A stretch of DNA of 64,000 bases from Candidatus Nitrosotalea sinensis (GTDB lineage: Archaea > Thermoproteota > Nitrososphaeria > Nitrososphaerales > Nitrosopumilaceae): positions 1 to 64,000 of the forward strand of contig NZ_FRFC01000005.1 in the NCBI RefSeq assembly GCF_900143675.1. The letters are read 5' to 3'. The position numbers and the translations under genes were made by a program. The notes under the pieces are model-generated. The model made no database searches. It was given only the letters and a program-made list of their open reading frames with translations, and was not told the origin of the DNA. This document shows, one piece after another, positions 1 to 64,000 of the stretch. Position 1 is the first letter of the stretch; each line of letters starts with the position of its first letter.

Positions 1-803
1 GGTATTTCAGTAACATTTGTCTGTGTAGTAATTATGCCAACATTATTTGTGAATGTAGAATTAGTTTGTGTGAAGAGCAGACTTGAAGTATAATTCTGAA
101 TAGGATAGATTACAACATCTCCAATTTGACCCAAAAAGAAATTATAATGCCTTCCATGATAATGCATTTCACCTATGTGGATATGAGATACGGTAGTTTC
201 ATTATAGTAAATCGTGTCCGAAGGAATTTTTTCAAATTCTACATATTTAGAATCATCAAATACATTATTTTCATCTTGATTTATTCTGTATGTTTTGTAT
301 TCACCATTTATTCCAAGTGTAACGGTTTGTCCATCATACATACCAAAAACATGTGTGTAGTTTTCAAATATAGGATTAGGAAATTGAAAAACATGCCATA
401 AAGAATTTTCACGAATTTCCATAGTGAGGTAATATCCTTCAGTGTGATTTTTTAGTTCTAGATTGAATTTATCAGGGACATTTACAATAACATCATCTTT
501 TCCATCAAACAATGGTTTTATTGTTGCTGCAGTTATGATATGCGTAGTATTTACAAGTGGACTGTCAAATTCGATGCTGCTAGAATTGCCATCAAAAAAT
601 AAGGTTCTTGGTTTTTCATCTACCACACTTAATGATTTTGTGACAATAACATCATCAGGACTAAAATCATAAAGATGCCAAGATAACACCGTGTTTAATA
701 CAGACTTGGTTGAATTCTCATCATCAGCAAATCCGGCTTGTTGAGGGTGGGATAAAATTAGAAGAAAAAGAGATGCTAAGGCCACATTCATAACATGTGC
801 CAT
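1..803 (-). CDS. Secreted LamG-like protein, 3' end beyond the left edge
   Basis: The minus-strand frame is open from an ATG at 803 to the window edge (about 267 residues), so the C-terminus is missing. Residues 1-26 form a signal peptide: a short start, a hydrophobic stretch (VALASLFLLIL) and an Ala-rich cleavage zone ending GFADD. Around residues 140-170 the pattern YTHVFGMYDGQTVTLGING, followed by EYKTYRIN, matches the WTHVAGTYDG...LYVNG signature of laminin-G/concanavalin-like jelly-roll domains. Several N-x-S/T sequons suggest a glycosylated exterior protein. It is probably a cell-surface or adhesion protein, function unknown. A second in-frame ATG at 791 is an alternative start. Confidence 0.75.
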   Translation of the reverse strand, partial: MAHVMNVALASLFLLILSHPQQAGFADDENSTKSVLNTVLSWHLYDFSPDDVIVTKSLSVVDEKPRTLFFDGNSSSIEFDSPLVNTTHIITAATIKPLFDGKDDVIVNVPDKFNLELKNHTEGYYLTMEIRENSLWHVFQFPNPIFENYTHVFGMYDGQTVTLGINGEYKTYRINQDENNVFDDSKYVEFEKIPSDTIYYNETTVSHIHIGEMHYHGRHYNFFLGQIGDVVIYPIQNYTSSLLFTQTNSTFTNNVGIITTQTNVTEI

Positions 804-1061
804 ATAACCACGATCTAGAACCAATAGCAGAAAAATAGTACTTACAGGTATTTAATAAAATGCACAATATCACTCATGATAATAGAGAATGACACGCATT
901 TGTTGATTCTTTGTTAGGTAGTTTTTTAATAAAACTGAAAAATGTGATATGACAAACTCTTCAAAGTACAGACAATATCATTTTTGTTCAAATAAAGTGA
1001 TTTGACAGTGCTTTAATGATAAATCTGCAAGATAAGACCATCTATAAAATACGAAAAGACA

Positions 1062-1367
1062 TCATACCAGATCTTGCACTAGAGCAGACATAAAACTTGG
1101 AAACTCTGAATCATCAAATTGGACGATCTCTACTTTGTTTTGTTCTTTTGCTGCCTGTACTGCCTTCATGTGATAACATTGTTTTCCTTTTTCCATAGCA
1201 TTATAGTAATAATCCTCACATGAACAATATTCCAGTCCTAGATCAAGCCAGTGTTCGTTTTCTTTTCCTACCACTGTCCATATCTCCCGATTACTAGGAC
1301 AAAAACGATGTAACTTGACCCCATTTGATGACACAACAAGATCCACATTTCCAGAATCGTGTTTCAC
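1062..1367 (-). CDS. SWIM zinc-finger protein
   Basis: A 101-residue protein with the SWIM metal site C-x-C-x(13)-C-x-H formed by Cys48, Cys50, Cys64 and His66. SWIM domains bind zinc and act in protein-protein or protein-DNA contacts. In archaea and eukaryotes small SWIM proteins (SWS1 type) are reported partners of RecA/Rad51 paralogues, but nothing in this window shows such a partner. It is divergent from the phosphoesterase gene, with 35 nt between start codons. A TATA-like box (GATATACAC read leftward, 1390-1399) sits 26 nt before this ATG, so the mRNA is probably leaderless. The family call is firm; the role is not. Confidence 0.8.
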   Translation of the reverse strand: MKHDSGNVDLVVSSNGVKLHRFCPSNREIWTVVGKENEHWLDLGLEYCSCEDYYYNAMEKGKQCYHMKAVQAAKEQNKVEIVQFDDSEFPSFMSALVQDLV

Positions 1368-1371
1368 AAGA

Positions 1372-1399
1372 ATTTAATTAAAAAAACAAGTGTATATCT
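1372..1399. promoter_or_regulatory. Interlocked divergent TATA-like boxes
   Basis: The rightward gene has AATTTAATTAAA (about 1373-1384) 25 nt before its ATG at 1403. The leftward gene has GATATACAC, read on the minus strand at 1390-1399, 26 nt before its ATG at 1367. Each box lies on the far side of the other, so the two initiation complexes would occlude each other. Inferred from spacing only. Confidence 0.5.
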
Positions 1400-1402
1400 T
1401 TG

Positions 1403-2149
1403 ATGGTAAAGACAAGAATAATCCCACTACAACCAGCACTAGTTTTAGAAAATGGGCAAAAATCCATTGTTGTAACTGATCTACACATAGGATTTGAAGC
1501 ATCCATGATTTCAAACAATATTAACGTACAACCAAGTGATATGATTCAAGAAATTCATTCATCCCTCCATCAACTCATAGAGTCTGAGAAACCTGATAAT
1601 CTGATAATCCTTGGTGACATAAAATCAAGTGTGAGCTCAATTTCAAAAATAGAATGGCAAACTCTTCCTTTGTTTTTTGAGATTGGAAAAAAAATCAACA
1701 CAATAGTGATTCCTGGCAATCATGATGGAAACTTAGCTTCCATAATACCAAATTATGTCACCATGACAGGTCCCTCAGGTTTGATCATAGATGACACATT
1801 ACTAACACACGGACATGTGTTACCATCAGAGAATTTTTCAGATATAACTAGAATAGTAATGGGCCATCTTCATCCAGTATACCTTCAAGAAGGCTCGGTT
1901 CTTGACGGGCAGAGATTGTGGATATCAATCATTGCTGAAAAGAAAGACATCTTTCCATCAAGTAAGGGAAGTTTAGAGATAATAATAGTTCCATCTTTTA
2001 ATAGATATTTTTATGCCACATATAAGAAACGCAATAAAAAATCCATTTCACCAATACTTCAAAGAATAAGGAATTTGCATTCTGCAAAAATTGTAACACT
2101 AGATGGATCAATAATCGGTGACGAGTCCATCTTAAGAGAAATAATATAA
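1403..2149 (+). CDS. Metallophosphoesterase, ICC-like (COG1407)
   Basis: A 248-residue calcineurin-like phosphoesterase with the family metal motifs in order: D-x-H (TDLHIG), GD (ILGDIKS), GNHD (VIPGNHDG), a GH motif (LTHGH) and the final GHxH (MGHLHPV). It belongs to the archaeal predicted ICC-like phosphoesterases; by family knowledge it hydrolyses phosphodiesters with two bound metals, substrate unknown. I prefer the ATG at 1403 over the overlapping TTG at 1400 because the TATA-like box is centred about 25 nt upstream. Its stop abuts the carB stop on the opposite strand, so the two genes converge without a gap. Confidence 0.85.
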   Translation: MVKTRIIPLQPALVLENGQKSIVVTDLHIGFEASMISNNINVQPSDMIQEIHSSLHQLIESEKPDNLIILGDIKSSVSSISKIEWQTLPLFFEIGKKINTIVIPGNHDGNLASIIPNYVTMTGPSGLIIDDTLLTHGHVLPSENFSDITRIVMGHLHPVYLQEGSVLDGQRLWISIIAEKKDIFPSSKGSLEIIIVPSFNRYFYATYKKRNKKSISPILQRIRNLHSAKIVTLDGSIIGDESILREII

Positions 2150-5100
2150 CTAGTCTACTTTTTCGTATGGTTCTAGAGGTTTCTTTGTAGTTTCATTGTG
2201 TTTGAGCCATTCAAGTGTTTTCGCAAAAGAATCTGCAAGCTCTGTTGTGATAAGAACTGGAATTCCAAGCTCTACAGCTTTTCTTCTTATTTGGTATTCG
2301 TCATAAAGCATGCCAACATATTTTTCAAGAGTGGATGTGCTTGGAACATTTATGATAAAATCTATTTTCCTTTCATATAACAAATCAGCTATGTTTGGCT
2401 TTCTCTGAGGTTCACTTATTTTGTATACCACTTCCACATCACCTATTCTCTTATCAGAAAGAAATTCTGCAGTATGTTCTGTTGCAAGCAACTTGTATCC
2501 TAGGCTTTTGAGTAAAAGTGCAGTCTGTAGTAATTTCTCTTTATTTTCTGAACCCCCGACACTTATTAGAACAGAGCCTTTCATTGGAAGCGAATAGCCT
2601 ACAGAGGTCAGTCCCTTTGCAAGTGCATCATAAAAGCTTTCACCAAAACAAGCAGCTTCACCAGTAGATTGCATCTCCACACCAAGAATGATATCAGCAC
2701 CATCAAGTTGCATGAAGGAAAACTGGGGAACTTTTATGCCATAGTGATGAATCTTGCGCCATCTGTCAGGAGGTACAATAGGCAGTTTTTTACCAAGTAC
2801 TGCACGTGCAGCCAAGTTAATCAGATTCATTTTAACAAATTTTGAAATAAATGGCATTGAACGTGACGCCCTTATGTTAAGTTCAATCACATAGACTTGA
2901 TCTTGATTGATTAGAAATTGTAAATTAAACGGTCCTTTGATTTTAAACGCAACGGCAATCTTTTTTGCATAATCAAGTATGGTGTCAACAACTTTGTTGT
3001 TCAGTGTCCATGGAGGAATGCACATCATAGAATCTCCAGAATGCACACCTGCTCCTTCAATGTGTTCAATTACAGCACCAATTACCACATTTTCTCCATC
3101 ACTTACACCATCAACTTCTGCTTCAAGTGAGTTGAGCATGAATTTTGTTATGACTACAGGATAATCAGGTGAAACATTAGTTGCCTCTTCAAGGTATTTT
3201 TTTAGCTGGGTCTCAGACCAGACTACTTTCATTGCAGCTCCACTTAGAACATATGAAGGTCTAACAAGCACTGGATATCCAACTTTTGTAGCGAATTTTT
3301 TGGCATCAGTCAAACTTGAAAATGCCTGCCATGGAGGTTGGCGTATATTCAAATCGTCCAACATTTTACTAAAAGTAGAGCGATTTTCAGCCTTATCAAT
3401 ATCCTCAAAAGAGGTACCAATTATTTTTATACCATTTTGTGCAAGCTTTGGAGTCAAATTGTTGGCAGTCTGACCACCTACAGCAGTTACAATACCATCA
3501 AGTTTTTCAAAATCCGCCACATCAAGGACTCGTTCAAGTGTCAATTCTTCAAAATACAACCTATCACAAATATCATAATCAGTAGATACCGTTTCAGGGT
3601 TACAATTAATCACGGACACTTCTTTTGCCCCATTTTCTTTTAGTCCCCAAACCATGTTTACAGTTCCCCAATCAAATTCTACACTACTGCCGATTCTATA
3701 TGGGCCTGCACCAAGCACTGCTATTTTTTGCTGATCAGATTTGACTTCAAAATCATTTGTTTTTCCACCATAAGTGAAATACAGATAATTAGTTTTTGCA
3801 GGCCATTCTGCTGCAAGTGTATCAATACGTTTTACCACAGGTGTAATTCCTGCAGCCTTGCGGACTTTTCGAATTTCGAGATCTTCTTTTCCCACCAATC
3901 TGCCAATTTGTTTATCAGAAAATCCAAACTGTTTTGCTTCACGTAATAGCGAGTTATCGAGTTTTTCTTCCTTGAGCCTCTTTTCTATCTTTACAATATT
4001 TTCAATTTTTTCTATAAACCATGGGTCTATTGCAGATAATTTGTATATGCGTTCAATTGGCATATCATGACGCAGTGCCTCTGCTACATAGTATAAAATC
4101 CTGTCATCAGATTTTTGTAGTTTATTTTCAATCTCTTCGATATCATATTTTTTATCTGCACCTCGGTTTGCAACAAGCCCATCATTTCCGATTTCAAGCA
4201 TGCGTATTGCCTTTTGTAATGATTCTTCAAACCTTCTTCCAACTGCCATCACCTCACCTACAGACTTCATTGTAGGACCAAGATTTCTATTTGCCAATTC
4301 AAATTTGCTAAAATCCCATCTAGGATGCTTGCACACAATATAATCAAGCGATGGCTCAAAGCATGCAGTAGTAGTTTTTGTTATGCGATTAACAAGTTCT
4401 GGCAGAGTGTATCCCATTACAATTTTTGCAGCCATGTATGCTATTGGGTATCCAGTTGCTTTACTTGCAAGCGCCGACGAACGCGACAACCTTGGATTCA
4501 TTTCAATTGCAACATATTTGTCAGAGTCTGGGTCTAGTGCAAACTGTACATTACATTCACCAACAATTCCAACATGTTTTGCAGCACGAAGTGCTGCAGA
4601 TCTTAGCAATTGATATTCATAGTTATCAAGTGTTTGAGATGGTGCAACTACTATATTATCACCAGTATGTACTCGCATTGATAGAACATTTTCCATATTG
4701 CAAATTATGACATTGTTTCCAGTATAATCTGCCATTACTTCATATTCTATTTGCTTCCAATGTCCAATATACTCTTCAATTAAAACTTGACCAACAAGAC
4801 TTGCATTAAGACCCCTTGTCACAATTTCATGTAATTCAATTTCATTATGAGCAACTCCACCACCTTTTCCTCCAAGAGTGTATGCAACTCGTATGATTAC
4901 AGGATATCCAATTTCATTTGCAACTTTTTTCGCTTCCTCAAAATTGTATACTGTTCTACTTTTCAATACAGGAACACCGCATGCAATCATGGAATCCTTG
5001 AATAATTGTCGGTCTTCTGTTGCCTGGATTCCACCTACCTGAGTTCCAAGCACCTTGACTCCATATTTTTTGAGTACCCCAAGTTCCTCTAGTTTTACTC

Positions 5101-5415
5101 CACAATTTAGTGCAGTCTGGCCTCCAAAGCCAAGCATTAGACCATCTGGTCGTTCTGCTTCAATGATAGATTCAACGTAAGAAGGATTCACAGGAATAGA
5201 GTATACCTTGTCAGCAAACCTGGTATCAGTTTGTATTGTTGCAATGTTTGGATTTACAAGTACACTCTTGATTCCTTCTTCTTGTATAGCTTTGAGGCAT
5301 TGGCTACCGGAGTAGTCGAATTGACGGTCATTTGATGACTTTCGCCTGCTTCTCCGATTTTAATTGCCCCACTACCAAGAACTAGAATCTTCTTTAACGA
5401 CTCATCTTTTGGCAT
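2150..5415 (-). CDS. carB: Carbamoyl-phosphate synthase large subunit, frame broken
   Basis: CarB makes carbamoyl phosphate from glutamine-derived ammonia, bicarbonate and 2 ATP for pyrimidine and arginine synthesis. Two ATP-grasp halves are present, with FGGQTALN in the first, VGGQTANNL in the second and a C-terminal MGS-like allosteric domain. The expected start is the ATG at 5415, overlapping the carA end by 14 nt (translational coupling); it gives MPKDESLKK and the normal GEAGE motif. A 20-nt insertion at 5321-5340 then shifts the frame and the first frame stops after about 50 codons. Downstream the correct frame resumes at FDYSGSQ and stays open to 2150; its first start codon is a GTG at 5191, which loses 68 N-terminal residues. 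Without the insert the protein would be 1081 residues, as usual for CarB. Confidence 0.9.
5321..5340. other. carB: 20-bp insertion disrupting carB
   Basis: Removing these 20 bases joins the conserved GEAGE and FDYSGSQ codons exactly, in frame. The position is ambiguous by two bases because both flanks start with TT. The insert contains a small inverted repeat, GTCAT-TTG-ATGAC read on the plus strand. It could be a real mutation or an assembly or sequencing error. Confidence 0.85.
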
Positions 5416-6574
5416 TGTCCTCCCCTATGAGTTTCTTGAGCTCTTCAAAAATAAACATGCAATCAAAAGGTCCCGGAGATGCTTCAGGATGAAATTGTAC
5501 CGCAATTATCTTTTTTTGTTTATGTTTTATTCCTTCCACTGTTTTATCATCAGCATTTGTAAACCATAATTTAAAATCAGTATTTTTGAGAGATTCTGGG
5601 TCAATACAATACCCGTGATTTTGACTTGTTACATAGACTTGATCATTGTCAAGATTAATGCAGGATTTGTTTTGACCCCTATGACCATATTTTAATTTGT
5701 ACGTATTTGCACCACCGGCCAGCCCCAAAATTTGTGCTCCAAGACAAATTCCCAATGTCGGAATATTTTTTTCTATTACCTGTTTTGCAGTGTTCATTGT
5801 TTCAACGCATTTTATTGGGTCACCAGGCCCATTTGAGAATACAATTCCTTTTGGATTGTAAGACATTATTTTTTCTAAAGAATAATTCCATGGAACTTTG
5901 ATTACTTTGTATCCCAGGCTTCGAATGTTTCGCAGTATGGCATTTTTCACTCCAGTATCAATAACCACTATGGACTCTGATTCAGTACCAAATGTTTGCG
6001 GCTCTTTTGTAGATACAGCATTCATGAATTCCTCATCATTGTATTTTTTTGCAGATTCCAATTGTTTTTTCACCTCTGATATGTCAATTTGAGTGTCAGA
6101 CACTACAAGTGCTGCCATCATGACTCCGCTTGTCCTAAGTTTGATTGTCAACTCCCTGGTATCAATTCCAGAAATTCCAGGAATTTTTTCATTATACAGC
6201 CATTCATCAAGTGTCATTGCTAGATTCCAGTGACTTGCAGTAAGTGACAATTCATGAACCACAAGACCCCTTGCTTGTATTTTCTCAGATTCAAAGCTCT
6301 TGCGTATGCCGTCAGAGTCTTTGGCAGTAGGATCCGGAACTCCGTAATTTCCAACAAGAGGATATGTCAGGGTAAGAATCTGGCCGCTATAGGAAGGATC
6401 AGTTAATGCCTCAATATATCCAGTCATGCCAGTGTTGAAGACAGCCTCACCAAAAACACTAGTAGAATAACCAAAACCCATGCCTTCAAAAACAGTACCA
6501 TCTTCCAAAATCAGCACACCAAATTTGTTTGCATATTTGGATTTTTTTGTTGGTATTCTTGAAACCCTCTGCAT
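5402..6574 (-). CDS. carA: Carbamoyl-phosphate synthase small (glutaminase) subunit
   Basis: A 390-residue CarA that hydrolyses glutamine and passes ammonia to CarB. The N-terminal CPSase small domain carries TGMTGYIEALTDPSYSGQ. The C-terminal class I amidotransferase domain has the nucleophile Cys277 in GICLGAQ (most homologues have His where Ala280 is) and the partners His362 and Glu364 in QFHPEA. A TATA-like AATTTAAATTTTA lies 20-30 nt upstream of the ATG. carA is the first gene of a carA-carB operon, and carB starts inside its last codons. The gene itself looks intact, unlike carB. Confidence 0.95.
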   Translation of the reverse strand: MQRVSRIPTKKSKYANKFGVLILEDGTVFEGMGFGYSTSVFGEAVFNTGMTGYIEALTDPSYSGQILTLTYPLVGNYGVPDPTAKDSDGIRKSFESEKIQARGLVVHELSLTASHWNLAMTLDEWLYNEKIPGISGIDTRELTIKLRTSGVMMAALVVSDTQIDISEVKKQLESAKKYNDEEFMNAVSTKEPQTFGTESESIVVIDTGVKNAILRNIRSLGYKVIKVPWNYSLEKIMSYNPKGIVFSNGPGDPIKCVETMNTAKQVIEKNIPTLGICLGAQILGLAGGANTYKLKYGHRGQNKSCINLDNDQVYVTSQNHGYCIDPESLKNTDFKLWFTNADDKTVEGIKHKQKKIIAVQFHPEASPGPFDCMFIFEELKKLIGEDNAKR

Positions 6575-6640
6575 GTGGATTTTAATAGGAATTTAAATTT
6601 TATGTCGATCTTATTTACAAAATAGAATTAGTAAAAAGAT

Positions 6641-7825
6641 CTATAATGCTTTGAATTGTTCGGTCCACTTGTAGTAGGCCCTAATCATTTCCATGGACAC
6701 ACTTGGTTTTCTCCTTGATATTATTTCCTTAAAATCAGAGGTTGTAATTACTCGTGGTTGAGCCTTTGGTTCACCAAGCACTTCCTCTCCAAAGTTTGGA
6801 GAATGGAACAAGTCATTTACTACCATCAGTTGTGCAGATTGACAGATATCTTTGATATCTGATGCACTGTATCCATCTGCCAATTTAGCAAGATCACCTG
6901 ATTTTACTTTATCATCTTTGTGCAATGGAGAGGTATAAAGATCAAAGAGATTTTCTCTTGCTTCAAGTGACGGAAGTGATACATAGACTCTCTTGGTGAA
7001 TCTTCTAAGGAATGGCCAGTCAAGACTCCAAGGTTTGTTGGTTGCACCAATCACATAGAGTTTAAGATCTTTTCCTTTACCATTAATACCATCCATCTCA
7101 GTTAGAAATTGATTTTTGACACGGATTTCACCACCAATCTCACTATTTCTATTTCCTAGCAATGAATCAACTTCATCTATGAAAAGAATTACAGGAAGAC
7201 CTTCTTTTTCTGCCAACCCTCGCGCCATCTGGAATAATTTTGAGACATTCTTCTCTGCTTCACCAAGCCATTTGCTCATCATGGATGCAGCGTCAACATT
7301 TATGAAATAACCATCAATCTCACTTGCAGTAGCTGCGGCAAGAACTGTTTTACCACATCCCGGAGGACCATAAAGAAGAATTCCTCTTGGCCATCCCAAA
7401 GGAAATAGGTCAGGTCTTTTTGCAGGATAAACAATTGATTCTCTTAATGCATTCTTTGCATCATCAAGACCCACAACTTCTTTCCATGATACATTGGGTT
7501 TTTCCTTCATTATTAGTGAATCAAGTTCATTTTTTGCAAGTGATTGTTTTTGCTCTTCAGGAGTTGCCTTGGGGTCAACAGCTGGTTCTACTTCAACATT
7601 ATTCATTTGTAATGCCTTGATGCGATTTTGATAAGCAGCTGTTCTCTCTTGGTATACCCTATTGAGCTTATTTTCAGGATAAAGTTGTATTAGTTTAACC
7701 AGGGATTCTATTGCTCTCTGATAATTTGCAATTGCCATCCCTCTAGCGCCTTGCGAATCAAGTTTAATGGCTTCAGCGGCAAATTTGCTTGCACTATTTT
7801 CTAATTCTTGTGGAGCCAGACTCAT
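6641..7825 (-). CDS. cdvC: CdvC, Vps4-like AAA ATPase of the Cdv/ESCRT division system
   Basis: A 394-residue AAA ATPase with an N-terminal MIT three-helix domain (about residues 8-73), a linker, and an AAA module with Walker A GPPGCGKT (153-160), Walker B ILFIDEVD (213-220) and the FLRRF arginine-finger region. MIT plus AAA is the Vps4/CdvC architecture, which disassembles ESCRT-III polymers during archaeal cytokinesis. It is the last gene of a three-gene operon, 11 nt after the coiled-coil gene and downstream of an ESCRT-III-like gene, which supports a division role. A 26S-proteasome-type AAA is unlikely because of the MIT domain. Confidence 0.93.
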   Translation of the reverse strand: MSLAPQELENSASKFAAEAIKLDSQGARGMAIANYQRAIESLVKLIQLYPENKLNRVYQERTAAYQNRIKALQMNNVEVEPAVDPKATPEEQKQSLAKNELDSLIMKEKPNVSWKEVVGLDDAKNALRESIVYPAKRPDLFPLGWPRGILLYGPPGCGKTVLAAATASEIDGYFINVDAASMMSKWLGEAEKNVSKLFQMARGLAEKEGLPVILFIDEVDSLLGNRNSEIGGEIRVKNQFLTEMDGINGKGKDLKLYVIGATNKPWSLDWPFLRRFTKRVYVSLPSLEARENLFDLYTSPLHKDDKVKSGDLAKLADGYSASDIKDICQSAQLMVVNDLFHSPNFGEEVLGEPKAQPRVITTSDFKEIISRRKPSVSMEMIRAYYKWTEQFKAL

Positions 7826-7836
7826 AATATCATCAA

Positions 7837-8409
7837 CTATATCTCGACTGCAGTTCTTTCAAGGTAATCATTAGTGTTAATTCGTCTAGTAGAATTTGTT
7901 AAATTAATTGAACTAACTTTTGGCAAAGGTGTTTCTGCCTTGGATGATTCAACATTGGACTGGGCAGGTGCTAGAGTATCAAGTAATGAGGGTATTTTAA
8001 AATCATCAATTTTTGTTTGGCTTGCCTTCTCAAAGGTAAGGTTTTCAGTAACATCTCTATGTAGTGACTGGATTTGCTTTAGAGCAAATTCTGCAGATAC
8101 TACTAGATCTTCGAGCTCATCTTTCAAGCCATCAATAGAGTTTGAGGCATGCATGATTATACCAACGAATTCCTGTAGGAAGAATTTTACATCTTTTTTA
8201 TCCTGATATTTTGTAAGAAGATATTCAGCTGCACGTATGACTTGACGTATATCTTTTAGCTCTTCAATAGACAAGGATTCAACAAAAGTATCATTTTCAT
8301 CAATATCTTTTTGAGAGACCTTTTGTTCAATTTTTGAAGATAGGACTCTGATTTTATCAAGATGCCCATTCAAGTCAGATTGGGCATCATTTTTTGTAAA
8401 ATTGAGCAT
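7837..8409 (-). CDS. Coiled-coil protein of the cdvC operon
   Basis: A 190-residue, mostly helical protein that I cannot place in a named family. Residues 1-125 are charged amphipathic helices. The last third is disordered-looking and contains a Pro-flanked hydrophobic patch (FKIPSLLDTLAP) that could serve as a MIT-interacting motif for CdvC, although it does not clearly match MIM1 or MIM2. It starts 9 nt after the ESCRT-III-like gene and ends 11 nt before cdvC, so all three are surely cotranscribed. It may supply the C-terminal recruitment function that the short upstream protein lacks. The coding call is firm; the function is inferred from position. Confidence 0.75.
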   Translation of the reverse strand: MLNFTKNDAQSDLNGHLDKIRVLSSKIEQKVSQKDIDENDTFVESLSIEELKDIRQVIRAAEYLLTKYQDKKDVKFFLQEFVGIIMHASNSIDGLKDELEDLVVSAEFALKQIQSLHRDVTENLTFEKASQTKIDDFKIPSLLDTLAPAQSNVESSKAETPLPKVSSINLTNSTRRINTNDYLERTAVEI

Positions 8410-8418
8410 TTTACACAG

Positions 8419-8982
8419 TCACGGTAAATCTAGATTAGGGAACTGCTTGCATATTTTAGAGTCAGCGATCAATTTAGCTTCATCTAGGAGGCGGCTTGAT
8501 GCTTCATTTGCCTTTGAAAAATCAAGAATAAGACTTGCAAGATGTGCGGCATCTATTATTATTCCACTTAAAAGTAAAGACAATTCACCTAATTGGAAAT
8601 CCATTGCAGGCATTAATGCCAAGAGCCTGGAGCGTATTGTCCTTACAATAGACACTGTAGGCGACAAGACAGTTGATACATTTCCCATCCCTGCAACACA
8701 ATCCAAACTTCTCCTTACTTGTCTTAGTGATTCTACAGTATAGGATAATTCAAGTTCATATTTTACCTGTTTTTCAAGTGTAGTATTAGCCACAGGATTG
8801 ACTTTAAGCTGCCTATACAATTCAAGATTATTTTGCGTTATGTCGTGTTTATGCTGCACAAGAACATCCAGTAAACCATCTACAATTTCTGTTGCATAGT
8901 CAATTCTTGGTTTTATAGTACTAGCCCTAACAAGCTGACTTTTGCTTTGATCCTCTAGAACCCATTTTGACTGGTTAATCAT
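8419..8982 (-). CDS. ESCRT-III/CdvB-like (Snf7 fold) protein
   Basis: A 187-residue helical protein resembling the core of CdvB. The segment VLSPTVSIVRTIRSRLLALMP followed by FQLGEL parallels the CdvB helix pattern, and the C-terminal DEAKLIADSKICKQFPNLDLP region parallels the EAQKMAEVKVREMLPELP region of crenarchaeal CdvB as I recall it. The protein ends right after that point, so it lacks the downstream MIM2 and winged-helix domains of full CdvB. I prefer the ATG at 8982 over 8991 because the TATA-like box (GTATAAGTA read leftward, about 9006-9014) is centred 27-28 nt from it. It is first in the operon with cdvC, and is probably a paralogue of the main CdvB. Confidence 0.7.
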   Translation of the reverse strand: MINQSKWVLEDQSKSQLVRASTIKPRIDYATEIVDGLLDVLVQHKHDITQNNLELYRQLKVNPVANTTLEKQVKYELELSYTVESLRQVRRSLDCVAGMGNVSTVLSPTVSIVRTIRSRLLALMPAMDFQLGELSLLLSGIIIDAAHLASLILDFSKANEASSRLLDEAKLIADSKICKQFPNLDLP

Positions 8983-9020
8983 TTCATACAAAACCCTGAT
9001 TTTGTACTTATACGGTCCTT

Positions 9021-9049
9021 GTTACAGCAATTACTGTAACCGCAGTAAC
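9021..9049. promoter_or_regulatory. Inverted-repeat operator candidate between cdv operon and TrmB gene
   Basis: GTTACAG (9021-9027), a 6-nt spacer and CTGTAAC (9034-9040) form a perfect 7-bp inverted repeat. A third half-site, CAGTAAC, follows at 9043-9049. The repeat sits just upstream of the leftward TATA-like box of the cdv operon and in the leader of the divergent TrmB-family gene, where a regulator could control both. Confidence 0.55.
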
Positions 9050-9140
9050 ATAGACGACAGATACAGCTTAGTATTTTTTCAAACCTTTGTGCAATGAATT
9101 TAGCTATTCAGTTTACCTTCCAATTTGTAGGTGTTTTCTC

Positions 9141-10316
9141 ATGGTCAAAGGCCAAGACTTGGCAGTAAGTTTAGAAGAATTCGGATTAAGCAAGTATGAG
9201 GCCCAAGCATATGTGGCCCTCATAACAAAAGGAACCATTTCAGCAGGTGAGCTTGCCTATTATTCAAACTTGCCAAGAACCAAGGTATACCCGACTCTTC
9301 TCAAGTTAGAGAAAAAAAAGATTGCAATGTTATCAAAAAGCAAACCTATCATGTGCACAGCGATTGCACCTGAAGATGCGTTTGATGAAATCATAGAAGA
9401 GCAGATCAATAAGGTTAATGCAATGAATAGCTTAATTACAAAATTAAAACAGCTAAGCGAAGATAGCAAAAAAGCAAGAGGTTCAGAGGAGCAGAGATAT
9501 TTCCATCTTGCTGCAAATTATGTCTTTAAGCAATTGCAGACAATGGTCGAAGGTTCAAAAACATCAGTACATGTAGTGATAGATTCATGGGGTTTGAATT
9601 TACTGTCACAGTGTAAGGAAGCTCTACTACATGCAATGCGAAAAAACATAGACATCAAAATGGTAATTCCGCCAAATCTTGTAGGATCTGAGACATTTCG
9701 TGAACTTCCCGCAGGAATTAAAATTAAAACATCAGACATTGCACAAAATATTTTCATTTTCGACGATTCCGAAATATTGATGATAAATAGCAACAATGGA
9801 AAAGGAGCAATATTTCATTCAAATGATGTACTTGGTACAAATCAAGTCAAGTCATTTGATCAAATATGGAAAAACAGTATCAAGATAAGCAATTTGAGTG
9901 ACATGACCAAGAGCGAAGCTCAAGAAACACTCAAGGCAGTTCAAATCATAACACAAAACGGATTAGGATATGTGTTAAATTCCATCATAAATTCAAAAAG
10001 TAAAGCAGTTGATATTGTAAATTTCCTAAACAAGAGCGGCATAGATGTAGAATCAAAGACATTAGATGAAATAATATCACTTGTAAATTCTACATTAGAC
10101 ATAACATGTTCAGGTCATCTCCGCTATGATTCCAATGCAAATCATTTTGTAATAGAATCAAAACTCAACAGTGGTCATTCCATCCCATGGGCACTAGTAC
10201 TTGAAGGATATCTAAACAAAAAAGGAATCAAAACTAAAATGATTTACAATGACCATGTTCATACAGGTGAAAGAATCCACATCAAAGTAGATTCAAAAAT
10301 AAGTATGCCTACATAA
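9141..10316 (+). CDS. TrmB-family transcriptional regulator
   Basis: A 391-residue protein. Residues 1-75 form the TrmB-type winged helix (LEEFGLSKYEAQAYVALITK, then a recognition helix near NLPRTKVYPTL). A coiled region follows, then a PLD-like/TrmB C-terminal effector domain (VHVVIDSWG, ILMINSNNGKGAIF). Related archaeal regulators bind small molecules, often sugars; the ligand here is unknown. A longer reading from 9087 adds 18 residues unlike the family, so I start at MVKGQDLA. The gene is divergent from the cdv operon across the inverted repeat at 9021-9040, making autoregulation and cdv control plausible. Confidence 0.85.
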   Translation: MVKGQDLAVSLEEFGLSKYEAQAYVALITKGTISAGELAYYSNLPRTKVYPTLLKLEKKKIAMLSKSKPIMCTAIAPEDAFDEIIEEQINKVNAMNSLITKLKQLSEDSKKARGSEEQRYFHLAANYVFKQLQTMVEGSKTSVHVVIDSWGLNLLSQCKEALLHAMRKNIDIKMVIPPNLVGSETFRELPAGIKIKTSDIAQNIFIFDDSEILMINSNNGKGAIFHSNDVLGTNQVKSFDQIWKNSIKISNLSDMTKSEAQETLKAVQIITQNGLGYVLNSIINSKSKAVDIVNFLNKSGIDVESKTLDEIISLVNSTLDITCSGHLRYDSNANHFVIESKLNSGHSIPWALVLEGYLNKKGIKTKMIYNDHVHTGERIHIKVDSKISMPT

Positions 10317-10353
10317 GGCATGAAGAGTCAGATTGTGACTATATACGATAAAT

Positions 10354-10363
10354 AGTTATATGT
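10354..10363 (+). promoter_or_regulatory. TATA-like box of the secreted-protein gene
   Basis: AGTTATATGT is centred about 27 nt before the ATG at 10385, predicting a leaderless mRNA. Confidence 0.5.
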
Positions 10364-10384
10364 ACTCCATTTGCTAAAAATCAT

Positions 10385-10993
10385 ATGAAAAGCACACCAG
10401 TCAAAGGCTTAACCGCTTTGACCTTGTCTGTTCTTGTAGCAGCAGTTGTTGCATCAAATGCTCCAGCTTTTGCAATTAATGGACATGGAACATCATACGG
10501 GCCTCAATTTGGTGCAGGACCATGGTTGACTTACACAGATGGCCTTAAGATCAATAGTGCTACATTTGATATCTCAGAAGGCAAAACTACAACAATCAAG
10601 ACACAGAAATTGTATGTAAACGACCAATCAGATATCACATTAAAGATCTACCATCACGCAAGTGCACAGAATATCCAACATGTTGGAATATTCATGAATT
10701 TGCATGGCAACAATCCTCAGGCATATCAAGCAAATACAGAAGTTGAATGGAACAAAAACAGTGGAGTATCAAAGCAAGATCCTAATGGAATCTTCAAGAG
10801 TGTAACTACTACAGTGAAATATGATGGAACTTTAATGTACATTACATTCCATCTAGTTCCAAGCAAGACAATGGATACAAGTCATATCATAGTTAGAGCA
10901 TGGGACAACAACCTCTCCACAGGTGAAGTTGTAGTCAAGAATGCAATCATGATAGGGAACATGCCAACCACATTCTCAAGCATGAGTCACTAA
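10385..10993 (+). CDS. Secreted protein of unknown function
   Basis: A 202-residue exported protein. Residues 1-30 form a clear signal peptide (KGLTALTLSVLVAAVVASNAP, cleavage after AFA). The mature part is beta-rich (INSATFDISEGKTTTIKTQKLYV, ITLKIYHHAS, VTTTVKYDGTLMYITFHLVP) and resembles an immunoglobulin-like or cupredoxin-like sandwich, but no Cys-His copper site is evident. I recognise no named family. It is monocistronic, with its own TATA-like box and a T-rich stretch after the stop. Likely an abundant envelope or periplasmic-type protein. Confidence 0.75.
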   Translation: MKSTPVKGLTALTLSVLVAAVVASNAPAFAINGHGTSYGPQFGAGPWLTYTDGLKINSATFDISEGKTTTIKTQKLYVNDQSDITLKIYHHASAQNIQHVGIFMNLHGNNPQAYQANTEVEWNKNSGVSKQDPNGIFKSVTTTVKYDGTLMYITFHLVPSKTMDTSHIIVRAWDNNLSTGEVVVKNAIMIGNMPTTFSSMSH

Positions 10994-11035
10994 GTCACCA
11001 ATAATTCATTTTTCCATTTTTTATCATTTTTGTAC

Positions 11036-11047
11036 CTTTATAATATG
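11036..11047 (+). promoter_or_regulatory. TATA-like box of ileS
   Basis: CTTTATAATATG is centred about 28 nt before the ileS ATG at 11070. Confidence 0.5.
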
Positions 11048-11069
11048 ACACCAGTCATTTTATCACAGA

Positions 11070-14000
11070 ATGCAACTATCAACGGATTTTGATCCAAAAA
11101 AGATAGAAGATATTGTAAAAACCCAAACATCAGAATTAGATTTAGAGAAATTAATTTTCCAGTCTCAAAACAAGACAAAAAAAATCGCATTTATCGAAGG
11201 ACCCCCCACTATGAATGGCACTCCACATGCAGGACATTTGCGTGGAAGGATAATGAAGGATTTATGGTACAGATACATGACTTTGCGTGGATACAAGGTA
11301 ATTTTTAATGCAGGATGGGATACTCAAGGACTTCCAGTAGAACTGCAGGCAGAAAAAGAACTTGGAATAACAGGCGGAAAATCACAGGTCATAGAATCAG
11401 TAGGCATTGAAAAAATAGTAAACGAGTGTAAAAAAATCGTATATAGATTTAATGAAAAATGGGTTGAAATGGACAAACTACTCGGCATGTCATTTAATCA
11501 AAAAAACGCATATTGGACATACAAAGATAAATACATTGAAAGAGAGTGGAAATATCTTAAGAAGGCATTAGAACTAGGGATTTTATCAGAATCATACAAG
11601 GTTGTAGCATACTGTCCTAGCTGCCAAACATCACTCAGTCACGCAGAAGTAAATCAGGGATATGACACTGTAGTAGATCCATCATTATATTACAAAGTCA
11701 AGCTAAAAGATGAAGATGCATACCTAATTGTTTGGACAACAATGCCATTCACACTAGTTACAGATACAATGGTAGGTCTTAATCCTGATGAAAATTATAC
11801 GTATGTAAAGATAGCAGCAGAAACTTGGATTGTAGCAGAAAAAAGATTAGTTGAATTTATGAAAGAAACAAAAACTGACGAATATACCATAATCAAAACA
11901 GTCAGGGGAGATGCATTTGAAGAGAAAAAATACATTCATCCACTATTAGATCAAATTTCCGGTCTTGAAGAATTTTCAAAATCGGACAAGTTCCATATTG
12001 CAGTTGCAGAAAGTTTTGTAGACATACAGACAGGTAGTGGCCTTGTTCATTTATCTCCAGCAAATGGAGAAGAGGATTTCGAAATTGCTAGCAAGCGAAA
12101 GATACCAATATTCAACCCCATAGACGATGAAGCTAAATTTACAAAACAAGCTGGCATCTATTCAGGATTATTTGTAAGAGATGCAGATGAAAAGATAGTG
12201 GAAGCACTAAGAGAGAAAGGTGCACTTGTAAAAATTGGAAAAATAAAACATCAATACCCATTATGCTGGAGATCACAGCATAAATTGCTCTGGCTTGCAA
12301 GAAGAGGATTCTTTTATTTTCTTGACAGGTTGGGAGATAAAGCAGTAAAAGCGGCAGAAAATGTAGAGTATTTTTTCGAACCTCCTAGAAACAGATTCCT
12401 TGAAATAATAAAAGACAAGCATCCATGGTGTATATCACGTGAACGTGTTTGGGGATGTCCATTACCTGTATGGAATTGTAAAAACTGTAATCACAACAAA
12501 TGGTTTTTCTCAAGAAATGACATTATCAAGTCCGCATCAGAACTTCCAGATGGGCCAAACTTTGAGTTGCACAAGCCATGGATTGACAACATAGTCATAA
12601 AATGTGAAAAATGTGGAAACAACATGGAAAGAGAACAATTCGTTTTAGATACATGGCACAATAGCGGAGCTGCCCCATTTGCATCCCTGTCAGACGCGGA
12701 CTATAATGAACACATTCCAGCACTGTTTCTTACAGAAGGAATAGATCAGACAAGAGGTTGGGCATACACATTACTGATAGAAAATGTGATCTTTAACAAT
12801 GCTCCAATTGCTCCATTCAAATCATTTTTGTTTCAAGGTCATGTACTTGACAAAAATGGTAACAAAATGAGCAAGAGTAAAGGAAATGTAATGGACGCAT
12901 CAGAATTACTTGGAAAGTATTCTGTAGATTTGATAAGGCTGTACTTTATGTGGAAATCAAGTCCAATAGAACCAATTAATTTTAGCACAGACGAGATGAC
13001 ATCAAGACCATATCAAATACTCAGCACGTTGTATCACTTGCATCTTTATTTTAAACAAAATAGCGAGTACGACAAATATGATAACAAAATTTACGATATT
13101 AAATGGTCAAAAGATAAGAACATTCTAAAAGAATCAGAGATTTGGGCCTTATCAAAACTACAAAAATTAATCACATCAGTTACAGAGTCACTTGACAAGT
13201 GTAGATTTCATGAAGCTGCAAGAGCAATAGACGACTATTTGATAAATTCAGTAAGTCAAGTCTACATTCCAATCACAAGAGAAGAGTTGTGGGCAGAAGA
13301 TGAATCACAAAAAGAAAGACGATTTGCAATTTATGCAACACTTGCAGAGATATTAAAGACATTAGACATATTACTACATCCAATTTGTCCTTTTACAACC
13401 CAATATCTTTACAGAACAATATTTTCAGATAAGGAAAATATATTATTAGAAGATTTTCCCATTCCGCAGACAGCCCTAACCAACGACAGTGTTGAAGAAG
13501 CCTTTGATCTAATGAAAGAATCAGTATCAATATCCGCAGCAGCTAGAATGAAAGGCAAGCTAAAGAGAAGATGGCCACTTGAAGAAGCAATAATTTGTGT
13601 AAGTCCAGGTCAAAAAACTAAGATAGAATCATTATCAGAGTTATTGCGTTCACAACTTAATGTAGAAAAATATAATGTTGTAGAGATACCAAAATCCGAC
13701 GGGTTGGAATTAGTATCAAACCTATTGCGTGCACAACTTCCAATAACTCCCAAAGTTGAACTTGAGCGAAAGAAAATAGGCCCAAAGGCAAAACAAGACA
13801 TGGGCAAATTACTTGACAAATTCTCAAATACAGATCCTGCCACGATAGTTGACAGCCTCTTGAAAAGTGGTTCCTATGTTTTTGATCTCGGAGACAACAA
13901 ATTGGAATTATTAAAAGAAGATTTCATTGTAAGCTATTTAGAAAAAGAAGGATTTGCCACATCAAACAGAGACTCGCTCATTGTATTCATAAGCACCACA

Positions 14001-14270
14001 AGGAATCGCGACATGTTATCAAGAGGTCTAATAAGAGACATTGCACGCAGACTTCAAGTATTAAGAAAGGAGAGAGGATACACACCTACAGATATTCTAG
14101 AAGCTGCATACATTTTGGGTCTTGATGAAGAATCACTAGATATGACAAAAGAGAAACAGTCAGATCTTGCATATTTGGTGCGAGTAAAAAGGATAGAGTT
14201 TGAGGACAAGGCTAAAAACTACAAAGATGAAGACTTGGATGGTCAAAAGATTCGAATCTCGGTTGAGTAG
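11070..14270 (+). CDS. ileS: Isoleucyl-tRNA synthetase
   Basis: A 1066-residue class Ia synthetase of the long archaeal/eukaryotic type that attaches isoleucine to tRNA-Ile. The HIGH-type motif is HAGH at 53-56 in PPTMNGTPHAGH; KMSKSKGN is near residue 600. The CP1 editing domain lies between (VVWTTMPFTL-like LIVWTTMPFTL, then GSGLVHLSPANGEEDF). The WNCKNCNH and CEKCGNN cysteine pairs form the zinc knuckles. The C-terminal anticodon-binding region is present, so the protein is full length. It has its own promoter; the next gene follows 45 nt downstream. Confidence 0.97.
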   Translation: MQLSTDFDPKKIEDIVKTQTSELDLEKLIFQSQNKTKKIAFIEGPPTMNGTPHAGHLRGRIMKDLWYRYMTLRGYKVIFNAGWDTQGLPVELQAEKELGITGGKSQVIESVGIEKIVNECKKIVYRFNEKWVEMDKLLGMSFNQKNAYWTYKDKYIEREWKYLKKALELGILSESYKVVAYCPSCQTSLSHAEVNQGYDTVVDPSLYYKVKLKDEDAYLIVWTTMPFTLVTDTMVGLNPDENYTYVKIAAETWIVAEKRLVEFMKETKTDEYTIIKTVRGDAFEEKKYIHPLLDQISGLEEFSKSDKFHIAVAESFVDIQTGSGLVHLSPANGEEDFEIASKRKIPIFNPIDDEAKFTKQAGIYSGLFVRDADEKIVEALREKGALVKIGKIKHQYPLCWRSQHKLLWLARRGFFYFLDRLGDKAVKAAENVEYFFEPPRNRFLEIIKDKHPWCISRERVWGCPLPVWNCKNCNHNKWFFSRNDIIKSASELPDGPNFELHKPWIDNIVIKCEKCGNNMEREQFVLDTWHNSGAAPFASLSDADYNEHIPALFLTEGIDQTRGWAYTLLIENVIFNNAPIAPFKSFLFQGHVLDKNGNKMSKSKGNVMDASELLGKYSVDLIRLYFMWKSSPIEPINFSTDEMTSRPYQILSTLYHLHLYFKQNSEYDKYDNKIYDIKWSKDKNILKESEIWALSKLQKLITSVTESLDKCRFHEAARAIDDYLINSVSQVYIPITREELWAEDESQKERRFAIYATLAEILKTLDILLHPICPFTTQYLYRTIFSDKENILLEDFPIPQTALTNDSVEEAFDLMKESVSISAAARMKGKLKRRWPLEEAIICVSPGQKTKIESLSELLRSQLNVEKYNVVEIPKSDGLELVSNLLRAQLPITPKVELERKKIGPKAKQDMGKLLDKFSNTDPATIVDSLLKSGSYVFDLGDNKLELLKEDFIVSYLEKEGFATSNRDSLIVFISTTRNRDMLSRGLIRDIARRLQVLRKERGYTPTDILEAAYILGLDEESLDMTKEKQSDLAYLVRVKRIEFEDKAKNYKDEDLDGQKIRISVE

Positions 14271-14315
14271 TGATTCATCCATTGTATTAAATAATAAAAA
14301 ATATCATCGTATCTT

Positions 14316-14645
14316 ATGCCCAAACAGATAACCCTAGATGGTTGGCTCATATCACATTTTTCAGTTTTATTAAAAAAAGCATCATCGTATGTTACCAAGA
14401 CAAAGGTTCCTCTAGTGTTATACCGAAATACAATAGAGGAGGAAGGCGAAGCATATCAAGAAACAGTGTGCACCATAACTGAGGGATATATCATAGTACA
14501 AGTAATCACATCAGGAGGCGGAGTAGTGCCTAGTTTCCAACAACAGTTTGTCTTCACATTGGAAGAGTTTCCAAATTGGCTTATGAAGAAGAGCAAAGAC
14601 TTGTTTCTCCAATGTGTAGATGTCCTTGAAGAACAGTTCAGTTAG
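14316..14645 (+). CDS. Conserved hypothetical protein
   Basis: A 109-residue soluble protein with no motif I recognise. It contains beta-strand-like stretches (VPLVLYRNTIEEE, CTITEGYIIVQVITSGGG) and a helical C-terminus (FPNWLMKKSKDLFLQCVDVLEEQF). No signal peptide or membrane segment is seen. It follows ileS on the same strand but an A/T-rich stretch (TTAAATAATAAAAAATAT) before its ATG suggests its own promoter. Codon use matches the neighbours, so I take it as a real lineage-specific gene. Confidence 0.65.
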   Translation: MPKQITLDGWLISHFSVLLKKASSYVTKTKVPLVLYRNTIEEEGEAYQETVCTITEGYIIVQVITSGGGVVPSFQQQFVFTLEEFPNWLMKKSKDLFLQCVDVLEEQFS

Positions 14646-14972
14646 ATTCCAATTTACAATATATCACAAAATTATATTTTTATGATAATGAGGCTTAAAA
14701 ATAGCCACACTAGAGATAAAATCAGTTTTGGGGCCATACCAGGCAAGAGGGTGTCATTTGACACTCGGTACTGACCCCAAAACATTTCATCGTATTTTCA
14801 TACGAACCTTTAGTTGCAAACAACATACTACTATAATTGCATTATGCATAGTATCCCATAATTAAGAAAGAAAACAAATGAATTTGAAATACAATTACCA
14901 TGGATCAGATCACCGCGTAGAAAGAAAATACAGCAAACAGATTATAAAGACCATAAAAATGAAAACTCACAA
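14646..14972 (+). promoter_or_regulatory. Intergenic region with hairpins and two TATA-like boxes
   Basis: This 327-nt gap holds no protein gene I can support. ATTATATTTT (14671-14680) could start a transcript near 14700. ATTATAAAGA (14941-14950) is centred 28 nt before the sucC ATG, so sucC probably has its own leaderless promoter and the hairpins between are not in its leader. Besides the candidate RNA at 14690-14805, ATACTA (14825-14830) pairs with TAGTAT (14849-14854) around an inner ATAAT/ATTAT stem. Confidence 0.5.
14690..14805 (+). ncRNA. Candidate structured small RNA
   Basis: GTTTTGGGG (14725-14733) pairs perfectly with CCCCAAAAC (14775-14783). Inside, TACC (14737-14740) pairs with GGTA (14767-14770), and GTGTCA (14751-14756) with TGACAC (14759-14764), giving one long interrupted stem. 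A second hairpin, CGTAT-TTTC-ATACG, follows at 14791-14804. An ACA sits at the foot of the main stem, reminiscent of H/ACA guide RNAs, but the internal loops are too small for a standard pocket. Boundaries are estimates. No known family recognised. Confidence 0.4.
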
Positions 14973-16085
14973 ATGCGATTATTAGAATACCAAGCAAAAT
15001 CTTTGTTTGCAGAGTATAACATTCCCATTCCAAAAGGATTGACATCTACCAATATTGAACAAGGTAGAAAAGATGCAACTACGCTTGGATTTCCATTTGT
15101 AATAAAGGCACAGATGGCAGTAGGTGGAAGAGGAAAAGCAGGTGCAATTCAGAAATGCCAGAATGCAGATGAATTTGAATTAAAGTATCCAGATATAATG
15201 CAGAAGGTTGTCAAAGGAGAAAAAACCAGGGCAATACTGCTTGAGAAAATGGCAGATATTAAAAAAGAGCTATATTTGTCATTGTTCTTGAATAGAGGCA
15301 AACGCTGCTATACAATAATTGCATCAGGTGAAGGAGGTGTTGAAATAGAATCTGTTAAAAACCAAGTGATTCGAGAGGTTGGACTTGGTAATGTGGATGC
15401 AAAAACTGCAGAAGAAGTAGGAAAACAAATAGGATTGAAGGACAGACCTTTATCTCAATTTGTAGATATATTACAAAAATTAGCCAAGATCACAGTAGAA
15501 AAAGAGACAGAACTAGCAGAGATAAACCCATTAGCAATTCTTGGAGACGAATCAGTTGTTGCATTAGACGGCAAGGTCATCATAGATGACAATTCAATGT
15601 TCAGACATGATGAATTACGTAAATTCCAAGAGGTTTCAGAGCTTGAAGAAAGGGCAGAAAAAAGTGGGTTTTCACTTGTTGAATTAGATGGAAACATAGC
15701 AGTTGTAGGAAACGGCGCAGGATTAGTCATGTCTACTCTAGACATGTTATCAGATAATGGTGGAAAACCAGCTTGCTTTTTAGATGTAGGTGGAGGAGCT
15801 ACAACAGAAACAGTGTATGAGGCACTCACATTAATCAGTAAAATGAAAAAAGTTAAGGGAATATTGGTAAATCTGTACGGAGGAATTGTGAAAACTACTA
15901 CAGTTGCAACTGCATTCATTAAAGCATATGATGACAAGGTCATTGATCTTCCAGTATTTGCAAGAATGTCAGGTGCAGAAGCAGACAAATCAAAAGAAAT
16001 GCTAAAAGGGTCAAGAACAAAGATGTTTGACACTATTGAAGAAGCAATAAATGCAGCAGTAATTGAGATGAATAAAAATGGTTGA
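14973..16085 (+). CDS. sucC: Succinyl-CoA synthetase (ADP-forming) beta subunit
   Basis: A 370-residue ATP-grasp beta subunit that, with SucD, interconverts succinyl-CoA and succinate with ATP formation. The start MRLLEYQAKSLFAEYNIPIPKG is diagnostic. FVIKAQMAVGGRGKAG is the ATP-grasp loop, ELAEINPLAI the metal site and LVNLYGGIVKTT the C-terminal signature near the phosphohistidine contact. It overlaps sucD by 8 nt. In this lineage succinyl-CoA is also a branch metabolite of the 3HP/4HB cycle, so the enzyme links the cycle to TCA-type reactions. Confidence 0.95.
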   Translation: MRLLEYQAKSLFAEYNIPIPKGLTSTNIEQGRKDATTLGFPFVIKAQMAVGGRGKAGAIQKCQNADEFELKYPDIMQKVVKGEKTRAILLEKMADIKKELYLSLFLNRGKRCYTIIASGEGGVEIESVKNQVIREVGLGNVDAKTAEEVGKQIGLKDRPLSQFVDILQKLAKITVEKETELAEINPLAILGDESVVALDGKVIIDDNSMFRHDELRKFQEVSELEERAEKSGFSLVELDGNIAVVGNGAGLVMSTLDMLSDNGGKPACFLDVGGGATTETVYEALTLISKMKKVKGILVNLYGGIVKTTTVATAFIKAYDDKVIDLPVFARMSGAEADKSKEMLKGSRTKMFDTIEEAINAAVIEMNKNG

Positions 16086-16998
16086 TCTTTTTGAATTACT
16101 AATTGGAAAGGAAGGAGACAAGGACTTCAAAAAGAAGCCAGTCATAGTGCAAGGCATCACAGGTAAGTTTGGAGCATTTCATACCCAGCAAATGTTGGCA
16201 TATGGAACAAACATAGTAGCAGGAGTTACACCTGGAAAAGGCGGACAAAAACTAGAGGGTGTTCCAATATACGAAACAATGAAAGAAGCTGTAGATGCCA
16301 CTGGTGCTAAAATTTCAATAATATTTGTACCAGCCAAATTCTTCTTGTCAGCTGCAGTAGACGCATTAGAATCAGGAATAAAACTATTGATTGCAATACC
16401 AGAACATGTACCTATCAGAGATGCATTAACTGTAGTAGAGCTTGCAAAGAAAAAAGATGCCATAGTAATAGGTCCAAACACTCCAGGAATCATAGTTCCC
16501 GGAGTAATGAAGATAGGAATCATGCCAGCATCCCCATTCAAGCAAGGAAGAATTGCAGTAATTTCCAGAAGTGGTACGTTGATGTATGAAGCATCACATA
16601 ATTTGTCAGTTGCCAATTTTGGTCAGAGCATATGCCTTGGAATTGGAGGCGATCCCATTAATGGAACACCGCTAATTGAGGCATTTGACACAATAAGAAA
16701 TGGTGCAAATATCGACGGTATTGTTGTAGTGGGAGAAATAGGAGGAGACGCAGAAGAAATGTTAGCTCAGCACATAATTGATACAAAATTTGACAAACCA
16801 GTTGTGGCATACATTGCAGGAAGAGCAGCTCCAAAAGAAAAGAGAATGGGACATGCAGGTGCCATAGTATATGGAAACTATGGGTCTGCAGAATCAAAGG
16901 TTGCCATGTATGCAAAAGCAAATGTACCAGTAGCCAAAAGACCAGCCGAGGTATCCATGCTCCTAGCAGGAAAAATAGGAAAAGGTAGAATCAAATAG
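16078..16998 (+). CDS. sucD: Succinyl-CoA synthetase alpha subunit
   Basis: A 306-residue alpha subunit binding CoA and carrying the phosphorylated histidine. The CoA-binding Rossmann start is VQGITGKFGAFHTQQML; GPNTPGIIVPG and ISRSGTLMYE are the family motifs; the active-site His lies in KRMGHAGAIV near residue 262. It overlaps the sucC end by 8 nt, so the two are translationally coupled. Only 22 nt separate it from the L40e gene, which may be part of the same transcript. Confidence 0.95.
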   Translation: MVDLFELLIGKEGDKDFKKKPVIVQGITGKFGAFHTQQMLAYGTNIVAGVTPGKGGQKLEGVPIYETMKEAVDATGAKISIIFVPAKFFLSAAVDALESGIKLLIAIPEHVPIRDALTVVELAKKKDAIVIGPNTPGIIVPGVMKIGIMPASPFKQGRIAVISRSGTLMYEASHNLSVANFGQSICLGIGGDPINGTPLIEAFDTIRNGANIDGIVVVGEIGGDAEEMLAQHIIDTKFDKPVVAYIAGRAAPKEKRMGHAGAIVYGNYGSAESKVAMYAKANVPVAKRPAEVSMLLAGKIGKGRIK

Positions 16999-17020
16999 CA
17001 GGAGATAAAAGAAAAAAGAA

Positions 17021-17188
17021 ATGCCAATTACAGATCCACTTAAGAAATCAATAGCCCAAAAGGCAAGACTTCACTTCAAAGTCTGTTTTTCATGCGGTGC
17101 AAAAAACCCAATCAGTGCATCCAGATGCCGCAAATGTAGAAACATATACCTTAGACTAAAGAACCGAACTTTAGGAATCAAAAAGTAG
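17021..17188 (+). CDS. rpl40e: 50S ribosomal protein L40e
   Basis: A 55-residue basic protein starting at the ATG 22 nt after sucD. Zinc ribbon Cys22, Cys25, Cys36 and Cys39 in VCFSCGAKNP...CRKCR match archaeal L40e, as do the basic C-terminus (LRLKNRTLGIKK) and the N-terminal DPLKKSIAQKAR. In eukaryotes the same protein is fused to ubiquitin; here it stands alone. Its stop lies one base from the stop of the convergent minus-strand gene. Confidence 0.93.
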   Translation: MPITDPLKKSIAQKARLHFKVCFSCGAKNPISASRCRKCRNIYLRLKNRTLGIKK

Positions 17189-17189
17189 C

Positions 17190-17474
17190 CTAACAGTCTC
17201 CGCCGCAGCCACAACTATCTTGAACAAATTTCAGAGGGTTTTTGGCGTCATATTTTGCTTTTTGATAATGCGCAGCATTAAGAATTCTTTCAGACAGGGA
17301 AGGATTTTCTCCCATATTAGCTGCAAGCCAATCTTCAATCTCACCAATCTTATACACGTCACCATTTGACAATATTTCCTTGAATGTGTTTTTGAAAAGA
17401 TCTTGAGAATCATCAGATGGAATAATGGATTTTAAATGGTTTAACAGGACAAGTGATTTTTCTGAAAGAGGCAT
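17190..17474 (-). CDS. Hypothetical protein with CGCGGDC tail
   Basis: A 94-residue helical protein ending in a Cys-rich tail (CGCGGDC) that could bind a metal or a persulfide. The body has no family I recognise (LSEKSLVLLNHLKSIIP, IEDWLAANMGENPSLSERIL). It converges with L40e end to end and is divergent from tpiA, with A/T-rich DNA (ATATATATTAAGTATA) between them that can serve both starts. Coding is supported by length, composition and the absence of a better reading on the other strand. Confidence 0.7.
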   Translation of the reverse strand: MPLSEKSLVLLNHLKSIIPSDDSQDLFKNTFKEILSNGDVYKIGEIEDWLAANMGENPSLSERILNAAHYQKAKYDAKNPLKFVQDSCGCGGDC

Positions 17475-17552
17475 GAATTAACAAATATATATTAAGTATA
17501 AGAATTTTCCAGGATTTCTTGATATATATGGAACTGCAAGATTTTGTGAAAC

Positions 17553-18215
17553 ATGTTTGTAATCAACTTTAAAAATTATGAAGAAATAGCAGGCGAGAAT
17601 GCAACAAGATTAACAAAAATTGCTACAGAAGTTGCAAAAAAATACGAAATAACCATTGCCGTATGTCCACCGCAACATTTGCTTTCCGAGATATCAAAAA
17701 TTTCTTCTAATGTTTTTGCCCAACATCTTGACAATTCAAAAATAGGTAGTACTACAGGTTTTGTAATACCAGAAATTGTAAAAAAATCCAACGCCAAAGG
17801 TTCCCTGATAAATCACAGTGAACACCGAATACCACCAAAGGAGATTGAAGATCTAGTCAACAGACTACGAAATTTAGGCATGATATCAATTGTTTGTGTA
17901 CAAGATGTAAAAGAGGCTCAAATGTATGCCAAACTCAATCCAAATTATATTGCCATAGAACCTCCTGAACTCATAGGCAGTGGCAAGGCAGTATCAAAAG
18001 AAAAACCAGAAATAATTACAGAATCAGTGCAGGCAGTAAAAGAAGCAAACAATTCCACTCAATTATTATGCGGTGCTGGAATTGTATCAGGCGAAGATGT
18101 ATCACAAGCATTAAAGCTTGGCGCAAAAGGAATATTGGTTGCAAGCGGGATTGTAAAATCAACAGACTGGCAAAAATCCATAGAAGAGTTTGCAGTAGAG
18201 TTTACCAAAAAATAA
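17553..18215 (+). CDS. tpiA: Triosephosphate isomerase (archaeal short type)
   Basis: A 220-residue TIM barrel interconverting dihydroxyacetone phosphate and glyceraldehyde 3-phosphate in gluconeogenesis. Asn5/Lys7 in INFKNYE, the catalytic His88 in NHSEHR and the catalytic Glu136 in IAIEPPELIGSG are all present, and CGAGI and GILVASGIV form the phosphate-binding loops. About 220 residues is normal for archaeal tetrameric enzymes, shorter than the bacterial form of about 250. It stands alone, between the Cys-tailed gene and mscL. Confidence 0.95.
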   Translation: MFVINFKNYEEIAGENATRLTKIATEVAKKYEITIAVCPPQHLLSEISKISSNVFAQHLDNSKIGSTTGFVIPEIVKKSNAKGSLINHSEHRIPPKEIEDLVNRLRNLGMISIVCVQDVKEAQMYAKLNPNYIAIEPPELIGSGKAVSKEKPEIITESVQAVKEANNSTQLLCGAGIVSGEDVSQALKLGAKGILVASGIVKSTDWQKSIEEFAVEFTKK

Positions 18216-18273
18216 ATTCCACTTATAGAACCTTTTGCATGAATAATATATACGCCTAAAATCAAAACATCGC

Positions 18274-18669
18274 ATGACTGTTGAAAGTGACATACTAGAA
18301 GAATTAAAGAAAATCAGGGAAGCAGTAACACCAAAACCCGCTCCACCTGCACCGCCAGCACCCAAGGGACTCGTTGCAGAGTTCAAAGACTTCATAGGAA
18401 AAGCAGGAGTTCTCGGACTAGCAATAGGTTTCATAATGGGAACTGTAATTGGAAGAGTCGTAACAGCTCTTGTACAGGATCTAATCATGCCAATCCCTAG
18501 TGCATTCATAGAAGGAGGAGATTGGAGAAAAGCATCAGTTACCATACCAGTAGGAAATGGTATGACTTTTGGAATAGGGGATTTCATAGGGGTGGTAATT
18601 GATTTTCTCATAATTGCCTTTGTCATCTTCATGATAGCAAAGTTTGGACGAAAGGCTGGCCTGAAATAG
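18274..18669 (+). CDS. mscL: Large-conductance mechanosensitive channel (MscL family)
   Basis: A 131-residue membrane protein. After an N-terminal helix (ILEELKKIREAV) and a Pro-rich linker (KPAPPAPPAPK) comes the MscL TM1 signature EFKDFIGKAGVLGLAIGFIMG with TVIGRVVTALVQDLIMPI, then a short periplasmic loop and TM2 (FIGVVIDFLIIAFVIFMIAKFG). It opens under membrane tension to release solutes during osmotic downshock. The N-terminal extension ahead of TM1 is unusual, since standard MscL starts directly with the amphipathic helix. A hairpin covers its stop codon. Confidence 0.88.
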   Translation: MTVESDILEELKKIREAVTPKPAPPAPPAPKGLVAEFKDFIGKAGVLGLAIGFIMGTVIGRVVTALVQDLIMPIPSAFIEGGDWRKASVTIPVGNGMTFGIGDFIGVVIDFLIIAFVIFMIAKFGRKAGLK

Positions 18670-18686
18670 GCTTTCACCTATTTTTT
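18664..18686 (+). terminator. Hairpin plus T-run after mscL
   Basis: AAATAGG (18664-18670), loop CTTTCA, CCTATTT (18677-18683), then further T residues. The stem includes the mscL stop codon. A likely terminator, since archaeal termination depends on the T-run. Confidence 0.55.
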
Positions 18687-18750
18687 CAACCATACTATCA
18701 AACCACCTTAAAGAAGACTGAAATATTGAATTGTTGCTTTATCTCGCATA

Positions 18751-19305
18751 ATGCTTCCAAGATTAGAATCAATAAAGCAAGCAAGAATCAAGATAGGATT
18801 GACTCAGCAAAAGCTTGCATCCCTTACTGGAGTTAGCACATCCATGATAAACCAAATTGAGTCTGGAAGGTGTCAGCCAAGTTATTCCACTGCTAGAAAG
18901 ATATTCGAAGTATTATGGTCACTAGATAGTCAGTCATCCACCAAGGCAGGAGACATATGCAGCAAAGATGTTGCAAAACTCAAATCTACAGATTCATTGC
19001 ATGATGCGATAAAAAAAATGCAAGAGTTATCCATAAGTCAAATACCAATATTTGAAGGGATAGAGGTAGTAGGTGTAATAACAGAAGATGGAATTGTAAA
19101 ACACATACTAGATAATGATGAAACAGAGAGAAAGAGAATCAAACTATCTGAAATAATGGAGCCAAGACCACCCATAGTGGATTACAATACTCCAGTCAAG
19201 ACACTAGTATCACTAATACGATATTCAAAATGTGTATTGGTATCAAGACAAAGTAAAATTGTAGGAATAATTACTGCATCAGACACTCTAAAGCTTGTGG
19301 ACTAG
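18751..19305 (+). CDS. HTH (XRE) regulator with paired CBS domains
   Basis: A 184-residue protein. Residues 5-60 are an XRE-type helix-turn-helix (ARIKIGLTQQKLASLTGVST, then MINQIESGRCQPSY). Residues 65-184 form two CBS repeats (AGDICSKDVAKLKSTDSLHDAI; VVGVITEDGIVKHI; PVKTLVSLIRYSKCVLVS; KIVGIITASDTLKL). The family (COG3620 type) couples DNA binding to adenosine-nucleotide sensing by the CBS pair; targets are unknown. It is monocistronic and converges with the epimerase gene. Confidence 0.88.
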   Translation: MLPRLESIKQARIKIGLTQQKLASLTGVSTSMINQIESGRCQPSYSTARKIFEVLWSLDSQSSTKAGDICSKDVAKLKSTDSLHDAIKKMQELSISQIPIFEGIEVVGVITEDGIVKHILDNDETERKRIKLSEIMEPRPPIVDYNTPVKTLVSLIRYSKCVLVSRQSKIVGIITASDTLKLVD

Positions 19306-19341
19306 CAGTTTAGCAAGTTAGAAAATAAGGACGTTTCCAGA

Positions 19342-19740
19342 TTATGATTTTGGGTGAGAACACAATTCGGCCAACACGCCGTTCAATGATTTTGGGTGCA
19401 TGAATATAATTTTCGTTCCCCGTGAACCAGGCCTTATTTCCCCAAGGAATCTTATTCCACATGTTTTCATTCTATCAACTTCTTTTTCTATTCCCTCAGT
19501 TTCCAGTGCAATGTGGTGCAATCCCTCTCCTTTTGTAGTCAGAAATTTTTTGATGGGGCTTGATTCTTTTGTTGCTTCCATTAATTCAATTCTAGAATTA
19601 TTCAAATGCAATATTGCTACTCTGACTCCTTCTGATTCTACAGTTTCAAATTCTACATCATGAATTGCTAATGCTTCTTTGTATTGTTTTACTGATTCGT
19701 CCAGATTATTTACTGCAATAGCAACATGATCAAGTCGCAT
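19342..19740 (-). CDS. mce: Methylmalonyl-CoA epimerase
   Basis: A 132-residue vicinal-oxygen-chelate protein that converts S- to R-methylmalonyl-CoA so the mutase can act. The two beta-alpha-beta-beta-beta repeats start at LDHVAIAVNNLDES and GLHHIALETEGIE; His4 of the first, His in GLHHIA and Glu in VLAELC are the expected metal ligands. I start at the ATG directly after the mutase stop (TAAAATG); the longer frame from 19773 would overlap the mutase. It is cotranscribed with the mutase large subunit and belongs to the 3HP/4HB cycle. Confidence 0.93.
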   Translation of the reverse strand: MRLDHVAIAVNNLDESVKQYKEALAIHDVEFETVESEGVRVAILHLNNSRIELMEATKESSPIKKFLTTKGEGLHHIALETEGIEKEVDRMKTCGIRFLGEIRPGSRGTKIIFMHPKSLNGVLAELCSHPKS

Positions 19741-19741
19741 T

Positions 19742-21319
19742 TTAGAAGGTCTCCTTTGGTTGGTATATTCCAAATACTCCCCTGAAAGTATTGCTTATTT
19801 CTCCCAGGGTAGCGTAATTTTTAACAGCATCCAGGATATAGGGCATGAGATTTTCGTCTTTGTCAGCAGCAGTTTTCATCTTTTCAAGAGCATGGCTAAC
19901 TTTTACATTGTCACGTGTGCTTCGTAGTTCTTTTAGCTGTTGGGTTTGTTGAGTTTGTATACTATCATCGATTTTCATAATTTCTGGTTTTTCTTTTGTA
20001 GGATCTGTGAATTTATTGACACCAACTATGACTCTTTCTTCTCCATCAATTTCCTTCTTTAGTCTGTAAGCATTTTGCCTAATTTCAGATTGGAAGAATC
20101 CTCGTTCAATTCCAACAAGTGATCCTCCCATCCTATCGATTTTTTTCAGGTACTTGTCGACTTCTGCTTCTATGACATCAGTCAAGTTTTCCACATAGTA
20201 AGAGCCTGCAAGAGGATCAACTGTCTTTGTTATTCCACTTTCATATCCAACTATTTGTTGTGTTCTCAAAGCTATTTTTACTGCAGCTTCTGTCGGTAGT
20301 GCAAGTGCTTCATCTTTTGAGTTAGTATGAAGAGACTGACATCCTCCAAGGACTGCAGCCATTGATTGGATTGCTACCCGGATGATATTATTATCAGGTT
20401 GCTGAGCTGTAAGAGATTCTCCACTTGTTTGAACATGGAATTTTAGCTGTATTGATCGTTTGTCTTTTGCATGGAATCTATCTTTCAAGATTTTAGCATA
20501 GATTCTTCGAGCAGCACGGAATTTAGCAATCTCTTCGAGAAACTCGCTAGTGCAACAGAAAAAGAAGGAAAGTCTTGGAGCAAATGCGTCTATTTTTAAT
20601 CCACGGTCAACACAAGTCTCAATGTACTCTATTGCGTTAGCAAGAGTAAAAGCAACTTCCTGTATTGCATTACAACCAGCTTCTCTCATGTGATATCCTG
20701 ATATTGATATTGGATACCATTGAGGAACTTTTTTTGAACAATATTCTATCATATCTCCAATGAGTCTCATGGATGGACGAGGTGGATAGATGTAGGTGTT
20801 TCTTGCAATGTATTCTTTTAGAATGTCATTTTGGGTAGTGCCTCTAAGTTGTTTGCTATCAACTCCTTGTTTTTCTCCAGTTGCAATATACAACGAAAGA
20901 AGAGTTGAAGCTGTGGAATTAATTGTCATAGAGGTACTAACTTTGTCAAGAGGAATGCCGTTAAAGCATTTCATCATATCTTTCAGTGATGTTATTGACA
21001 CTCCAACTTTGCCAACTTCACCTTCTGCGTGTGAATCATCAGCATCATATCCAATTTGTGTTGGCAAGTCAAATGCCATTGAAAGACCAGTCTGTCCCCT
21101 TTCAAGCAGATACTTGAATCGTTGATTTGTTTGTTCAGCAGTGCCAAAGCCAGTATATTGTCTCATAGTCCAGAGTCTGTCTCTATACATTCCAGGATGG
21201 ATTCCTCTAGTGTACGGATATTTCCCAGGCTCCTCACTCTTACTTTTTGGTTTTATTTTTGAATCGTAAAATCTCTTTACAGGAATATTTGAATCAGTCT
21301 TGATGGATTTGGGTTTCAT
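19742..21319 (-). CDS. mcmA1: Methylmalonyl-CoA mutase, catalytic (large) subunit
   Basis: A 525-residue TIM-barrel subunit of the split B12-dependent mutase that rearranges R-methylmalonyl-CoA to succinyl-CoA. YPYTRGIHPGMYRDRLWTMRQYTGFGTAE, the CoA-binding start, and GLSMAFDLPTQIGYDADD are hallmark segments (quoted in part). The C-terminal B12-binding domain is absent because it is encoded separately at 22346. It lies 2 nt from meaB and abuts mce, giving a meaB-mcmA1-mce operon, exactly the enzymes for one step of the 3HP/4HB cycle. Confidence 0.95.
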   Translation of the reverse strand: MKPKSIKTDSNIPVKRFYDSKIKPKSKSEEPGKYPYTRGIHPGMYRDRLWTMRQYTGFGTAEQTNQRFKYLLERGQTGLSMAFDLPTQIGYDADDSHAEGEVGKVGVSITSLKDMMKCFNGIPLDKVSTSMTINSTASTLLSLYIATGEKQGVDSKQLRGTTQNDILKEYIARNTYIYPPRPSMRLIGDMIEYCSKKVPQWYPISISGYHMREAGCNAIQEVAFTLANAIEYIETCVDRGLKIDAFAPRLSFFFCCTSEFLEEIAKFRAARRIYAKILKDRFHAKDKRSIQLKFHVQTSGESLTAQQPDNNIIRVAIQSMAAVLGGCQSLHTNSKDEALALPTEAAVKIALRTQQIVGYESGITKTVDPLAGSYYVENLTDVIEAEVDKYLKKIDRMGGSLVGIERGFFQSEIRQNAYRLKKEIDGEERVIVGVNKFTDPTKEKPEIMKIDDSIQTQQTQQLKELRSTRDNVKVSHALEKMKTAADKDENLMPYILDAVKNYATLGEISNTFRGVFGIYQPKETF

Positions 21320-21321
21320 TT

Positions 21322-22236
21322 CTATATTATCCCCTTGGTTATTTTATCTGCAGCCTCAAATGGATCAATTTTTTTTGATTGTAGCTTTTTCAAGTATGAA
21401 GCATATGACTTGTTTGAATCAAGCATTGTGGTAACTTTATTTTTAACATTATTTAAAACAATATCTCTGAGTTCTAAATCCAATTGTTGTTTTTCATCAG
21501 AGGTCTTTGTTTTTTGACGTATTTTCATCAGATCTTCTAGTTTTTTTGCAAACTCTGCAATACCTTTATTTGATTTTGTTGAGGTCATCATAACAATTGG
21601 GTTTTTTTCAGACATGCCAATAAAATCACGTACTGAATCAAAGAGTTGATTTGATCCAGGAAGATCACTTTTATTTATCAAATACACATCGCCGATTTCA
21701 GTCAAACCTGCTTTTATAGTTTGAATGTTATCACCAGTATTAGGATTAAAAACCACCACTGTAATGTCTGCAATTTTTTCAATATCCACCTCTGTTTGTC
21801 CTGCTCCCACACTTTCTATTATTATAGGATCAAATCCAGCATACTCTAAGATTCTGATACTATTTCGAAGTGAAGTGGAGACAGCCCCCGTTGCACCTCG
21901 TGAAGCCATACTTCTAATGTACGTGCCAGAATCAGTAGATTCAGTCATCCTTACCCGATCACCCAAGATTGCACCTCCCGTAATGTGACTTGTTGGATCT
22001 ATTGCAAGGACAGCAGTCTTGTATCCAAGCTTGTTTAGCTCCATACTCGTCTTGTTGATAAGAGTACTTTTTCCTGCCCCGGCAGGACCTGTTATACCAA
22101 TTTTCATAGATTTTCCAGAAGTACGAAAGATCTTTTTTATTATCAATTTTGCCTCTTTTTCATTATTTTCCACCATGGAGATAGCACGTGCTATTGCTCG
22201 TCTGTTTCCTTTCTTAAGTTCAGACACAATATCCAT
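21322..22236 (-). CDS. meaB: MeaB/ArgK-type GTPase, methylmalonyl-CoA mutase chaperone
   Basis: A 304-residue G3E-family GTPase that guards and reloads the cobalamin of methylmalonyl-CoA mutase. P-loop GPAGAGKST is at 50-58, SHITGGAILGDRVRM is the MeaB signature, ESVGAGQTE is the switch region and NKSD the base-specificity motif. The frame extends to 22308, but the extra 24 residues are unlike the family and a TATA-like TTTATTG lies about 26-30 nt before the ATG at 22236. First gene of the operon with the mutase subunit. Confidence 0.92.
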   Translation of the reverse strand: MDIVSELKKGNRRAIARAISMVENNEKEAKLIIKKIFRTSGKSMKIGITGPAGAGKSTLINKTSMELNKLGYKTAVLAIDPTSHITGGAILGDRVRMTESTDSGTYIRSMASRGATGAVSTSLRNSIRILEYAGFDPIIIESVGAGQTEVDIEKIADITVVVFNPNTGDNIQTIKAGLTEIGDVYLINKSDLPGSNQLFDSVRDFIGMSEKNPIVMMTSTKSNKGIAEFAKKLEDLMKIRQKTKTSDEKQQLDLELRDIVLNNVKNKVTTMLDSNKSYASYLKKLQSKKIDPFEAADKITKGII

Positions 22237-22314
22237 AGAAATTTCAAATAACAGATACACAATAAATCTTCTTGTTACAGTAGTCACGACAAAGAGGCAT
22301 CCATACAAATAAAG

Positions 22315-22324
22315 CTTTTAAAAG
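22315..22324 (+). promoter_or_regulatory. Palindromic TATA-like box before the small mutase gene
   Basis: CTTTTAAAAG is self-complementary and centred about 26 nt before the ATG at 22346. The leftward meaB start needs a different box near 22262-22272, so the divergent promoters are separate. Confidence 0.45.
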
Positions 22325-22345
22325 ACAAAATTTATCAAAAAATAC

Positions 22346-22765
22346 ATGTCACAAAAAACTCAAACAAAGAGGATTAGAATACTAGTTTCCAAGTTAGGAT
22401 TAGACGGTCATGATAGAGGGGCACTTGTTTTGTGCAGAGCATTTAGAGATGCTGGAATGGAAGTGATTTATTCTGGCTTGTTTGCCACTCCAGAGAGAAT
22501 AGCACAGATAGTTGAAGACGAAGACATTGATGTGGTAGCACTCAGTCTACTAAACGGTGCACATTTGACACTATTTCCTAGAGTTGCAAAAGCCATAAAA
22601 GACAAAGGGATTAACGATGTTCTTGTAATAGGTGGAGGAGTCATACCTGAAGATGATAAACCAAATCTTGAAAAATCCGGAGTTTTAGGAAATTTTGGAC
22701 CTGGAACCCCACTTCCAACAATAATTGATTTCATACAAACAAATCTTTCAAAAATAAAGAAATAA
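22346..22765 (+). CDS. mcmA2: Methylmalonyl-CoA mutase, B12-binding (small) subunit
   Basis: A 139-residue cobalamin-binding domain. DGHDRG at 20-25 is the D-x-H-x-x-G motif that ligates cobalt through His22; the SLLNGAH and VIGGGVIP loops complete the nucleotide-tail pocket. It partners the 525-residue catalytic subunit, encoded divergently 1 kb away. It converges with ilvC, with a 10-nt gap. Standalone small subunits are typical of archaeal mutases. Confidence 0.95.
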   Translation: MSQKTQTKRIRILVSKLGLDGHDRGALVLCRAFRDAGMEVIYSGLFATPERIAQIVEDEDIDVVALSLLNGAHLTLFPRVAKAIKDKGINDVLVIGGGVIPEDDKPNLEKSGVLGNFGPGTPLPTIIDFIQTNLSKIKK

Positions 22766-22775
22766 CGCCTTTATT

Positions 22776-23774
22776 CTATTCTGTAGAATCAGGCCACATC
22801 ATTTTACGCATGTTTTTACCAACTGTTTCTATTTGATGTGCCTCTATCTGTTTCATGAATCGGTCAAAAGAATTCTTTCCATTCTTTTGATAATCGGAAA
22901 TCCATTCTTGATTAAATGTACCATCCTGAATCATTTTTAATGCCTTTTTCATTTTTTCTTTTACACTAGCATCCATAACCATCGGGCCTCTTGTCAATCC
23001 ACCATATCTTGCAGTTTCACTTACTCTTCTATACATTCCAGCAACTCCATATCTCTGAATCATATCAACTATCAACTTTAATTCGTGTAAAACTTCAAAG
23101 TATGCAATTTCTGGTTGATATCCTGCTTCTACCAGTGTTTCAAAAGCATTCATTACCATAGAAGCAGATCCTCCACAAAGGTCTACCTGTTCTCCAAACC
23201 AATCAGTCTCCACCTCTTCTTTGAATGTAGTTTCGATAACTCCCGCACGTGTACTGCCCAAGCCTTTTGCAATTCCAAGTGTTCTTTCCCAGGCTTTTTT
23301 TGTATAATCTTGATACACTGCAACAATAGAAGGCGTTCCAAATCCTTGTTGGTAAGTTTCCCTGACCTTTGAACCAGGACCTTTTGGTGCAACCATAATT
23401 ATGTCAACATCCTTAGGTGCTTGTATCCAATTCCAATGAATTGCAGCAGCATGTGAAAATGAAAGTGCTTTTCCTGCCTTGAGATTGGGCCCTATCAGTT
23501 CCTTGTACACTTGGGCTTGCACCATATCAGGAATTAATATGTGAATAATGTCTGCCTGTTGACAAGCTTGGGGAATTGTCAACACCTTGTGTCCATCTTG
23601 TTGGGCCTTTTTCCAGCTTGGACCTGATTCTTGTAAACCGACTATAACATTAAGGCCAGAATCTTTGAGATTATTTGCCTGAGCATTTCCTTGTATACCA
23701 TAGCCAATTACTGCTATTGTTTGATTTTTTATCAGATCTAAATTAACATCAGAGTCTTTCCAAGTTTTTACCAT
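22776..23774 (-). CDS. ilvC: Ketol-acid reductoisomerase
   Basis: A 332-residue class I KARI of valine/isoleucine synthesis; it isomerises and reduces acetohydroxy acids with NAD(P)H and Mg. The Rossmann motif GYGIQGNAQ is near residue 24. FKEEVETDWFGEQVDLCGG carries the Asp and Glu metal ligands. The C-terminal knotted helical domain is complete (MIQRYGVAGMYRRVSETARYG). The ATG at 23774 gives the usual length; six extra residues from 23792 are unlikely. It looks monocistronic; other ilv genes are not in the window. Confidence 0.95.
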   Translation of the reverse strand: MVKTWKDSDVNLDLIKNQTIAVIGYGIQGNAQANNLKDSGLNVIVGLQESGPSWKKAQQDGHKVLTIPQACQQADIIHILIPDMVQAQVYKELIGPNLKAGKALSFSHAAAIHWNWIQAPKDVDIIMVAPKGPGSKVRETYQQGFGTPSIVAVYQDYTKKAWERTLGIAKGLGSTRAGVIETTFKEEVETDWFGEQVDLCGGSASMVMNAFETLVEAGYQPEIAYFEVLHELKLIVDMIQRYGVAGMYRRVSETARYGGLTRGPMVMDASVKEKMKKALKMIQDGTFNQEWISDYQKNGKNSFDRFMKQIEAHQIETVGKNMRKMMWPDSTE

Positions 23775-23843
23775 ACAATAGGCAGTAAACAAAGGAAATA
23801 AAAACGTACTATACTGGAAAGCAAAATTTTGATTGCCATGACA

Positions 23844-23963
23844 TCATATTGTAAGTTCTTTGCCGCATGAAACACACTTTACAATAACCAGGTCAGAGGA
23901 AATCCTGTCAAATTTTTTAGAACCACATGTAGGACACATTGGACATGCTCGGACTTTTTCCAT
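23844..23963 (-). CDS. Small zinc-ribbon protein
   Basis: A 39-residue reading frame that starts at an ATG and has Cys7, Cys10 and Cys13 (CPMCPTCG) and Cys30/Cys33 (CVSCG), the spacing of a two-knuckle zinc ribbon. Similar tiny zinc ribbons are common in these archaea. It lies between ilvC and a divergent dehydrogenase gene. Function unknown, perhaps a nucleic-acid or protein adaptor. The knuckle arrangement makes chance unlikely. Confidence 0.7.
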   Translation of the reverse strand: MEKVRACPMCPTCGSKKFDRISSDLVIVKCVSCGKELTI

Positions 23964-24092
23964 GTAATAAAATCAAGCATCATAAAGATATCAGTTTCCA
24001 TATGGATTTTGCATGACAGTAGATTCACAACATTTAGATCGTTGCGAATTATATCCAATAGAAAAAAATACTGTCAGATGGAAAAGAACTTG

Positions 24093-24950
24093 ATGAATAT
24101 CGGAATAATTGGTACTGGTCTTCTTGGAAGCGCTATTGCAAAGCGGCTTGTATCAACTCATAGCGTGTATGTGTATAACAGAACAAAAGAAAAGGCAAAG
24201 ATTCTAGAACAGTTCGGGATTCAAGTAGAAGACTCCCCAATGGCGCTAGCAGAGAAATGTGATTTTATTATAACAGTAGTAAAAGATGCTACAGCCTTAA
24301 AACAAGTAGCATTTGGGAAGAAGGGCATCATACATGGAAAACACAAGAAATTGATAGTAGCAGACATGAGCACAATAAATCCCATCTCATCAAGAAAGAT
24401 TGCCAAAGAATTTGCAGATAATGGAATTCCCATGGTTGATGCTCCAGTTATGGGCGGTCCAAATTTAGCAGAAAAAGGACAAATGATAGTCATGGTAGGA
24501 GGTAGAAAGAAAACCTATGAAAAAATCAAAAATGTCTTGGATTTAATTGGAGAAAAAACATTTCATTTAGGAGACAGTGGTTCTGGCCATGCAATGAAAA
24601 TAGCAATGAATTCTCAAATAGCATTACTTGCTCTTTCGATATCAGAAGGGATAATACTTGCAAGAAAATCAGGTCTTGATCCACTAACATTTCTTGAAGT
24701 GTTAAATTCAACATATTTCAAAACTGGAATGAGTAGCATAAAAGGACCAAAGATGGCAAAAGGAAACTTTGAGCCAAGTTTCTTTCTAGAGATGATGCAA
24801 AAAGATCTTGATGAAATTAATACAACTGCAAAAAAGGTAGGTGCAAAACTTCCAATGACTGATCTTGCAAATAAGATCTATCAAAATGCTGTCAAGAAGG
24901 GATTTGGGAATATCGATTATACTGGAATTTTATCATATCTTGAAAAATAG
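24093..24950 (+). CDS. 3-hydroxyisobutyrate dehydrogenase-family oxidoreductase
   Basis: A 285-residue beta-hydroxyacid dehydrogenase. The N-terminal NAD(P) motif is GIIGTGLLG; DAPVMGGP matches the substrate loop DAPVSGG; the catalytic Lys lies in GHAMKIAMN. Family members oxidise or reduce hydroxyisobutyrate, glyoxylate/succinic semialdehyde or tartronate semialdehyde, and the substrate cannot be set from sequence. In an organism running 3HP/4HB, a semialdehyde reductase role is possible. The frame extends to 24009 but the ATG at 24093 begins directly at the Rossmann strand; 24078 is an alternative. Confidence 0.85.
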   Translation: MNIGIIGTGLLGSAIAKRLVSTHSVYVYNRTKEKAKILEQFGIQVEDSPMALAEKCDFIITVVKDATALKQVAFGKKGIIHGKHKKLIVADMSTINPISSRKIAKEFADNGIPMVDAPVMGGPNLAEKGQMIVMVGGRKKTYEKIKNVLDLIGEKTFHLGDSGSGHAMKIAMNSQIALLALSISEGIILARKSGLDPLTFLEVLNSTYFKTGMSSIKGPKMAKGNFEPSFFLEMMQKDLDEINTTAKKVGAKLPMTDLANKIYQNAVKKGFGNIDYTGILSYLEK

Positions 24951-24954
24951 AAAA

Positions 24955-26184
24955 TTATTGTTCCTCAGGTGGTTTTATTTTTCTAAAACTAAAAAATATC
25001 CCAATGTCATATGCAATTTTTAACACGCCACCAAATACAAAAGGAGCAGAAAGCGATAATGCCGATATCACAAGTCCAATAAGTGAAGGACTTGTCGCTT
25101 GAGCAATGTTTCTTGAAGTGTTTGTAAATACAGCTGCAGGAATTCTTTCATCTTCGTTTACTACACCCATCAGATATGATTGCCTTGTTGGTACATCCAT
25201 TTGAGATAGGCTCATTCTTGCAAAGTATAACGACATTGCAATTGAAAAAGAAGGAGAAAATGCGAGAAGAATCAATAAGACATTTGATGGAATGTGTGTA
25301 AATACCATCGTATTGACCAGCCCTATCTTTGATGCAATTCTAGTTGATGCAATATATGATACAGCAGTCAATATTCCAGCAATGGTAAACACGTATGATA
25401 AAGTAGACAAGTCAGCTCCAAACCTAGTATAAAACCAAAATGAGACTATGCTTTGTATTACAAAACCACCTCCAAACGAATCTACTGCAAAAAGTAATGA
25501 CATTTTTCCGATTATTCCTTTTGATTTACTTGAAATATTTTTTAAAGATAGATTTGATTTTGGAGTTTGACTGCGTACTTCAATATTTTTTGAAAGTGTT
25601 AGATATATCGCAAGTGTAGCTATTGCACATGTGGCATATATAAGAAATAGAAATTTAATTGCACCAATTTCATCAAATCCATAATATTTTTGTAACAGAG
25701 ATGGTAAGCCAGACACCATTACACCTGCAGACATGGCAAATGTTCCAACAGAATTATAGATTGCAAAAATAGAATTTCGTTTTTTGACATCTTTTACAGT
25801 TTGAGGTAACAACGCCTGCTCCAAGGATAGAAATGCCCCAACTTCAGATCCAGTTACATTTATCGTTCCAACAAGAGCAGCGATTACCAGTGCAACATAA
25901 TTATCAGTGACAAAAAAGATTATGGCAGATACAATCATTAAAGCAGCATACAAAGCAAGAATTTTTTTTCTCCCAAATTTGTTTGCATATGCACTTGAAA
26001 AGAGATTAAAGAACACACTGTTGACAAGTGTGGCTGTAAGAACAAGACCAATCAGGATATCATTGAACCCAATTAATTTAAGATAAATCGCAAGTATTAC
26101 ACTTAGAAATCCATATGAGAATGTTCGTACAATTCTTGCTCCAAGCAAGAGTTTGCCGTCTTTAGAAATCCATTCAAGATTCAT
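24955..26184 (-). CDS. MFS transporter
   Basis: A 409-residue membrane protein with about 11-12 hydrophobic segments (YGFLSVILAIYLKLIGF, LVLTATLVNSVFFNLFSSAYA, the loop NKFGRKKIL, later VFTIAGILTAVSYIAS). The GRKK loop between TM2 and TM3 is the major facilitator signature. Substrate unknown; drug or metabolite efflux is usual for this layout. Its start directly abuts the metG stop, so it is probably cotranscribed with metG. Confidence 0.88.
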   Translation of the reverse strand: MNLEWISKDGKLLLGARIVRTFSYGFLSVILAIYLKLIGFNDILIGLVLTATLVNSVFFNLFSSAYANKFGRKKILALYAALMIVSAIIFFVTDNYVALVIAALVGTINVTGSEVGAFLSLEQALLPQTVKDVKKRNSIFAIYNSVGTFAMSAGVMVSGLPSLLQKYYGFDEIGAIKFLFLIYATCAIATLAIYLTLSKNIEVRSQTPKSNLSLKNISSKSKGIIGKMSLLFAVDSFGGGFVIQSIVSFWFYTRFGADLSTLSYVFTIAGILTAVSYIASTRIASKIGLVNTMVFTHIPSNVLLILLAFSPSFSIAMSLYFARMSLSQMDVPTRQSYLMGVVNEDERIPAAVFTNTSRNIAQATSPSLIGLVISALSLSAPFVFGGVLKIAYDIGIFFSFRKIKPPEEQ

Positions 26185-27831
26185 TTATTTGCCAAGTTTA
26201 GCCTTGTGAATTTCAATATCAGAGGCCTCAATCTTGGCAAATAGTGGTGTAACACTACCTATCTTGTGTCCTTCTTTTATTGCAAGTTCAGACATAGACG
26301 ACCAAGACTGATCAGATACATTTCCAGTCAAACCAAGTTGTTCCCATATTTGTTGTGAGGATTCAGGCAAAAACGGATGAAGGGATATTGCAAGACTTCG
26401 TACTGCGTTGACTGAAATAAAAACACAGTTATTTGATCCAGGTCCAGTTTTCCACGGTTCTTTTTTCTGGAAATATTGATTGAAATGGGCTGAAAATTCT
26501 AGAATTTTTTTTAAGGCTTTATCCAAACTGTTATCTTGTATGAGAAAAGCCAGATCTGATGAAAAATTACTTATTTTATTTTTTGCATCAAGATCAATTT
26601 CATCAAATTCACTAGTGTTTGGCACTATACCCGACAAACTTTTTTGTGTAAATCCAAGTGCCCTATTGACAAAATTCCCAATATTTCCAATCAATTCAGA
26701 GTTTATTCTAGATGCAAACTCATCCCAGTCAAAATTAAGATCATCTTGACTGTAGGGCGTTATTAATGCAAGATAAAATCTAAGATAATCAGCACGATAG
26801 ATTTTCAGGAAATCCCTTAAGCCAATATACCAATTTCTACTCTTTGAGATTTTTTTTGATTGAAGCATCAAATGCCCACGTGTTGGAACATAGTCTGGCA
26901 GTTTGAATTCTTTTCCGATTCCAATCCGCATTGCAGGTAAAAACAGATAATGATGATATACGATGTCTTTTCCTATGAAATGATAGATATTTGCGGAATT
27001 CCAAAAACTTTTCCCATCAATTCCTTTATCATTTAGAAACTTTACTGCTGTAGAAATGTATGCAAGGTGATTGTCAAACCATCCATAAAAGACCTGTCCT
27101 TTTGCATCATCAAGTGGAATTGGTACACCCCAACTCATGTCACGAGTTATGTCCCAATCAACCAATCCTTCCTTTATCCAGTTTTGTACGTATTTTTTCA
27201 CGTCTTTTTGAAGATTAGAATTTGATTCCAACCATTGGTTTAACTCATTGACAAAATTAGTAAGTTTGAAAAAATAGTGTCTTGTTTTCTCTTTTGTAGG
27301 AGGATTTTTGCATATTGAGCATTTCGGGTCTTCAATCTCCTCTGGAACTCTGCCACATTTCTCACAAAGATCAGAGTATTGATCCTCAGACTTGCAATAA
27401 GGGCACCTTCCAAGAACATATCTGTCAGGAAGGAATTTTTTATCAGTGGTGCAATAGAATTGAATTATTTCCTTTTCATAGATATGACCATTTGATTGTA
27501 ATTTTTTAAAGACGTCTTGTACAAATGCTATATTTTCAGGCGAGCTTGTCCTGTAAAAAAAATCAAATTTTATTCCAAATGCAGAAAAATCTTCATTATC
27601 TCGTTTGTTCCACACTGCTACATATTCCTCAGGTGTCTTATTTTCTTTCTCAGCTTGTATGAGAATTGGAGTTCCAAAATCATCTGAAGCGCAAAAGTAG
27701 TATGCCTCAACTCCATTTAGTTTTAGAAACCTAGTAGTAATATCAGCTGGAAGATATGTAGATGCCACATGACCAAGATGTATTTCCCCATTTGCATATG
27801 GTAGAGCACTTGTGATGATTGCCTTTTTCAT
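26185..27831 (-). CDS. metG: Methionyl-tRNA synthetase
   Basis: A 548-residue class Ia synthetase. HLGH (18-21) in PYANGEIHLGHVAS is the HIGH motif; the second signature reads KISKS instead of KMSKS, a common MetRS variant. The zinc domain carries the CPYC, CEKC and CSIC pairs. The anticodon-binding helical domain (GNIGNFVNRAL onward) is complete. No C-terminal tRNA-binding OB fold is present, so it may be supplied by a separate protein. It is followed without a gap by the MFS gene. Confidence 0.96.
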   Translation of the reverse strand: MKKAIITSALPYANGEIHLGHVASTYLPADITTRFLKLNGVEAYYFCASDDFGTPILIQAEKENKTPEEYVAVWNKRDNEDFSAFGIKFDFFYRTSSPENIAFVQDVFKKLQSNGHIYEKEIIQFYCTTDKKFLPDRYVLGRCPYCKSEDQYSDLCEKCGRVPEEIEDPKCSICKNPPTKEKTRHYFFKLTNFVNELNQWLESNSNLQKDVKKYVQNWIKEGLVDWDITRDMSWGVPIPLDDAKGQVFYGWFDNHLAYISTAVKFLNDKGIDGKSFWNSANIYHFIGKDIVYHHYLFLPAMRIGIGKEFKLPDYVPTRGHLMLQSKKISKSRNWYIGLRDFLKIYRADYLRFYLALITPYSQDDLNFDWDEFASRINSELIGNIGNFVNRALGFTQKSLSGIVPNTSEFDEIDLDAKNKISNFSSDLAFLIQDNSLDKALKKILEFSAHFNQYFQKKEPWKTGPGSNNCVFISVNAVRSLAISLHPFLPESSQQIWEQLGLTGNVSDQSWSSMSELAIKEGHKIGSVTPLFAKIEASDIEIHKAKLGK

Positions 27832-27861
27832 TGTTTGAATAAAGTTTGTGTATGATTTAAG

Positions 27862-29103
27862 CTATGCCCAGCTCTGTCCGTATTTTATTTGAGCTGGAGT
27901 TGGTTTGTCCATATTGACATTCATTGCTTTTAGTGCATCTATTGCAATTTGTTTATCAATTTCATCTGGAACCGTAATTACATTTCGTCCTATTTTTTTA
28001 TGATTCTTGGCAATGTATATCATTGACAATAATTGATTAGAGAAGGATTGTGCCATTACCTCTGGAGGATGACCTTCTGCTGCAACAAGATTTGCAATTC
28101 TTCCTTTTCCTACAAGATATACGCTTTTACCATTCTTTAATACACATTCATCCAGATTAGGCCTGACTTCTCTAACAGATTTTGATTCTGTTAGCAAAAA
28201 TTTGGCATCAACTTCAACATCAAAGTGACCTACGTTACCCATGATGGCACCACTTTTCATAGAAAGTATGTGTTCTTTTCTAATTACTCCTGTTTGTCCT
28301 GTTGCAGTGATGAAGATTTCACCAGTCTTTGCAGCTTCTGACATGGGAGCAACCTCAAACCCATCCATGTGTGCTTCTAGTGCTCTAATGGGGTCGACTT
28401 CAGTAACACAGACTTTGGCACCCATGCCACGACATCTTGATGCAACTCCTCTTCCGACCCAACCATATCCAGCTACCACTACGCGCTTTCCTGCAAACAG
28501 CAAGTTCATAGAACGCAGATAACCATCAATTGTACTTTGACCCGTACCATACCTGTTATCAAACATGTGTTTAGTATAAGCATCATTTACAGCTATAACA
28601 GGATATTTCAATTTCTTTTCTTTTGCCAAAGCCTTTAGTCTGATTACTCCAGTAGTAGTTTCTTCAGTTCCTCCCAAAACCTTAAGGGATGCAAATTTTT
28701 TGTTTCCATGAATTTTACTATGACTATCAGAACCATCATCTGTAAGAATTTGGGGTTTGTGACTTAGCATTTGTTCAATACACCAATCATATTCTTCAGG
28801 AGTTTGTCCTGTCCAAGCATAGATGTGAATCCCGTTTTCAGCCAAGAATGCTGCAATGTCATCTTGCGTTGAAAGAGGATTTGCAGCACATGCACTCACA
28901 TCTGCACCTAGTTCTTTTGCGCCCATGATTAGAACAGAAGTCTCTTTAGTAATGTGGAGGCATATGCCTATGCGTAGCCCCTTTAGTGGCTGTGATTTTT
29001 TTAATCTTGATATGGTATTAGTGAGTATTTGCATATGATCCCGTGCCCATTCGTAGGACATTTTTCCCTTGTCTGCAAGACTGGGATCTTTTACCTGACT
29101 CAT
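27862..29103 (-). CDS. ahcY: S-adenosylhomocysteine hydrolase
   Basis: A 413-residue NAD-dependent enzyme splitting S-adenosylhomocysteine to adenosine and homocysteine, clearing the product of methyltransferases. VNDAYTKHMFDNRYGTGQS is the substrate segment with catalytic Lys, Asp and Asn, and VAGYGWVGRG is the NAD motif. The C-terminal end runs KYGQSWA; many bacterial and eukaryotic forms end in KPDHYRY, but the archaeal form is shorter. A TTTTATATC box, read leftward, sits 23 nt from the ATG. It is divergent from the Rieske gene. Confidence 0.96.
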   Translation of the reverse strand: MSQVKDPSLADKGKMSYEWARDHMQILTNTISRLKKSQPLKGLRIGICLHITKETSVLIMGAKELGADVSACAANPLSTQDDIAAFLAENGIHIYAWTGQTPEEYDWCIEQMLSHKPQILTDDGSDSHSKIHGNKKFASLKVLGGTEETTTGVIRLKALAKEKKLKYPVIAVNDAYTKHMFDNRYGTGQSTIDGYLRSMNLLFAGKRVVVAGYGWVGRGVASRCRGMGAKVCVTEVDPIRALEAHMDGFEVAPMSEAAKTGEIFITATGQTGVIRKEHILSMKSGAIMGNVGHFDVEVDAKFLLTESKSVREVRPNLDECVLKNGKSVYLVGKGRIANLVAAEGHPPEVMAQSFSNQLLSMIYIAKNHKKIGRNVITVPDEIDKQIAIDALKAMNVNMDKPTPAQIKYGQSWA

Positions 29104-29182
29104 AAAAATCCGAGAACTTGGGGATATAAAACGGTATCAAAAAAGACAATCTAAATATTAGATCGATTTTGTTTTACAGAAT

Positions 29183-29485
29183 ATGACTTGGAAAAAAGTG
29201 GCTGAAAAAGACGCAATTGCGCCAGGAAAAGGAAAAGAATTCACAGTAGACGGGAAAAAAATAGCAATATTCAATCAGAATGGTTTTCATGCCTTGGATT
29301 CAATATGCGTGCACCAAGATGGTTCTCTTGCACCTGGCAAACTTGATGGAGATGTCGTAGAGTGCCCACTTCATTTTTGGCACTATAATATCAAAACAGG
29401 AGAGCTGTTAGACTACATTAAAGGGGTCAAGTTAGAGACATACAAAGTTGAAGTTAAAAAAGATGGGATTTATCTAGACATCTGA
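29183..29485 (+). CDS. Rieske [2Fe-2S] ferredoxin
   Basis: A 100-residue soluble Rieske protein with Cys42/His44 (CVHQDG) and Cys61/His64 (CPLHFWHYN), the canonical cluster ligands. It has no membrane anchor and no disulfide cysteines, so it belongs to the ferredoxin/nitrite-reductase-small-subunit type and probably hands electrons to an oxygenase or reductase not in the window. The TATA-like CTAAATATTAG is centred 27 nt before the ATG. Confidence 0.92.
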   Translation: MTWKKVAEKDAIAPGKGKEFTVDGKKIAIFNQNGFHALDSICVHQDGSLAPGKLDGDVVECPLHFWHYNIKTGELLDYIKGVKLETYKVEVKKDGIYLDI

Positions 29486-29519
29486 TAAGTTTAATTCTTT
29501 AGACTAGTTTTGAGAAATA

Positions 29520-30314
29520 TTGAATCGTGAAATTATAGAAAATCTCATTAGAAGAGACTACGAATCAATACAAAATCAGATTGGAGAGTTTTTGCAGAAT
29601 GAAATTACATACAGGAAATCAACCGGTGTAATATTTGGATTAAGTGGAGGAATAGATTCTGCAGTCATTGCAGGATTATGCGCCAAGTTTGTCAAAGAAA
29701 AAACACTTGTGCTGATTATGCCAAATTCAAAAATCACACCAAACAGTGATACAGAAGATGCGATAAAAATAGTTGACAAATATTCATTAGAATACAAATT
29801 AATCGACATAGGATTCATACATAGAGAATATTCAAAATATTTAGAACCAAACCCATTAGCGTTTGGAAATCTTGGTGCAAGGATTCGTGCAAATATGTTA
29901 TACTATTATGCAAATGCACGAAATTCCCTCGTGCTTGGGTCGTCAGACAAAAGTGAATTTCTCATAGGATATTTCACAAAATTTGGAGATGGTGCGGCAG
30001 ATTTGCTTCCCATATCATCATTATATAAAACACAGATAAGAGAGCTTGCAAAAAATTTAGACATACCTCAGAACATAATTTCCAAACCCAGTGGACCGCA
30101 TTTATGGGAAGGTCACACCGCAGAAACAGAAATCGGATTAAACTATGAAGAAATAGACTCAATTCTATATTGCGTCATAGACAAAAAAATGTCAATAGAC
30201 GAAACTGCAAAAATAACAGAAGTTCCCATTTCAGATGTTGACAGAATTTATAGAATGCATAAAAAAAGCGAACATAAAAGAACAACATCAACTACATGCG
30301 TACTACAAATATGA
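29520..30314 (+). CDS. nadE: NAD+ synthetase (ammonia-dependent)
   Basis: A 264-residue ATP-pyrophosphatase that amidates deamido-NAD to NAD+. The PP-loop is SGGIDSA (42-48); SDKSEFLIGYFTKFGDGAAD is the adenylate site. It has no glutaminase domain, so it uses ammonia, plentiful in an ammonia oxidiser. The start is a TTG at 29520: no ATG lies before residue 70, and an A/T-rich AGTTTAATTC is centred 27 nt upstream. Its stop overlaps the cysS ATG (ATGA). Confidence 0.93.
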   Translation: MNREIIENLIRRDYESIQNQIGEFLQNEITYRKSTGVIFGLSGGIDSAVIAGLCAKFVKEKTLVLIMPNSKITPNSDTEDAIKIVDKYSLEYKLIDIGFIHREYSKYLEPNPLAFGNLGARIRANMLYYYANARNSLVLGSSDKSEFLIGYFTKFGDGAADLLPISSLYKTQIRELAKNLDIPQNIISKPSGPHLWEGHTAETEIGLNYEEIDSILYCVIDKKMSIDETAKITEVPISDVDRIYRMHKKSEHKRTTSTTCVLQI

Positions 30315-31723
30315 TCAAGATGAAAATTTTTGATACATTATCTGTAACGGAAAAATATCTTGATACATCAGATGTTGTAAGAATCTACCTGTGCGGTGTT
30401 ACCGTATACGATGAAAGTCACATAGGACATGCTAGAACCATTATTGTATTTGATACTCTTAGAAGATATCTTGAGACAAAAGGTATCAAAGTCAAGCTAA
30501 TACAAAATTTTACAGATGTGGACGACAAGATAATCAATCGTGCCAAGAAAGAGAATACTTCTGCAGACAAGATAACTTCAAGATACATTACAAATTATTT
30601 TGAAGATTTTGACAGATTACAAGTGAAAAGAGCAGATCTTCACCCAAAAGCTACAGAGCACATTGCAGACATGATAGATCTCATAAAAGGATTGATAGAC
30701 AAGGGATTTGCTTATGTTTCAAAAAACGGGGTATATTTTTCAGTATTAAGGTTTAATGAATATGGAAAGCTTTCCAAAAAACATGTGGATGAATTAGTAG
30801 CAGGTGCCAGAGTGGAAGTAGATGAAACAAAAAAAGATCCGCTAGATTTTGCATTATGGAAATTTTCCAGCGAGTTACCAACATGGGATAGTCCTTGGGG
30901 AAGAGGAAGACCAGGTTGGCACATTGAATGTTCTGCAATGAGTCTGAAATATCTTGGAAGCAATTTTGAGATTCATGGAGGGGGTCGTGATTTGATATTT
31001 CCGCATCATGAAAATGAGATTGCACAATCAGAATCATTTACTGGTACCAACTTTGCAAAAATTTGGATGCATGTAGGCATGGTAACTATAAACGGTGAAA
31101 AAATGTCAAAATCACTAGGCAACACAAAATCAATAGACTTTGTTTTGAAGAGATGGGGTCCAAATATAATTAGATTATTTTGTTTATCAGGTCATTATTC
31201 AAAGCCAATTGATTATTCAGAAGACATGTTAAAAGAGACAGTTACAAAATGGCGTCAAGTGGAAAATTGTTATTTTGAGATGAATCTAGCAGAAAACACT
31301 CAGACAAGGCCAGAACTTCTAAATCAGATTCATGAAATAACCAATGAAGTAAATCTAGAGTTTGATAACGCGCTTGATTCAGATTTTAATACATCTCTAG
31401 CCATATCTGCTTTCTTTAAGCTTGTAAAACATGTCAATCAGATGGCATCAGTAGAGACACTAACAAGAGAAATTTCCAATATAGTATTACCAGCTTTTTA
31501 TAGAATGTCTAACATCTTGGGTTTACAACTCGTAGAAATTACAGAAGAAGAGAAAATCAAGATATCAGATTTGATCAAATTACGAAATACATTACGGCTT
31601 GAAAAGAAATTTCAAGATGCAGATGTCATACGAAGACAAATTTCAGACATGGACATCATTTTGATTGATCACAAGACAAGAACTACATGGATGAAACAAG
31701 AAAAAATAGGTATTGAGAATTAA
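30311..31723 (+). CDS. cysS: Cysteinyl-tRNA synthetase
   Basis: A 470-residue class Ia synthetase. HIGH is at 37-40 in YDESHIGHARTI, KMSKSLGN is in the second half, and the zinc ligands include Cys28 (YLCGV), the Cys in HIECSAMS and the His in FPHHENE. Its presence means Cys-tRNA is made directly rather than by the SepRS/SepCysS route. I choose the ATG at 30311, which overlaps the nadE stop as ATGA; an earlier ATG at 30296 lies inside nadE. It converges with the YchF-type gene with a 4-nt overlap. Confidence 0.95.
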   Translation: MIKMKIFDTLSVTEKYLDTSDVVRIYLCGVTVYDESHIGHARTIIVFDTLRRYLETKGIKVKLIQNFTDVDDKIINRAKKENTSADKITSRYITNYFEDFDRLQVKRADLHPKATEHIADMIDLIKGLIDKGFAYVSKNGVYFSVLRFNEYGKLSKKHVDELVAGARVEVDETKKDPLDFALWKFSSELPTWDSPWGRGRPGWHIECSAMSLKYLGSNFEIHGGGRDLIFPHHENEIAQSESFTGTNFAKIWMHVGMVTINGEKMSKSLGNTKSIDFVLKRWGPNIIRLFCLSGHYSKPIDYSEDMLKETVTKWRQVENCYFEMNLAENTQTRPELLNQIHEITNEVNLEFDNALDSDFNTSLAISAFFKLVKHVNQMASVETLTREISNIVLPAFYRMSNILGLQLVEITEEEKIKISDLIKLRNTLRLEKKFQDADVIRRQISDMDIILIDHKTRTTWMKQEKIGIEN

Positions 31724-32937
31724 GACTTTTTGGTTTGTGCACTAACTAACGATACGATGTCTCTATCTCTTAATTGATAGTGTATTGGAAGTCGTACTCC
31801 ATATCTCACATCTTTCGCGTAAAGCAGTCCTTTTGTCAAGTCAGTGTGTATCTCTTTTGCCAGGTCTTCCACAGTAGCACCATCTTTTAGCAAAATCAAA
31901 TCAGGAAGAACTCGCCCTTTTTTATCAGATAAAGTTTCAGGATTTGCCACAGGGTAAATAGAATTCATTTTCAATAATTTGAAGACTGTAACATTTATTG
32001 CAAATTGGACTCCAGTTCTCATATATTCTCCCAATATGCCTTGTGTGATAAAATCAAGTGCCTCTAATTGCTTTTTGTTAAGCTTGTCTTTTTGAAGAAT
32101 TTCAAATTGTTCTGATCCTGGAACGTATTTTATCAAGCCTTTTTGCTCTGCTTTTCTAAGCGAAAGTTCACTATCAGTACTTGCAGGAATTATTATAGTG
32201 TCGATATACTTTTCTCGCAATCTATCAAAATTCTTCTCTGCCCCAGGGACATCAATTTTATTGGCAACTATTAGTGTAGGTTTAGATATTTTTCTCAGAT
32301 ATGCAGCAAATTTTTTGCTATCATGCATGTCAAAGTTTTCAAAGTGCTTATCATCAAGACCTGTTATTTTTAGTGCTTCTTTAACATGATTTTCTTTTAC
32401 ACCAATTCCCCTAAATACATCGGTTATTGCTACGACAGGCTCTATTTCAGATTGAACAAGTTTTGATATCTTATCTCTATTGCCTTCAAGTAGTTTCAAG
32501 TACCACATGATTAATTCTTCTTCAATATCAGAAACATCCGCAATAGGATCACCACTTCCCACTTCAGCAATTCTTCCTGCAGCATCAATGCTACCAGATA
32601 CATCTACAACATGCAATATTGCATCAGACTGAGTTGCAACAGAAAGGAATTGATTTCCAAGTCCTTTTCCAGCCCAGGCATCTTTTATCAATCCTGGTAA
32701 ATCAATTAGTTCAATAGGAATAAACCTCCAACCATCCATGCATTTAGAATTTTGAGGATTATCTTTTATGTTAAATTCAGTATGAACACACGGAGTGATT
32801 GCATTTCCTAGTGCTCTTTCAGGTTTTTTTGTAGTAAACGGATAAGTTGAGACTTGTCCACCTGCCAGTGTAGCAGCGTTAAAGAAAGTTGTTTTTCCAG
32901 TATTAGTTTTTCCTAAAAGGCCAATTTTTATTGGCAT
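31720..32937 (-). CDS. ychF: YchF/Ola1-type P-loop NTPase with TGS domain
   Basis: A 405-residue translation-associated NTPase. P-loop GKTNTGKT (9-16) and FTTKKPERA are at the start, switch IDLPGLIKDAWAGKGLG follows, and the specificity motif VANKID lies past mid-length. The C-terminal TGS domain (ILLKDGATVEDLAKEIH) is followed by VRYGVRLPIHYQLRDRDIV. Archaeal members of this Obg-family branch are ribosome-bound, with an unsettled exact role. It shares 4 nt with the convergent cysS. Confidence 0.9.
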   Translation of the reverse strand: MPIKIGLLGKTNTGKTTFFNAATLAGGQVSTYPFTTKKPERALGNAITPCVHTEFNIKDNPQNSKCMDGWRFIPIELIDLPGLIKDAWAGKGLGNQFLSVATQSDAILHVVDVSGSIDAAGRIAEVGSGDPIADVSDIEEELIMWYLKLLEGNRDKISKLVQSEIEPVVAITDVFRGIGVKENHVKEALKITGLDDKHFENFDMHDSKKFAAYLRKISKPTLIVANKIDVPGAEKNFDRLREKYIDTIIIPASTDSELSLRKAEQKGLIKYVPGSEQFEILQKDKLNKKQLEALDFITQGILGEYMRTGVQFAINVTVFKLLKMNSIYPVANPETLSDKKGRVLPDLILLKDGATVEDLAKEIHTDLTKGLLYAKDVRYGVRLPIHYQLRDRDIVSLVSAQTKKS

Positions 32938-32978
32938 AAATTTATCTGATTATGCTTGCTATTTATCTTTGCGGCATA

Positions 32979-33341
32979 TTATTCACAATGATTACGTGAT
33001 ACATGATTTGCCGAGTTTTTTAGTTCATCAGCATACCATGTTATTTCCTTTATTTCATCCTCAGTTATATCGCCATCCCACTTTTCAAGTACAATTTTTA
33101 GTATTTGGGAGGAATTATACAAAAAATTCCAGTATGGATGATGTTCGGCAGTAGTAAATGCTAGCTCTTCAATTTCTTCAAGGCCAGTTTTTGCAAGAGC
33201 CACACTGTTAGATCTTTCTCCATATATTCGAAGAATTCCAGAATCAGGTTCAGAATGTATTTTTATCAGAACATTTTTCTTTTCAAATGATTTAGCAAGA
33301 TCTGAAACAGATTTACAAAAATTGGTGAAGTCGTCAGACAT
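32979..33341 (-). CDS. Conserved hypothetical protein
   Basis: A 120-residue acidic helical protein with no recognised family. It has a leading coiled stretch (FTNFCKSVSDLAKSFEKKN), a beta-like section (VLIKIHSEPDSGILRIYGE), then helices ending in NSANHVSRNHCE. It sits 3 nt downstream of the CoA-binding gene and is probably cotranscribed with it. The length and acidic composition fit a soluble cytoplasmic protein. Confidence 0.65.
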   Translation of the reverse strand: MSDDFTNFCKSVSDLAKSFEKKNVLIKIHSEPDSGILRIYGERSNSVALAKTGLEEIEELAFTTAEHHPYWNFLYNSSQILKIVLEKWDGDITEDEIKEITWYADELKNSANHVSRNHCE

Positions 33342-33344
33342 GGT

Positions 33345-33755
33345 CTAAAACAATCTCTGATGTTCTGCAAGCATACAGCGATTATACACTACATCAATTC
33401 CTGCTTTAAGAGCAATCTTTTCTGCCTCAGGATTATGAATTCCTTCTTGAAGCCAGATAACTTTAGGTTTTATTCTGATAGCTTCTTCAATAACAGGCAT
33501 AACCTGATCAGAAGGTCGAAAAACATCCACAATATCAATTTCTTGAGAAATATCAAGTAAATTAGAATAACATGTTCTGCCCAAAATTTCTACACTAGTC
33601 GGATTTACTGGAATTATGTTAAAACCGTGCTCAAGCAGATATTTTGGTACATAATGTGCAGCTTTGTCAGGATTCTTAGACATGCCAACCACTGCAATAT
33701 TTTTCATAGAATAGATTGTGCGAATTTCATCATCAGTGTGAGAATCTCTCTCCAT
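33345..33755 (-). CDS. CoA-binding (CoA-ligase alpha-like) protein
   Basis: A 136-residue Rossmann-fold protein of the COG1832 type: IAVVGMSKNPDKAAHYVPKYL binds the CoA phosphates, followed by NIIPVNP, DIVDVFRPSDQV and VIWLQEG. These proteins resemble the CoA-binding domain of SucD but lack the catalytic His loop; their role is poorly defined. A TATA-like box lies about 28 nt before the ATG (33779-33788, read leftward). It is divergent from the Met-rich HTH gene and leads the small hypothetical gene. Confidence 0.88.
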   Translation of the reverse strand: MERDSHTDDEIRTIYSMKNIAVVGMSKNPDKAAHYVPKYLLEHGFNIIPVNPTSVEILGRTCYSNLLDISQEIDIVDVFRPSDQVMPVIEEAIRIKPKVIWLQEGIHNPEAEKIALKAGIDVVYNRCMLAEHQRLF

Positions 33756-33829
33756 GTGTTGTTGAGAGCATCATCTGTTTAATATCTTATGGAATAACCG
33801 ATTTATATGGCAAACAAAGTTATTTTGAT

Positions 33830-34393
33830 GTGGAAGAAGAACCAAGTGACGTAATTGTACTAAGTGCGATAAGTCAAGGTGCAAAGAAATTTGATAAAAT
33901 TTCAAAAAAGACAAAAATAAGTCATCAAGAATTAGAATCATTACTTCAACAACTTGAAGATAAAGGATTAATCACAGTAGTTGAGAAAAAGGGTTTCTTT
34001 GGACCCAAAAAAGAAATCATCCTGACAGACAAAGGCAATAAAGAATTGGAAGAAAGAAGATTCGAATTACAACAGAACTGGAATCAGATGGTTGAGATAT
34101 GGAAATCAGGAGACAAGCAAAAATTGCAGCAACATATGGAAGACAACAAGTCACTAATTCCTTCAATGATGTTCATGGGCATAATGGATATGATGATGTT
34201 TTCAACAATGATGAGTTTCATGGGCCTTGCCATGACAAGTTTCATACCAGACCAATACATGGACAATCAAGACATGGGACATGATACCACTGGGCATGAT
34301 TCAGGTCACGACTCAGGACAGGATTTCAGTGGCGGAGATTTTCATGGAGACGGCGGCCCAGGAGACATGGGCGGTTTTGACATTAATTTCTAA
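33830..34393 (+). CDS. Winged-helix protein with Met-rich segment and Asp/His/Gly tail
   Basis: A 187-residue protein in three parts: an N-terminal winged helix (SAISQGAKKFDKISKKTKIS, QQLEDKGLITVVEKKG, ILTDKGNKELEERR), a hydrophobic methionine-dense segment (MMFMGIMDMMMFSTMMSFMG) and an acidic tail with four GHD/GQD-type repeats rich in Asp, His and Gly. Met-rich and Asp/His-rich stretches suggest copper or other metal binding, but this is inference. The frame is open from 33716 without an ATG; I choose the GTG at 33830 because the TATA-like ATTTATATGG (33801-33810) is centred 25 nt before it. Confidence 0.7.
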   Translation: MEEEPSDVIVLSAISQGAKKFDKISKKTKISHQELESLLQQLEDKGLITVVEKKGFFGPKKEIILTDKGNKELEERRFELQQNWNQMVEIWKSGDKQKLQQHMEDNKSLIPSMMFMGIMDMMMFSTMMSFMGLAMTSFIPDQYMDNQDMGHDTTGHDSGHDSGQDFSGGDFHGDGGPGDMGGFDINF

Positions 34394-34429
34394 AAAAGCA
34401 ATACAAATAACAGAATTAAAAAACGGTTA

Positions 34430-34449
34430 ATTTCCGATTTGACGGAAAT
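34430..34449. terminator. Hairpin between convergent genes
   Basis: ATTTCCG (34430-34436), loop ATTTGA, CGGAAAT (34443-34449) form a perfect 7-bp stem in the gap between the plus-strand Met-rich gene and the minus-strand secreted-protein gene. T-rich DNA follows rightward and A-rich DNA leftward, so it could act in both directions. Confidence 0.45.
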
Positions 34450-34463
34450 AATTTCATCTATTT

Positions 34464-34829
34464 TTATTTATTTGGCATACTACCAGTGGTTGTCATGTTA
34501 CCACTACTTGTCTTCTCATTTCCATGAGAAGTTGTTCCCGGTGCAACAGAGCCTGCCAAGTCATGCATGACATCTTCACCGTGTGGAAGAGATCCTACTT
34601 TGCCATAGCTGACTTTTTGTGATTGCCATATTGCATTTACCCACTTGGTGTGCTCTCCTGGTGCACAGATGTGATCACCACAAATTACACTATTACCATA
34701 GCTTGCAGTGGATATGTTATCATTCCAAGTGCTTGGAGTCAAAGCACTAGCATGTGGAACAGATGTTGCAGCAAATGATACTAAAAGTACAGATGCTGTT
34801 AACAGTAGTACTGCTATTTTATTGGACAT
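34464..34829 (-). CDS. Small secreted protein, CGxHxCAPGEH family, copy 1
   Basis: A 121-residue exported protein. A signal peptide (NKIAVLLLTASVLLVSFAAT, cleavage near ASA) leads to a mature core with ICGDHICAPGEHTKWVNAIW, also present in its neighbour, then HGEDVMH and a Ser/Thr/Gly/Asn tail. The two Cys could form a disulfide and the two His could bind metal. The ATG at 34829 is preferred over 34853: it puts the CTTTTATATG box at the same 22-nt distance as in the paralogue. No named family recognised. Confidence 0.78.
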   Translation of the reverse strand: MSNKIAVLLLTASVLLVSFAATSVPHASALTPSTWNDNISTASYGNSVICGDHICAPGEHTKWVNAIWQSQKVSYGKVGSLPHGEDVMHDLAGSVAPGTTSHGNEKTSSGNMTTTGSMPNK

Positions 34830-34850
34830 TAGTTTTTGTTCGCGATGTGG

Positions 34851-34860
34851 CATATAAAAG
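34851..34860 (-). promoter_or_regulatory. TATA-like box, secreted protein copy 1
   Basis: Read leftward this is CTTTTATATG, identical to the box of copy 2 and at nearly the same distance (22 versus 21 nt) from the ATG. Confidence 0.6.
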
Positions 34861-34912
34861 AATTATGATGAAATTATTCATGATAAAAATAATTGTGAAC
34901 AATACCTAAGTA

Positions 34913-35281
34913 TTACTTGGTATTTGGCATATTGCCAGTCATGTTACTCATGCTGCCAGACATCTTCATGTTTCCACTTGAGGTTGTAGAGGATGTTGCC
35001 ATTGAATGCATGATATCTTCTCCATGCTGAGCATTTGCAGAGTTACCATAGCCTGTTCTCTGTGAATCCCACAAAGCTTTCACCCATTGAGCATGTTCTC
35101 CAGGTGCACAGATGTGATTGCCACATACTTTGCTAATTCCATAGCTTGCTGTGGTATGACTATCATCATACACGGAAAAGTCTCTTTGAATCAAAGCATT
35201 TGCTTGTTGAAGGTTAACTGCCAACAAGGATGTCATTAGAACTGAGATGGTAAGTAATAGTAATGCTGTTTTACTAGACAT
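34913..35281 (-). CDS. Small secreted protein, CGxHxCAPGEH family, copy 2
   Basis: A 122-residue paralogue of the gene just downstream. Signal peptide SKTALLLLTISVLMTSLLAV, then TASYGISKVCGNHICAPGEH and WVKALWDSQRTGYGN. It has a HGEDIMHSM motif and a tail with Ser, Met and Asn repeats (GNMKMSGSMSNMTGNMP). The Met content of the tail and the Cys/His core hint at metal binding. The two copies are a tandem duplication in which each gene kept its own promoter; identity is concentrated in the core and the start. Confidence 0.78.
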   Translation of the reverse strand: MSSKTALLLLTISVLMTSLLAVNLQQANALIQRDFSVYDDSHTTASYGISKVCGNHICAPGEHAQWVKALWDSQRTGYGNSANAQHGEDIMHSMATSSTTSSGNMKMSGSMSNMTGNMPNTK

Positions 35282-35301
35282 CGGTTTGGTTCCACTAACG
35301 G

Positions 35302-35311
35302 CATATAAAAG
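35302..35311 (-). promoter_or_regulatory. TATA-like box, secreted protein copy 2
   Basis: CTTTTATATG read leftward, 21 nt before the ATG at 35281. The same ten bases occur upstream of copy 1. Confidence 0.6.
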
Positions 35312-35353
35312 ATTTATGAATCAAGGTTAATCAAATGATCGTATGTTGACCAC

Positions 35354-36055
35354 ATGGAAACAGATATCAATAATTCAACAGGTCATGCTGACATGACAGT
35401 ACAGATAGGTGCAAAATCGCCCAATCTCAAGGTCTCAGAATGGGTACAAGGATTACCTACAAACATAGACAAAGAAAAAGACAATGTTGTTTTGGTGGAA
35501 GTCTTTCAGGTAAACTGTCCTGGTTGCTTCCTTTATGGTATTCCCCAAGCAATTGACATTTATCAAAAATATAGAAAGGAAGGAGTAACTGTACTTGGGG
35601 TTGCGACAGCATTTGAGGATTTTGACAAAAACACATTAGAGAATTTGCGATTGTTGCTCACCACAGGAGAAGTAATCGGCGAGACATTGAAGGCATTGGG
35701 TCAATACGGTCAACTCATAGACAAGAATAAGATTCCATACAAAATTCCATTCCCGGTTGCAATGGACATGCTCAAAAAGGAAGACGAACCCACAAGTCAA
35801 AGTAAGATTGACGAAATAATTAATGCAAACGTACCAAGTTACGAATCATACAGTCAGAATCAAAAGTTGGAAATTATTGAAAGAGTAAAACAATATCTAA
35901 AAAACAAAGAATATTCTGCTCAGACATTTGAAGAATTTGCATTAAGAGGAACACCATCATCCATACTCATAGACAAAAAAGGGATTCTCAGAGATGTATC
36001 ATTTGGTACAAACGATTTTCTTGAAGAAAACATAAAGAAACTATTAAACGAATAA
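35354..36055 (+). CDS. Redoxin/TlpA-like thioredoxin-fold protein
   Basis: A 233-residue thioredoxin-fold protein. The active site is CPGC in VFQVNCPGCFLYGIPQ, followed by GVTVLGVATAFEDFD and a late cis-Pro loop (RGTPSSILIDKKG). A helical insertion of about 90 residues separates the halves, as in AhpC/TSA-TlpA relatives. No signal peptide is seen, so it is cytoplasmic. An internal ATG at 35393 is an alternative start. It is divergent from the secreted Cys-containing pair, but a functional link is only suggestive. Confidence 0.82.
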   Translation: METDINNSTGHADMTVQIGAKSPNLKVSEWVQGLPTNIDKEKDNVVLVEVFQVNCPGCFLYGIPQAIDIYQKYRKEGVTVLGVATAFEDFDKNTLENLRLLLTTGEVIGETLKALGQYGQLIDKNKIPYKIPFPVAMDMLKKEDEPTSQSKIDEIINANVPSYESYSQNQKLEIIERVKQYLKNKEYSAQTFEEFALRGTPSSILIDKKGILRDVSFGTNDFLEENIKKLLNE

Positions 36056-36088
36056 TGTTTTTGAGTGACAATTTAGTACCAATTAGTC

Positions 36089-37081
36089 ATGTATACCACA
36101 TTTGACGAGACTAATCTTGACAAGATAGTAACTTTATTAAAATCTCATCAATCCAAATTCTTATCGGGAGAAAAGATAAGTCAGATACTGCAACTCAGCA
36201 GAGCTGCAGTCTGGAAGAATATCAAGATATTACAATCATTAGGATACAAGATAGAATCCAAGCCAAAGACAGGATACAAATTACATTCAAGATCTAACCT
36301 TTTGCTACCATGGGAAATTTCAGACGGTTTGCAGACCGACATCATAGGAAGAAAGATCTACTATTTCAATACAATTGACTCTACACAGAATTTTGCTCTG
36401 AGATTATCGGAATGGCCTCATGAAAACGGTTCTGTCATAATAGCAAAAAAGCAAACAAGGGGAAGAGGCAGATTAAATCGGAAATGGGTTTCACCAAGTG
36501 GAGGGATATGGCTATCAGTATTGTTAAAACCAAATTTTGATTCATCACATACATCATTGTTTCCCATGGCCACATCTCTTGCTCTTTCCATCGCAATTAA
36601 AAAAATACTGAAAATAGATACGCAACTCAAATGGCCAAATGACTTGACTATAAATGATAAAAAAGTAGCAGGCATACTAATTGACGCATCAATTGAATCA
36701 AATAAAATCGAATATTTGATAATTGGAGTTGGAATTAACTTCCAAGTAAAACCATCCGCAATAACAAGACAAATTAAAAATCAAAATTATGGTGTAGCAA
36801 CACTAGTGGAAAAAGAAAACAACAGCCAAGTAAAACTTGTACAACAATTCCTACTAGAATTGGAGCATGTGTACAATCAGATAATGTCAGGTCATGTTAG
36901 CAATATTCAGCAAAAATGGATCAAACGATCGTCTACAATCGGAAAAAACATTACAGCCACAACGACTACTGAAGTTCTCAGAGGAAAAGCCATTGGAATT
37001 GACAAGACAGGTGCTTTACTTTTATCAAAAGACGGTAAAATTCAAAAATTACTGGCAGCAGACATATCATACAAAACGTAG
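36089..37081 (+). CDS. birA: BirA: biotin-protein ligase with N-terminal HTH
   Basis: A 330-residue bifunctional protein. Residues 10-65 are a winged helix (LSGEKISQILQLSRAAVWKNI), which in BirA represses biotin genes. The ligase domain has GRGRLNRKWVSPSGG, which binds biotinyl-AMP, and KWPNDL with VAGILID; the C-terminal SH3-like cap ends in KDGKIQKLLAADIS. In this organism its key substrate should be the carrier protein of the acetyl/propionyl-CoA carboxylase in the 3HP/4HB cycle. No biotin synthesis genes are adjacent. Confidence 0.93.
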   Translation: MYTTFDETNLDKIVTLLKSHQSKFLSGEKISQILQLSRAAVWKNIKILQSLGYKIESKPKTGYKLHSRSNLLLPWEISDGLQTDIIGRKIYYFNTIDSTQNFALRLSEWPHENGSVIIAKKQTRGRGRLNRKWVSPSGGIWLSVLLKPNFDSSHTSLFPMATSLALSIAIKKILKIDTQLKWPNDLTINDKKVAGILIDASIESNKIEYLIIGVGINFQVKPSAITRQIKNQNYGVATLVEKENNSQVKLVQQFLLELEHVYNQIMSGHVSNIQQKWIKRSSTIGKNITATTTTEVLRGKAIGIDKTGALLLSKDGKIQKLLAADISYKT

Positions 37082-37082
37082 A

Positions 37083-37202
37083 TTATTTGTGAGAAATCAG
37101 TATAAGACTAGTTCCTATTAGAATTCCTGCCATTATCTCCATCCAATGCGGAAAGAGTAGCCTTCGCAAGAATATTTCAGCTGACTGGTTCATGTGAGTC
37201 AT
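37083..37202 (-). CDS. Possible small membrane protein (39 aa)
   Basis: A minus-strand frame from ATG at 37202 to TAA at 37083, starting 1 nt past the birA stop on the other strand. The product has an amphipathic, basic first half (AEIFLRRLLFPHWMEI) and one hydrophobic segment (MAGILIGTSLILIS) ending HK, a plausible single-pass inner-membrane protein. The frame stays open a little further upstream but without an ATG. No family recognised. Confidence 0.4.
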   Translation of the reverse strand: MTHMNQSAEIFLRRLLFPHWMEIMAGILIGTSLILISHK

Positions 37203-37334
37203 CCATAATTCATCATAATAGTGTTTTATCAGCTCTAGTCATTAAAACTCAGCTAGTTTTCTTACTTGACAAATGATTATGAACATAATCTGAAAAATAG
37301 TGAATTTTATTAAATATTAGATTCCCACTATGTA

Positions 37335-38174
37335 ATGAATATTTGCTGGGCAAACACAGATAGTTTTAATGAAGCAGATATAGTGGTAGTTGGAATTCCT
37401 GACGAGTCCAAATCACACGCACTAAGAAAAGGCACATCAGAAGCACCACATAAGATAAGAGAAATTTCAACAATAAGAGACACTTACAGAAGAGGTAATG
37501 ACATTTCAATAGGTTTACCGCTTGATGGCATTACTAAAAAAATTTATGATCATGGGAACATAGAACGAAACCAAGTAAGCGAGACTATAACCAAGATAGT
37601 TGCAGAGAAAAAGATCCCAATAGCAATCGGCGGGGATCATTCAATATCTACAGAGATAATAAAAGCAATATCAAGAAAATACGGTCCACTTTCTTTGGTA
37701 TATTTTGACGCTCATCCAGATTTTATAAGTTCAGTTCGCGGATATTATGGATCTGTGTTCTATGATGTTTTAGACAGCATAGACATTGAATCTAGCATAC
37801 AGATAGGAATTAGAACTCCAGAAAAAGAGGAGATTGATAATATTAAAAAATACAACATTGAAGTGGTCACTCCATTTGACATATCAAGAGACGGCATACA
37901 TAAAACAGAACAGAGAATAATGAATAAGCTTGGCAAAAATGTATACATTTCACTTGATATGGATGTGATAGATCCAGCGTTTGCTCCAGGTGTATCAGTA
38001 CCTGTACCACTAGGCTTGGGAAACATAGAGGTAACATATCTTCTAAAGGCTCTTGCAGCAAAAGGCATGTCAGGTTTGGACATAATGGAAACATGTCCAA
38101 ATTATGACATTAAAGACAGAACGTCACACCTGGTATCAAGAATAATTGGTGAAGTCATATCATCTGCAAGATAA
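37335..38174 (+). CDS. speB: Ureohydrolase (agmatinase/arginase family)
   Basis: A 279-residue binuclear manganese hydrolase. The metal ligands are in GGDHSIS, DAHPDF (normally DAHxD) and SLDMDVIDPAFAPG. Lengths and motifs fit agmatinase or related guanidino hydrolases; arginase-like and guanidinobutyrase activities cannot be excluded. It would release urea, which some ammonia oxidisers can use as an ammonia source, but no urease gene is in the window. An A/T-rich box (TTTTATTAAATATT) precedes the ATG. Confidence 0.9.
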   Translation: MNICWANTDSFNEADIVVVGIPDESKSHALRKGTSEAPHKIREISTIRDTYRRGNDISIGLPLDGITKKIYDHGNIERNQVSETITKIVAEKKIPIAIGGDHSISTEIIKAISRKYGPLSLVYFDAHPDFISSVRGYYGSVFYDVLDSIDIESSIQIGIRTPEKEEIDNIKKYNIEVVTPFDISRDGIHKTEQRIMNKLGKNVYISLDMDVIDPAFAPGVSVPVPLGLGNIEVTYLLKALAAKGMSGLDIMETCPNYDIKDRTSHLVSRIIGEVISSAR

Positions 38175-38219
38175 AACATAGCCAATACTTTTAACTGGCC
38201 ATCAGTCGTTTAGAAAATA

Positions 38220-38624
38220 ATGTTTTCACATTTCACCTTAAAACAAGCAAACGACATGCTGCCCACAATAATACAGAAATTTGACCATGTTGTCAAGATG
38301 AAAAATGAAATAAATAAAATCCAATCAGACTTTGGAACAAACCCAAAATATACTGCAAGTTTCAAGGATTACAGCATCAAGAAACAAGAATTGAATTCAG
38401 CCATAACCAATTTCTACAAATCAATTGAAGAATTAGAATCAACAGGAGTTTCAATAAAGAGCATTGATCAAGGATTGTTAGATTTCCCATCATTGATGTT
38501 CAATGAAGAAATCTGGCTATGTTGGAAACAAGGAGAAACTGAGATAAAATTCTGGCATGGAAAAGATGAGGGATTTAACGGCAGAAAACCAATTGAAAGT
38601 ATAGATCTAGAAAAGCTACGATAA
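38220..38624 (+). CDS. DUF2203 family protein
   Basis: A 134-residue protein beginning HFTLKQANDMLPTII, then a coiled segment, then the family core DQGLLDFPSLMFNEEIWLCWKQGE and IKFWHGKDEGFNGRKPI. This matches DUF2203, a widespread short family of unknown function with invariant Trp, Cys and His positions that may bind metal. It stands between the ureohydrolase and UbiA genes on the same strand, with gaps of about 45 nt either side. Confidence 0.85.
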   Translation: MFSHFTLKQANDMLPTIIQKFDHVVKMKNEINKIQSDFGTNPKYTASFKDYSIKKQELNSAITNFYKSIEELESTGVSIKSIDQGLLDFPSLMFNEEIWLCWKQGETEIKFWHGKDEGFNGRKPIESIDLEKLR

Positions 38625-38667
38625 TTCAAACAAATATCAAAATATCCCAGAACATAGTAAAGACATA

Positions 38668-39570
38668 ATGTTAAGAGTATGGCTAAGAGCAGTAAGAATA
38701 CGCTTTCTTCTTGCATCAATCATTTCAGTTTGCCTTGGTCTGGCAATAGATAGCTGGCAAAACAATACAATAGACATAGGATTTGCAGTACTGACCTTTA
38801 TTGGGGTAGCAGCACTTCATGCAAGCGTAGATCTTCTCAATGATTACTGGGATTTTAAAAGACAGATAGACACAGACACTCAGAGAACTAAATTTAGTGG
38901 CGGAACAGGAGTCTTGCCAGAAGGACTGCTAAAACCAAAACAAGTGTATCATGCAGGAGTGATCATGCTCATAATAGGTTCTATCATAGGAGTATTTTTC
39001 GTAATTGAGAAAGGAATAACCATTGCAATAATTTTGGGATTTGCAATTGTTTCCATCTATTTCTATTCTACAAGAATAGTAGATTCTGGCTTGGGAGAGA
39101 TATTTGTTGCAATAAAAGGTTCCATGATAGTACTTGGAACATACTTTGTTCAGAGTGGACACATAGCAACAGATCCCATAATTGCAGGAATTGTTTCAGG
39201 AATTCTTTCATCAACGGTGTTGTTTGTGAATTCTTTTCCAGATCACGATGCTGATAAAAAGCATGGAAGAAAGACACTAGTCATAATACTGGGTAAAAAT
39301 AGAGCTTCGTCCATAGTTTGGATTTTCCCAATTGCCATATATGGAATCATACTAGGAACTACAATTACCGGAATATTCCCCACAATTACACTTGTTACGT
39401 TTGCTACAATTCCTATTGCAATAAAATCAGGAATTTTGCTTAAAAGACATTATGACAACAGTGAAAAAATTGTAGACATAATGGAAAAATTTGTTACATA
39501 CAGCAGGATAACTGGAATCTTATTTGCAATCTCTTTTGTGATAGAAATAATATTGAAAAACTTTCAGTAG
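38668..39570 (+). CDS. UbiA-family prenyltransferase
   Basis: A 300-residue integral membrane protein with about 8-9 hydrophobic helices. The two Asp-rich prenyl-diphosphate motifs are NDYWDFKRQID (near residue 58) and FPDHDADKKHGRKT (near residue 190). It attaches an isoprenoid chain to an acceptor; with the short MenA-like motif spacing, a naphthoquinone-type acceptor is likely but unproven. Archaeal homologues also act in lipid or haem synthesis. Confidence 0.88.
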   Translation: MLRVWLRAVRIRFLLASIISVCLGLAIDSWQNNTIDIGFAVLTFIGVAALHASVDLLNDYWDFKRQIDTDTQRTKFSGGTGVLPEGLLKPKQVYHAGVIMLIIGSIIGVFFVIEKGITIAIILGFAIVSIYFYSTRIVDSGLGEIFVAIKGSMIVLGTYFVQSGHIATDPIIAGIVSGILSSTVLFVNSFPDHDADKKHGRKTLVIILGKNRASSIVWIFPIAIYGIILGTTITGIFPTITLVTFATIPIAIKSGILLKRHYDNSEKIVDIMEKFVTYSRITGILFAISFVIEIILKNFQ

Positions 39571-39600
39571 AATTAAATCATCTTTGTCTTCATTTAGTTT

Positions 39601-40707
39601 ATGACACCAGGGTTTGCAACACCAGACGGTACTGCCAATTTTGCAAAAAAACAGGTAAATGTAGCAAAAAATCATTTCAAGAAATTTGCAGGATTGACCC
39701 TCTCATCTGTTGGAATAGGAACATACCTTGGAAACCCAGACGATATGACAGACAAACTAGTTAATGAAGCAATCAAGGCATCAATAAAATCAGGAATAAA
39801 CGTGATTGATACTGCCATCAATTACAGATCTCAAAAAGCAGAAAGAGTAGTAGGACGTGCTATTTCAGAGATTATCCAGTCAGGAGAATTAAAGAGAGAA
39901 GAAATCTTCATCAGCACAAAGAATGGATATGTTACAAATGATGGAGATGTTAAAGAGGATTTTTGGATAAACATACAAAACACACTGGTAAAGCCAGGAG
40001 TGATACAACCAGGAGACATATCATCAGGATATCATTGTATGACAATACCATATTTACAAGATCAGCTCAAGCGCAGTCTAAAAAACATGGATTTAGATTG
40101 TATAGATTTGATATACATACACAATGCTGCTGAAGGTCAGCTGCAAGACATTTCAAAAGAAGAATTTATCAAAAAATTAGAGAGTGTCTTTGAGTTTTAC
40201 GAAGAACAAAGACGAAGCGGATTCATCAAGCATTACGGCATGGCAACATGGGATTGTTTCAGAGTGGCTCAAGACAATCCACAGTATCTCCCAATTACAG
40301 AAATTGTGGAACTGGCAAAAAAAGTAGGAGGCAAAGATAACGGGTTTAGATTCATTCAGCTTCCATACAACATGTATCTTGACCAAGCACTTACTATGAA
40401 AAATCAAAAAGTTGGAGAAGAACAATGTAGCATATTGGAAGCTGCAATCAAACTTGGCATCGGAGTGTTTGCAAGTGTACCGCTTATGCAATCAAAATTG
40501 CTTGGACCAAACATAATACCAGAATTTGGAGGAATGTCAAGACCGTCACATAGAGCAATACAGTTTGTTAGATCCACTCCAGGAATCATTGCTCCTTTAG
40601 TGGGACAAAAATCTCAAGAACATGTACAAGAGAATTTGAGCATCGTGAATACTCCAGTTTTAAATGAGGGAGAATTTTCAGATCTGATAAAGAAATTATC
40701 ATCGTAA
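39601..40707 (+). CDS. Aldo/keto reductase
   Basis: A 368-residue TIM-barrel NADPH oxidoreductase. The tetrad is visible: Asp in VIDTAINY with Tyr three positions on, Lys in ISTKNGY and His in YIHNA. The C-terminal cofactor loop lies near STPGIIAPLVGQKS. An insertion of about 40 residues follows the Lys segment. The substrate is unknown. It follows ubiA by 30 nt on the same strand and may be cotranscribed. Confidence 0.9.
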   Translation: MTPGFATPDGTANFAKKQVNVAKNHFKKFAGLTLSSVGIGTYLGNPDDMTDKLVNEAIKASIKSGINVIDTAINYRSQKAERVVGRAISEIIQSGELKREEIFISTKNGYVTNDGDVKEDFWINIQNTLVKPGVIQPGDISSGYHCMTIPYLQDQLKRSLKNMDLDCIDLIYIHNAAEGQLQDISKEEFIKKLESVFEFYEEQRRSGFIKHYGMATWDCFRVAQDNPQYLPITEIVELAKKVGGKDNGFRFIQLPYNMYLDQALTMKNQKVGEEQCSILEAAIKLGIGVFASVPLMQSKLLGPNIIPEFGGMSRPSHRAIQFVRSTPGIIAPLVGQKSQEHVQENLSIVNTPVLNEGEFSDLIKKLSS

Positions 40708-40745
40708 TTGTAAGTTTTAAATACAAACACAAGACGAATCTCAAT

Positions 40746-40892
40746 ATGCCAGTTGACCCAGTATGTGGAATTGAGTTGGATGAAAGTCTTGCATTAGTTT
40801 ATGAACATGAAGGTAAGAAATACTATTTCTGCTGTCACGGCTGTAAGAGGATTTTTACAAAGAAACCTAACAAGTGGAAGAAATCTAAATAG
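40746..40892 (+). CDS. YHS-domain metal-binding protein
   Basis: A 48-residue protein with the YHS pattern: DPVCGIELDES, then YYFCCHGCKRIF and a basic end. Cys7, Cys29, Cys30 and Cys33 with His31 are the candidate metal ligands. Free-standing YHS domains occur with copper and heavy-metal proteins. The TTTTAAATAC box about 25-30 nt upstream gives it a promoter. Its last 8 nt overlap the end of the convergent asparagine-synthetase-like gene. Confidence 0.85.
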   Translation: MPVDPVCGIELDESLALVYEHEGKKYYFCCHGCKRIFTKKPNKWKKSK

Positions 40893-41835
40893 GATAGCTT
40901 CCACACATACGACAGAAATGAGAACCTGCACTTAGTGCATAATTACAATTAGGACACTTCGTATCAGAATCATACAAAGTGGATGGAATGGAAAAATACT
41001 TGCGATATAGTTCATAATAATACAATGATTCTTTTGATGCTAGTCGGACATTTTCGTTTTCTGCGTAATATTGTGATTTTTGTAGAAACAAAATATCAGG
41101 TATCAAATTGTCAATAAAAGATGTAAGTCCACTAGTGCCAGAACCATCCTGCATTGCAAATTTATCTCTCCAGATTATTGATTCTGGCAAATCATTTTCA
41201 AATGCCTTACGGAGTATCCATTTACCATATCTTTTCCCTTTTTCATCTCTAACTTTTAGGCCAGACGGCATATTCTTTGCATACTCTGAAACAATAGGAT
41301 CTAAAAATGGAGCATGAAGAGATATGCCAATTGCATCAGCAATGGATTTAGATGGAAAGTGCATTACACGCCAGATTCTTTCCAGATCTTTTTCTAATTC
41401 AGTTTGTGACATTTTTTTGAAAAAATTATACCCTGCAAATAGCTCGTCTGCCCCATCACCAGTCATTATGGAATCACACCCAGATCTCTTGGCAGAGTTC
41501 ATTGTAAGGTATACTACAATGTTATTACGAATCTCAATTGGATTGAAGACTTTGAGGATTTTGATCGTCTCTTCTGCTGCAGAAAGTAGATCGTCTACAT
41601 TAGCAGATATTATATCAAGTTGTAGATCTTTTATTTTTGCAACAAGTTGCGCGTTGACAAGATCGGTAGAGACGAAATCTTTTGCAATCATAGTAAATGC
41701 ATTCATTGTCTTATTTTCAGTACAGGAGGCAAGAATAGAGCTGTCCAATCCCCCAGATAGCGCAATAGAATCAGAACTATGACGTTGTACAGATTTATTC
41801 ACTAGTATTCTTATTTTAGAAAGGATCTCTTGCAA
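40885..41835 (-). CDS. Asparagine-synthetase-like PP-loop protein with zinc ribbon
   Basis: A 316-residue protein holding only the synthetase half of AsnB. PP-loop SGGLDSS (27-33), TGDGADELFAGY and the SLHAPFLDP segment match the family. The N-terminal glutaminase domain is absent, so ammonia would be used directly or the substrate is different. The C-terminus adds a zinc ribbon (CPNCNYALSAGSHFCRMCG) not found in AsnB. Asparagine synthesis or amidation of another carboxylate is possible. A promoter lies in the gap shared with the divergent HTH gene. Confidence 0.82.
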   Translation of the reverse strand: MQEILSKIRILVNKSVQRHSSDSIALSGGLDSSILASCTENKTMNAFTMIAKDFVSTDLVNAQLVAKIKDLQLDIISANVDDLLSAAEETIKILKVFNPIEIRNNIVVYLTMNSAKRSGCDSIMTGDGADELFAGYNFFKKMSQTELEKDLERIWRVMHFPSKSIADAIGISLHAPFLDPIVSEYAKNMPSGLKVRDEKGKRYGKWILRKAFENDLPESIIWRDKFAMQDGSGTSGLTSFIDNLIPDILFLQKSQYYAENENVRLASKESLYYYELYRKYFSIPSTLYDSDTKCPNCNYALSAGSHFCRMCGSYPI

Positions 41836-41888
41836 TCGACAACTGTGATTTTGTCTCTAAATTAAATTATCACGAAAAATATGACTAG

Positions 41889-41904
41889 GTTTAAATATTT
41901 TATA
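41889..41904 (+). promoter_or_regulatory. TATA-like box before GTG-start regulator
   Basis: GTTTAAATATTTTATA is centred about 25 nt before the GTG at 41920, supporting a leaderless mRNA and that start. Confidence 0.5.
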
Positions 41905-41919
41905 ACAACATTTTTTCAT

Positions 41920-42339
41920 GTGCTTCTCCCATCAGAAATAGAGACCAAAACACTCATACCGGCATTAAGGGCAATATTGGCAAAGAAACTCATAGAAGAA
42001 CACAAGATAAGAGAAGAAGAGGTGTCGAAATTATTGGGCGTGACACAGGCAGCAATCAGCAATTATGTCAGAGGCACGCGAGGAGATCCCGTTTTGATTA
42101 ACAAACTATTATCAGTAAAAGAGGTTGCAGACATGTTAAACGACATAGCAAACAATCTTGCATCAAAGATGGCATACACGCCTGCTAGTCTTTCTAAATT
42201 CATAGGGCTATGCAATTACATCAAATCAAGTTTGCTAATTTGCGACATACACCACAAACTTGAATCAAACATAGATGAAGCAGTATGTAAGGAATGTGAA
42301 AATATGTTGTTGAAAGGTCCAGGAAATTCTTCTTTCTAG
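41920..42339 (+). CDS. XRE-like helix-turn-helix regulator
   Basis: A 139-residue regulator. IPALRAILAKKLIEEHKIREE leads to an HTH (VSKLLGVTQAAISNYVRGTRG), followed by a helical domain and a C-terminal region with CDIHH and VCKECENML cysteines that may bind zinc. Close relatives are common single-copy regulators in this phylum; targets unknown. The frame runs up to 41881, but a leaderless GTG at 41920 fits both the promoter and the family start (LLPSEIETKTLIPALR). It overlaps the Alba-like gene end by 4 nt. Confidence 0.85.
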   Translation: MLLPSEIETKTLIPALRAILAKKLIEEHKIREEEVSKLLGVTQAAISNYVRGTRGDPVLINKLLSVKEVADMLNDIANNLASKMAYTPASLSKFIGLCNYIKSSLLICDIHHKLESNIDEAVCKECENMLLKGPGNSSF

Positions 42340-42692
42340 TTAGTCTTCATTATTACAATTTTTATAATTGAAAGTAGTGGTTTGTCATCTGTTTCTTCAC
42401 TATCTACAACAATATCAAGAATTTTTGAATTTCCCTTCATCATATTTTCTGTGATTACATTAGCAACTGCTACAGCAGTAGGAATAGAGTGACCTTTGGC
42501 TACAAGTGTGACAGTTTTGTATTTTACAAGATCGGTCAATATGTCAAGGGCGCATGGAACTATATCTTGTTGATAAATTGTTACAACATGGCCTTCGGCA
42601 TATGGAGAATTGTTCAACTGGATTTTTTCTACGCCACTCATCAAAACACTACCACCACCATTTCTGCATTCTATTAAAGTTTTATCGACCAT
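42336..42692 (-). CDS. albA: Alba-family DNA/RNA-binding protein
   Basis: A 118-residue protein whose last 90 residues follow the Alba fold order: an opening strand (VVTIYQQD), helix (CALDILTDLVKYK), strand and loop VTLVAKGHSIPTAVAVANVITE (quoted short of the full match), and closing strands. Alba proteins coat DNA and RNA in archaea. The lysine position modified in crenarchaeal Alba is not evident. It starts 7 nt after rpoK, so the two are cotranscribed. A later in-frame ATG (residue 18) is possible. Confidence 0.75.
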   Translation of the reverse strand: MVDKTLIECRNGGGSVLMSGVEKIQLNNSPYAEGHVVTIYQQDIVPCALDILTDLVKYKTVTLVAKGHSIPTAVAVANVITENMMKGNSKILDIVVDSEETDDKPLLSIIKIVIMKTN

Positions 42693-42699
42693 TCATCCA

Positions 42700-43203
42700 T
42701 TAGTCAAAAAGATCGATAGGAATATTCTGAAAATCGCCATTTGGTAATACACGTCTAATTGTGATTGGGATCACTCGTTTTTCAAGTTCGGCATATGCAA
42801 GATCAAGAGATGTAGCCACATCTTTTGGGACAGAGATGAAAGGTGGTGCTCCCAATGACAGCTGTAATGCTCTAGCACCTAGTATTCTTGCTTTTTCAAA
42901 TCTAGTCAAAGTAGGAGGACCAATCATTATTTTGCCTTTACCAGTGGTCTCATATTCCACAGGTTCATGAACTGGATCAATATCAATAATCTCACGTGCG
43001 TCAATTATCTTTTGTAATCTTTCTTGTTCAGCTATCTCTTCTGCACTTAGCTCTTTCTTTCCTTTCTTTCCAGGCTTGACCTCTTCTTCTTCCTCAACTG
43101 GTGTTTCAGTTGCCTCAACTACCGGACCTAAAACTGGTTCTTCATCTTCTATTGGCTGAACCTCTTCGGTATCTACACTTACTTCCTCAGGTTCATCCGA
43201 CAT
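42700..43203 (-). CDS. rpoK: RNA polymerase subunit K (Rpo6/RPB6)
   Basis: A 167-residue subunit. The conserved C-terminal RPB6 core is LTRFEKARILGARALQLSLGAPP then ISVP and PITIRRVLPNGDFQNIPIDLF; it clamps and stabilises the largest RNA polymerase subunit. The N-terminal 85 residues are strongly acidic and Pro/Val/Glu-rich with a Lys patch (KPGKKGKKE), longer than most archaeal RpoK. It shares one TATA core with the divergent gene at 43255 and is followed by the Alba-like gene. Confidence 0.93.
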   Translation of the reverse strand: MSDEPEEVSVDTEEVQPIEDEEPVLGPVVEATETPVEEEEEVKPGKKGKKELSAEEIAEQERLQKIIDAREIIDIDPVHEPVEYETTGKGKIMIGPPTLTRFEKARILGARALQLSLGAPPFISVPKDVATSLDLAYAELEKRVIPITIRRVLPNGDFQNIPIDLFD

Positions 43204-43224
43204 TGAAGACTTGGATAAAGAAAC

Positions 43225-43235
43225 GTTATATATTC
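43225..43235. promoter_or_regulatory. One TATA core serving two divergent genes
   Basis: GTTATATATTC is centred near 43230. That is about 25 nt before the rightward ATG at 43255 and 27 nt before the rpoK ATG at 43203. No other A/T-rich box is visible in the 51-nt gap. Confidence 0.55.
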
Positions 43236-43254
43236 ATAATCCTTCTCCACAAAA

Positions 43255-43638
43255 ATGAGCGCAGGATCTGTTTCTAAGATTGATCTGACCTTATCACTGA
43301 AGAATAAATCTACTTTTACCCTAGAATTGAAGAGACATCTTGCCCCAAAAACAGTTGGAACGATATCTAGATCCATTCCACTTGAGGGTAATGCTCACAT
43401 GATGGGCTCAAGTATTGCATATGTAGACACTGCCATCAAAACAGGAGGGGAGAAGCTAAAAACCCAGTTCAAGAAAGGAGATATTGCTTTTTTGGCTGCA
43501 AATGGTTCAATCTGTTTTTTCATCGAGGACGTATCATCAACCAAACCAATGACATTGATTGGAAAAGTAACAGCAAATCTTGAAAATCTAAAAGTAAAAC
43601 CTGGAGATATTTTTACAATAACTCAAGCTGGAACGTAA
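43255..43638 (+). CDS. Cyclophilin-like fold protein (DUF369-type)
   Basis: A 127-residue beta-rich protein: FTLELKRHLAPKTVGTISRSIPL, then AYVDTAIKTGGEKLKTQFKKGDIAF and ICFFIED. The pattern fits the small cyclophilin-like family of archaea and Thermotoga, which lacks the proline-isomerase catalytic arginine. Function unknown. It ends inside the S25e coding sequence on the other strand (16-nt overlap). Confidence 0.75.
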   Translation: MSAGSVSKIDLTLSLKNKSTFTLELKRHLAPKTVGTISRSIPLEGNAHMMGSSIAYVDTAIKTGGEKLKTQFKKGDIAFLAANGSICFFIEDVSSTKPMTLIGKVTANLENLKVKPGDIFTITQAGT

Positions 43639-43937
43639 ATATGGTGTCCGCTATATCCACCGACTCTTTTAACAGTGCCTTTCTTTAGCAGATTTTGCAG
43701 TAATGCATTAGCTGCTGAAATTTTTACATTAGTCTGTCTGGATAATTCTTGTGCCGTGAAAACCTTTGCACCCTTTATGAAATTCATTGCTTGTCCTTCA
43801 TCTATAATAACAGATATTGTGTTTGCCTTGGGTTTTTGATCTTTTCTGTCACCCTTCTTTTGTCCTTCCTTCTTTGCAGTTTCTGCTGCTTGAGACTTTT
43901 CTGCCTGTGCCGGAGATTGTTTCTTTCCTCCACCCAT
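43623..43937 (-). CDS. rps25e: 30S ribosomal protein S25e
   Basis: A 104-residue basic protein with a Lys/Gln-rich N-terminus and the winged-helix core VFTAQELSRQTNVKISAANALL followed by LKKGTVKRVGGYSGHHIYVP, diagnostic for archaeal/eukaryotic S25e. It binds the small-subunit head. The promoter shows TTTATAAATAG read leftward, about 26-30 nt from the ATG. It converges with the cyclophilin-like gene. Confidence 0.94.
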   Translation of the reverse strand: MGGGKKQSPAQAEKSQAAETAKKEGQKKGDRKDQKPKANTISVIIDEGQAMNFIKGAKVFTAQELSRQTNVKISAANALLQNLLKKGTVKRVGGYSGHHIYVPA

Positions 43938-44016
43938 ATCAGAGTCTCTTCTACTCCTATTTATAAACGAACAAAATTTGAGAAATTCTAAATACTAGCA
44001 AATGATGTTTTTGGGC

Positions 44017-44304
44017 ATGGGTCTTGATGTCATAGAGGAAAAAAATCTAAATGATGTGATAACATACGCGCTTGATTATCCTACCATGGTTTTATCTGAA
44101 ACAAAATCATGGCCTACAACAAACATGGAAGACTTTGCAGTTGGCCTATACATAGGATATGTGTGTGGAGTATTCTTTGATGGTTTTCTAAGAAGAAACA
44201 AGCGGTTCTTAGATTCTGAAGAACATGTAGATTTTCATGCGGCCATATCTAAAAGAACTGCCGAGATCAAATTAAAAATACAGTCACACATACATAGAAA
44301 ATAA
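44017..44304 (+). CDS. Conserved hypothetical protein
   Basis: A 95-residue soluble protein with no recognised family (DVIEEKNLNDVITYALDYPT, DFAVGLYIGYVCGVFFDGFL, a helical basic end). The central stretch is hydrophobic enough to pack against a membrane or a partner. The longer frame from 44002 puts the TATA-like TCTAAATACTAG only 10 nt upstream; the ATG at 44017 restores the usual 26 nt, so I choose it. It precedes the DNA ligase gene by 37 nt and may be in the same transcript. Confidence 0.65.
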   Translation: MGLDVIEEKNLNDVITYALDYPTMVLSETKSWPTTNMEDFAVGLYIGYVCGVFFDGFLRRNKRFLDSEEHVDFHAAISKRTAEIKLKIQSHIHRK

Positions 44305-44341
44305 CTCATGCTTTTATTCTTGATATAATTAGAATTCCTAG

Positions 44342-46102
44342 ATGAAGTTCTCACTTGTTGCAGATACGCTAAGTTATATGGAAAATACAACAAAGAGACT
44401 AGAACTGACTCAACATCTAGTTGATCTTTTCAAAATAACCCCTCCAAATGTCATACCCAAAGTTATCTATCTACTGCAAGGAAAACTAAGGCCTGATCAT
44501 GAGGGTGTTGAGATAGGCATTGCAGAGAAAATTGCAATAAAAGCACTAGCAAAATCATCTGGCATACCAATCAAAAAAATAGACTCAGAGTACAAAGAAG
44601 CAGGCGATTTTGGGCAGGTTGCTTCAAAGATATTAAAACAAAAAACCCAAACCACTTTCTTGAGTCAGAACATAACAGTGGAGAGAGTTTATGACACACT
44701 ATACAAAATAGCAGAACTCAAAGGCGCCAGGTCTCAAGATATGAAGATGAAATATATCTCAAGTCTTCTAAATGATGCAACTCCAATAGAAGGAGGCCTT
44801 ATCGCAAAAATAATAACATCAAATCTTAGGCTCGGCATAGCAGATTACACCATACTTGACGCATTATCAATATCATATACAGGAACTAAAGACAACAGAC
44901 CACTGCTCGAGAACGCATACAATGTATGTAGTGATTTGGGAAAAGTTGCACAGTCTGTTGCAGAAAATGGAATTTCATCATTGAAGGATTTTCAAGTTAC
45001 AACGTTCAGTCCAATTCGTCCAATGCTTGCAGAACGCGTAAAGAGCCCACAAGAGGCACATGAAAAAATGGGTCCAGAGTTTGCATCAGAATACAAACTT
45101 GATGGAGAAAGAGTACAGATCCACAGACAAAATGACAAAATAATTCTGTATTCACGTAGCCTTGAGAACATTACAAGTTATTATCCAGACATTGTTGAAA
45201 ATATTGGAAAGTCTCTCAAATCAAATGAAATGATATTAGAAGCAGAAATTGTTGCAATAAATGATGATACTGGAGAATTTTTGCCATTTCAAGAACTTAT
45301 GCACAGAAGAAGAAAATACAAGATAGCAAAAGCAGTTCAAGAATACCCCATCACTGTAAATTTCTTTGATGTTTTATCATCAGATGGAAAGAGTTGTCTT
45401 GATTTGCCATACAGCAAGAGAAGAAAATTGCTTGAAACAAACATTGTTGAAGACTCATTTGCAAAAATTATGCCAATGACACTAGTAAGAACAGATAGCG
45501 AGGTGGAGGACAGTTTAGAAAATGCAATAAATTCAGGATGTGAGGGAATAATGCTCAAACAATTAGATTCTCCATACAGGGCAGGTGCTAGAGCAAGCAA
45601 CTGGTTAAAACTAAAACGTGAATACAGAAACGAGCTTGGAGACAGCCTAGATCTTGTAATCGTAGGAGCATTTTATGGCAGAGGTAGAAGAACTGGAAGA
45701 TATGGAGCATTATTGCTTTCTGCATATGATGAACAGACAGATACGTTTCCAAGCATATGCAAGGTTGGCACAGGGTTTACAGATGAAGGATTGGATCAAA
45801 TTTATCAAATTCTTTCAGATAAAATAACCATAAAAAAAGACCGGAGAATTGAAAGCGGTCTTGAGGCAGATGTTTGGTTTGAACCGGAGGTAGTAATAGA
45901 AATAGTGGCATCCGAGATAACACTCAGTCCAATCCACAAAGTTGCGATGGATAAAATTAGAAAAGGTAGCGGACTTGCTCTTAGATTCCCAAAATTTACA
46001 GGAAGAATAAGATTTGAGAAGACATCAGAGAATGCAACCACCATTGACGAAGTGACTACCTTGTACAGCAGTCAGAAACGAGTAGTACAGGAAGAAAAAT
46101 AG
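44342..46102 (+). CDS. lig: ATP-dependent DNA ligase
   Basis: A 586-residue archaeal ligase I that seals Okazaki fragments and repair nicks. The adenylated Lys252 lies in EYKLDGERVQIH. The nucleotidyltransferase motifs continue with LEAEIVAI and EGIMLKQLDSPYRAG, then WLKLKREY. The N-terminal DNA-binding domain (TLSYMENTTKRLELTQHL) and the C-terminal OB fold are complete. The C-terminal tail has no clear PCNA-binding motif. Confidence 0.95.
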   Translation: MKFSLVADTLSYMENTTKRLELTQHLVDLFKITPPNVIPKVIYLLQGKLRPDHEGVEIGIAEKIAIKALAKSSGIPIKKIDSEYKEAGDFGQVASKILKQKTQTTFLSQNITVERVYDTLYKIAELKGARSQDMKMKYISSLLNDATPIEGGLIAKIITSNLRLGIADYTILDALSISYTGTKDNRPLLENAYNVCSDLGKVAQSVAENGISSLKDFQVTTFSPIRPMLAERVKSPQEAHEKMGPEFASEYKLDGERVQIHRQNDKIILYSRSLENITSYYPDIVENIGKSLKSNEMILEAEIVAINDDTGEFLPFQELMHRRRKYKIAKAVQEYPITVNFFDVLSSDGKSCLDLPYSKRRKLLETNIVEDSFAKIMPMTLVRTDSEVEDSLENAINSGCEGIMLKQLDSPYRAGARASNWLKLKREYRNELGDSLDLVIVGAFYGRGRRTGRYGALLLSAYDEQTDTFPSICKVGTGFTDEGLDQIYQILSDKITIKKDRRIESGLEADVWFEPEVVIEIVASEITLSPIHKVAMDKIRKGSGLALRFPKFTGRIRFEKTSENATTIDEVTTLYSSQKRVVQEEK

Positions 46103-46170
46103 TAGGTAAAAAATTGATTTGAAGATTTACGCAAGGATTATTAGCCACAGGCATAGTCTAAAATTTCTAG

Positions 46171-46827
46171 ATGTATAGCGGAGAACTTGAAGTTCAGGCA
46201 AAGAGAAAGGCCCTTGCCGTTTTACAAGACGAGATAAACCGAATTCTCAATGCAGTAAGAGATCTATCAGTGCTGCCAAGTTTGATAATCAAAGCAGACA
46301 AGTCTGAGATAAAACAGCTCCTAGAGAGAATAAAGAACACGGAGGATGAAGTAGAGGCCCTACGAAGAAAGATAACAAGAGAGATTTCCGATGTAGGCGG
46401 CCTCATGATGAACAGAGAGAATCTATTGAATTCAGCATACACCATGGATGAGATTGCAGGATACATCACAGGAATTGCATTCAAACTCTCAAACATCAAA
46501 TCGGCCACACTCAAAAAAGAAAAACTTGACAAAGATCTAACAGAGCTTATCGAATTAGCAGTAGACCAAATTCATAAAATCAATGAGATAATCAGAGCCC
46601 TTGCAAGCAACAATAGTACAGTAGCAATAGATCTTGCCCACGAGGCACAGAAAATCGAGAGACAAGTGGATGACAAATACAGAGCATTGAGCATAAGAGT
46701 ACTTGATGAGACAACAGCAACCAAAGAATTGCTTCTTCTCAAAGATGCAGTAGAAGGGATAGAGGAGATGTCTGACAAAGTATTACAAGTATCAGACTCG
46801 TTTATCTTACTAGCACTCAGCCTTTAA
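46171..46827 (+). CDS. DUF47/PhoU-like coiled protein
   Basis: A 218-residue all-helical protein with long amphipathic repeats (IKQLLERIKNTEDEVEALRRKI, SAYTMDEIAGYITGIAFKLS, LKDAVEGIEEMSDKVLQVSDSFI). This is the pattern of DUF47, a PhoU-related family often linked to phosphate transporters of the Pit type, where it may regulate phosphate uptake by binding metal clusters. No transporter gene is adjacent. Confidence 0.82.
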   Translation: MYSGELEVQAKRKALAVLQDEINRILNAVRDLSVLPSLIIKADKSEIKQLLERIKNTEDEVEALRRKITREISDVGGLMMNRENLLNSAYTMDEIAGYITGIAFKLSNIKSATLKKEKLDKDLTELIELAVDQIHKINEIIRALASNNSTVAIDLAHEAQKIERQVDDKYRALSIRVLDETTATKELLLLKDAVEGIEEMSDKVLQVSDSFILLALSL

Positions 46828-46904
46828 GATTTAAGACATATTCTTATTTTTTCAACATACAATTGTAAACACTAAAATCATTTACCGTTAAACACAAACA
46901 CAAC

Positions 46905-47438
46905 TTGAAAGGAGAATTACTTGAGAACAGAATAATTGTAAAAAACATAGATGATTCACGTCAGCTTTTTGTTTCAGGATATTACGGAAAACCAATAGGA
47001 ATAACAAAACCAAAACCTGAAGAGATAAACGTTCCATTAATTTTGGATCTGATTGAAGGATATTATCTACAAGAAAAATCAAGATTGAGAATTTTTCAAT
47101 CTAAGAGACAAATAATGTCAAAAGAGCTTCTCGAAATATGCAGAAGAGAATATCACAACTTTGATAAAAAATATACAGTGTACAAAGACTTTAGAGATAA
47201 AGGATACATTGTAAATCCAGGAATCAAGTTTGGATGTGATTTTGCAGTATATCAAAAAGGTCCAGGAATTGATCATGCACCATATTTGTTGCAAGTGTAC
47301 AATTCAACAGACACAATATCAGCAACAAGCATAGTATTAGCAGGAAGACTTGCTACAACAGTAAGAAAACAATTCATTTTAGCAATACCAAAGGGCAACA
47401 AAGTTGATTGTTTAGCTTTGGACTGGTGGAGAGCGTAA
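46905..47438 (+). CDS. endA: tRNA-splicing endonuclease (EndA)
   Basis: A 177-residue enzyme cutting bulge-helix-bulge introns from pre-tRNA. The catalytic triad is visible: Tyr in DFAVYQKG, His in GIDHAPYLLQV and Lys in TTVRKQFILA. The length matches a single-domain homotetramer-type subunit. The start is a TTG at 46905; the next possible start is far inside, and the A/T-rich ACTAAAATCA lies about 27 nt upstream. It converges with the next gene with a 27-nt overlap. Confidence 0.92.
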   Translation: MKGELLENRIIVKNIDDSRQLFVSGYYGKPIGITKPKPEEINVPLILDLIEGYYLQEKSRLRIFQSKRQIMSKELLEICRREYHNFDKKYTVYKDFRDKGYIVNPGIKFGCDFAVYQKGPGIDHAPYLLQVYNSTDTISATSIVLAGRLATTVRKQFILAIPKGNKVDCLALDWWRA

Positions 47439-47813
47439 TTTACTTTTAATGTGATATGCTATCCTATCATATACTGCAAACAATTCTTTTGTAATAGAAA
47501 ATTCATATCTATCTTTCCATCCTCCATGAATACGTACACCCCCATTAGTCGGTTCTACAAATATCTCTGCGTCTTTATACGAAAGCCTTGTCATCAAAGT
47601 ACTAAGTTCATTATCAGAACTCAGAGTATCTGCAAGTTCTCCGCCTGACCATTTTACTCCAGTCACTTTTTTTGTTGCAAAATGACCTTTTGTTTGAGGA
47701 TTAGATTTAGCAAGGAAACTTTCATCGGGAAGATCATGTTCTGTTTTGACTATAAAGTGAGCCTGGAATCTATCTTGTGCGCCCCATGGCATCGGATTTA
47801 GATCTTGTGTCAT
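47412..47813 (-). CDS. Conserved hypothetical protein
   Basis: A 133-residue soluble protein: AQDRFQAHFIVKTEHDLPDE, then TKKVTGVKWSGGELADTL and beta-strands AEIFVEPTNGGVRIHGGW, ending in a helix YDRIAYHIKSKL. No family recognised. It lies 4 nt downstream of the 78-residue gene, probably an operon with it. Its last 27 nt overlap endA. Confidence 0.68.
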   Translation of the reverse strand: MTQDLNPMPWGAQDRFQAHFIVKTEHDLPDESFLAKSNPQTKGHFATKKVTGVKWSGGELADTLSSDNELSTLMTRLSYKDAEIFVEPTNGGVRIHGGWKDRYEFSITKELFAVYDRIAYHIKSKLRSPPVQS

Positions 47814-47817
47814 ATCT

Positions 47818-48054
47818 TTAGCCCTTTTGTATTATCTGTACAACGTCGATATTAGAACTCTTTAGTTGTATGGTACCATGATTTGTCACCATAGCAGGAG
47901 TATGAGTATAATGTCTAGAGTAGTAATTTCCTTTTTCCACATCATCAGTGTCAATTTGCTTGGTTTGTGCATCAATGCCGATCTTTTTCAATGATTTGCA
48001 GAATTCATCATTCTTATTTATTGGATTAAAAGTATCAGATTCTGAATCGTGCAT
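47818..48054 (-). CDS. Conserved hypothetical protein
   Basis: A 78-residue acidic protein (FNPINKNDEFCKSLKKIGID, QTKQIDTDDVEKGNYYSRHY, IDVVQIIQKG) with no recognised motif. It leads a two-gene unit with the 133-residue gene. The upstream gap to the divergent SDR gene is about 130 nt and holds A/T-rich DNA (ACAAATAAATATG) that could drive it. Confidence 0.6.
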   Translation of the reverse strand: MHDSESDTFNPINKNDEFCKSLKKIGIDAQTKQIDTDDVEKGNYYSRHYTHTPAMVTNHGTIQLKSSNIDVVQIIQKG

Positions 48055-48185
48055 GGTCTGACTTTACCAAGCCCACAAATAAATATGTCTGTGATATCAC
48101 TGACCAAATTTGTAAGCGCAAATATCAAGAATTATCAAACCAGCGTAATCGATTAAATAATCCACAATAATCTCAGACACTGTCC

Positions 48186-49973
48186 ATGTTAAAGTTCCAG
48201 AATAAAATAGTTGTAATAACAGGAAGTGGAACAGGGATAGGAAAAGCAATTGCCATAAAGTTTGCAGAAAATGGCGCAAACATAGTCATACTAGGCAGAA
48301 GAAAAGAACCACTTGAAGAAGCTGCAAAAGAACTGGAACAAGTAATTTCCAGAGTTAAGAGTAATGCATTTGTAAAAATTTTCCCAGGTGTAGATGTAAG
48401 TGATGAGGAAGGAGTTTCAAAGATGTTTGAGGACCTCAAAAAAACCCATGGTGCAGTAGATGTAGTAGTAAACAATGCAGGAGTATCAGGTCCAGTTACA
48501 TGCTTTGCAAATGCCCCCATGTCAGAATTTAGAAGCACCGTAGGAATTCATCTCACAGGTACATTTTGGACCTCATCGCAAGCAATCAAGACCATGAAAC
48601 CAGGTTCAAAGATCGTAACAATATCAACATTCTTTACTGAAGAAAGACCATACGAACAAAGACCATATAGATTCCGCAGTCCATATACTGCATCCCAAGG
48701 CGCAAAGAATCGACTTGCAGAAGCAATGTCATGGGAAATCACAGATAAAGGAATAATATCAATAGCCACAAATCCGGGACCAGTTCATTCTGACAGGATT
48801 TACAAGACAGTATATCCAAAAGCTGCTGCAGAATTTATGAGAGTCAGCGGTTTTGAAAGTCTTACTCCAGAAGAAGTAGAATCAGTAAATGCAGACATCC
48901 TTCCCTTGTTGGGTGAAAACGACACTATAGTTAAAGAGGGAATTGCAAAAGCAGCATCAAAACTTTCACAGTCAAAATCAATCACAGCAGAAGCAGACAT
49001 ACAGAAACTAAATGTAACAATCTCAGCACTGCTTGCAAAGATACAAAGCATTGCAGAAAAGGTTCAAAATAACACAAGTAAAATGATTGCAGATGAACAA
49101 TTTCTCACACAACAACAAGTTGCAGAAACTGTTTTGATGTTAAGTGATGATAACATATCAAAGATTCTAAACGGAAAAGTCATACCAGGTGACAGAGTGT
49201 TTTACCCAGTTAAACCACATATTTCGTGTTCAATACCAGACACTCAAACAAACTTTAGTTCAAAGATAACAGTATTTGCATTAGATGCAACCGATGAAGC
49301 AGATGTTGCAAGAACTGAGTTTCTCGCACAGAAAATTGAAAGTGCCGGAGGGAAAACAGTCATACTCATTTCAAAGACAAGCCCCAAGATTGCAGAAGAG
49401 AAATTATCGAAATTTCATTCACATGTAATGGATTTGACAAATCAAGAAAATGTGAAAAGAATGCTAAATACAGCTACTCAAAAGGTAGGCCCAATAGGAA
49501 ATATAATTTACATAACAGGAAAAGTTCCACAGACAAGCAAATTGGTAGACCTGACAAGAAGTCAGTGGGACAACCTAGTAGATAAATTCATCAACACACC
49601 TGCCATATTTTTACAGGAATCCTTAGGCATGTTTGTCCCAGGAGGAGCCAAGAATCCACCATTATTCAAAAACAAAGAGGGCACCATGATAATAATAGGA
49701 CCAGATATGCCGTCAGGAGGAAAGGTTTCAGGTGCAGATAGAGCAAGAGTCGAAGTATTTAGAGGAGCATTAAGACCATTTGCCACCACTGTAAATCAAG
49801 AGTTGAGCGATGTGCTAAAATCAAAACTCAGAGCATATTTGATTTTGCCTGGTAGCGTAGACGGTACAGAACCAAATAATGAAAATGTCATGAGGGCAAT
49901 CAACTATCTTACATCTGGAAAAGCAGTAAACAATGCAGAGATAATCTACTATCCAGATGAAGCAAGAACTTGA
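48186..49973 (+). CDS. Double-SDR protein, half-MCR-like
   Basis: A 595-residue protein of two Rossmann modules. Module 1 (1-240) is a short-chain dehydrogenase with cofactor motif TGSGTGIG and NNAGVSG; the catalytic motif is Tyr167-T-A-S-Gln171, so Lys of YxxxK is replaced by Gln. A helical linker (about 250-320) leads to NGKVIPGDRVFYPVKP and a second, degenerate SDR lacking TGxxxGxG. This SDR, linker, pseudo-SDR order resembles each half of the Chloroflexus bifunctional malonyl-CoA reductase. The TGATG overlap couples it to a hotdog protein. Substrate unknown. Confidence 0.8.
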   Translation: MLKFQNKIVVITGSGTGIGKAIAIKFAENGANIVILGRRKEPLEEAAKELEQVISRVKSNAFVKIFPGVDVSDEEGVSKMFEDLKKTHGAVDVVVNNAGVSGPVTCFANAPMSEFRSTVGIHLTGTFWTSSQAIKTMKPGSKIVTISTFFTEERPYEQRPYRFRSPYTASQGAKNRLAEAMSWEITDKGIISIATNPGPVHSDRIYKTVYPKAAAEFMRVSGFESLTPEEVESVNADILPLLGENDTIVKEGIAKAASKLSQSKSITAEADIQKLNVTISALLAKIQSIAEKVQNNTSKMIADEQFLTQQQVAETVLMLSDDNISKILNGKVIPGDRVFYPVKPHISCSIPDTQTNFSSKITVFALDATDEADVARTEFLAQKIESAGGKTVILISKTSPKIAEEKLSKFHSHVMDLTNQENVKRMLNTATQKVGPIGNIIYITGKVPQTSKLVDLTRSQWDNLVDKFINTPAIFLQESLGMFVPGGAKNPPLFKNKEGTMIIIGPDMPSGGKVSGADRARVEVFRGALRPFATTVNQELSDVLKSKLRAYLILPGSVDGTEPNNENVMRAINYLTSGKAVNNAEIIYYPDEART

Positions 49974-50446
49974 TGAAGAAATTTTCTCAGATAGACATAG
50001 GTGCAGAATTTTACGCAGAAGTTGTCATAAGTGCATCAGATCTTGATGCATATTTGACATTTTCAAGAATTAAAAATATAGTATATGAAAATGCAAAACC
50101 ATCAGAACAAGAAAAAAAGATGGTATCAGGAAGAGCAATACTGTCAAGAATAGAAGGAGAATTTACAAGATTAGAGGAGATGTACGGTAATCTTTTGATT
50201 TTCTATGGAATAGACGGAGACCCAAATTGGAACAACAGGCAGACAAGATTTCTAAAGCCAGTTTATACTGGAGACATATTAAAAGTGAAATATAAGATTT
50301 CAGAGAAACGAGAACTTGATGATCAGTTTGGACTGCTGGGAGTAGATTTTGAAGCTGTCAATCAAGATAACAAAGCAGTAGTAATTTCAAACAGAAACCT
50401 GTATAGAATTAAAAAGGACCCGCCAATGCATCAAGAACCAACTTGA
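49973..50446 (+). CDS. Hotdog-fold (MaoC-like) protein
   Basis: A 157-residue single hotdog domain: the central segment VSGRAILSRIEGEFTRLEEM takes the helix position, and TRFLKPVYTGDILKVKYKISEKR with LLGVDFEAVNQDNKAVVISNR forms the sheet edge, as in MaoC dehydratases. The D-x4-H catalytic motif of hydratase-2 enzymes is not evident, so dehydratase activity is doubtful. I start at the ATG overlapping the SDR stop. It converges with the TauE gene with a 38-nt overlap. Probably a subunit or partner of the double-SDR protein. Confidence 0.78.
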   Translation: MKKFSQIDIGAEFYAEVVISASDLDAYLTFSRIKNIVYENAKPSEQEKKMVSGRAILSRIEGEFTRLEEMYGNLLIFYGIDGDPNWNNRQTRFLKPVYTGDILKVKYKISEKRELDDQFGLLGVDFEAVNQDNKAVVISNRNLYRIKKDPPMHQEPT

Positions 50447-51167
50447 GTGCAGATACACCAAGTATAACAGTCACAAACAATCGTAGTCTTCTCTCATTAA
50501 CACGCGTAGACAACTTACTTCCCACCAAACCACCAAGAAATGATCCTATTGAAAGCATCCCGGCCTCAAAATAGTTAGGATGTCCCATAAGAGAATGCAC
50601 TATCATTCCAGATGCTGCAGTAAACATCAAAATGAATTGAGATGTGGGTGCGGCAAGTTTCATGGACAACCCAATTGCAATCACCATCAAAGGTACAAAC
50701 ACAGTTCCCCCTCCAATTCCAAACAGGCTTGATACTATACCTCCAAAAAAGCTCGCACCAGCAGAAAGCAACATTACCTGTTTTGATAAATTATACTCCC
50801 GTGATTCCATTTTTCTTCTCATGTAGATGTACACTCCCGATGCAATCAGGACAGCTCCAAACAACAATTTGAACACAGGTGGCGAAACTATGTCAGAGGC
50901 ATATGCTCCAACAATAGTTCCAGGTATTGACAACAGTGCAAGTTTTATTCCAAGCGAATACACAATTCTTTTTTGTTTTGCATAGGAGACAGATGAGGCA
51001 ATGGAATTACTAAAAGCTGCAAACAAACTATTACTTGCAGCAAGAGTGGGAGAGAATCCAAAAAATGTAAGTACTGGTACAACTACAAAACCTCCTCCAA
51101 GTCCAATCATGGAACCAATTACACCAGCTACAAAACCAAGCGGTAATAACCACCAATACTCTAGCAA
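50409..51167 (-). CDS. TauE/SafE-family membrane exporter
   Basis: A 252-residue transporter with about 7-8 hydrophobic helices in two related halves. Each half begins with a conserved Gly-rich loop: GVIGSMIGLGGGFVVVPVL (residues 15-33) and GIVSSLFGIGGGTVFVPLM (about 135-155). Family members export sulfite, sulfoacetate or similar anions. No sulfur gene is adjacent. The 3' end overlaps the hotdog gene antisense. Confidence 0.88.
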   Translation of the reverse strand: MLEYWWLLPLGFVAGVIGSMIGLGGGFVVVPVLTFFGFSPTLAASNSLFAAFSNSIASSVSYAKQKRIVYSLGIKLALLSIPGTIVGAYASDIVSPPVFKLLFGAVLIASGVYIYMRRKMESREYNLSKQVMLLSAGASFFGGIVSSLFGIGGGTVFVPLMVIAIGLSMKLAAPTSQFILMFTAASGMIVHSLMGHPNYFEAGMLSIGSFLGGLVGSKLSTRVNERRLRLFVTVILGVSALKLVLDALAGPF

Positions 51168-51239
51168 TTACACCACCAAAAGAATACACCACAGATTAAA
51201 GAGTCACGTCAACCTTCGTAAACCAAGATATTGAGTTAA

Positions 51240-51890
51240 TTACTTGGAAACAAGAAGTTTCCACAGATATCCACTCGTATTTGTGCTAAGTTCTATTTCA
51301 AAGTGTTTTCCTCCAAGTGCTACAGCATGGGTTGTGCTATCTGGCTGTTTGCCATTTAGATGGAAATCTCTTAATGCATCAACCATTGCCGATAAGGTAG
51401 GATATCCACCTGGACGTTCTTTATCCCAGCATTGACATATAGTGCTGTTTAGGACTACACTAAATACAGTTTTCACATCGTCATAGTTTGACATTACAGG
51501 ATTTGATTCTAATGCCACTACTACAAGTCCAGGCACTTCAGGAGAGCCAACCATAGTGATATCACCCAAATTTCCTTGTTTACCTGTAAGTACAGTAGAG
51601 GTACAATAAGTCACAAGCGCTTGTTTTGCAGGATCAGTAAGAAAGTTACAATATTGTGAAACGTCAGACTTGCTACTTAGGCGTATTGGTTTTGTCATGT
51701 TGATATGATGTAAAGCAAGGGTAGTACGCAGATCAGAGTTTTCTTCATCATACGAGAAATCAAGAAAAGCCACTTGATTTTTTTGAGGATTGTTCTGTCC
51801 AGTCATTGGAAGTATAAATTGAACAGTAATAATTACAGCTGTAACTATAGCCAAACCAGCTAGTCCTGCATACAGATACTTTGATTTCAC
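51240..51890 (-). CDS. Membrane-anchored extracytoplasmic protein
   Basis: A 216-residue protein with an N-terminal membrane anchor (YAGLAGLAIVTAVIITVQFIL) and an outside domain. It has Cys pairs (VSQYCNFLTD, LVTYCTS, ICQCWDKE) that could be disulfides. Sequons are present. No named family. The last strand (HFEIELSTNTSGYLWKLLVS) is beta-rich. It sits alone between the TauE and homoserine dehydrogenase genes. Confidence 0.68.
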   Translation of the reverse strand: MKSKYLYAGLAGLAIVTAVIITVQFILPMTGQNNPQKNQVAFLDFSYDEENSDLRTTLALHHINMTKPIRLSSKSDVSQYCNFLTDPAKQALVTYCTSTVLTGKQGNLGDITMVGSPEVPGLVVVALESNPVMSNYDDVKTVFSVVLNSTICQCWDKERPGGYPTLSAMVDALRDFHLNGKQPDSTTHAVALGGKHFEIELSTNTSGYLWKLLVSK

Positions 51891-51969
51891 GTGATGGTTT
51901 TCTTTAGTGCTTTAATAAAGTAATCTCAGGATTGGTCAATCTTAATTAATACCAAAATATGTTCTGTGA

Positions 51970-52992
51970 ATGTTGCGAATAATACTATCAGGCTTTGGAG
52001 TTGTTGGACAAAGTTTTGCAAAACTTTTACTTTCTAGATCAGAAGATCTTTATGCAAAGCACGGATTAAAACCAAGAATTGTTGGAGTATTTGATTCAAA
52101 AGGATCTGCTGCGTCTTCTGCAGGTCTTGATCTAAATAGATTGTTAGAAGTCAAGAAAAAATATGGAAACATACGAAAATATCACAACAAGGAAAAAGAT
52201 GCCAACGGATTAGACATGATTAATGGTATGGATGCAGAAGTATTGATTGAGACTACTCCGAGTAATTACAAGGATGCAGAACCAGGTATGTCACATATTG
52301 TAGCGGCCATGAAAAAAGGATTACATGTAATTACAGTAAACAAAGGACCGCTGGCACTTGCTTTTCCATCACTAATAGAACTTGCGGCATACAATCAAGT
52401 CCAGTTGAAATTCAGTGGAACAGTTGGTGGAGGAACCCCCATCCTAGATTATGCAAAAAACAGTCTAAGAGGTGAAAGAATAGTTTCTTTTCAAGGGATA
52501 CTAAACGGTACAACCAATTACATACTAACAAACATGGCTACTGGACTTACTTTCAAAGAAGCCCTTACAGATGCCAAGAAAAAAGGATATGTCGAAGCAG
52601 ATGAATCTCTAGATATTGATGGATTTGATGCAGCTGCCAAGCTTGTCATACTTGCCAACTGGATAATGGACATGAAAGTTACCATGAAAGACATTAACAG
52701 AACTGGAATTCGAGATGTTACCACATCAGACATCAAAAAAGCTGCATCTCACAATTGTGCTGTGAAGCTAGTTGCGTCTTGTGATAGAGATCTCATAGTA
52801 TCTCCCAGAGAAATACCAATTGATGATCCAATGTGTGTCAACGGTACTTTGAATGCAATAACATTCAATTCAGAGCATTCAGGTCAGCAGACAATAACAG
52901 GCCGAGGAGCTGGAGGAATAGAGACAGCAAGTTCTATTTTACGTGATTTGTTAGACATAAAACAGGAAATGTCAAGAATTGAAATCGCATAA
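51970..52992 (+). CDS. hom: Homoserine dehydrogenase
   Basis: A 340-residue NAD(P)-dependent enzyme that makes homoserine from aspartate semialdehyde for threonine, methionine and isoleucine. LSGFGVVGQSFAKLL is the cofactor strand; FSGTVGGGTPILDYAKNSL and FQGILNGTTNYILTNM are the catalytic signatures, with Lys in AAAKLVIL. No ACT domain follows, so feedback control would be separate. The PUA gene starts within its last codons (14-nt overlap). Confidence 0.94.
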   Translation: MLRIILSGFGVVGQSFAKLLLSRSEDLYAKHGLKPRIVGVFDSKGSAASSAGLDLNRLLEVKKKYGNIRKYHNKEKDANGLDMINGMDAEVLIETTPSNYKDAEPGMSHIVAAMKKGLHVITVNKGPLALAFPSLIELAAYNQVQLKFSGTVGGGTPILDYAKNSLRGERIVSFQGILNGTTNYILTNMATGLTFKEALTDAKKKGYVEADESLDIDGFDAAAKLVILANWIMDMKVTMKDINRTGIRDVTTSDIKKAASHNCAVKLVASCDRDLIVSPREIPIDDPMCVNGTLNAITFNSEHSGQQTITGRGAGGIETASSILRDLLDIKQEMSRIEIA

Positions 52993-53455
52993 TATATCCA
53001 AAAGCGACATATCGCTAATCATAGACAAGATGACTGAACAATGGCATATTGAGATTCCAAAGACAAAGACATTGGTAATGCACGAGATGGATGATAATTC
53101 GAATCTGATAAAAGGGGACAACATAACTGCAATACAAATTGGAGATTCTTACATACCATTTCTTTCAGAGACCGAATTATTAGAAAAATTTCCCAAAGCA
53201 ACTGTTGATACTGGTGCCATAAAGTTCGTATGCAATGGAGCCAACGTTATGCGACCAGGAATTAAAAAATTTACAGAATTTCAGAAAGACGACATCATAT
53301 GCGTCATAGAAGAAACACACAACAAATTCCTTGCAGTTGGAAAAGCACTAGTGTCAAGCAACGAGATGCAAGAAATGACAAAAGGCGAGGTTGTAAAAAA
53401 TCTTCATTACATATCAGACAAATACTGGGAAGCTGCCAAGCTGATAAAGAAATAG
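52979..53455 (+). CDS. PUA-domain RNA-binding protein (MCT-1/Tma20-like)
   Basis: A 158-residue protein with a helical N-terminal domain (ISKSDISLIIDKM) and a C-terminal PUA domain (ATVDTGAIKFVCNGANVMRPGI, then FLAVGKALVSSNEM and KGEVVKNLHYISDKYWE). Archaeal relatives resemble eukaryotic MCTS1/Tma20, which binds the ribosome. A TTG at 52979 is the likely start since the extra N-terminal residues fit the family; ATG at 53030 is the alternative. It ends one base before the convergent proteasome gene. Confidence 0.82.
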   Translation: MKSHNISKSDISLIIDKMTEQWHIEIPKTKTLVMHEMDDNSNLIKGDNITAIQIGDSYIPFLSETELLEKFPKATVDTGAIKFVCNGANVMRPGIKKFTEFQKDDIICVIEETHNKFLAVGKALVSSNEMQEMTKGEVVKNLHYISDKYWEAAKLIKK

Positions 53456-54049
53456 TTAGCTTTCAGTAAATTCTCTTGTTCCGTTCTTGTCTACAACCAA
53501 CACATCAATCCCATCACCGCTGGCATTGTCTCTCATGATAGCAGATTTTATTGATTTGATTGCAAGTTTTACTGCATCTTTTTCATTCATTTTTGGTTTG
53601 AATTCTTGATCTAGTACTCCAAGTGCCATCTCAGCACCTGTTCCCACAGAAGCATAATCATCAGGTAAAACAGAGCCTAGTGGATCTAGAGTATAGATTA
53701 CAGGCTCTCCATCTACCCCGCCAACTATGACCTGAGTCAGCAAAGGATAGTATCTTCTTTCATACATTAAACTAGACATCATTTTTGCCACAGAGTTTGG
53801 AGGAATTTCACGTTTGAGTTCCATTTTTCTTATCTTTGTCATGGCCCTCATCTGCATTGCCAGAACTTGCATATCTGCAACCATTCCTGCACAGCATGCA
53901 CCAACAAAGTCAGTAATCTTGAATGTTTTTTTAGTAGTCTTGCTTACTACAAAATTTCCATATGATATTCTTCTTTCACTGGCCATAACTACGCCACCGT
54001 CGTATGTAATCCCGACTGCAGTGGCTCCTGGCATGTACATATAAGCCAT
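53456..54049 (-). CDS. psmB: Proteasome beta subunit lacking Thr1
   Basis: A 197-residue beta subunit of the 20S core. The fold is complete (GVVMASERRISYGNFVVSK, GGVDGEPVIYTLDPLGS, DDYASVGTGAEMALGVL, GDGIDVLVVDK). At the expected self-cleavage point the sequence reads PG-ATAVG instead of G-TTTVG, so catalytic Thr1 is Ala; position 17 is Glu instead of Asp, while Lys33 is kept. Sulfolobus PsmB1 has the same inactive arrangement, so another active beta subunit must exist elsewhere. I start at 54049, since CCTTTATTGTG, read leftward, is centred 26 nt upstream; the frame extends to a GTG at 54100. Confidence 0.92.
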   Translation of the reverse strand: MAYMYMPGATAVGITYDGGVVMASERRISYGNFVVSKTTKKTFKITDFVGACCAGMVADMQVLAMQMRAMTKIRKMELKREIPPNSVAKMMSSLMYERRYYPLLTQVIVGGVDGEPVIYTLDPLGSVLPDDYASVGTGAEMALGVLDQEFKPKMNEKDAVKLAIKSIKSAIMRDNASGDGIDVLVVDKNGTREFTES

Positions 54050-54143
54050 GTTTGAATTGCAAAATGAGCACAATAAAGGCCTTTCTGTATTACTAGTCAC
54101 GGATCAAGATAAGAAATTAATCATTATTTGCCCACTAGAAGAC

Positions 54144-55493
54144 CTAGACTAGAGCAAAATTTCTAATTATTTTACACATACACTTGGTTGTTTTTTTCAA
54201 CAGATCGATTCGTGCAAATTCGTTTGGAGAATGAATTCTTGCAAATACGTAGGTACTTCCCACTGCAATGCACGGAGAATGCAAGAATTTGACAAATGAA
54301 AACATCGGACCTGTTCCTGCAGAAGAAACGCTTAGAATCGATTTTCCAAATGACTCATCAGCAGCATTTTTTACAGTCCGTACAAAAGGATCTGACATAC
54401 TAGTCCTAGCGGCAGCCTCGCCATGGATCATGATTACTTTGATGTCATCAAATCCATTTTCTTTGAGGTGTTTTTTCAGTCTAGCTAGTTGTTTATGTGG
54501 ATCCATATTTGGCACAAGACGAAAATCAATCTTTACAAGTGCTTTTGATGGCAAGACAGTTTTTGCACCCGGTCCTTCATAACCTGATGTAAATCCAGCT
54601 ATGTTGCACGTGGGATCACCTACAAGCGCTTTTTTAATTTGCAGACCAGTTTTATTTCCTACAAACTTTCTAATCCTATATTCTTTCTTGAAAGATACAC
54701 TATCAAATGGTTCTTTTGAGATTGTTTGAATATCTTGTTTTGTGAATTTGACTACATCTTTGTACCAATCTTTTATCAGTATAGTTCCATCCTCATCACG
54801 AAGTGTTTTTAGTGCTTCAACAAGCCTCCAGGCAGGATTTTCTATCAGCACTGCAAGACTAGAATGAGCGTCACGAATAGATTCCATTTTTGAGAGTTCC
54901 ACATACAACAAGCCCTTCATTCCGAGACTGATTATAGGTCTGTCTTTTTCATCAACATATCCAAATTCCCAGATTACTGCATCACACGACAATTTTTTTT
55001 GGTATTTTTTTAAATAATCTTCAATATGGACACTTCCAATTTCTTCTTCACCTTCTATGAAAAATTTGATATTGCATGGTACATCCCCAGTGGTTTTCAA
55101 GAATGCTTCAACTGCTTTTATTCGAGTTATCAATTCACCCTTGTCGTCAGCAGAACCTCTACCAAAAATCTTGTTACCTTTTATTTTTCCGCTAAATGGT
55201 TTGTCATCCCACAGTTCAAGTGGCTCTTCAGGTTGAACATCATAATGATTGTAAAATAACAAGGTTTTGTTTGGGTTTTGTTTTGATTTGATTCCACCAT
55301 ATATTGCTGGAGGAATTCCTTTTTTTACATAAAGTAACTCTGCGTGTATTCCTGAATTTTTCATCATATTTACAATCAATCTCGAGCATTCCTCCAGCCC
55401 AAGATTTTTTGCAGAGACACTGGGTTGTCGTATCAGTTTTTGTAAATCAGAAATTAGGCTTGAGAAATTTTTATCAATGTATTTTTCTTGCAT
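54144..55493 (-). CDS. M20-family metallopeptidase
   Basis: A 449-residue dinuclear zinc peptidase. Metal and catalytic motifs appear in order: HYDVQP, GRGSADDKGE, EGEEEIGS and a late His in SPNEFARIDL (IHSPNE). A dimerisation domain interrupts the catalytic one. It resembles dipeptidases/carboxypeptidases that free amino acids from peptides. Its ATG shares one base with the nnrD stop (TAATG), so it is translationally coupled as the third gene of trmI-nnrD-M20. Confidence 0.9.
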   Translation of the reverse strand: MQEKYIDKNFSSLISDLQKLIRQPSVSAKNLGLEECSRLIVNMMKNSGIHAELLYVKKGIPPAIYGGIKSKQNPNKTLLFYNHYDVQPEEPLELWDDKPFSGKIKGNKIFGRGSADDKGELITRIKAVEAFLKTTGDVPCNIKFFIEGEEEIGSVHIEDYLKKYQKKLSCDAVIWEFGYVDEKDRPIISLGMKGLLYVELSKMESIRDAHSSLAVLIENPAWRLVEALKTLRDEDGTILIKDWYKDVVKFTKQDIQTISKEPFDSVSFKKEYRIRKFVGNKTGLQIKKALVGDPTCNIAGFTSGYEGPGAKTVLPSKALVKIDFRLVPNMDPHKQLARLKKHLKENGFDDIKVIMIHGEAAARTSMSDPFVRTVKNAADESFGKSILSVSSAGTGPMFSFVKFLHSPCIAVGSTYVFARIHSPNEFARIDLLKKTTKCMCKIIRNFALV

Positions 55494-56356
55494 TATTTTC
55501 TCACTTTATCAAATGGTTTGATTGCAGATGGTATAAAATCCAACAGATCAGTTGCCACAATGTGTAAACCATATTTTTTCTGTGCAAAAAGTCCAGCCTT
55601 CCCATTAACATATGCTGCTGCTGCTGCTGCCTGTACAGGGTTTTTGTTTTTTGAAAGCATTGCTGCTACAACACCCGATAGTACATCACCGGTACCACCC
55701 ACAGTCATGGCTGCAATATTTTTCGGATTCAAGTATGTGATTTTACCATCAGATACAATATCTATCGGGCCCTTTAGCAATATTGTAACATCATACTCTT
55801 TTGCATATTTTTCCACCATCAAAGATCTCTGTTTTACATCATCAAAAGGCATCTCTCCAAACAATCGCTTGAATTCACCAGCATGTGGAGTGACTATGAC
55901 TTTCTTACCACGTATCGAATCAAGAATTTCAGGTATTAACGCGCTGGCGTCAAGTGAAACCATAACGGCCCTATCCAAAAGAGACGATACGAGAATTTTA
56001 AGTGCCTCTTTATCTTGGATTCCAAGACCCATACCAATTGTTGCAGAATCAATACCAGTAGGAATTATTCCAAGTAGTTTCTGCACTGCACCTCTTGTTA
56101 GTTTAGCATCAACTATAGGAATGACAATCAGATTTGGAGAATATGCACGAGTAGGTTCGACATTCATCTTTGGAACACATGTATATACTAGATCAGTTCC
56201 CGAACGCAATGCAGCAATAGAAGACAAGATAGGAGCTCCATGATACAGATAGTTTCCCCCAAGAACCAGAACTTTGCCGTTATCTCCTTTTCTAGAATAC
56301 ACATTACGGGAAGGTATGAAATTTTTTACAATAGTAGGTTGCAGAATTTTTCTCAA
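55493..56356 (-). CDS. nnrD: ADP-dependent NAD(P)H-hydrate dehydratase
   Basis: A 287-residue ribokinase-like enzyme repairing hydrated NAD(P)H. GDNGKVLVLGGN starts the fold, VTPHAGEFKRLFG is the substrate loop and GGTGDVLSGVVAAML is the anion hole with catalytic Asp. The NnrE epimerase domain that is often fused is missing, so the protein is the dehydratase alone. It follows trmI by 8 nt and overlaps the M20 gene by one base. Confidence 0.92.
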   Translation of the reverse strand: MRKILQPTIVKNFIPSRNVYSRKGDNGKVLVLGGNYLYHGAPILSSIAALRSGTDLVYTCVPKMNVEPTRAYSPNLIVIPIVDAKLTRGAVQKLLGIIPTGIDSATIGMGLGIQDKEALKILVSSLLDRAVMVSLDASALIPEILDSIRGKKVIVTPHAGEFKRLFGEMPFDDVKQRSLMVEKYAKEYDVTILLKGPIDIVSDGKITYLNPKNIAAMTVGGTGDVLSGVVAAMLSKNKNPVQAAAAAAYVNGKAGLFAQKKYGLHIVATDLLDFIPSAIKPFDKVRK

Positions 56357-56364
56357 TGTTGATT

Positions 56365-57243
56365 TTATTTTTTAAGAGATGATAAACTTTCGTCTTCTGT
56401 AGAATCTAGATCTTCTGATTCAATCTCTTGCGGTTCAACAGGCGCGAAAATTTTGCGCATGCTTGCAGGAGTGGTAACTTTGCGTGCAAATGCGACATAT
56501 GTTGTATGACCTATGGCTCTAAACGAGTGCCTTGTTTTTCCTTCTCGTGCTTCTATGGTTCTGACTATTTGCTCTGTACATTCAATATCAAAAAAGTCAT
56601 TTTTCCTAAGAGCAGAGGCAAGATTCTCTAGCTGGTTCATCGTGGGGCATATTGCAACAAATGCACCGCTGCCTTTGAGCATTTTTCTTGCTTGAGGTAC
56701 TACAACCCAGGGATCTCCCAAGTCAACAATTATTGCATCTACATCTTTTTGTGGCATTTTCTTGGCAACCTTGAGATCAAGCTTTGTCATGGTTACATAT
56801 TTTGACATTCCAGCTTTTTCGATATTTTTTCTCGCAATTGCCATAAAGTTTTCATCAACATCAAAAGTGTATACATGACCTTTTGGTTTTACAATACTTG
56901 CAAGAAAGGTTGTAAAGGAACCGCTTCCAGTACCAATCTCAACTATTTTTTGCCCACTTTGCAGTCCAATTCTTGCTGCAATGTATCCGAGGTCTTTTGG
57001 ATAAACTATCTGAGTGCCGCGTTGGCTTTTCATTACATAGTCATAAATGGTAGGCTCTAATGCAAAAATTATCTTTCCTTTGTTTGTCTTGATTGCACTG
57101 CCAAATGGTTTTCCTATTACTTTTTTATGATCAATTATTCCAACATGAGTATGAAATTTTTGTTTTGGTGTAACCTTCATCAGCCATTTTTTGCTGTCAT
57201 TATAGAAAAACAGCACATTATCATTTTTTTTTATTTTTCGCAC
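56365..57243 (-). CDS. trmI: tRNA (adenine-57/58-N1)-methyltransferase TrmI
   Basis: A 292-residue class I methyltransferase. The N-terminal beta-barrel domain leads to the family signature RGTQIVYPKDLGYIA, then the SAM motif VEIGTGSGSFTTFLA and DVDAIIVDLGDPW. It makes m1A58, and in archaea m1A57, in the T-loop of tRNA. The tail is acidic (PQEIESEDLDSTEDES), beyond the usual length. First gene of the trmI-nnrD-M20 unit. Confidence 0.93.
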   Translation of the reverse strand: MRKIKKNDNVLFFYNDSKKWLMKVTPKQKFHTHVGIIDHKKVIGKPFGSAIKTNKGKIIFALEPTIYDYVMKSQRGTQIVYPKDLGYIAARIGLQSGQKIVEIGTGSGSFTTFLASIVKPKGHVYTFDVDENFMAIARKNIEKAGMSKYVTMTKLDLKVAKKMPQKDVDAIIVDLGDPWVVVPQARKMLKGSGAFVAICPTMNQLENLASALRKNDFFDIECTEQIVRTIEAREGKTRHSFRAIGHTTYVAFARKVTTPASMRKIFAPVEPQEIESEDLDSTEDESLSSLKK

Positions 57244-57308
57244 AACCCAACTTGGACTGGGTGTGGATAAATATCTTGACTCTGGGAATTAATTCATTAA
57301 AGAGATTA

Positions 57309-57485
57309 CTAACGTCCATCAGTTTTTGTTTTCTTTTTTAATATCCTTCCAGATACTACCGATGCAACCCAGAACCCTACTCCAGTCCAAACCATTTCTT
57401 TATGAACTGTAAACATACCAGTTACTGTAAAGACTAGTCCAATTGCTGCAAATATCACAGGAATTGTAGCTTTTTTTGATGGCAA
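57309..57485 (-). CDS. Small two-helix membrane protein
   Basis: A 58-residue frame that starts at a TTG 6 nt after the argS stop and ends in TAG. It has two hydrophobic segments (IPVIFAAIGLVFTVTGMF and VWTGVGFWVASVVSG) separated by a short charged loop, with a basic tail (RILKKKTKTDGR): a typical hairpin membrane protein. No family recognised. It is probably cotranscribed with argS. The length was too short for a standard gene call. Confidence 0.6.
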   Translation of the reverse strand: MPSKKATIPVIFAAIGLVFTVTGMFTVHKEMVWTGVGFWVASVVSGRILKKKTKTDGR

Positions 57486-57491
57486 CTCATC

Positions 57492-59375
57492 TCACATCCT
57501 TTCAGGCGCATCTATTCCCAAAAGACGTAATGCTTTTGCAAGCGTTTCCTTAAAGGAATAGACAAGACATAATCTTGCATTTATGATATCTTCAGAGTCG
57601 GCAGTAAGAACTTTGACATGTTCATAAAATGCATTAAAAGATACTGCCAGATGATAGCAATATTTAGAAATTATTTTCGGAGACAAGTTCTTTGCAGCAT
57701 CTTCTACTTGTAAATCGAATTTACCAATAATTTTTGTCAGATCTTTTTCATATATGGTATCAAGCAGAGCAAGATTTGCGTCAAAATTAAGAGTTTTACC
57801 GGATTTTTCAAGAATTCGCAATGCACGTGCATGTGCATATTGTATGTATGGTCCTGTATCACCCTCAAGGCTGAGCGATTCAGTAAGATCAAATGTAATT
57901 ATTTTGTCGAGATCTTGCTTTATCATCGAATATCGTAGTGCACCAATTGCTACCTGTTCAGATATTTTCACAAGATTCATCTCATCAAGTTCAGGATTTC
58001 TTTTCTTTGTCTCTGAAAACGTTCTAGAGCTCAAGATATCAAGAACGTAATCTGCACTAACATAGATTCCTTTTCTTCCTGACATTTGAATAGATTTTCC
58101 GCCAGTATCAAGGTCAAGGGTCTTGGCAGTTGCAGGGCTCAATGTAACTGATTCATAACCAAGATGAACATAGGAGTCAGGTTTTGATTTAAAATCAGAC
58201 ATTATTCTAGTAATGATTTTTTGTAATCGTGATTGGCGAGAATCAATAACTGTTATTACTCTATCTCCGGTAAAATGCATCTTTGCATCCTTGTTATCAA
58301 GGGTGGTCTGCCACAATACTTTTCCTGTCTTTTGAATTGCATAGTGTTTATAGTAAAATGGATCTTCTAAAATTCCAAGCTTCCAAGCAGCATACGGAAT
58401 ATCTTTTGCAACATAAGTGGCAGTCCCATTGCTTCGAACCAGCACTTTATCCTCCTCATCATCTGCCTTTATTACCCAGCAACCAGCGTTTTTTCCTTCT
58501 TGTTCTAGATCTGCAATTCCCATCGATTTCATTTTTTCAAACACCATCGACCATAACTGGGAGCGAATTATCTGAGACTCGAAATTAAGACAGTCATAAG
58601 TAACTCCAAGCCTCCAGCATGTTTTTAGTTGCTCTTCAAGTACTCTACGAGTTATATCATCTCCAAACTTGGCAATCTCAGATGTGCCTTCTTCAAGTTC
58701 TTTCAACACGTGAGAACGCATCTCTGCGAGATGTTTGTCAATCTCATATCTCTCAGTTATTTTGACATATACTACATCCCCACAATAATGATCAAATTTT
58801 TGTCCCTCAGGAGGCTTGTCAGAATATCCCCCATACTTGAAACCCACTATGATATCTGCTACCTGTAGACCGGAATCATCCACATAGTTGAGCACACTTA
58901 CATCATATGATGCCTTGTCAAGAATTCTTGCAATAGTATCTCCTATTATGATATTTCGTACATGTCCTACATGTAGTGCTTTGTTTGGATTTACACTTGT
59001 GTGTTCTATTACCATCTTAGAGTTTTTTCCAAGATCTATCTGTCCATAATTTGTATCAAGAGAAGATTTGATCACTTGTGGAATCAATAATTGATAATTT
59101 GCAGTAAAATTGAGATAGCCCGAATTGTGTGCAGACACATCAGATACATAGATGCCAAGAGTTTTTTTGCACTCTTGTGCAAGTGTTTGTGCAATATCAA
59201 ATGGTTTTTTCTTTAGTATTTTTGCAAGCAAAAATCCAATATTGCAACTCACATCACCAAACTCCGGTCTTGATGCTTCAGATATATCAAAATCAACTTG
59301 TGTATATCCAAGAGTATCACAAGCTTGTTTGACATCAAGCCGGATTTGATCAAATAGTAGTCGAAGAGTCATCAT
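57492..59375 (-). CDS. argS: Arginyl-tRNA synthetase
   Basis: A 627-residue class Ia synthetase. The N-terminal Add-1 domain precedes VNPNKALHVGHVRN, whose HVGH is the HIGH motif. The second motif is degenerate (MSGRKGIYV), as usual in ArgRS. The C-terminal anticodon domain is complete, ending LRLLGIDAPERM. Two adjacent ATGs (59375, 59372) are possible starts. It starts 4 nt after the HAD phosphatase gene, so the two share a transcript. Confidence 0.96.
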   Translation of the reverse strand: MMTLRLLFDQIRLDVKQACDTLGYTQVDFDISEASRPEFGDVSCNIGFLLAKILKKKPFDIAQTLAQECKKTLGIYVSDVSAHNSGYLNFTANYQLLIPQVIKSSLDTNYGQIDLGKNSKMVIEHTSVNPNKALHVGHVRNIIIGDTIARILDKASYDVSVLNYVDDSGLQVADIIVGFKYGGYSDKPPEGQKFDHYCGDVVYVKITERYEIDKHLAEMRSHVLKELEEGTSEIAKFGDDITRRVLEEQLKTCWRLGVTYDCLNFESQIIRSQLWSMVFEKMKSMGIADLEQEGKNAGCWVIKADDEEDKVLVRSNGTATYVAKDIPYAAWKLGILEDPFYYKHYAIQKTGKVLWQTTLDNKDAKMHFTGDRVITVIDSRQSRLQKIITRIMSDFKSKPDSYVHLGYESVTLSPATAKTLDLDTGGKSIQMSGRKGIYVSADYVLDILSSRTFSETKKRNPELDEMNLVKISEQVAIGALRYSMIKQDLDKIITFDLTESLSLEGDTGPYIQYAHARALRILEKSGKTLNFDANLALLDTIYEKDLTKIIGKFDLQVEDAAKNLSPKIISKYCYHLAVSFNAFYEHVKVLTADSEDIINARLCLVYSFKETLAKALRLLGIDAPERM

Positions 59376-59379
59376 ACCA

Positions 59380-60075
59380 TCATTCTACCAATAGTTTCAA
59401 CTGTATTGCTTCAAGGGCTTCAATCATTCCATCACCAGCATGTCCTGGCACTGACATGGTTGCTTGAGATTGTACATCGACAGGAGCATTTCCAAGCGCC
59501 ACACTTGTTCCTGCTAATTTGAACAATGGTACATCTGTTTCACTATCTCCAATTGCAATAACATCTTCTTTTTTCGCAGAAAACATGTTCATTACCTCAA
59601 GAAATCCATTTGCTTTGTTTACACCTTTTGAATTGATATGATATGCATATTGACTATCAGTTATTTGTACATCAAGATTATGTTCGGCAAAAAGCTTCTT
59701 GCCCAAGATTACATCAAAATTTCTCTCAAGTACTACTTCTGTAATCCTAGGAAATACCGGCTTTTCTATTGCTTCTGGAATTTTTGTTTTCAAAAACTCA
59801 AACGCCTTGATGCATTCTTGTTTGTTGCCAATTAGTTTATGCTCATTTGGTCCAGAAGTGATAATTCCACCATTTTCTCCCACTGCAATTCTAGTTGTGC
59901 CTCCAAAGACAGACAGAACATATGCCTCAACAGAAGATCTTCCTGTAACATAGATTACTTTGTGTCCCATTTTTACCAGATATCTCAAGGCTGCAAGTGC
60001 ATCAAGATCAACTCGTCCTCCTTTGTTATCAGTGATAGTACCATCAATATCTATTGCAAAGATCTTTGGTTTCAT
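59380..60075 (-). CDS. HAD-superfamily phosphatase (phosphoglycolate phosphatase type)
   Basis: A 231-residue HAD hydrolase of the Cof/SPP branch. DIDGTITD carries the nucleophile and acid Asp; VTGRSS is motif II, and IAIGDSETDVPLF is the metal-binding motif IV, with a type C2 cap between. Archaeal members of this size are phosphoglycolate phosphatases, but substrate range is broad. I choose the ATG at 60075 (MKPKIFAIDIDG); the frame has a GTG three codons earlier. It is followed by argS. Confidence 0.88.
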   Translation of the reverse strand: MKPKIFAIDIDGTITDNKGGRVDLDALAALRYLVKMGHKVIYVTGRSSVEAYVLSVFGGTTRIAVGENGGIITSGPNEHKLIGNKQECIKAFEFLKTKIPEAIEKPVFPRITEVVLERNFDVILGKKLFAEHNLDVQITDSQYAYHINSKGVNKANGFLEVMNMFSAKKEDVIAIGDSETDVPLFKLAGTSVALGNAPVDVQSQATMSVPGHAGDGMIEALEAIQLKLLVE

Positions 60076-60143
60076 CAAAATCACGTAATAAAGCCGGGCA
60101 TAATAACTGCTATCTAAAATAGTTTCAAGGTGCAGAAATAATC

Positions 60144-60371
60144 ATGGTACGAAAGGGAAAGATTGCTGAAATTTTTAGTAAAGCTCTATACGATGACAAT
60201 CCGGAATTATATCAAGTTGGATATGTTGATCTAGGCAATATCAAAGAGGTGACACTTGCAGAATTTTGTAAATTATCTGAAAATTTTGAGATAATCCCTG
60301 CCACTAGAATTGCATATATTAAAAAAGAAAATATGACGCTATATCTCAAAACTGACAATACAAAGAGCTAG
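60144..60371 (+). CDS. DUF504-like small protein
   Basis: A 75-residue protein reading KGKIAEIFSKALYDDNPELYQVGYVDLG then FEIIPATRIAYIKKEN. The arrangement, with a terminal I-P-x-x-R-I strand, resembles UPF0248/DUF504, a small archaeal family of unknown function; the match is partial. It is divergent from the HAD phosphatase gene. Confidence 0.65.
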   Translation: MVRKGKIAEIFSKALYDDNPELYQVGYVDLGNIKEVTLAEFCKLSENFEIIPATRIAYIKKENMTLYLKTDNTKS

Positions 60372-60463
60372 ACGTAGTGACTTGCCAAATTGCAGAAGAT
60401 TACAAAACATACATGAATTCAAGTAATAAGATTTTATTCCACAGTGAACCATAAAAATTCAAG

Positions 60464-61564
60464 ATGGGAATTCCAGAGAAGATTCAAGCTATCAAAGACG
60501 AGATGTCAAAGACCCAGATCAACAAGGCTACTGAACATCATGTAGGTCTGCTCAAAGCAAAACTTGCCAAACTTCGTAGAGAACAAGAAGAGGTAAAATC
60601 AAGATCAGGTGGAAGCTCTGTAGGTTTTGATGTAAAAAGAACTGGAGATGCTACAGTTGTATTTATAGGCCTTCCAAGTGTAGGTAAATCTACATTACTT
60701 AACAGATTGACAGGCGCAAAATCAGCAGTAGGGGCATTTCAATTCACCACTACCACAGTAGTACCAGGCATGATGGAACATAGAGGGGCCAAGATACAGG
60801 TATTAGATTTACCAGGAATCATCAAAGGAGCATCTACTGGAAAAGGTCTTGGAAAAAGAGTTTTAGCAGTAGCAAAAAGTGCAGATTTGGTGTTGATAGT
60901 ACTTGATGTGTTTCAGCCATATCATGAAGATGTAATTAGAACAGAATTAGGAAACATCGGTATTCGTTTAGATCAAAAACCTCCAGACATTGTAATAGAA
61001 AAAACAGGGGATGGAGGAATTGCAGTTAGTCAGCAAGTACCACTTACAAAAATGTCAATCAATCTAATGAAGGACATATTGCGAGTATACGGAATAAACA
61101 ATGGCAGAGTACTAGTAAGAGAAGATGTTGATTCAGAGCAACTTATAGATTTCATATCGGGCAACAAATTTTATGTTCAATCTCTTACCATAATGAACAA
61201 AATAGACCTTGTCAACCAAGGCTTTGTAAATGAATTACAACAAAAATCAAAATCCAAATTTATTCCAATATCAGCAGATTCTGACATTAACATAAACGCA
61301 CTAAAAGATGCAATATTTGACAGACTTGATTTCATCAGGATATACATGAGACCCAAAGGAGGAGAAACAGATTACAAGGAACCTTTGATCATAAGAAACA
61401 AATCTACAGTATTAGACATTTGCAACAAGCTGCATCGAGACCTCAAAAAAGATTTCCGATATGCGCTAGTATGGGGCAAGAGTGTAAAATTTGGCGGACA
61501 GCGTGTAGGCATAAACCACACATTACAAGATGAAGATGTTTTAACAATAGTAAAAGCAAGATAG
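60464..61564 (+). CDS. DRG-family GTPase
   Basis: A 366-residue Obg-branch GTPase of the developmentally regulated (DRG/Rbg) type. An N-terminal helical HTH segment (IDEMSKTQ-like KDEMSKTQINKATEHH) precedes P-loop GLPSVGKST (69-77), switch LDLPGIIKGASTGKGLG and NKID. The C-terminal TGS domain (YALVWGKSVKFGGQRVGINH) is complete. In eukaryotes DRG acts with the ribosome; archaeal DRG is a single-copy translation factor. It is followed by a zinc-ribbon gene. Confidence 0.94.
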   Translation: MGIPEKIQAIKDEMSKTQINKATEHHVGLLKAKLAKLRREQEEVKSRSGGSSVGFDVKRTGDATVVFIGLPSVGKSTLLNRLTGAKSAVGAFQFTTTTVVPGMMEHRGAKIQVLDLPGIIKGASTGKGLGKRVLAVAKSADLVLIVLDVFQPYHEDVIRTELGNIGIRLDQKPPDIVIEKTGDGGIAVSQQVPLTKMSINLMKDILRVYGINNGRVLVREDVDSEQLIDFISGNKFYVQSLTIMNKIDLVNQGFVNELQQKSKSKFIPISADSDININALKDAIFDRLDFIRIYMRPKGGETDYKEPLIIRNKSTVLDICNKLHRDLKKDFRYALVWGKSVKFGGQRVGINHTLQDEDVLTIVKAR

Positions 61565-61583
61565 AATTTTTGTCGAGATTATC

Positions 61584-61760
61584 ATGACTGAAGAATTAGA
61601 ACAAAGATGGTGTAAGAAGTGTTTTAAAAAAACAAGACAAGAAATAATTTTCATGCCAGAGATTCCCACATACAAAAGAAGAAGACAGTACAAATGTACA
61701 GAATGCGGATTAACATCATGGCTTCAAGGAAGAAGACCTTCAGCAGAATCAGTATACTAA
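61584..61760 (+). CDS. Small zinc-ribbon protein
   Basis: A 58-residue protein from the ATG at 61584, 19 nt after the DRG gene. Cys10/Cys13 (WCKKCFKK) and Cys38/Cys41 (YKCTECGLTSW) make a two-knuckle zinc ribbon with a basic loop (TYKRRRQYK) between. Placement next to a translation GTPase suggests a nucleic-acid-binding role, but none is shown. A strong hairpin covers its stop codon. Confidence 0.8.
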   Translation: MTEELEQRWCKKCFKKTRQEIIFMPEIPTYKRRRQYKCTECGLTSWLQGRRPSAESVY

Positions 61761-61785
61761 ATTTTTGATCAAAATTTAGTTTTTA
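61756..61785 (+). terminator. Hairpin at the end of the zinc-ribbon gene
   Basis: ACTAAATTTT (61756-61765), loop TGATC, AAAATTTAGT (61771-61780) is a perfect 10-bp inverted repeat containing the stop codon, followed by TTTTA. A likely terminator of the DRG/zinc-ribbon unit. Confidence 0.6.
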
Positions 61786-61874
61786 TGAAAAAAATTGTGT
61801 GTATATTACTCATCATTTAGTGTAAATTTCTTAAGCGTCACGATAGAAAAACAAGTAAATTCATCAATTCAATA

Positions 61875-62093
61875 ATGGCAAAACGATCAACACGAGCTGT
61901 TAAAAAGAGATCATCTTCAAAGAGAAGATCAGCTGCAAAGCGATCAGCTCCAAAGAGAAGGTCTGCTCCAAAGCGTAGTGCTCCAAAGAGAAGATCAGCT
62001 GCAAAGCGATCAGCTCCAAAGAGAAGGTCTGCTCCAAAAAGAAGACCATCCGCAAGAAAAGCTAAGAGAACAGCTTCAAAAAGACGAAGATAA
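61875..62093 (+). CDS. Lys/Arg-rich repeat protein, histone H1-tail-like
   Basis: A 72-residue protein made almost only of Lys, Arg, Ser, Ala and Pro, in KRSAPKRRSA-type repeats (KRSAAKRSAPKRR appears twice). It resembles H1 C-terminal tails and bacterial basic nucleoid proteins, so it probably compacts nucleic acid by charge. It has no hydrophobic core and should be disordered. The gene carries a 55-bp exact repeat, so it can expand or contract. A hairpin follows its stop. Confidence 0.8.
   Translation: MAKRSTRAVKKRSSSKRRSAAKRSAPKRRSAPKRSAPKRRSAAKRSAPKRRSAPKRRPSARKAKRTASKRRR
61918..62038 (+). repeat. 66-bp direct repeat in the basic-protein gene
   Basis: Bases 61918-61972 and 61984-62038 are identical over 55 bp, offset by 66 bp (22 codons). 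The in-frame period means unit number can change without loss of reading frame. Confidence 0.85.
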
Positions 62094-62105
62094 AATTTTA
62101 AACAG

Positions 62106-62131
62106 ATTATCGCTTCACGGTAAGCGATAAT
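62106..62131. terminator. Bidirectional hairpin between convergent genes
   Basis: ATTATCGCTT (62106-62115), loop CACGGT, AAGCGATAAT (62122-62131) is a perfect 10-bp stem in the 48-nt gap between the basic-protein gene and the minus-strand 94-residue gene. It is flanked by A/T-rich runs on both sides. Confidence 0.6.
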
Positions 62132-62141
62132 TTGTAATATT

Positions 62142-62426
62142 TTAGCTGAACATCTGTCCAGGAGGAGATGATGATTTTCCTTTTACAGAGTCAGGCTCTA
62201 CGAAAAATTTTCTTTCATTAGGAATTATAGACAATTTTAGTGACGCATTTACTGCATAATGTGGCGTTCCATCTGGATTTTTGTAATTGGTAGCAATTCC
62301 AACTCTGTCTAGATCAACTTTGACTTTCACCATAGTACCATCTTCGAGTTTGAAAATAACATGTTCTCCTCCAACACGCTGATGGTCCAACATTTTGAAT
62401 TCTATTTTATTTTTAGATGCACTCAT
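62142..62426 (-). CDS. Conserved hypothetical protein
   Basis: A 94-residue beta-rich protein: KIEFKMLDHQRVGGEHVIFKL, MVKVKVDLDRVGIATNYKNP and HYAVNASLKLSIIPNERKFF. The tail is Ser/Pro-rich. The strand spacing suggests a small barrel, but no family is recognised. It sits between the basic-protein gene and the collagen-like gene and is downstream of the latter by 37 nt, so they may share a transcript. Confidence 0.68.
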   Translation of the reverse strand: MSASKNKIEFKMLDHQRVGGEHVIFKLEDGTMVKVKVDLDRVGIATNYKNPDGTPHYAVNASLKLSIIPNERKFFVEPDSVKGKSSSPPGQMFS

Positions 62427-62463
62427 GTTAGTGAAAAATCATAAAGCATTATTTGAATACTTT

Positions 62464-64000
62464 CTAGTATAGAAAGCTCATCAATTTTATTTGTTGTTCA
62501 GTCGTAATGACATTTTTTGATGATAGTATCTCAAGTAGTTGCGTGATGAGAGCTCTTTCTTGTTCAGAAAATCCAGTTGGACCTTTGTCACCTGGAGGAC
62601 CTGGAGGACCTCGTGGACCTTGATCACCCGGAGTACCTTGAGGACCTTGAGGGCCTTGTTGACCCTTGTCACCGGCTGGACCCTGAGGACCAGTTAATCC
62701 TTTATCACCTTGCGGACCTTGTACACCTTGAGGACCTTTTTCTCCGGGAGGGCCTTGTGGGCCAAGCGGACCTACTGGACCAGGAAGCCCTTGTATTCCG
62801 GGCGGACCCTTGTCACCCGGAGTACCTTGTGGACCAGTTGTACCTTTTTCTCCTTGTGGACCTTGAATTCCTTGTGGACCTGGAGGACCAACAGGACCAG
62901 GAGTACCACGCGGACCTTGGTCACCACTTGGACCTGGAAGACCTCGTGGACCTTTGTCACCTTGGGGACCTGGAATTCCTGTTAGGCCTTTTTCTCCTGG
63001 AGGGCCTTGTGGGCCTTGAGGACCTTTTTCTCCAGGAGGGCCTTGCGGACCAGTTAATCCTTTATCACCTTGTGGACCTTGTGGACCAGGCAATCCTTTG
63101 TCGCCAGGAGGACCTGGCGGACCTTTAGGACCTTGATCACCCGGAGGACCAATGATGCCCTTATCACCTTGTGGACCAGGAGGACCAGTAGGACCTTTTT
63201 CTCCAATAGGCCCAACTTCCCCAGTTAATCCTTTGTCGCCTTTGTCACCTTTGTCACCTTTATCGCCACGTTCTCCTTTTTCTCCTTCATCACCACGTGG
63301 ACCTTTGTCACCTTGTGGACCTTTATCACCTGTAATTCCTTTATCTCCAATTGGTCCCTTGTCTCCCCTGTCACCTTTGTCACCTATTGTTCCATGTGGA
63401 CCTTTGTCACCTGGAGGACCTGGAGGACCTGGAGGACCTTTGTCACCTGTAATTCCTTTATCTCCAATTGGTCCCTTGTCTCCCCTGTCACCTTTGTCGC
63501 CAGGAGGACCTGGAGGACCTTTGTCACCTTTGTCGCCAGGAGGACCTGGAGGACCTTTGTCACCTTGTACACCCATCGGACCTGGAGGACCTTGTACTCC
63601 CGGTGGACCCATAGGTCCTGGTTGTCCCATAGGACCCGGTGGACCCATAGGTCCTGAAGGTCCTCTTGATCCTCTTTCACCATAATGCACCATCACAGGT
63701 TTTTGCTTTTGAATAGATTCAGAATCAGATTTAGTAAAATGAGGTACAACATCTGATTCATTTACAGTACTTGCTACATGTTCCAAATTAGTTCGTGGAA
63801 CATCAATCTGGAAACTAGTATGAATAGACGAAAACTGGTCAATCACCACAACCCAAACAGTTCCTCTCTGAAATACAGAGTCAGGCAATGGGTTTCTTGT
63901 AGATCCAAGAATTTGAGAAAATTGTTTATCTTTTACTCTCAAGTGAAAACTGTCTTTCCACAAAGAATGGAAACTTCTTCTTTTTATCTCGTCAGATGAA
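62464..64000 (-). CDS. Collagen-like Gly-X-Y repeat protein, 5' end beyond the right edge
   Basis: The frame is open to the window edge, with only a TTG at 63963 as an internal start; the extra codons ([13 protein letters not shown]) read like protein, so the gene probably begins outside. From the TTG the product is 499 residues. Residues 1-94 are non-repetitive, with a beta-like stretch ([11 protein letters not shown]). Residues 95-463 are 123 uninterrupted G-X-Y triplets dominated by GDKGPPG, GPQGPPG and KGD/KGE triplets, which stabilise collagen triple helices. A 35-residue helical C-terminus ([14 protein letters not shown]) could trimerise it. No signal peptide is seen in the window. Confidence 0.92.
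63326..63498 (-). repeat. 117-bp-offset exact repeat in the collagen-like gene
   Basis: Bases 63326-63381 and 63443-63498 are identical over 56 bp, 117 bp (39 codons, 13 triplets) apart. Both encode [16 protein letters not shown], showing recent in-frame duplication. Confidence 0.85.

Follow-up and report, generated by a model that had tools for sequence, protein, structure and literature searches.

Ammonia-oxidising archaea are very abundant in the ocean and in soil, and the locus described here raises the question of which of their genes encodes the malonyl-CoA reductase of the thaumarchaeal 3HP/4HB cycle (step 2). The statement in the original prediction that this enzyme is without a certain assignment agrees with the literature: a 2015 study found steps 2, 3, 6, 10 and 11 without an assigned gene, of which step 3 was then solved as Nmar_1110 (PMC4510362), malonyl-CoA reductase was again given without an identified gene in 2018 (PMC6038301) and 2020 (PMC6964070), the former leaving succinyl-CoA reductase (step 10) likewise unassigned, and a 2026 list of markers for the thaumarchaeal variant gives no malonyl-CoA reductase (PMC12894919). 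These papers of 2015–2026 name no thaumarchaeal gene for this enzyme, and a proposal may exist in others. Within a stretch of 64,000 nucleotides from Candidatus Nitrosotalea sinensis (contig NZ_FRFC01000005.1, hereafter the window), a gene for a 595-residue protein had been proposed, from its likeness to one half of the Chloroflexus malonyl-CoA reductase (MCR), as a candidate for the missing step. We regard this protein as the best present candidate for step 2, its activity being a prediction. We give an even chance to the reading that it acts by itself as an acyl-CoA reductase of the MCR type and is most likely the NADPH-dependent malonyl-CoA reductase still lacking from the cycle, perhaps also active on succinyl-CoA.

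Residues 1–210 of the protein are recognized as an SDR (Pfam adh_short, 5e-40), and comparison with NCBIfam found no listed family at its cut-off. Directly 3' lies a second open reading frame, 49970..50446 (+), of 158 residues, the hotdog gene, for which the ATG at 49973, sharing one base with the upstream TGA stop, is the more likely start (Table 1). Upstream of the pair are genes for a tRNA splicing endonuclease, a PhoU-like protein and a protein without known function, and downstream are a convergent TauE/SafE permease, homoserine dehydrogenase and a PUA protein; none of the neighbours in the window is a recognizable carbon-fixation gene. When a conserved cluster was sought in 20 related loci, only the window's own neighbours recurred. 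The TauE/SafE-family permease (50409-51167, −) is encoded close by at 15 of the 21 SDR loci compared, in all four families that carry the SDR gene, and has stayed beside it more persistently than the hotdog gene has; a functional link and inherited gene order are both possible. A gene for 133 residues upstream (47415-47813, −), which has no Pfam family, is beside the SDR gene in 12 of the 21 loci.

Table 1. Features of the gene pair, in window positions. A1 is the alignment of 32 homologues from four families.
Feature	Position	Strand	Remark
Half-MCR-like 595-residue protein: SDR module, helical insert, pseudo-SDR module	48186..49973, stop included	+	ATG start
TGSGTGIG dinucleotide-binding motif, residues 12-19	48219..48242	+	T12, G13, G15, G17, I18 and G19 invariant in A1
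Arg38	48297-48299	+	Aligns with MCR Arg616 (NADP+ contact); invariant in A1
Thr148	48627..48629	+	Aligned with Thr165 (MCR-N) and Ser731 (MCR-C), substrate carbonyl; invariant in A1
YRFRSPYTASQGAK: Tyr161-x2-Arg164-x2-Tyr167, Gln171 for catalytic Lys, invariant Lys174	48666..48707	+	80/80 homologues
GPVHSDR; Arg204 aligns with MCR Arg785	48777..48797	+	Invariant in A1
Helical insert, residues 205-303, at position of the MCR-C extra domain	48798..49094	+	AlphaFold2 model, alignments
Pseudo-SDR module, residues 355-595	49248..49970	+	AlphaFold2 model, alignment A1
MaoC-like hotdog protein, start codon over upstream stop	49973..50446	+	Lineage-restricted

Full-length homologues of the 595-residue protein at 46–90% identity occur in four archaeal families, and the half-MCR observation is thus far beyond chance. 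The AlphaFold2 model built from A1 has a mean pLDDT of 88 and a pTM of 0.88, and reveals the order of SDR, helical linker and pseudo-SDR that had been claimed from the letters: a Rossmann module (residues 1–204) is followed by an all-helical insert (205–303), then by the stretch that completes the first module, and finally by a Rossmann-like module (355–595). The last of these has neither GxxxGxG nor YxxxK and is without catalytic residues; its invariant residues in A1 are G527, R530-P531, T535 and Q538-E539. In a Foldseek comparison with all PDB chains, the best 25 of the 50 matches listed were all MCR (E 8e-25 to 2.5e-18), present as N half, C half or whole, from Chloroflexus, Roseiflexus or a third bacterium, with TM about 0.6–0.75 to single halves and 15–18% identity over ~640–700 alignment columns including gaps. 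The best non-MCR SDR had an E of 2.5e-13 and covered about half the chain, and of the 50 listed only MCR matched the structure over its full length. Among these matches no other SDR family fits better, and the predicted structure indicates that the MCR resemblance noted in the original prediction truly extends over the whole chain. The half-MCR interpretation stands, and it gains strength from the MCR halves heading the Foldseek matches and from the invariance of the substrate-holding residues.

The evidence for these residues comes from structures and mutants of the Roseiflexus enzyme (RfxMCR), in which the CoA-acylating half holds the malonyl end through Tyr743, Arg746 and Tyr749, the other half holds malonic semialdehyde through Thr165, Tyr172, Arg175 and Tyr178, triad mutants lose activity and mutation of Arg785 causes a marked decrease (PMC10470521). 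With MCR numbering anchored on the Roseiflexus sequence, the positions Thr165/Ser731, Tyr172/Tyr743, Arg175/Arg746, Tyr178/Tyr749 and Arg785 map to T148, Y161, R164, Y167 and R204 of the archaeal protein, all of them invariant (A1, n = 32), and its invariant Asp70 aligns with the NADP-contacting MCR Asp651. Both MCR halves have the YxxRxxY pattern, and none of 21 other SDRs does. The likeness that had been noticed between GPVHSDR and the GPVEGDR of MCR is confirmed, with Arg204 invariant. The CoA-binding Arg799 and Arg1164 of MCR are without counterpart, the aligned positions being Ala/Lys and Asp in a region that aligns poorly.

The carboxylate-holding residues determine what kind of substrate is bound but not how long its chain is, and it is conceivable, if doubtful, that the protein, as a reductase of the MCR type, acts mainly on succinyl-CoA (step 10), malonic semialdehyde or a different short acyl compound with a carboxylate. 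Its active site is nearest to that of MCR-N, which reduces malonic semialdehyde, the archaeal group stands beside MCR-N in the all-column tree (96/78), and succinyl-CoA reductase, too, is given without an assigned gene (PMC6038301). However, N. maritimus already has a known malonic semialdehyde reductase in Nmar_1110 (PMC4510362), and the insert is far longer than that of MCR-N: from GPVxxDR to the next conserved SDR stretch there are 83–111 residues in the archaeal proteins, 41 in MCR-N and 147–219 in MCR-C, whose extra domain at this position binds CoA. The insert thus recalls MCR-C and the motif residues (ISTxF, SDRI), together with the all-column tree, recall MCR-N, and as far as the sequences indicate the protein is best assigned to neither half.

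The original prediction had also pointed to YTASQ in place of YxxxK. This reading is correct and is not sequencing noise, as Gln171 at the position of the catalytic lysine, and Lys174 one helix turn on, are identical in 80 of 80 homologues. With the essential lysine replaced by Gln throughout, catalysis is less than certain, and an unlikely alternative is a pseudo-enzyme or acyl-CoA sensor, in which the MCR fold would bind malonyl-CoA and/or NADPH as a scaffold or regulator, hydride transfer having been lost with the lysine. In RfxMCR, K182A and K753A strongly reduce or abolish activity, K753A abolishing it (PMC10470521). Against such a loss, Tyr167, Thr148, the whole carboxylate site and Lys174 are all invariant, and a pure binder would have no obvious need for Thr148 and Tyr167 together with NADP-binding residues. 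The spacing of Tyr167 and Lys174 admits one further reading, since Tyr-x6-Lys resembles the active-site spacing of FabI: an enoyl-CoA reductase, here the acryloyl-CoA reductase of step 6. Both residues are invariant with six between them and step 6 is without an assigned gene in the literature, but in the MCR alignments it is Gln171 and not Lys174 that takes the position of the lysine, so the FabI resemblance is formal; moreover, acryloyl-CoA has no carboxylate for Arg164 and Arg204, and there are eight medium-chain dehydrogenases that could serve this step. We consider this reading very improbable.

How firmly the protein is related to MCR by descent was assessed with trees and profile comparisons. 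In the SDR tree from all columns the archaeal proteins cluster with both MCR halves, apart from 21 SDRs (99/94), whereas in a tree without the motif columns (longest branches left out; glucose dehydrogenase, 4iuy and a tandem hydroxyacyl-CoA dehydrogenase added) the same group has an AU p of 0.36 and is neither favoured nor refuted. The 99/94 clade thus leans on the active-site columns, its resolution being lost once these are removed. Raw sequence score was rejected as proof of kinship, the top PDB rank of whole MCR being the sum of its two halves; by single-domain score, glucose dehydrogenase reaches 79 bits vs 74 for MCR-C. The pseudo-SDR module was likewise rejected as an MCR marker, as in HHalign it matches SDRs in general no less closely than MCR. 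The case for common descent with MCR lies in the architecture and the active site; these sites may instead have converged, and even then an acyl substrate with a carboxylate would be indicated.

The distribution of the gene was surveyed at two levels. Matches were found in 50 of 300 genomes of the phylum, all in the window's order; of 400 genomes in the class, 269 matched, and every one of these belongs to the four families. A plasmid search with the 595-residue protein gave only two weak, generic SDR matches. Every well-assembled ammonia-oxidiser examined has the gene. As the Pfam AMO family PF02461 missed archaeal AmoA, PF12942 was used in its place, and among 21 genomes AmoA was found in all six that carry the SDR gene and in none of the 15 that lack it, these being G394 and G398 together with 13 members of other families in the order or class. 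The co-occurrence by which the original prediction was to be checked is seen, in that the gene goes with ammonia oxidation and hence with the 3HP/4HB cycle. This is consistent with a role in the cycle and is not proof of one, as clade, ammonia oxidation and cycle are confounded. The 4-hydroxybutyryl-CoA dehydratase (PF11794) is wider, with homologues in 301 of the 400 genomes, and the SDR gene thus follows the ammonia-oxidising lineage rather than the dehydratase. PF11794 was set aside as a marker of the cycle, being too broad and found in AmoA-negative families too.

G394 and G398, fragmented 93% complete MAGs from the window's own family, are without SDR gene and AmoA and keep a 4-hydroxybutyryl-CoA dehydratase homologue; this may reflect assembly gaps, or ammonia oxidation and a cycle step lost together. 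Among the ammonia-oxidiser genomes examined, the gene is otherwise absent from a few, and these are MAGs that are incomplete or fragmented (e.g. G512, 330 contigs). Families f56, f62-f64, f67, f71 and f72 have PF11794 homologues and no half-MCR gene, and are AmoA-negative where tested.

Sulfolobales use a paralogue of aspartate-semialdehyde dehydrogenase (Asd) as malonyl-CoA reductase, and the thaumarchaeal enzyme might by analogy be another gene, either the Asd homologue or an SSADH-like aldehyde dehydrogenase, with the SDR doing something else. When families that reduce or form thioesters were sought in the window genome, one Asd, one ArgC and two aldehyde dehydrogenases were found. The sole Asd is a full-score member of TIGR00978, which, with homoserine dehydrogenase encoded in the window, argues that it has a biosynthetic duty. 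For the SSADH-like enzyme, KEGG assigned succinyl-CoA reductase to Nmar_1608 (PMC4510362), of which we infer L138 to be the counterpart. At E ≤ 1e-50, however, such an enzyme is missing from G108, G338, G352, G373 and G427, ammonia-oxidiser genomes of which three are on a single contig and all of which keep the SDR gene; this favours the SDR, and it is improbable that the SSADH-like enzyme serves the cycle universally. As steps 2 and 10 are in addition non-homologous between Sulfolobales and Thaumarchaeota (PMC7845616, 2021), we judge it quite improbable that either of these genes fills step 2 instead, with the SDR doing something else.

The coupled hotdog protein had been taken to suggest an acyl-CoA substrate. 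Its fold is confirmed, with a Foldseek match to MaoC-like 1q6w (TM 0.7) and a weak match in sequence, but its standing as a working partner is not upheld. The catalytic motif of MaoC hydratases is Asp-x4-His, and this was not seen in 15 aligned sequences, which have FSRIKN / VSGRAI instead. The gene is directly 3' of the SDR gene in most of the window's family and missing in several deep members, missing in the f2 and f57 genomes tested and unlinked in some of f3. In G257 a remnant of 32 codons with in-frame stops (C46:21479-21571) lies directly 3' of an intact SDR gene, where the partner appears to be decaying. An obligate partnership was therefore rejected, as most of the other families of ammonia oxidisers have the gene elsewhere or lack it, and the hotdog protein cannot be required for the core function, being missing, unlinked or fragmentary in several lineages.

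For the SDR as malonyl-CoA reductase, the residues suggest the following mechanism. NADPH would be bound by the SDR module and its ribose held by Gln171, with Lys174 or a water taking over the role of the lysine, while Tyr161, Arg164, Tyr167 and Arg204 would hold the free carboxylate of malonyl-CoA and the helical insert and pseudo-SDR module close over the CoA. Hydride transfer from NADPH to the thioester carbonyl of malonyl-CoA (or succinyl-CoA) would release CoA and malonic semialdehyde, the latter then being reduced by the known malonic semialdehyde reductase of the Nmar_1110 type. The chief competitors of this mechanism are the readings with a different substrate and with a pseudo-enzyme. 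A more specific proposal, which we hold tentatively and at slightly less than even, is that this is the long-sought malonyl-CoA reductase of ammonia oxidisers, working without the SDR lysine (Tyr-x3-Gln-x2-Lys) and derived from, or sister to, one half of a bacterial MCR. If so, the Chloroflexus bicycle and the thaumarchaeal cycle would both have drawn on one fold for this step, and the gene would provide a marker, a compact reductase for synthetic carbon-fixation cycles and an instance of SDR chemistry without the canonical lysine. A single, near-universal and ammonia-oxidiser-specific candidate with a malonate-type site makes the malonyl-CoA reductase gap testable.

Of the known systems, the malonyl-CoA/succinyl-CoA reductase of Sulfolobales shares the reaction proposed for the thaumarchaeal SDR but has an unrelated fold, being an Asd paralogue, whereas the window genome has a single Asd homologue. 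The MaoC-like proteins (1q6w, 4ffu and the MaoC domain of PaaZ) share the hotdog fold at TM about 0.6–0.7, although MaoC hydratases carry Asp-x4-His, which was not seen in the downstream protein, and the gene for the latter adjoins the SDR gene in no more than part of the window's family. MCR from Chloroflexus and Roseiflexus (8hjw, 8hi4, 8j2b, 8hi5, 8hi6; Rcas_2929) differs in having two halves where the archaeal protein is one, in the lysine that is Gln in the archaea, and in Arg799 and Arg1164, which the archaea do not keep. Compared half by half, MCR-C has the longer insert and CoA-binding arginines without archaeal equivalents, and resembles the archaeal protein in having an insert of some length after GPVxxDR and a similar 'VA.(A)TV..L(A/S)D' stretch following it; MCR-N has YxxxK intact and the short, 41-residue insert, and shares ISTxF with its Thr, Y-x2-R-x2-Y and SDRI after GP. 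Common to the archaeal protein and MCR as a whole are the order of SDR, insert and pseudo-SDR, the overall fold, Tyr-x2-Arg-x2-Tyr, the triad Thr or Ser, GPVxxDR and the NADP-binding Arg and Asp.
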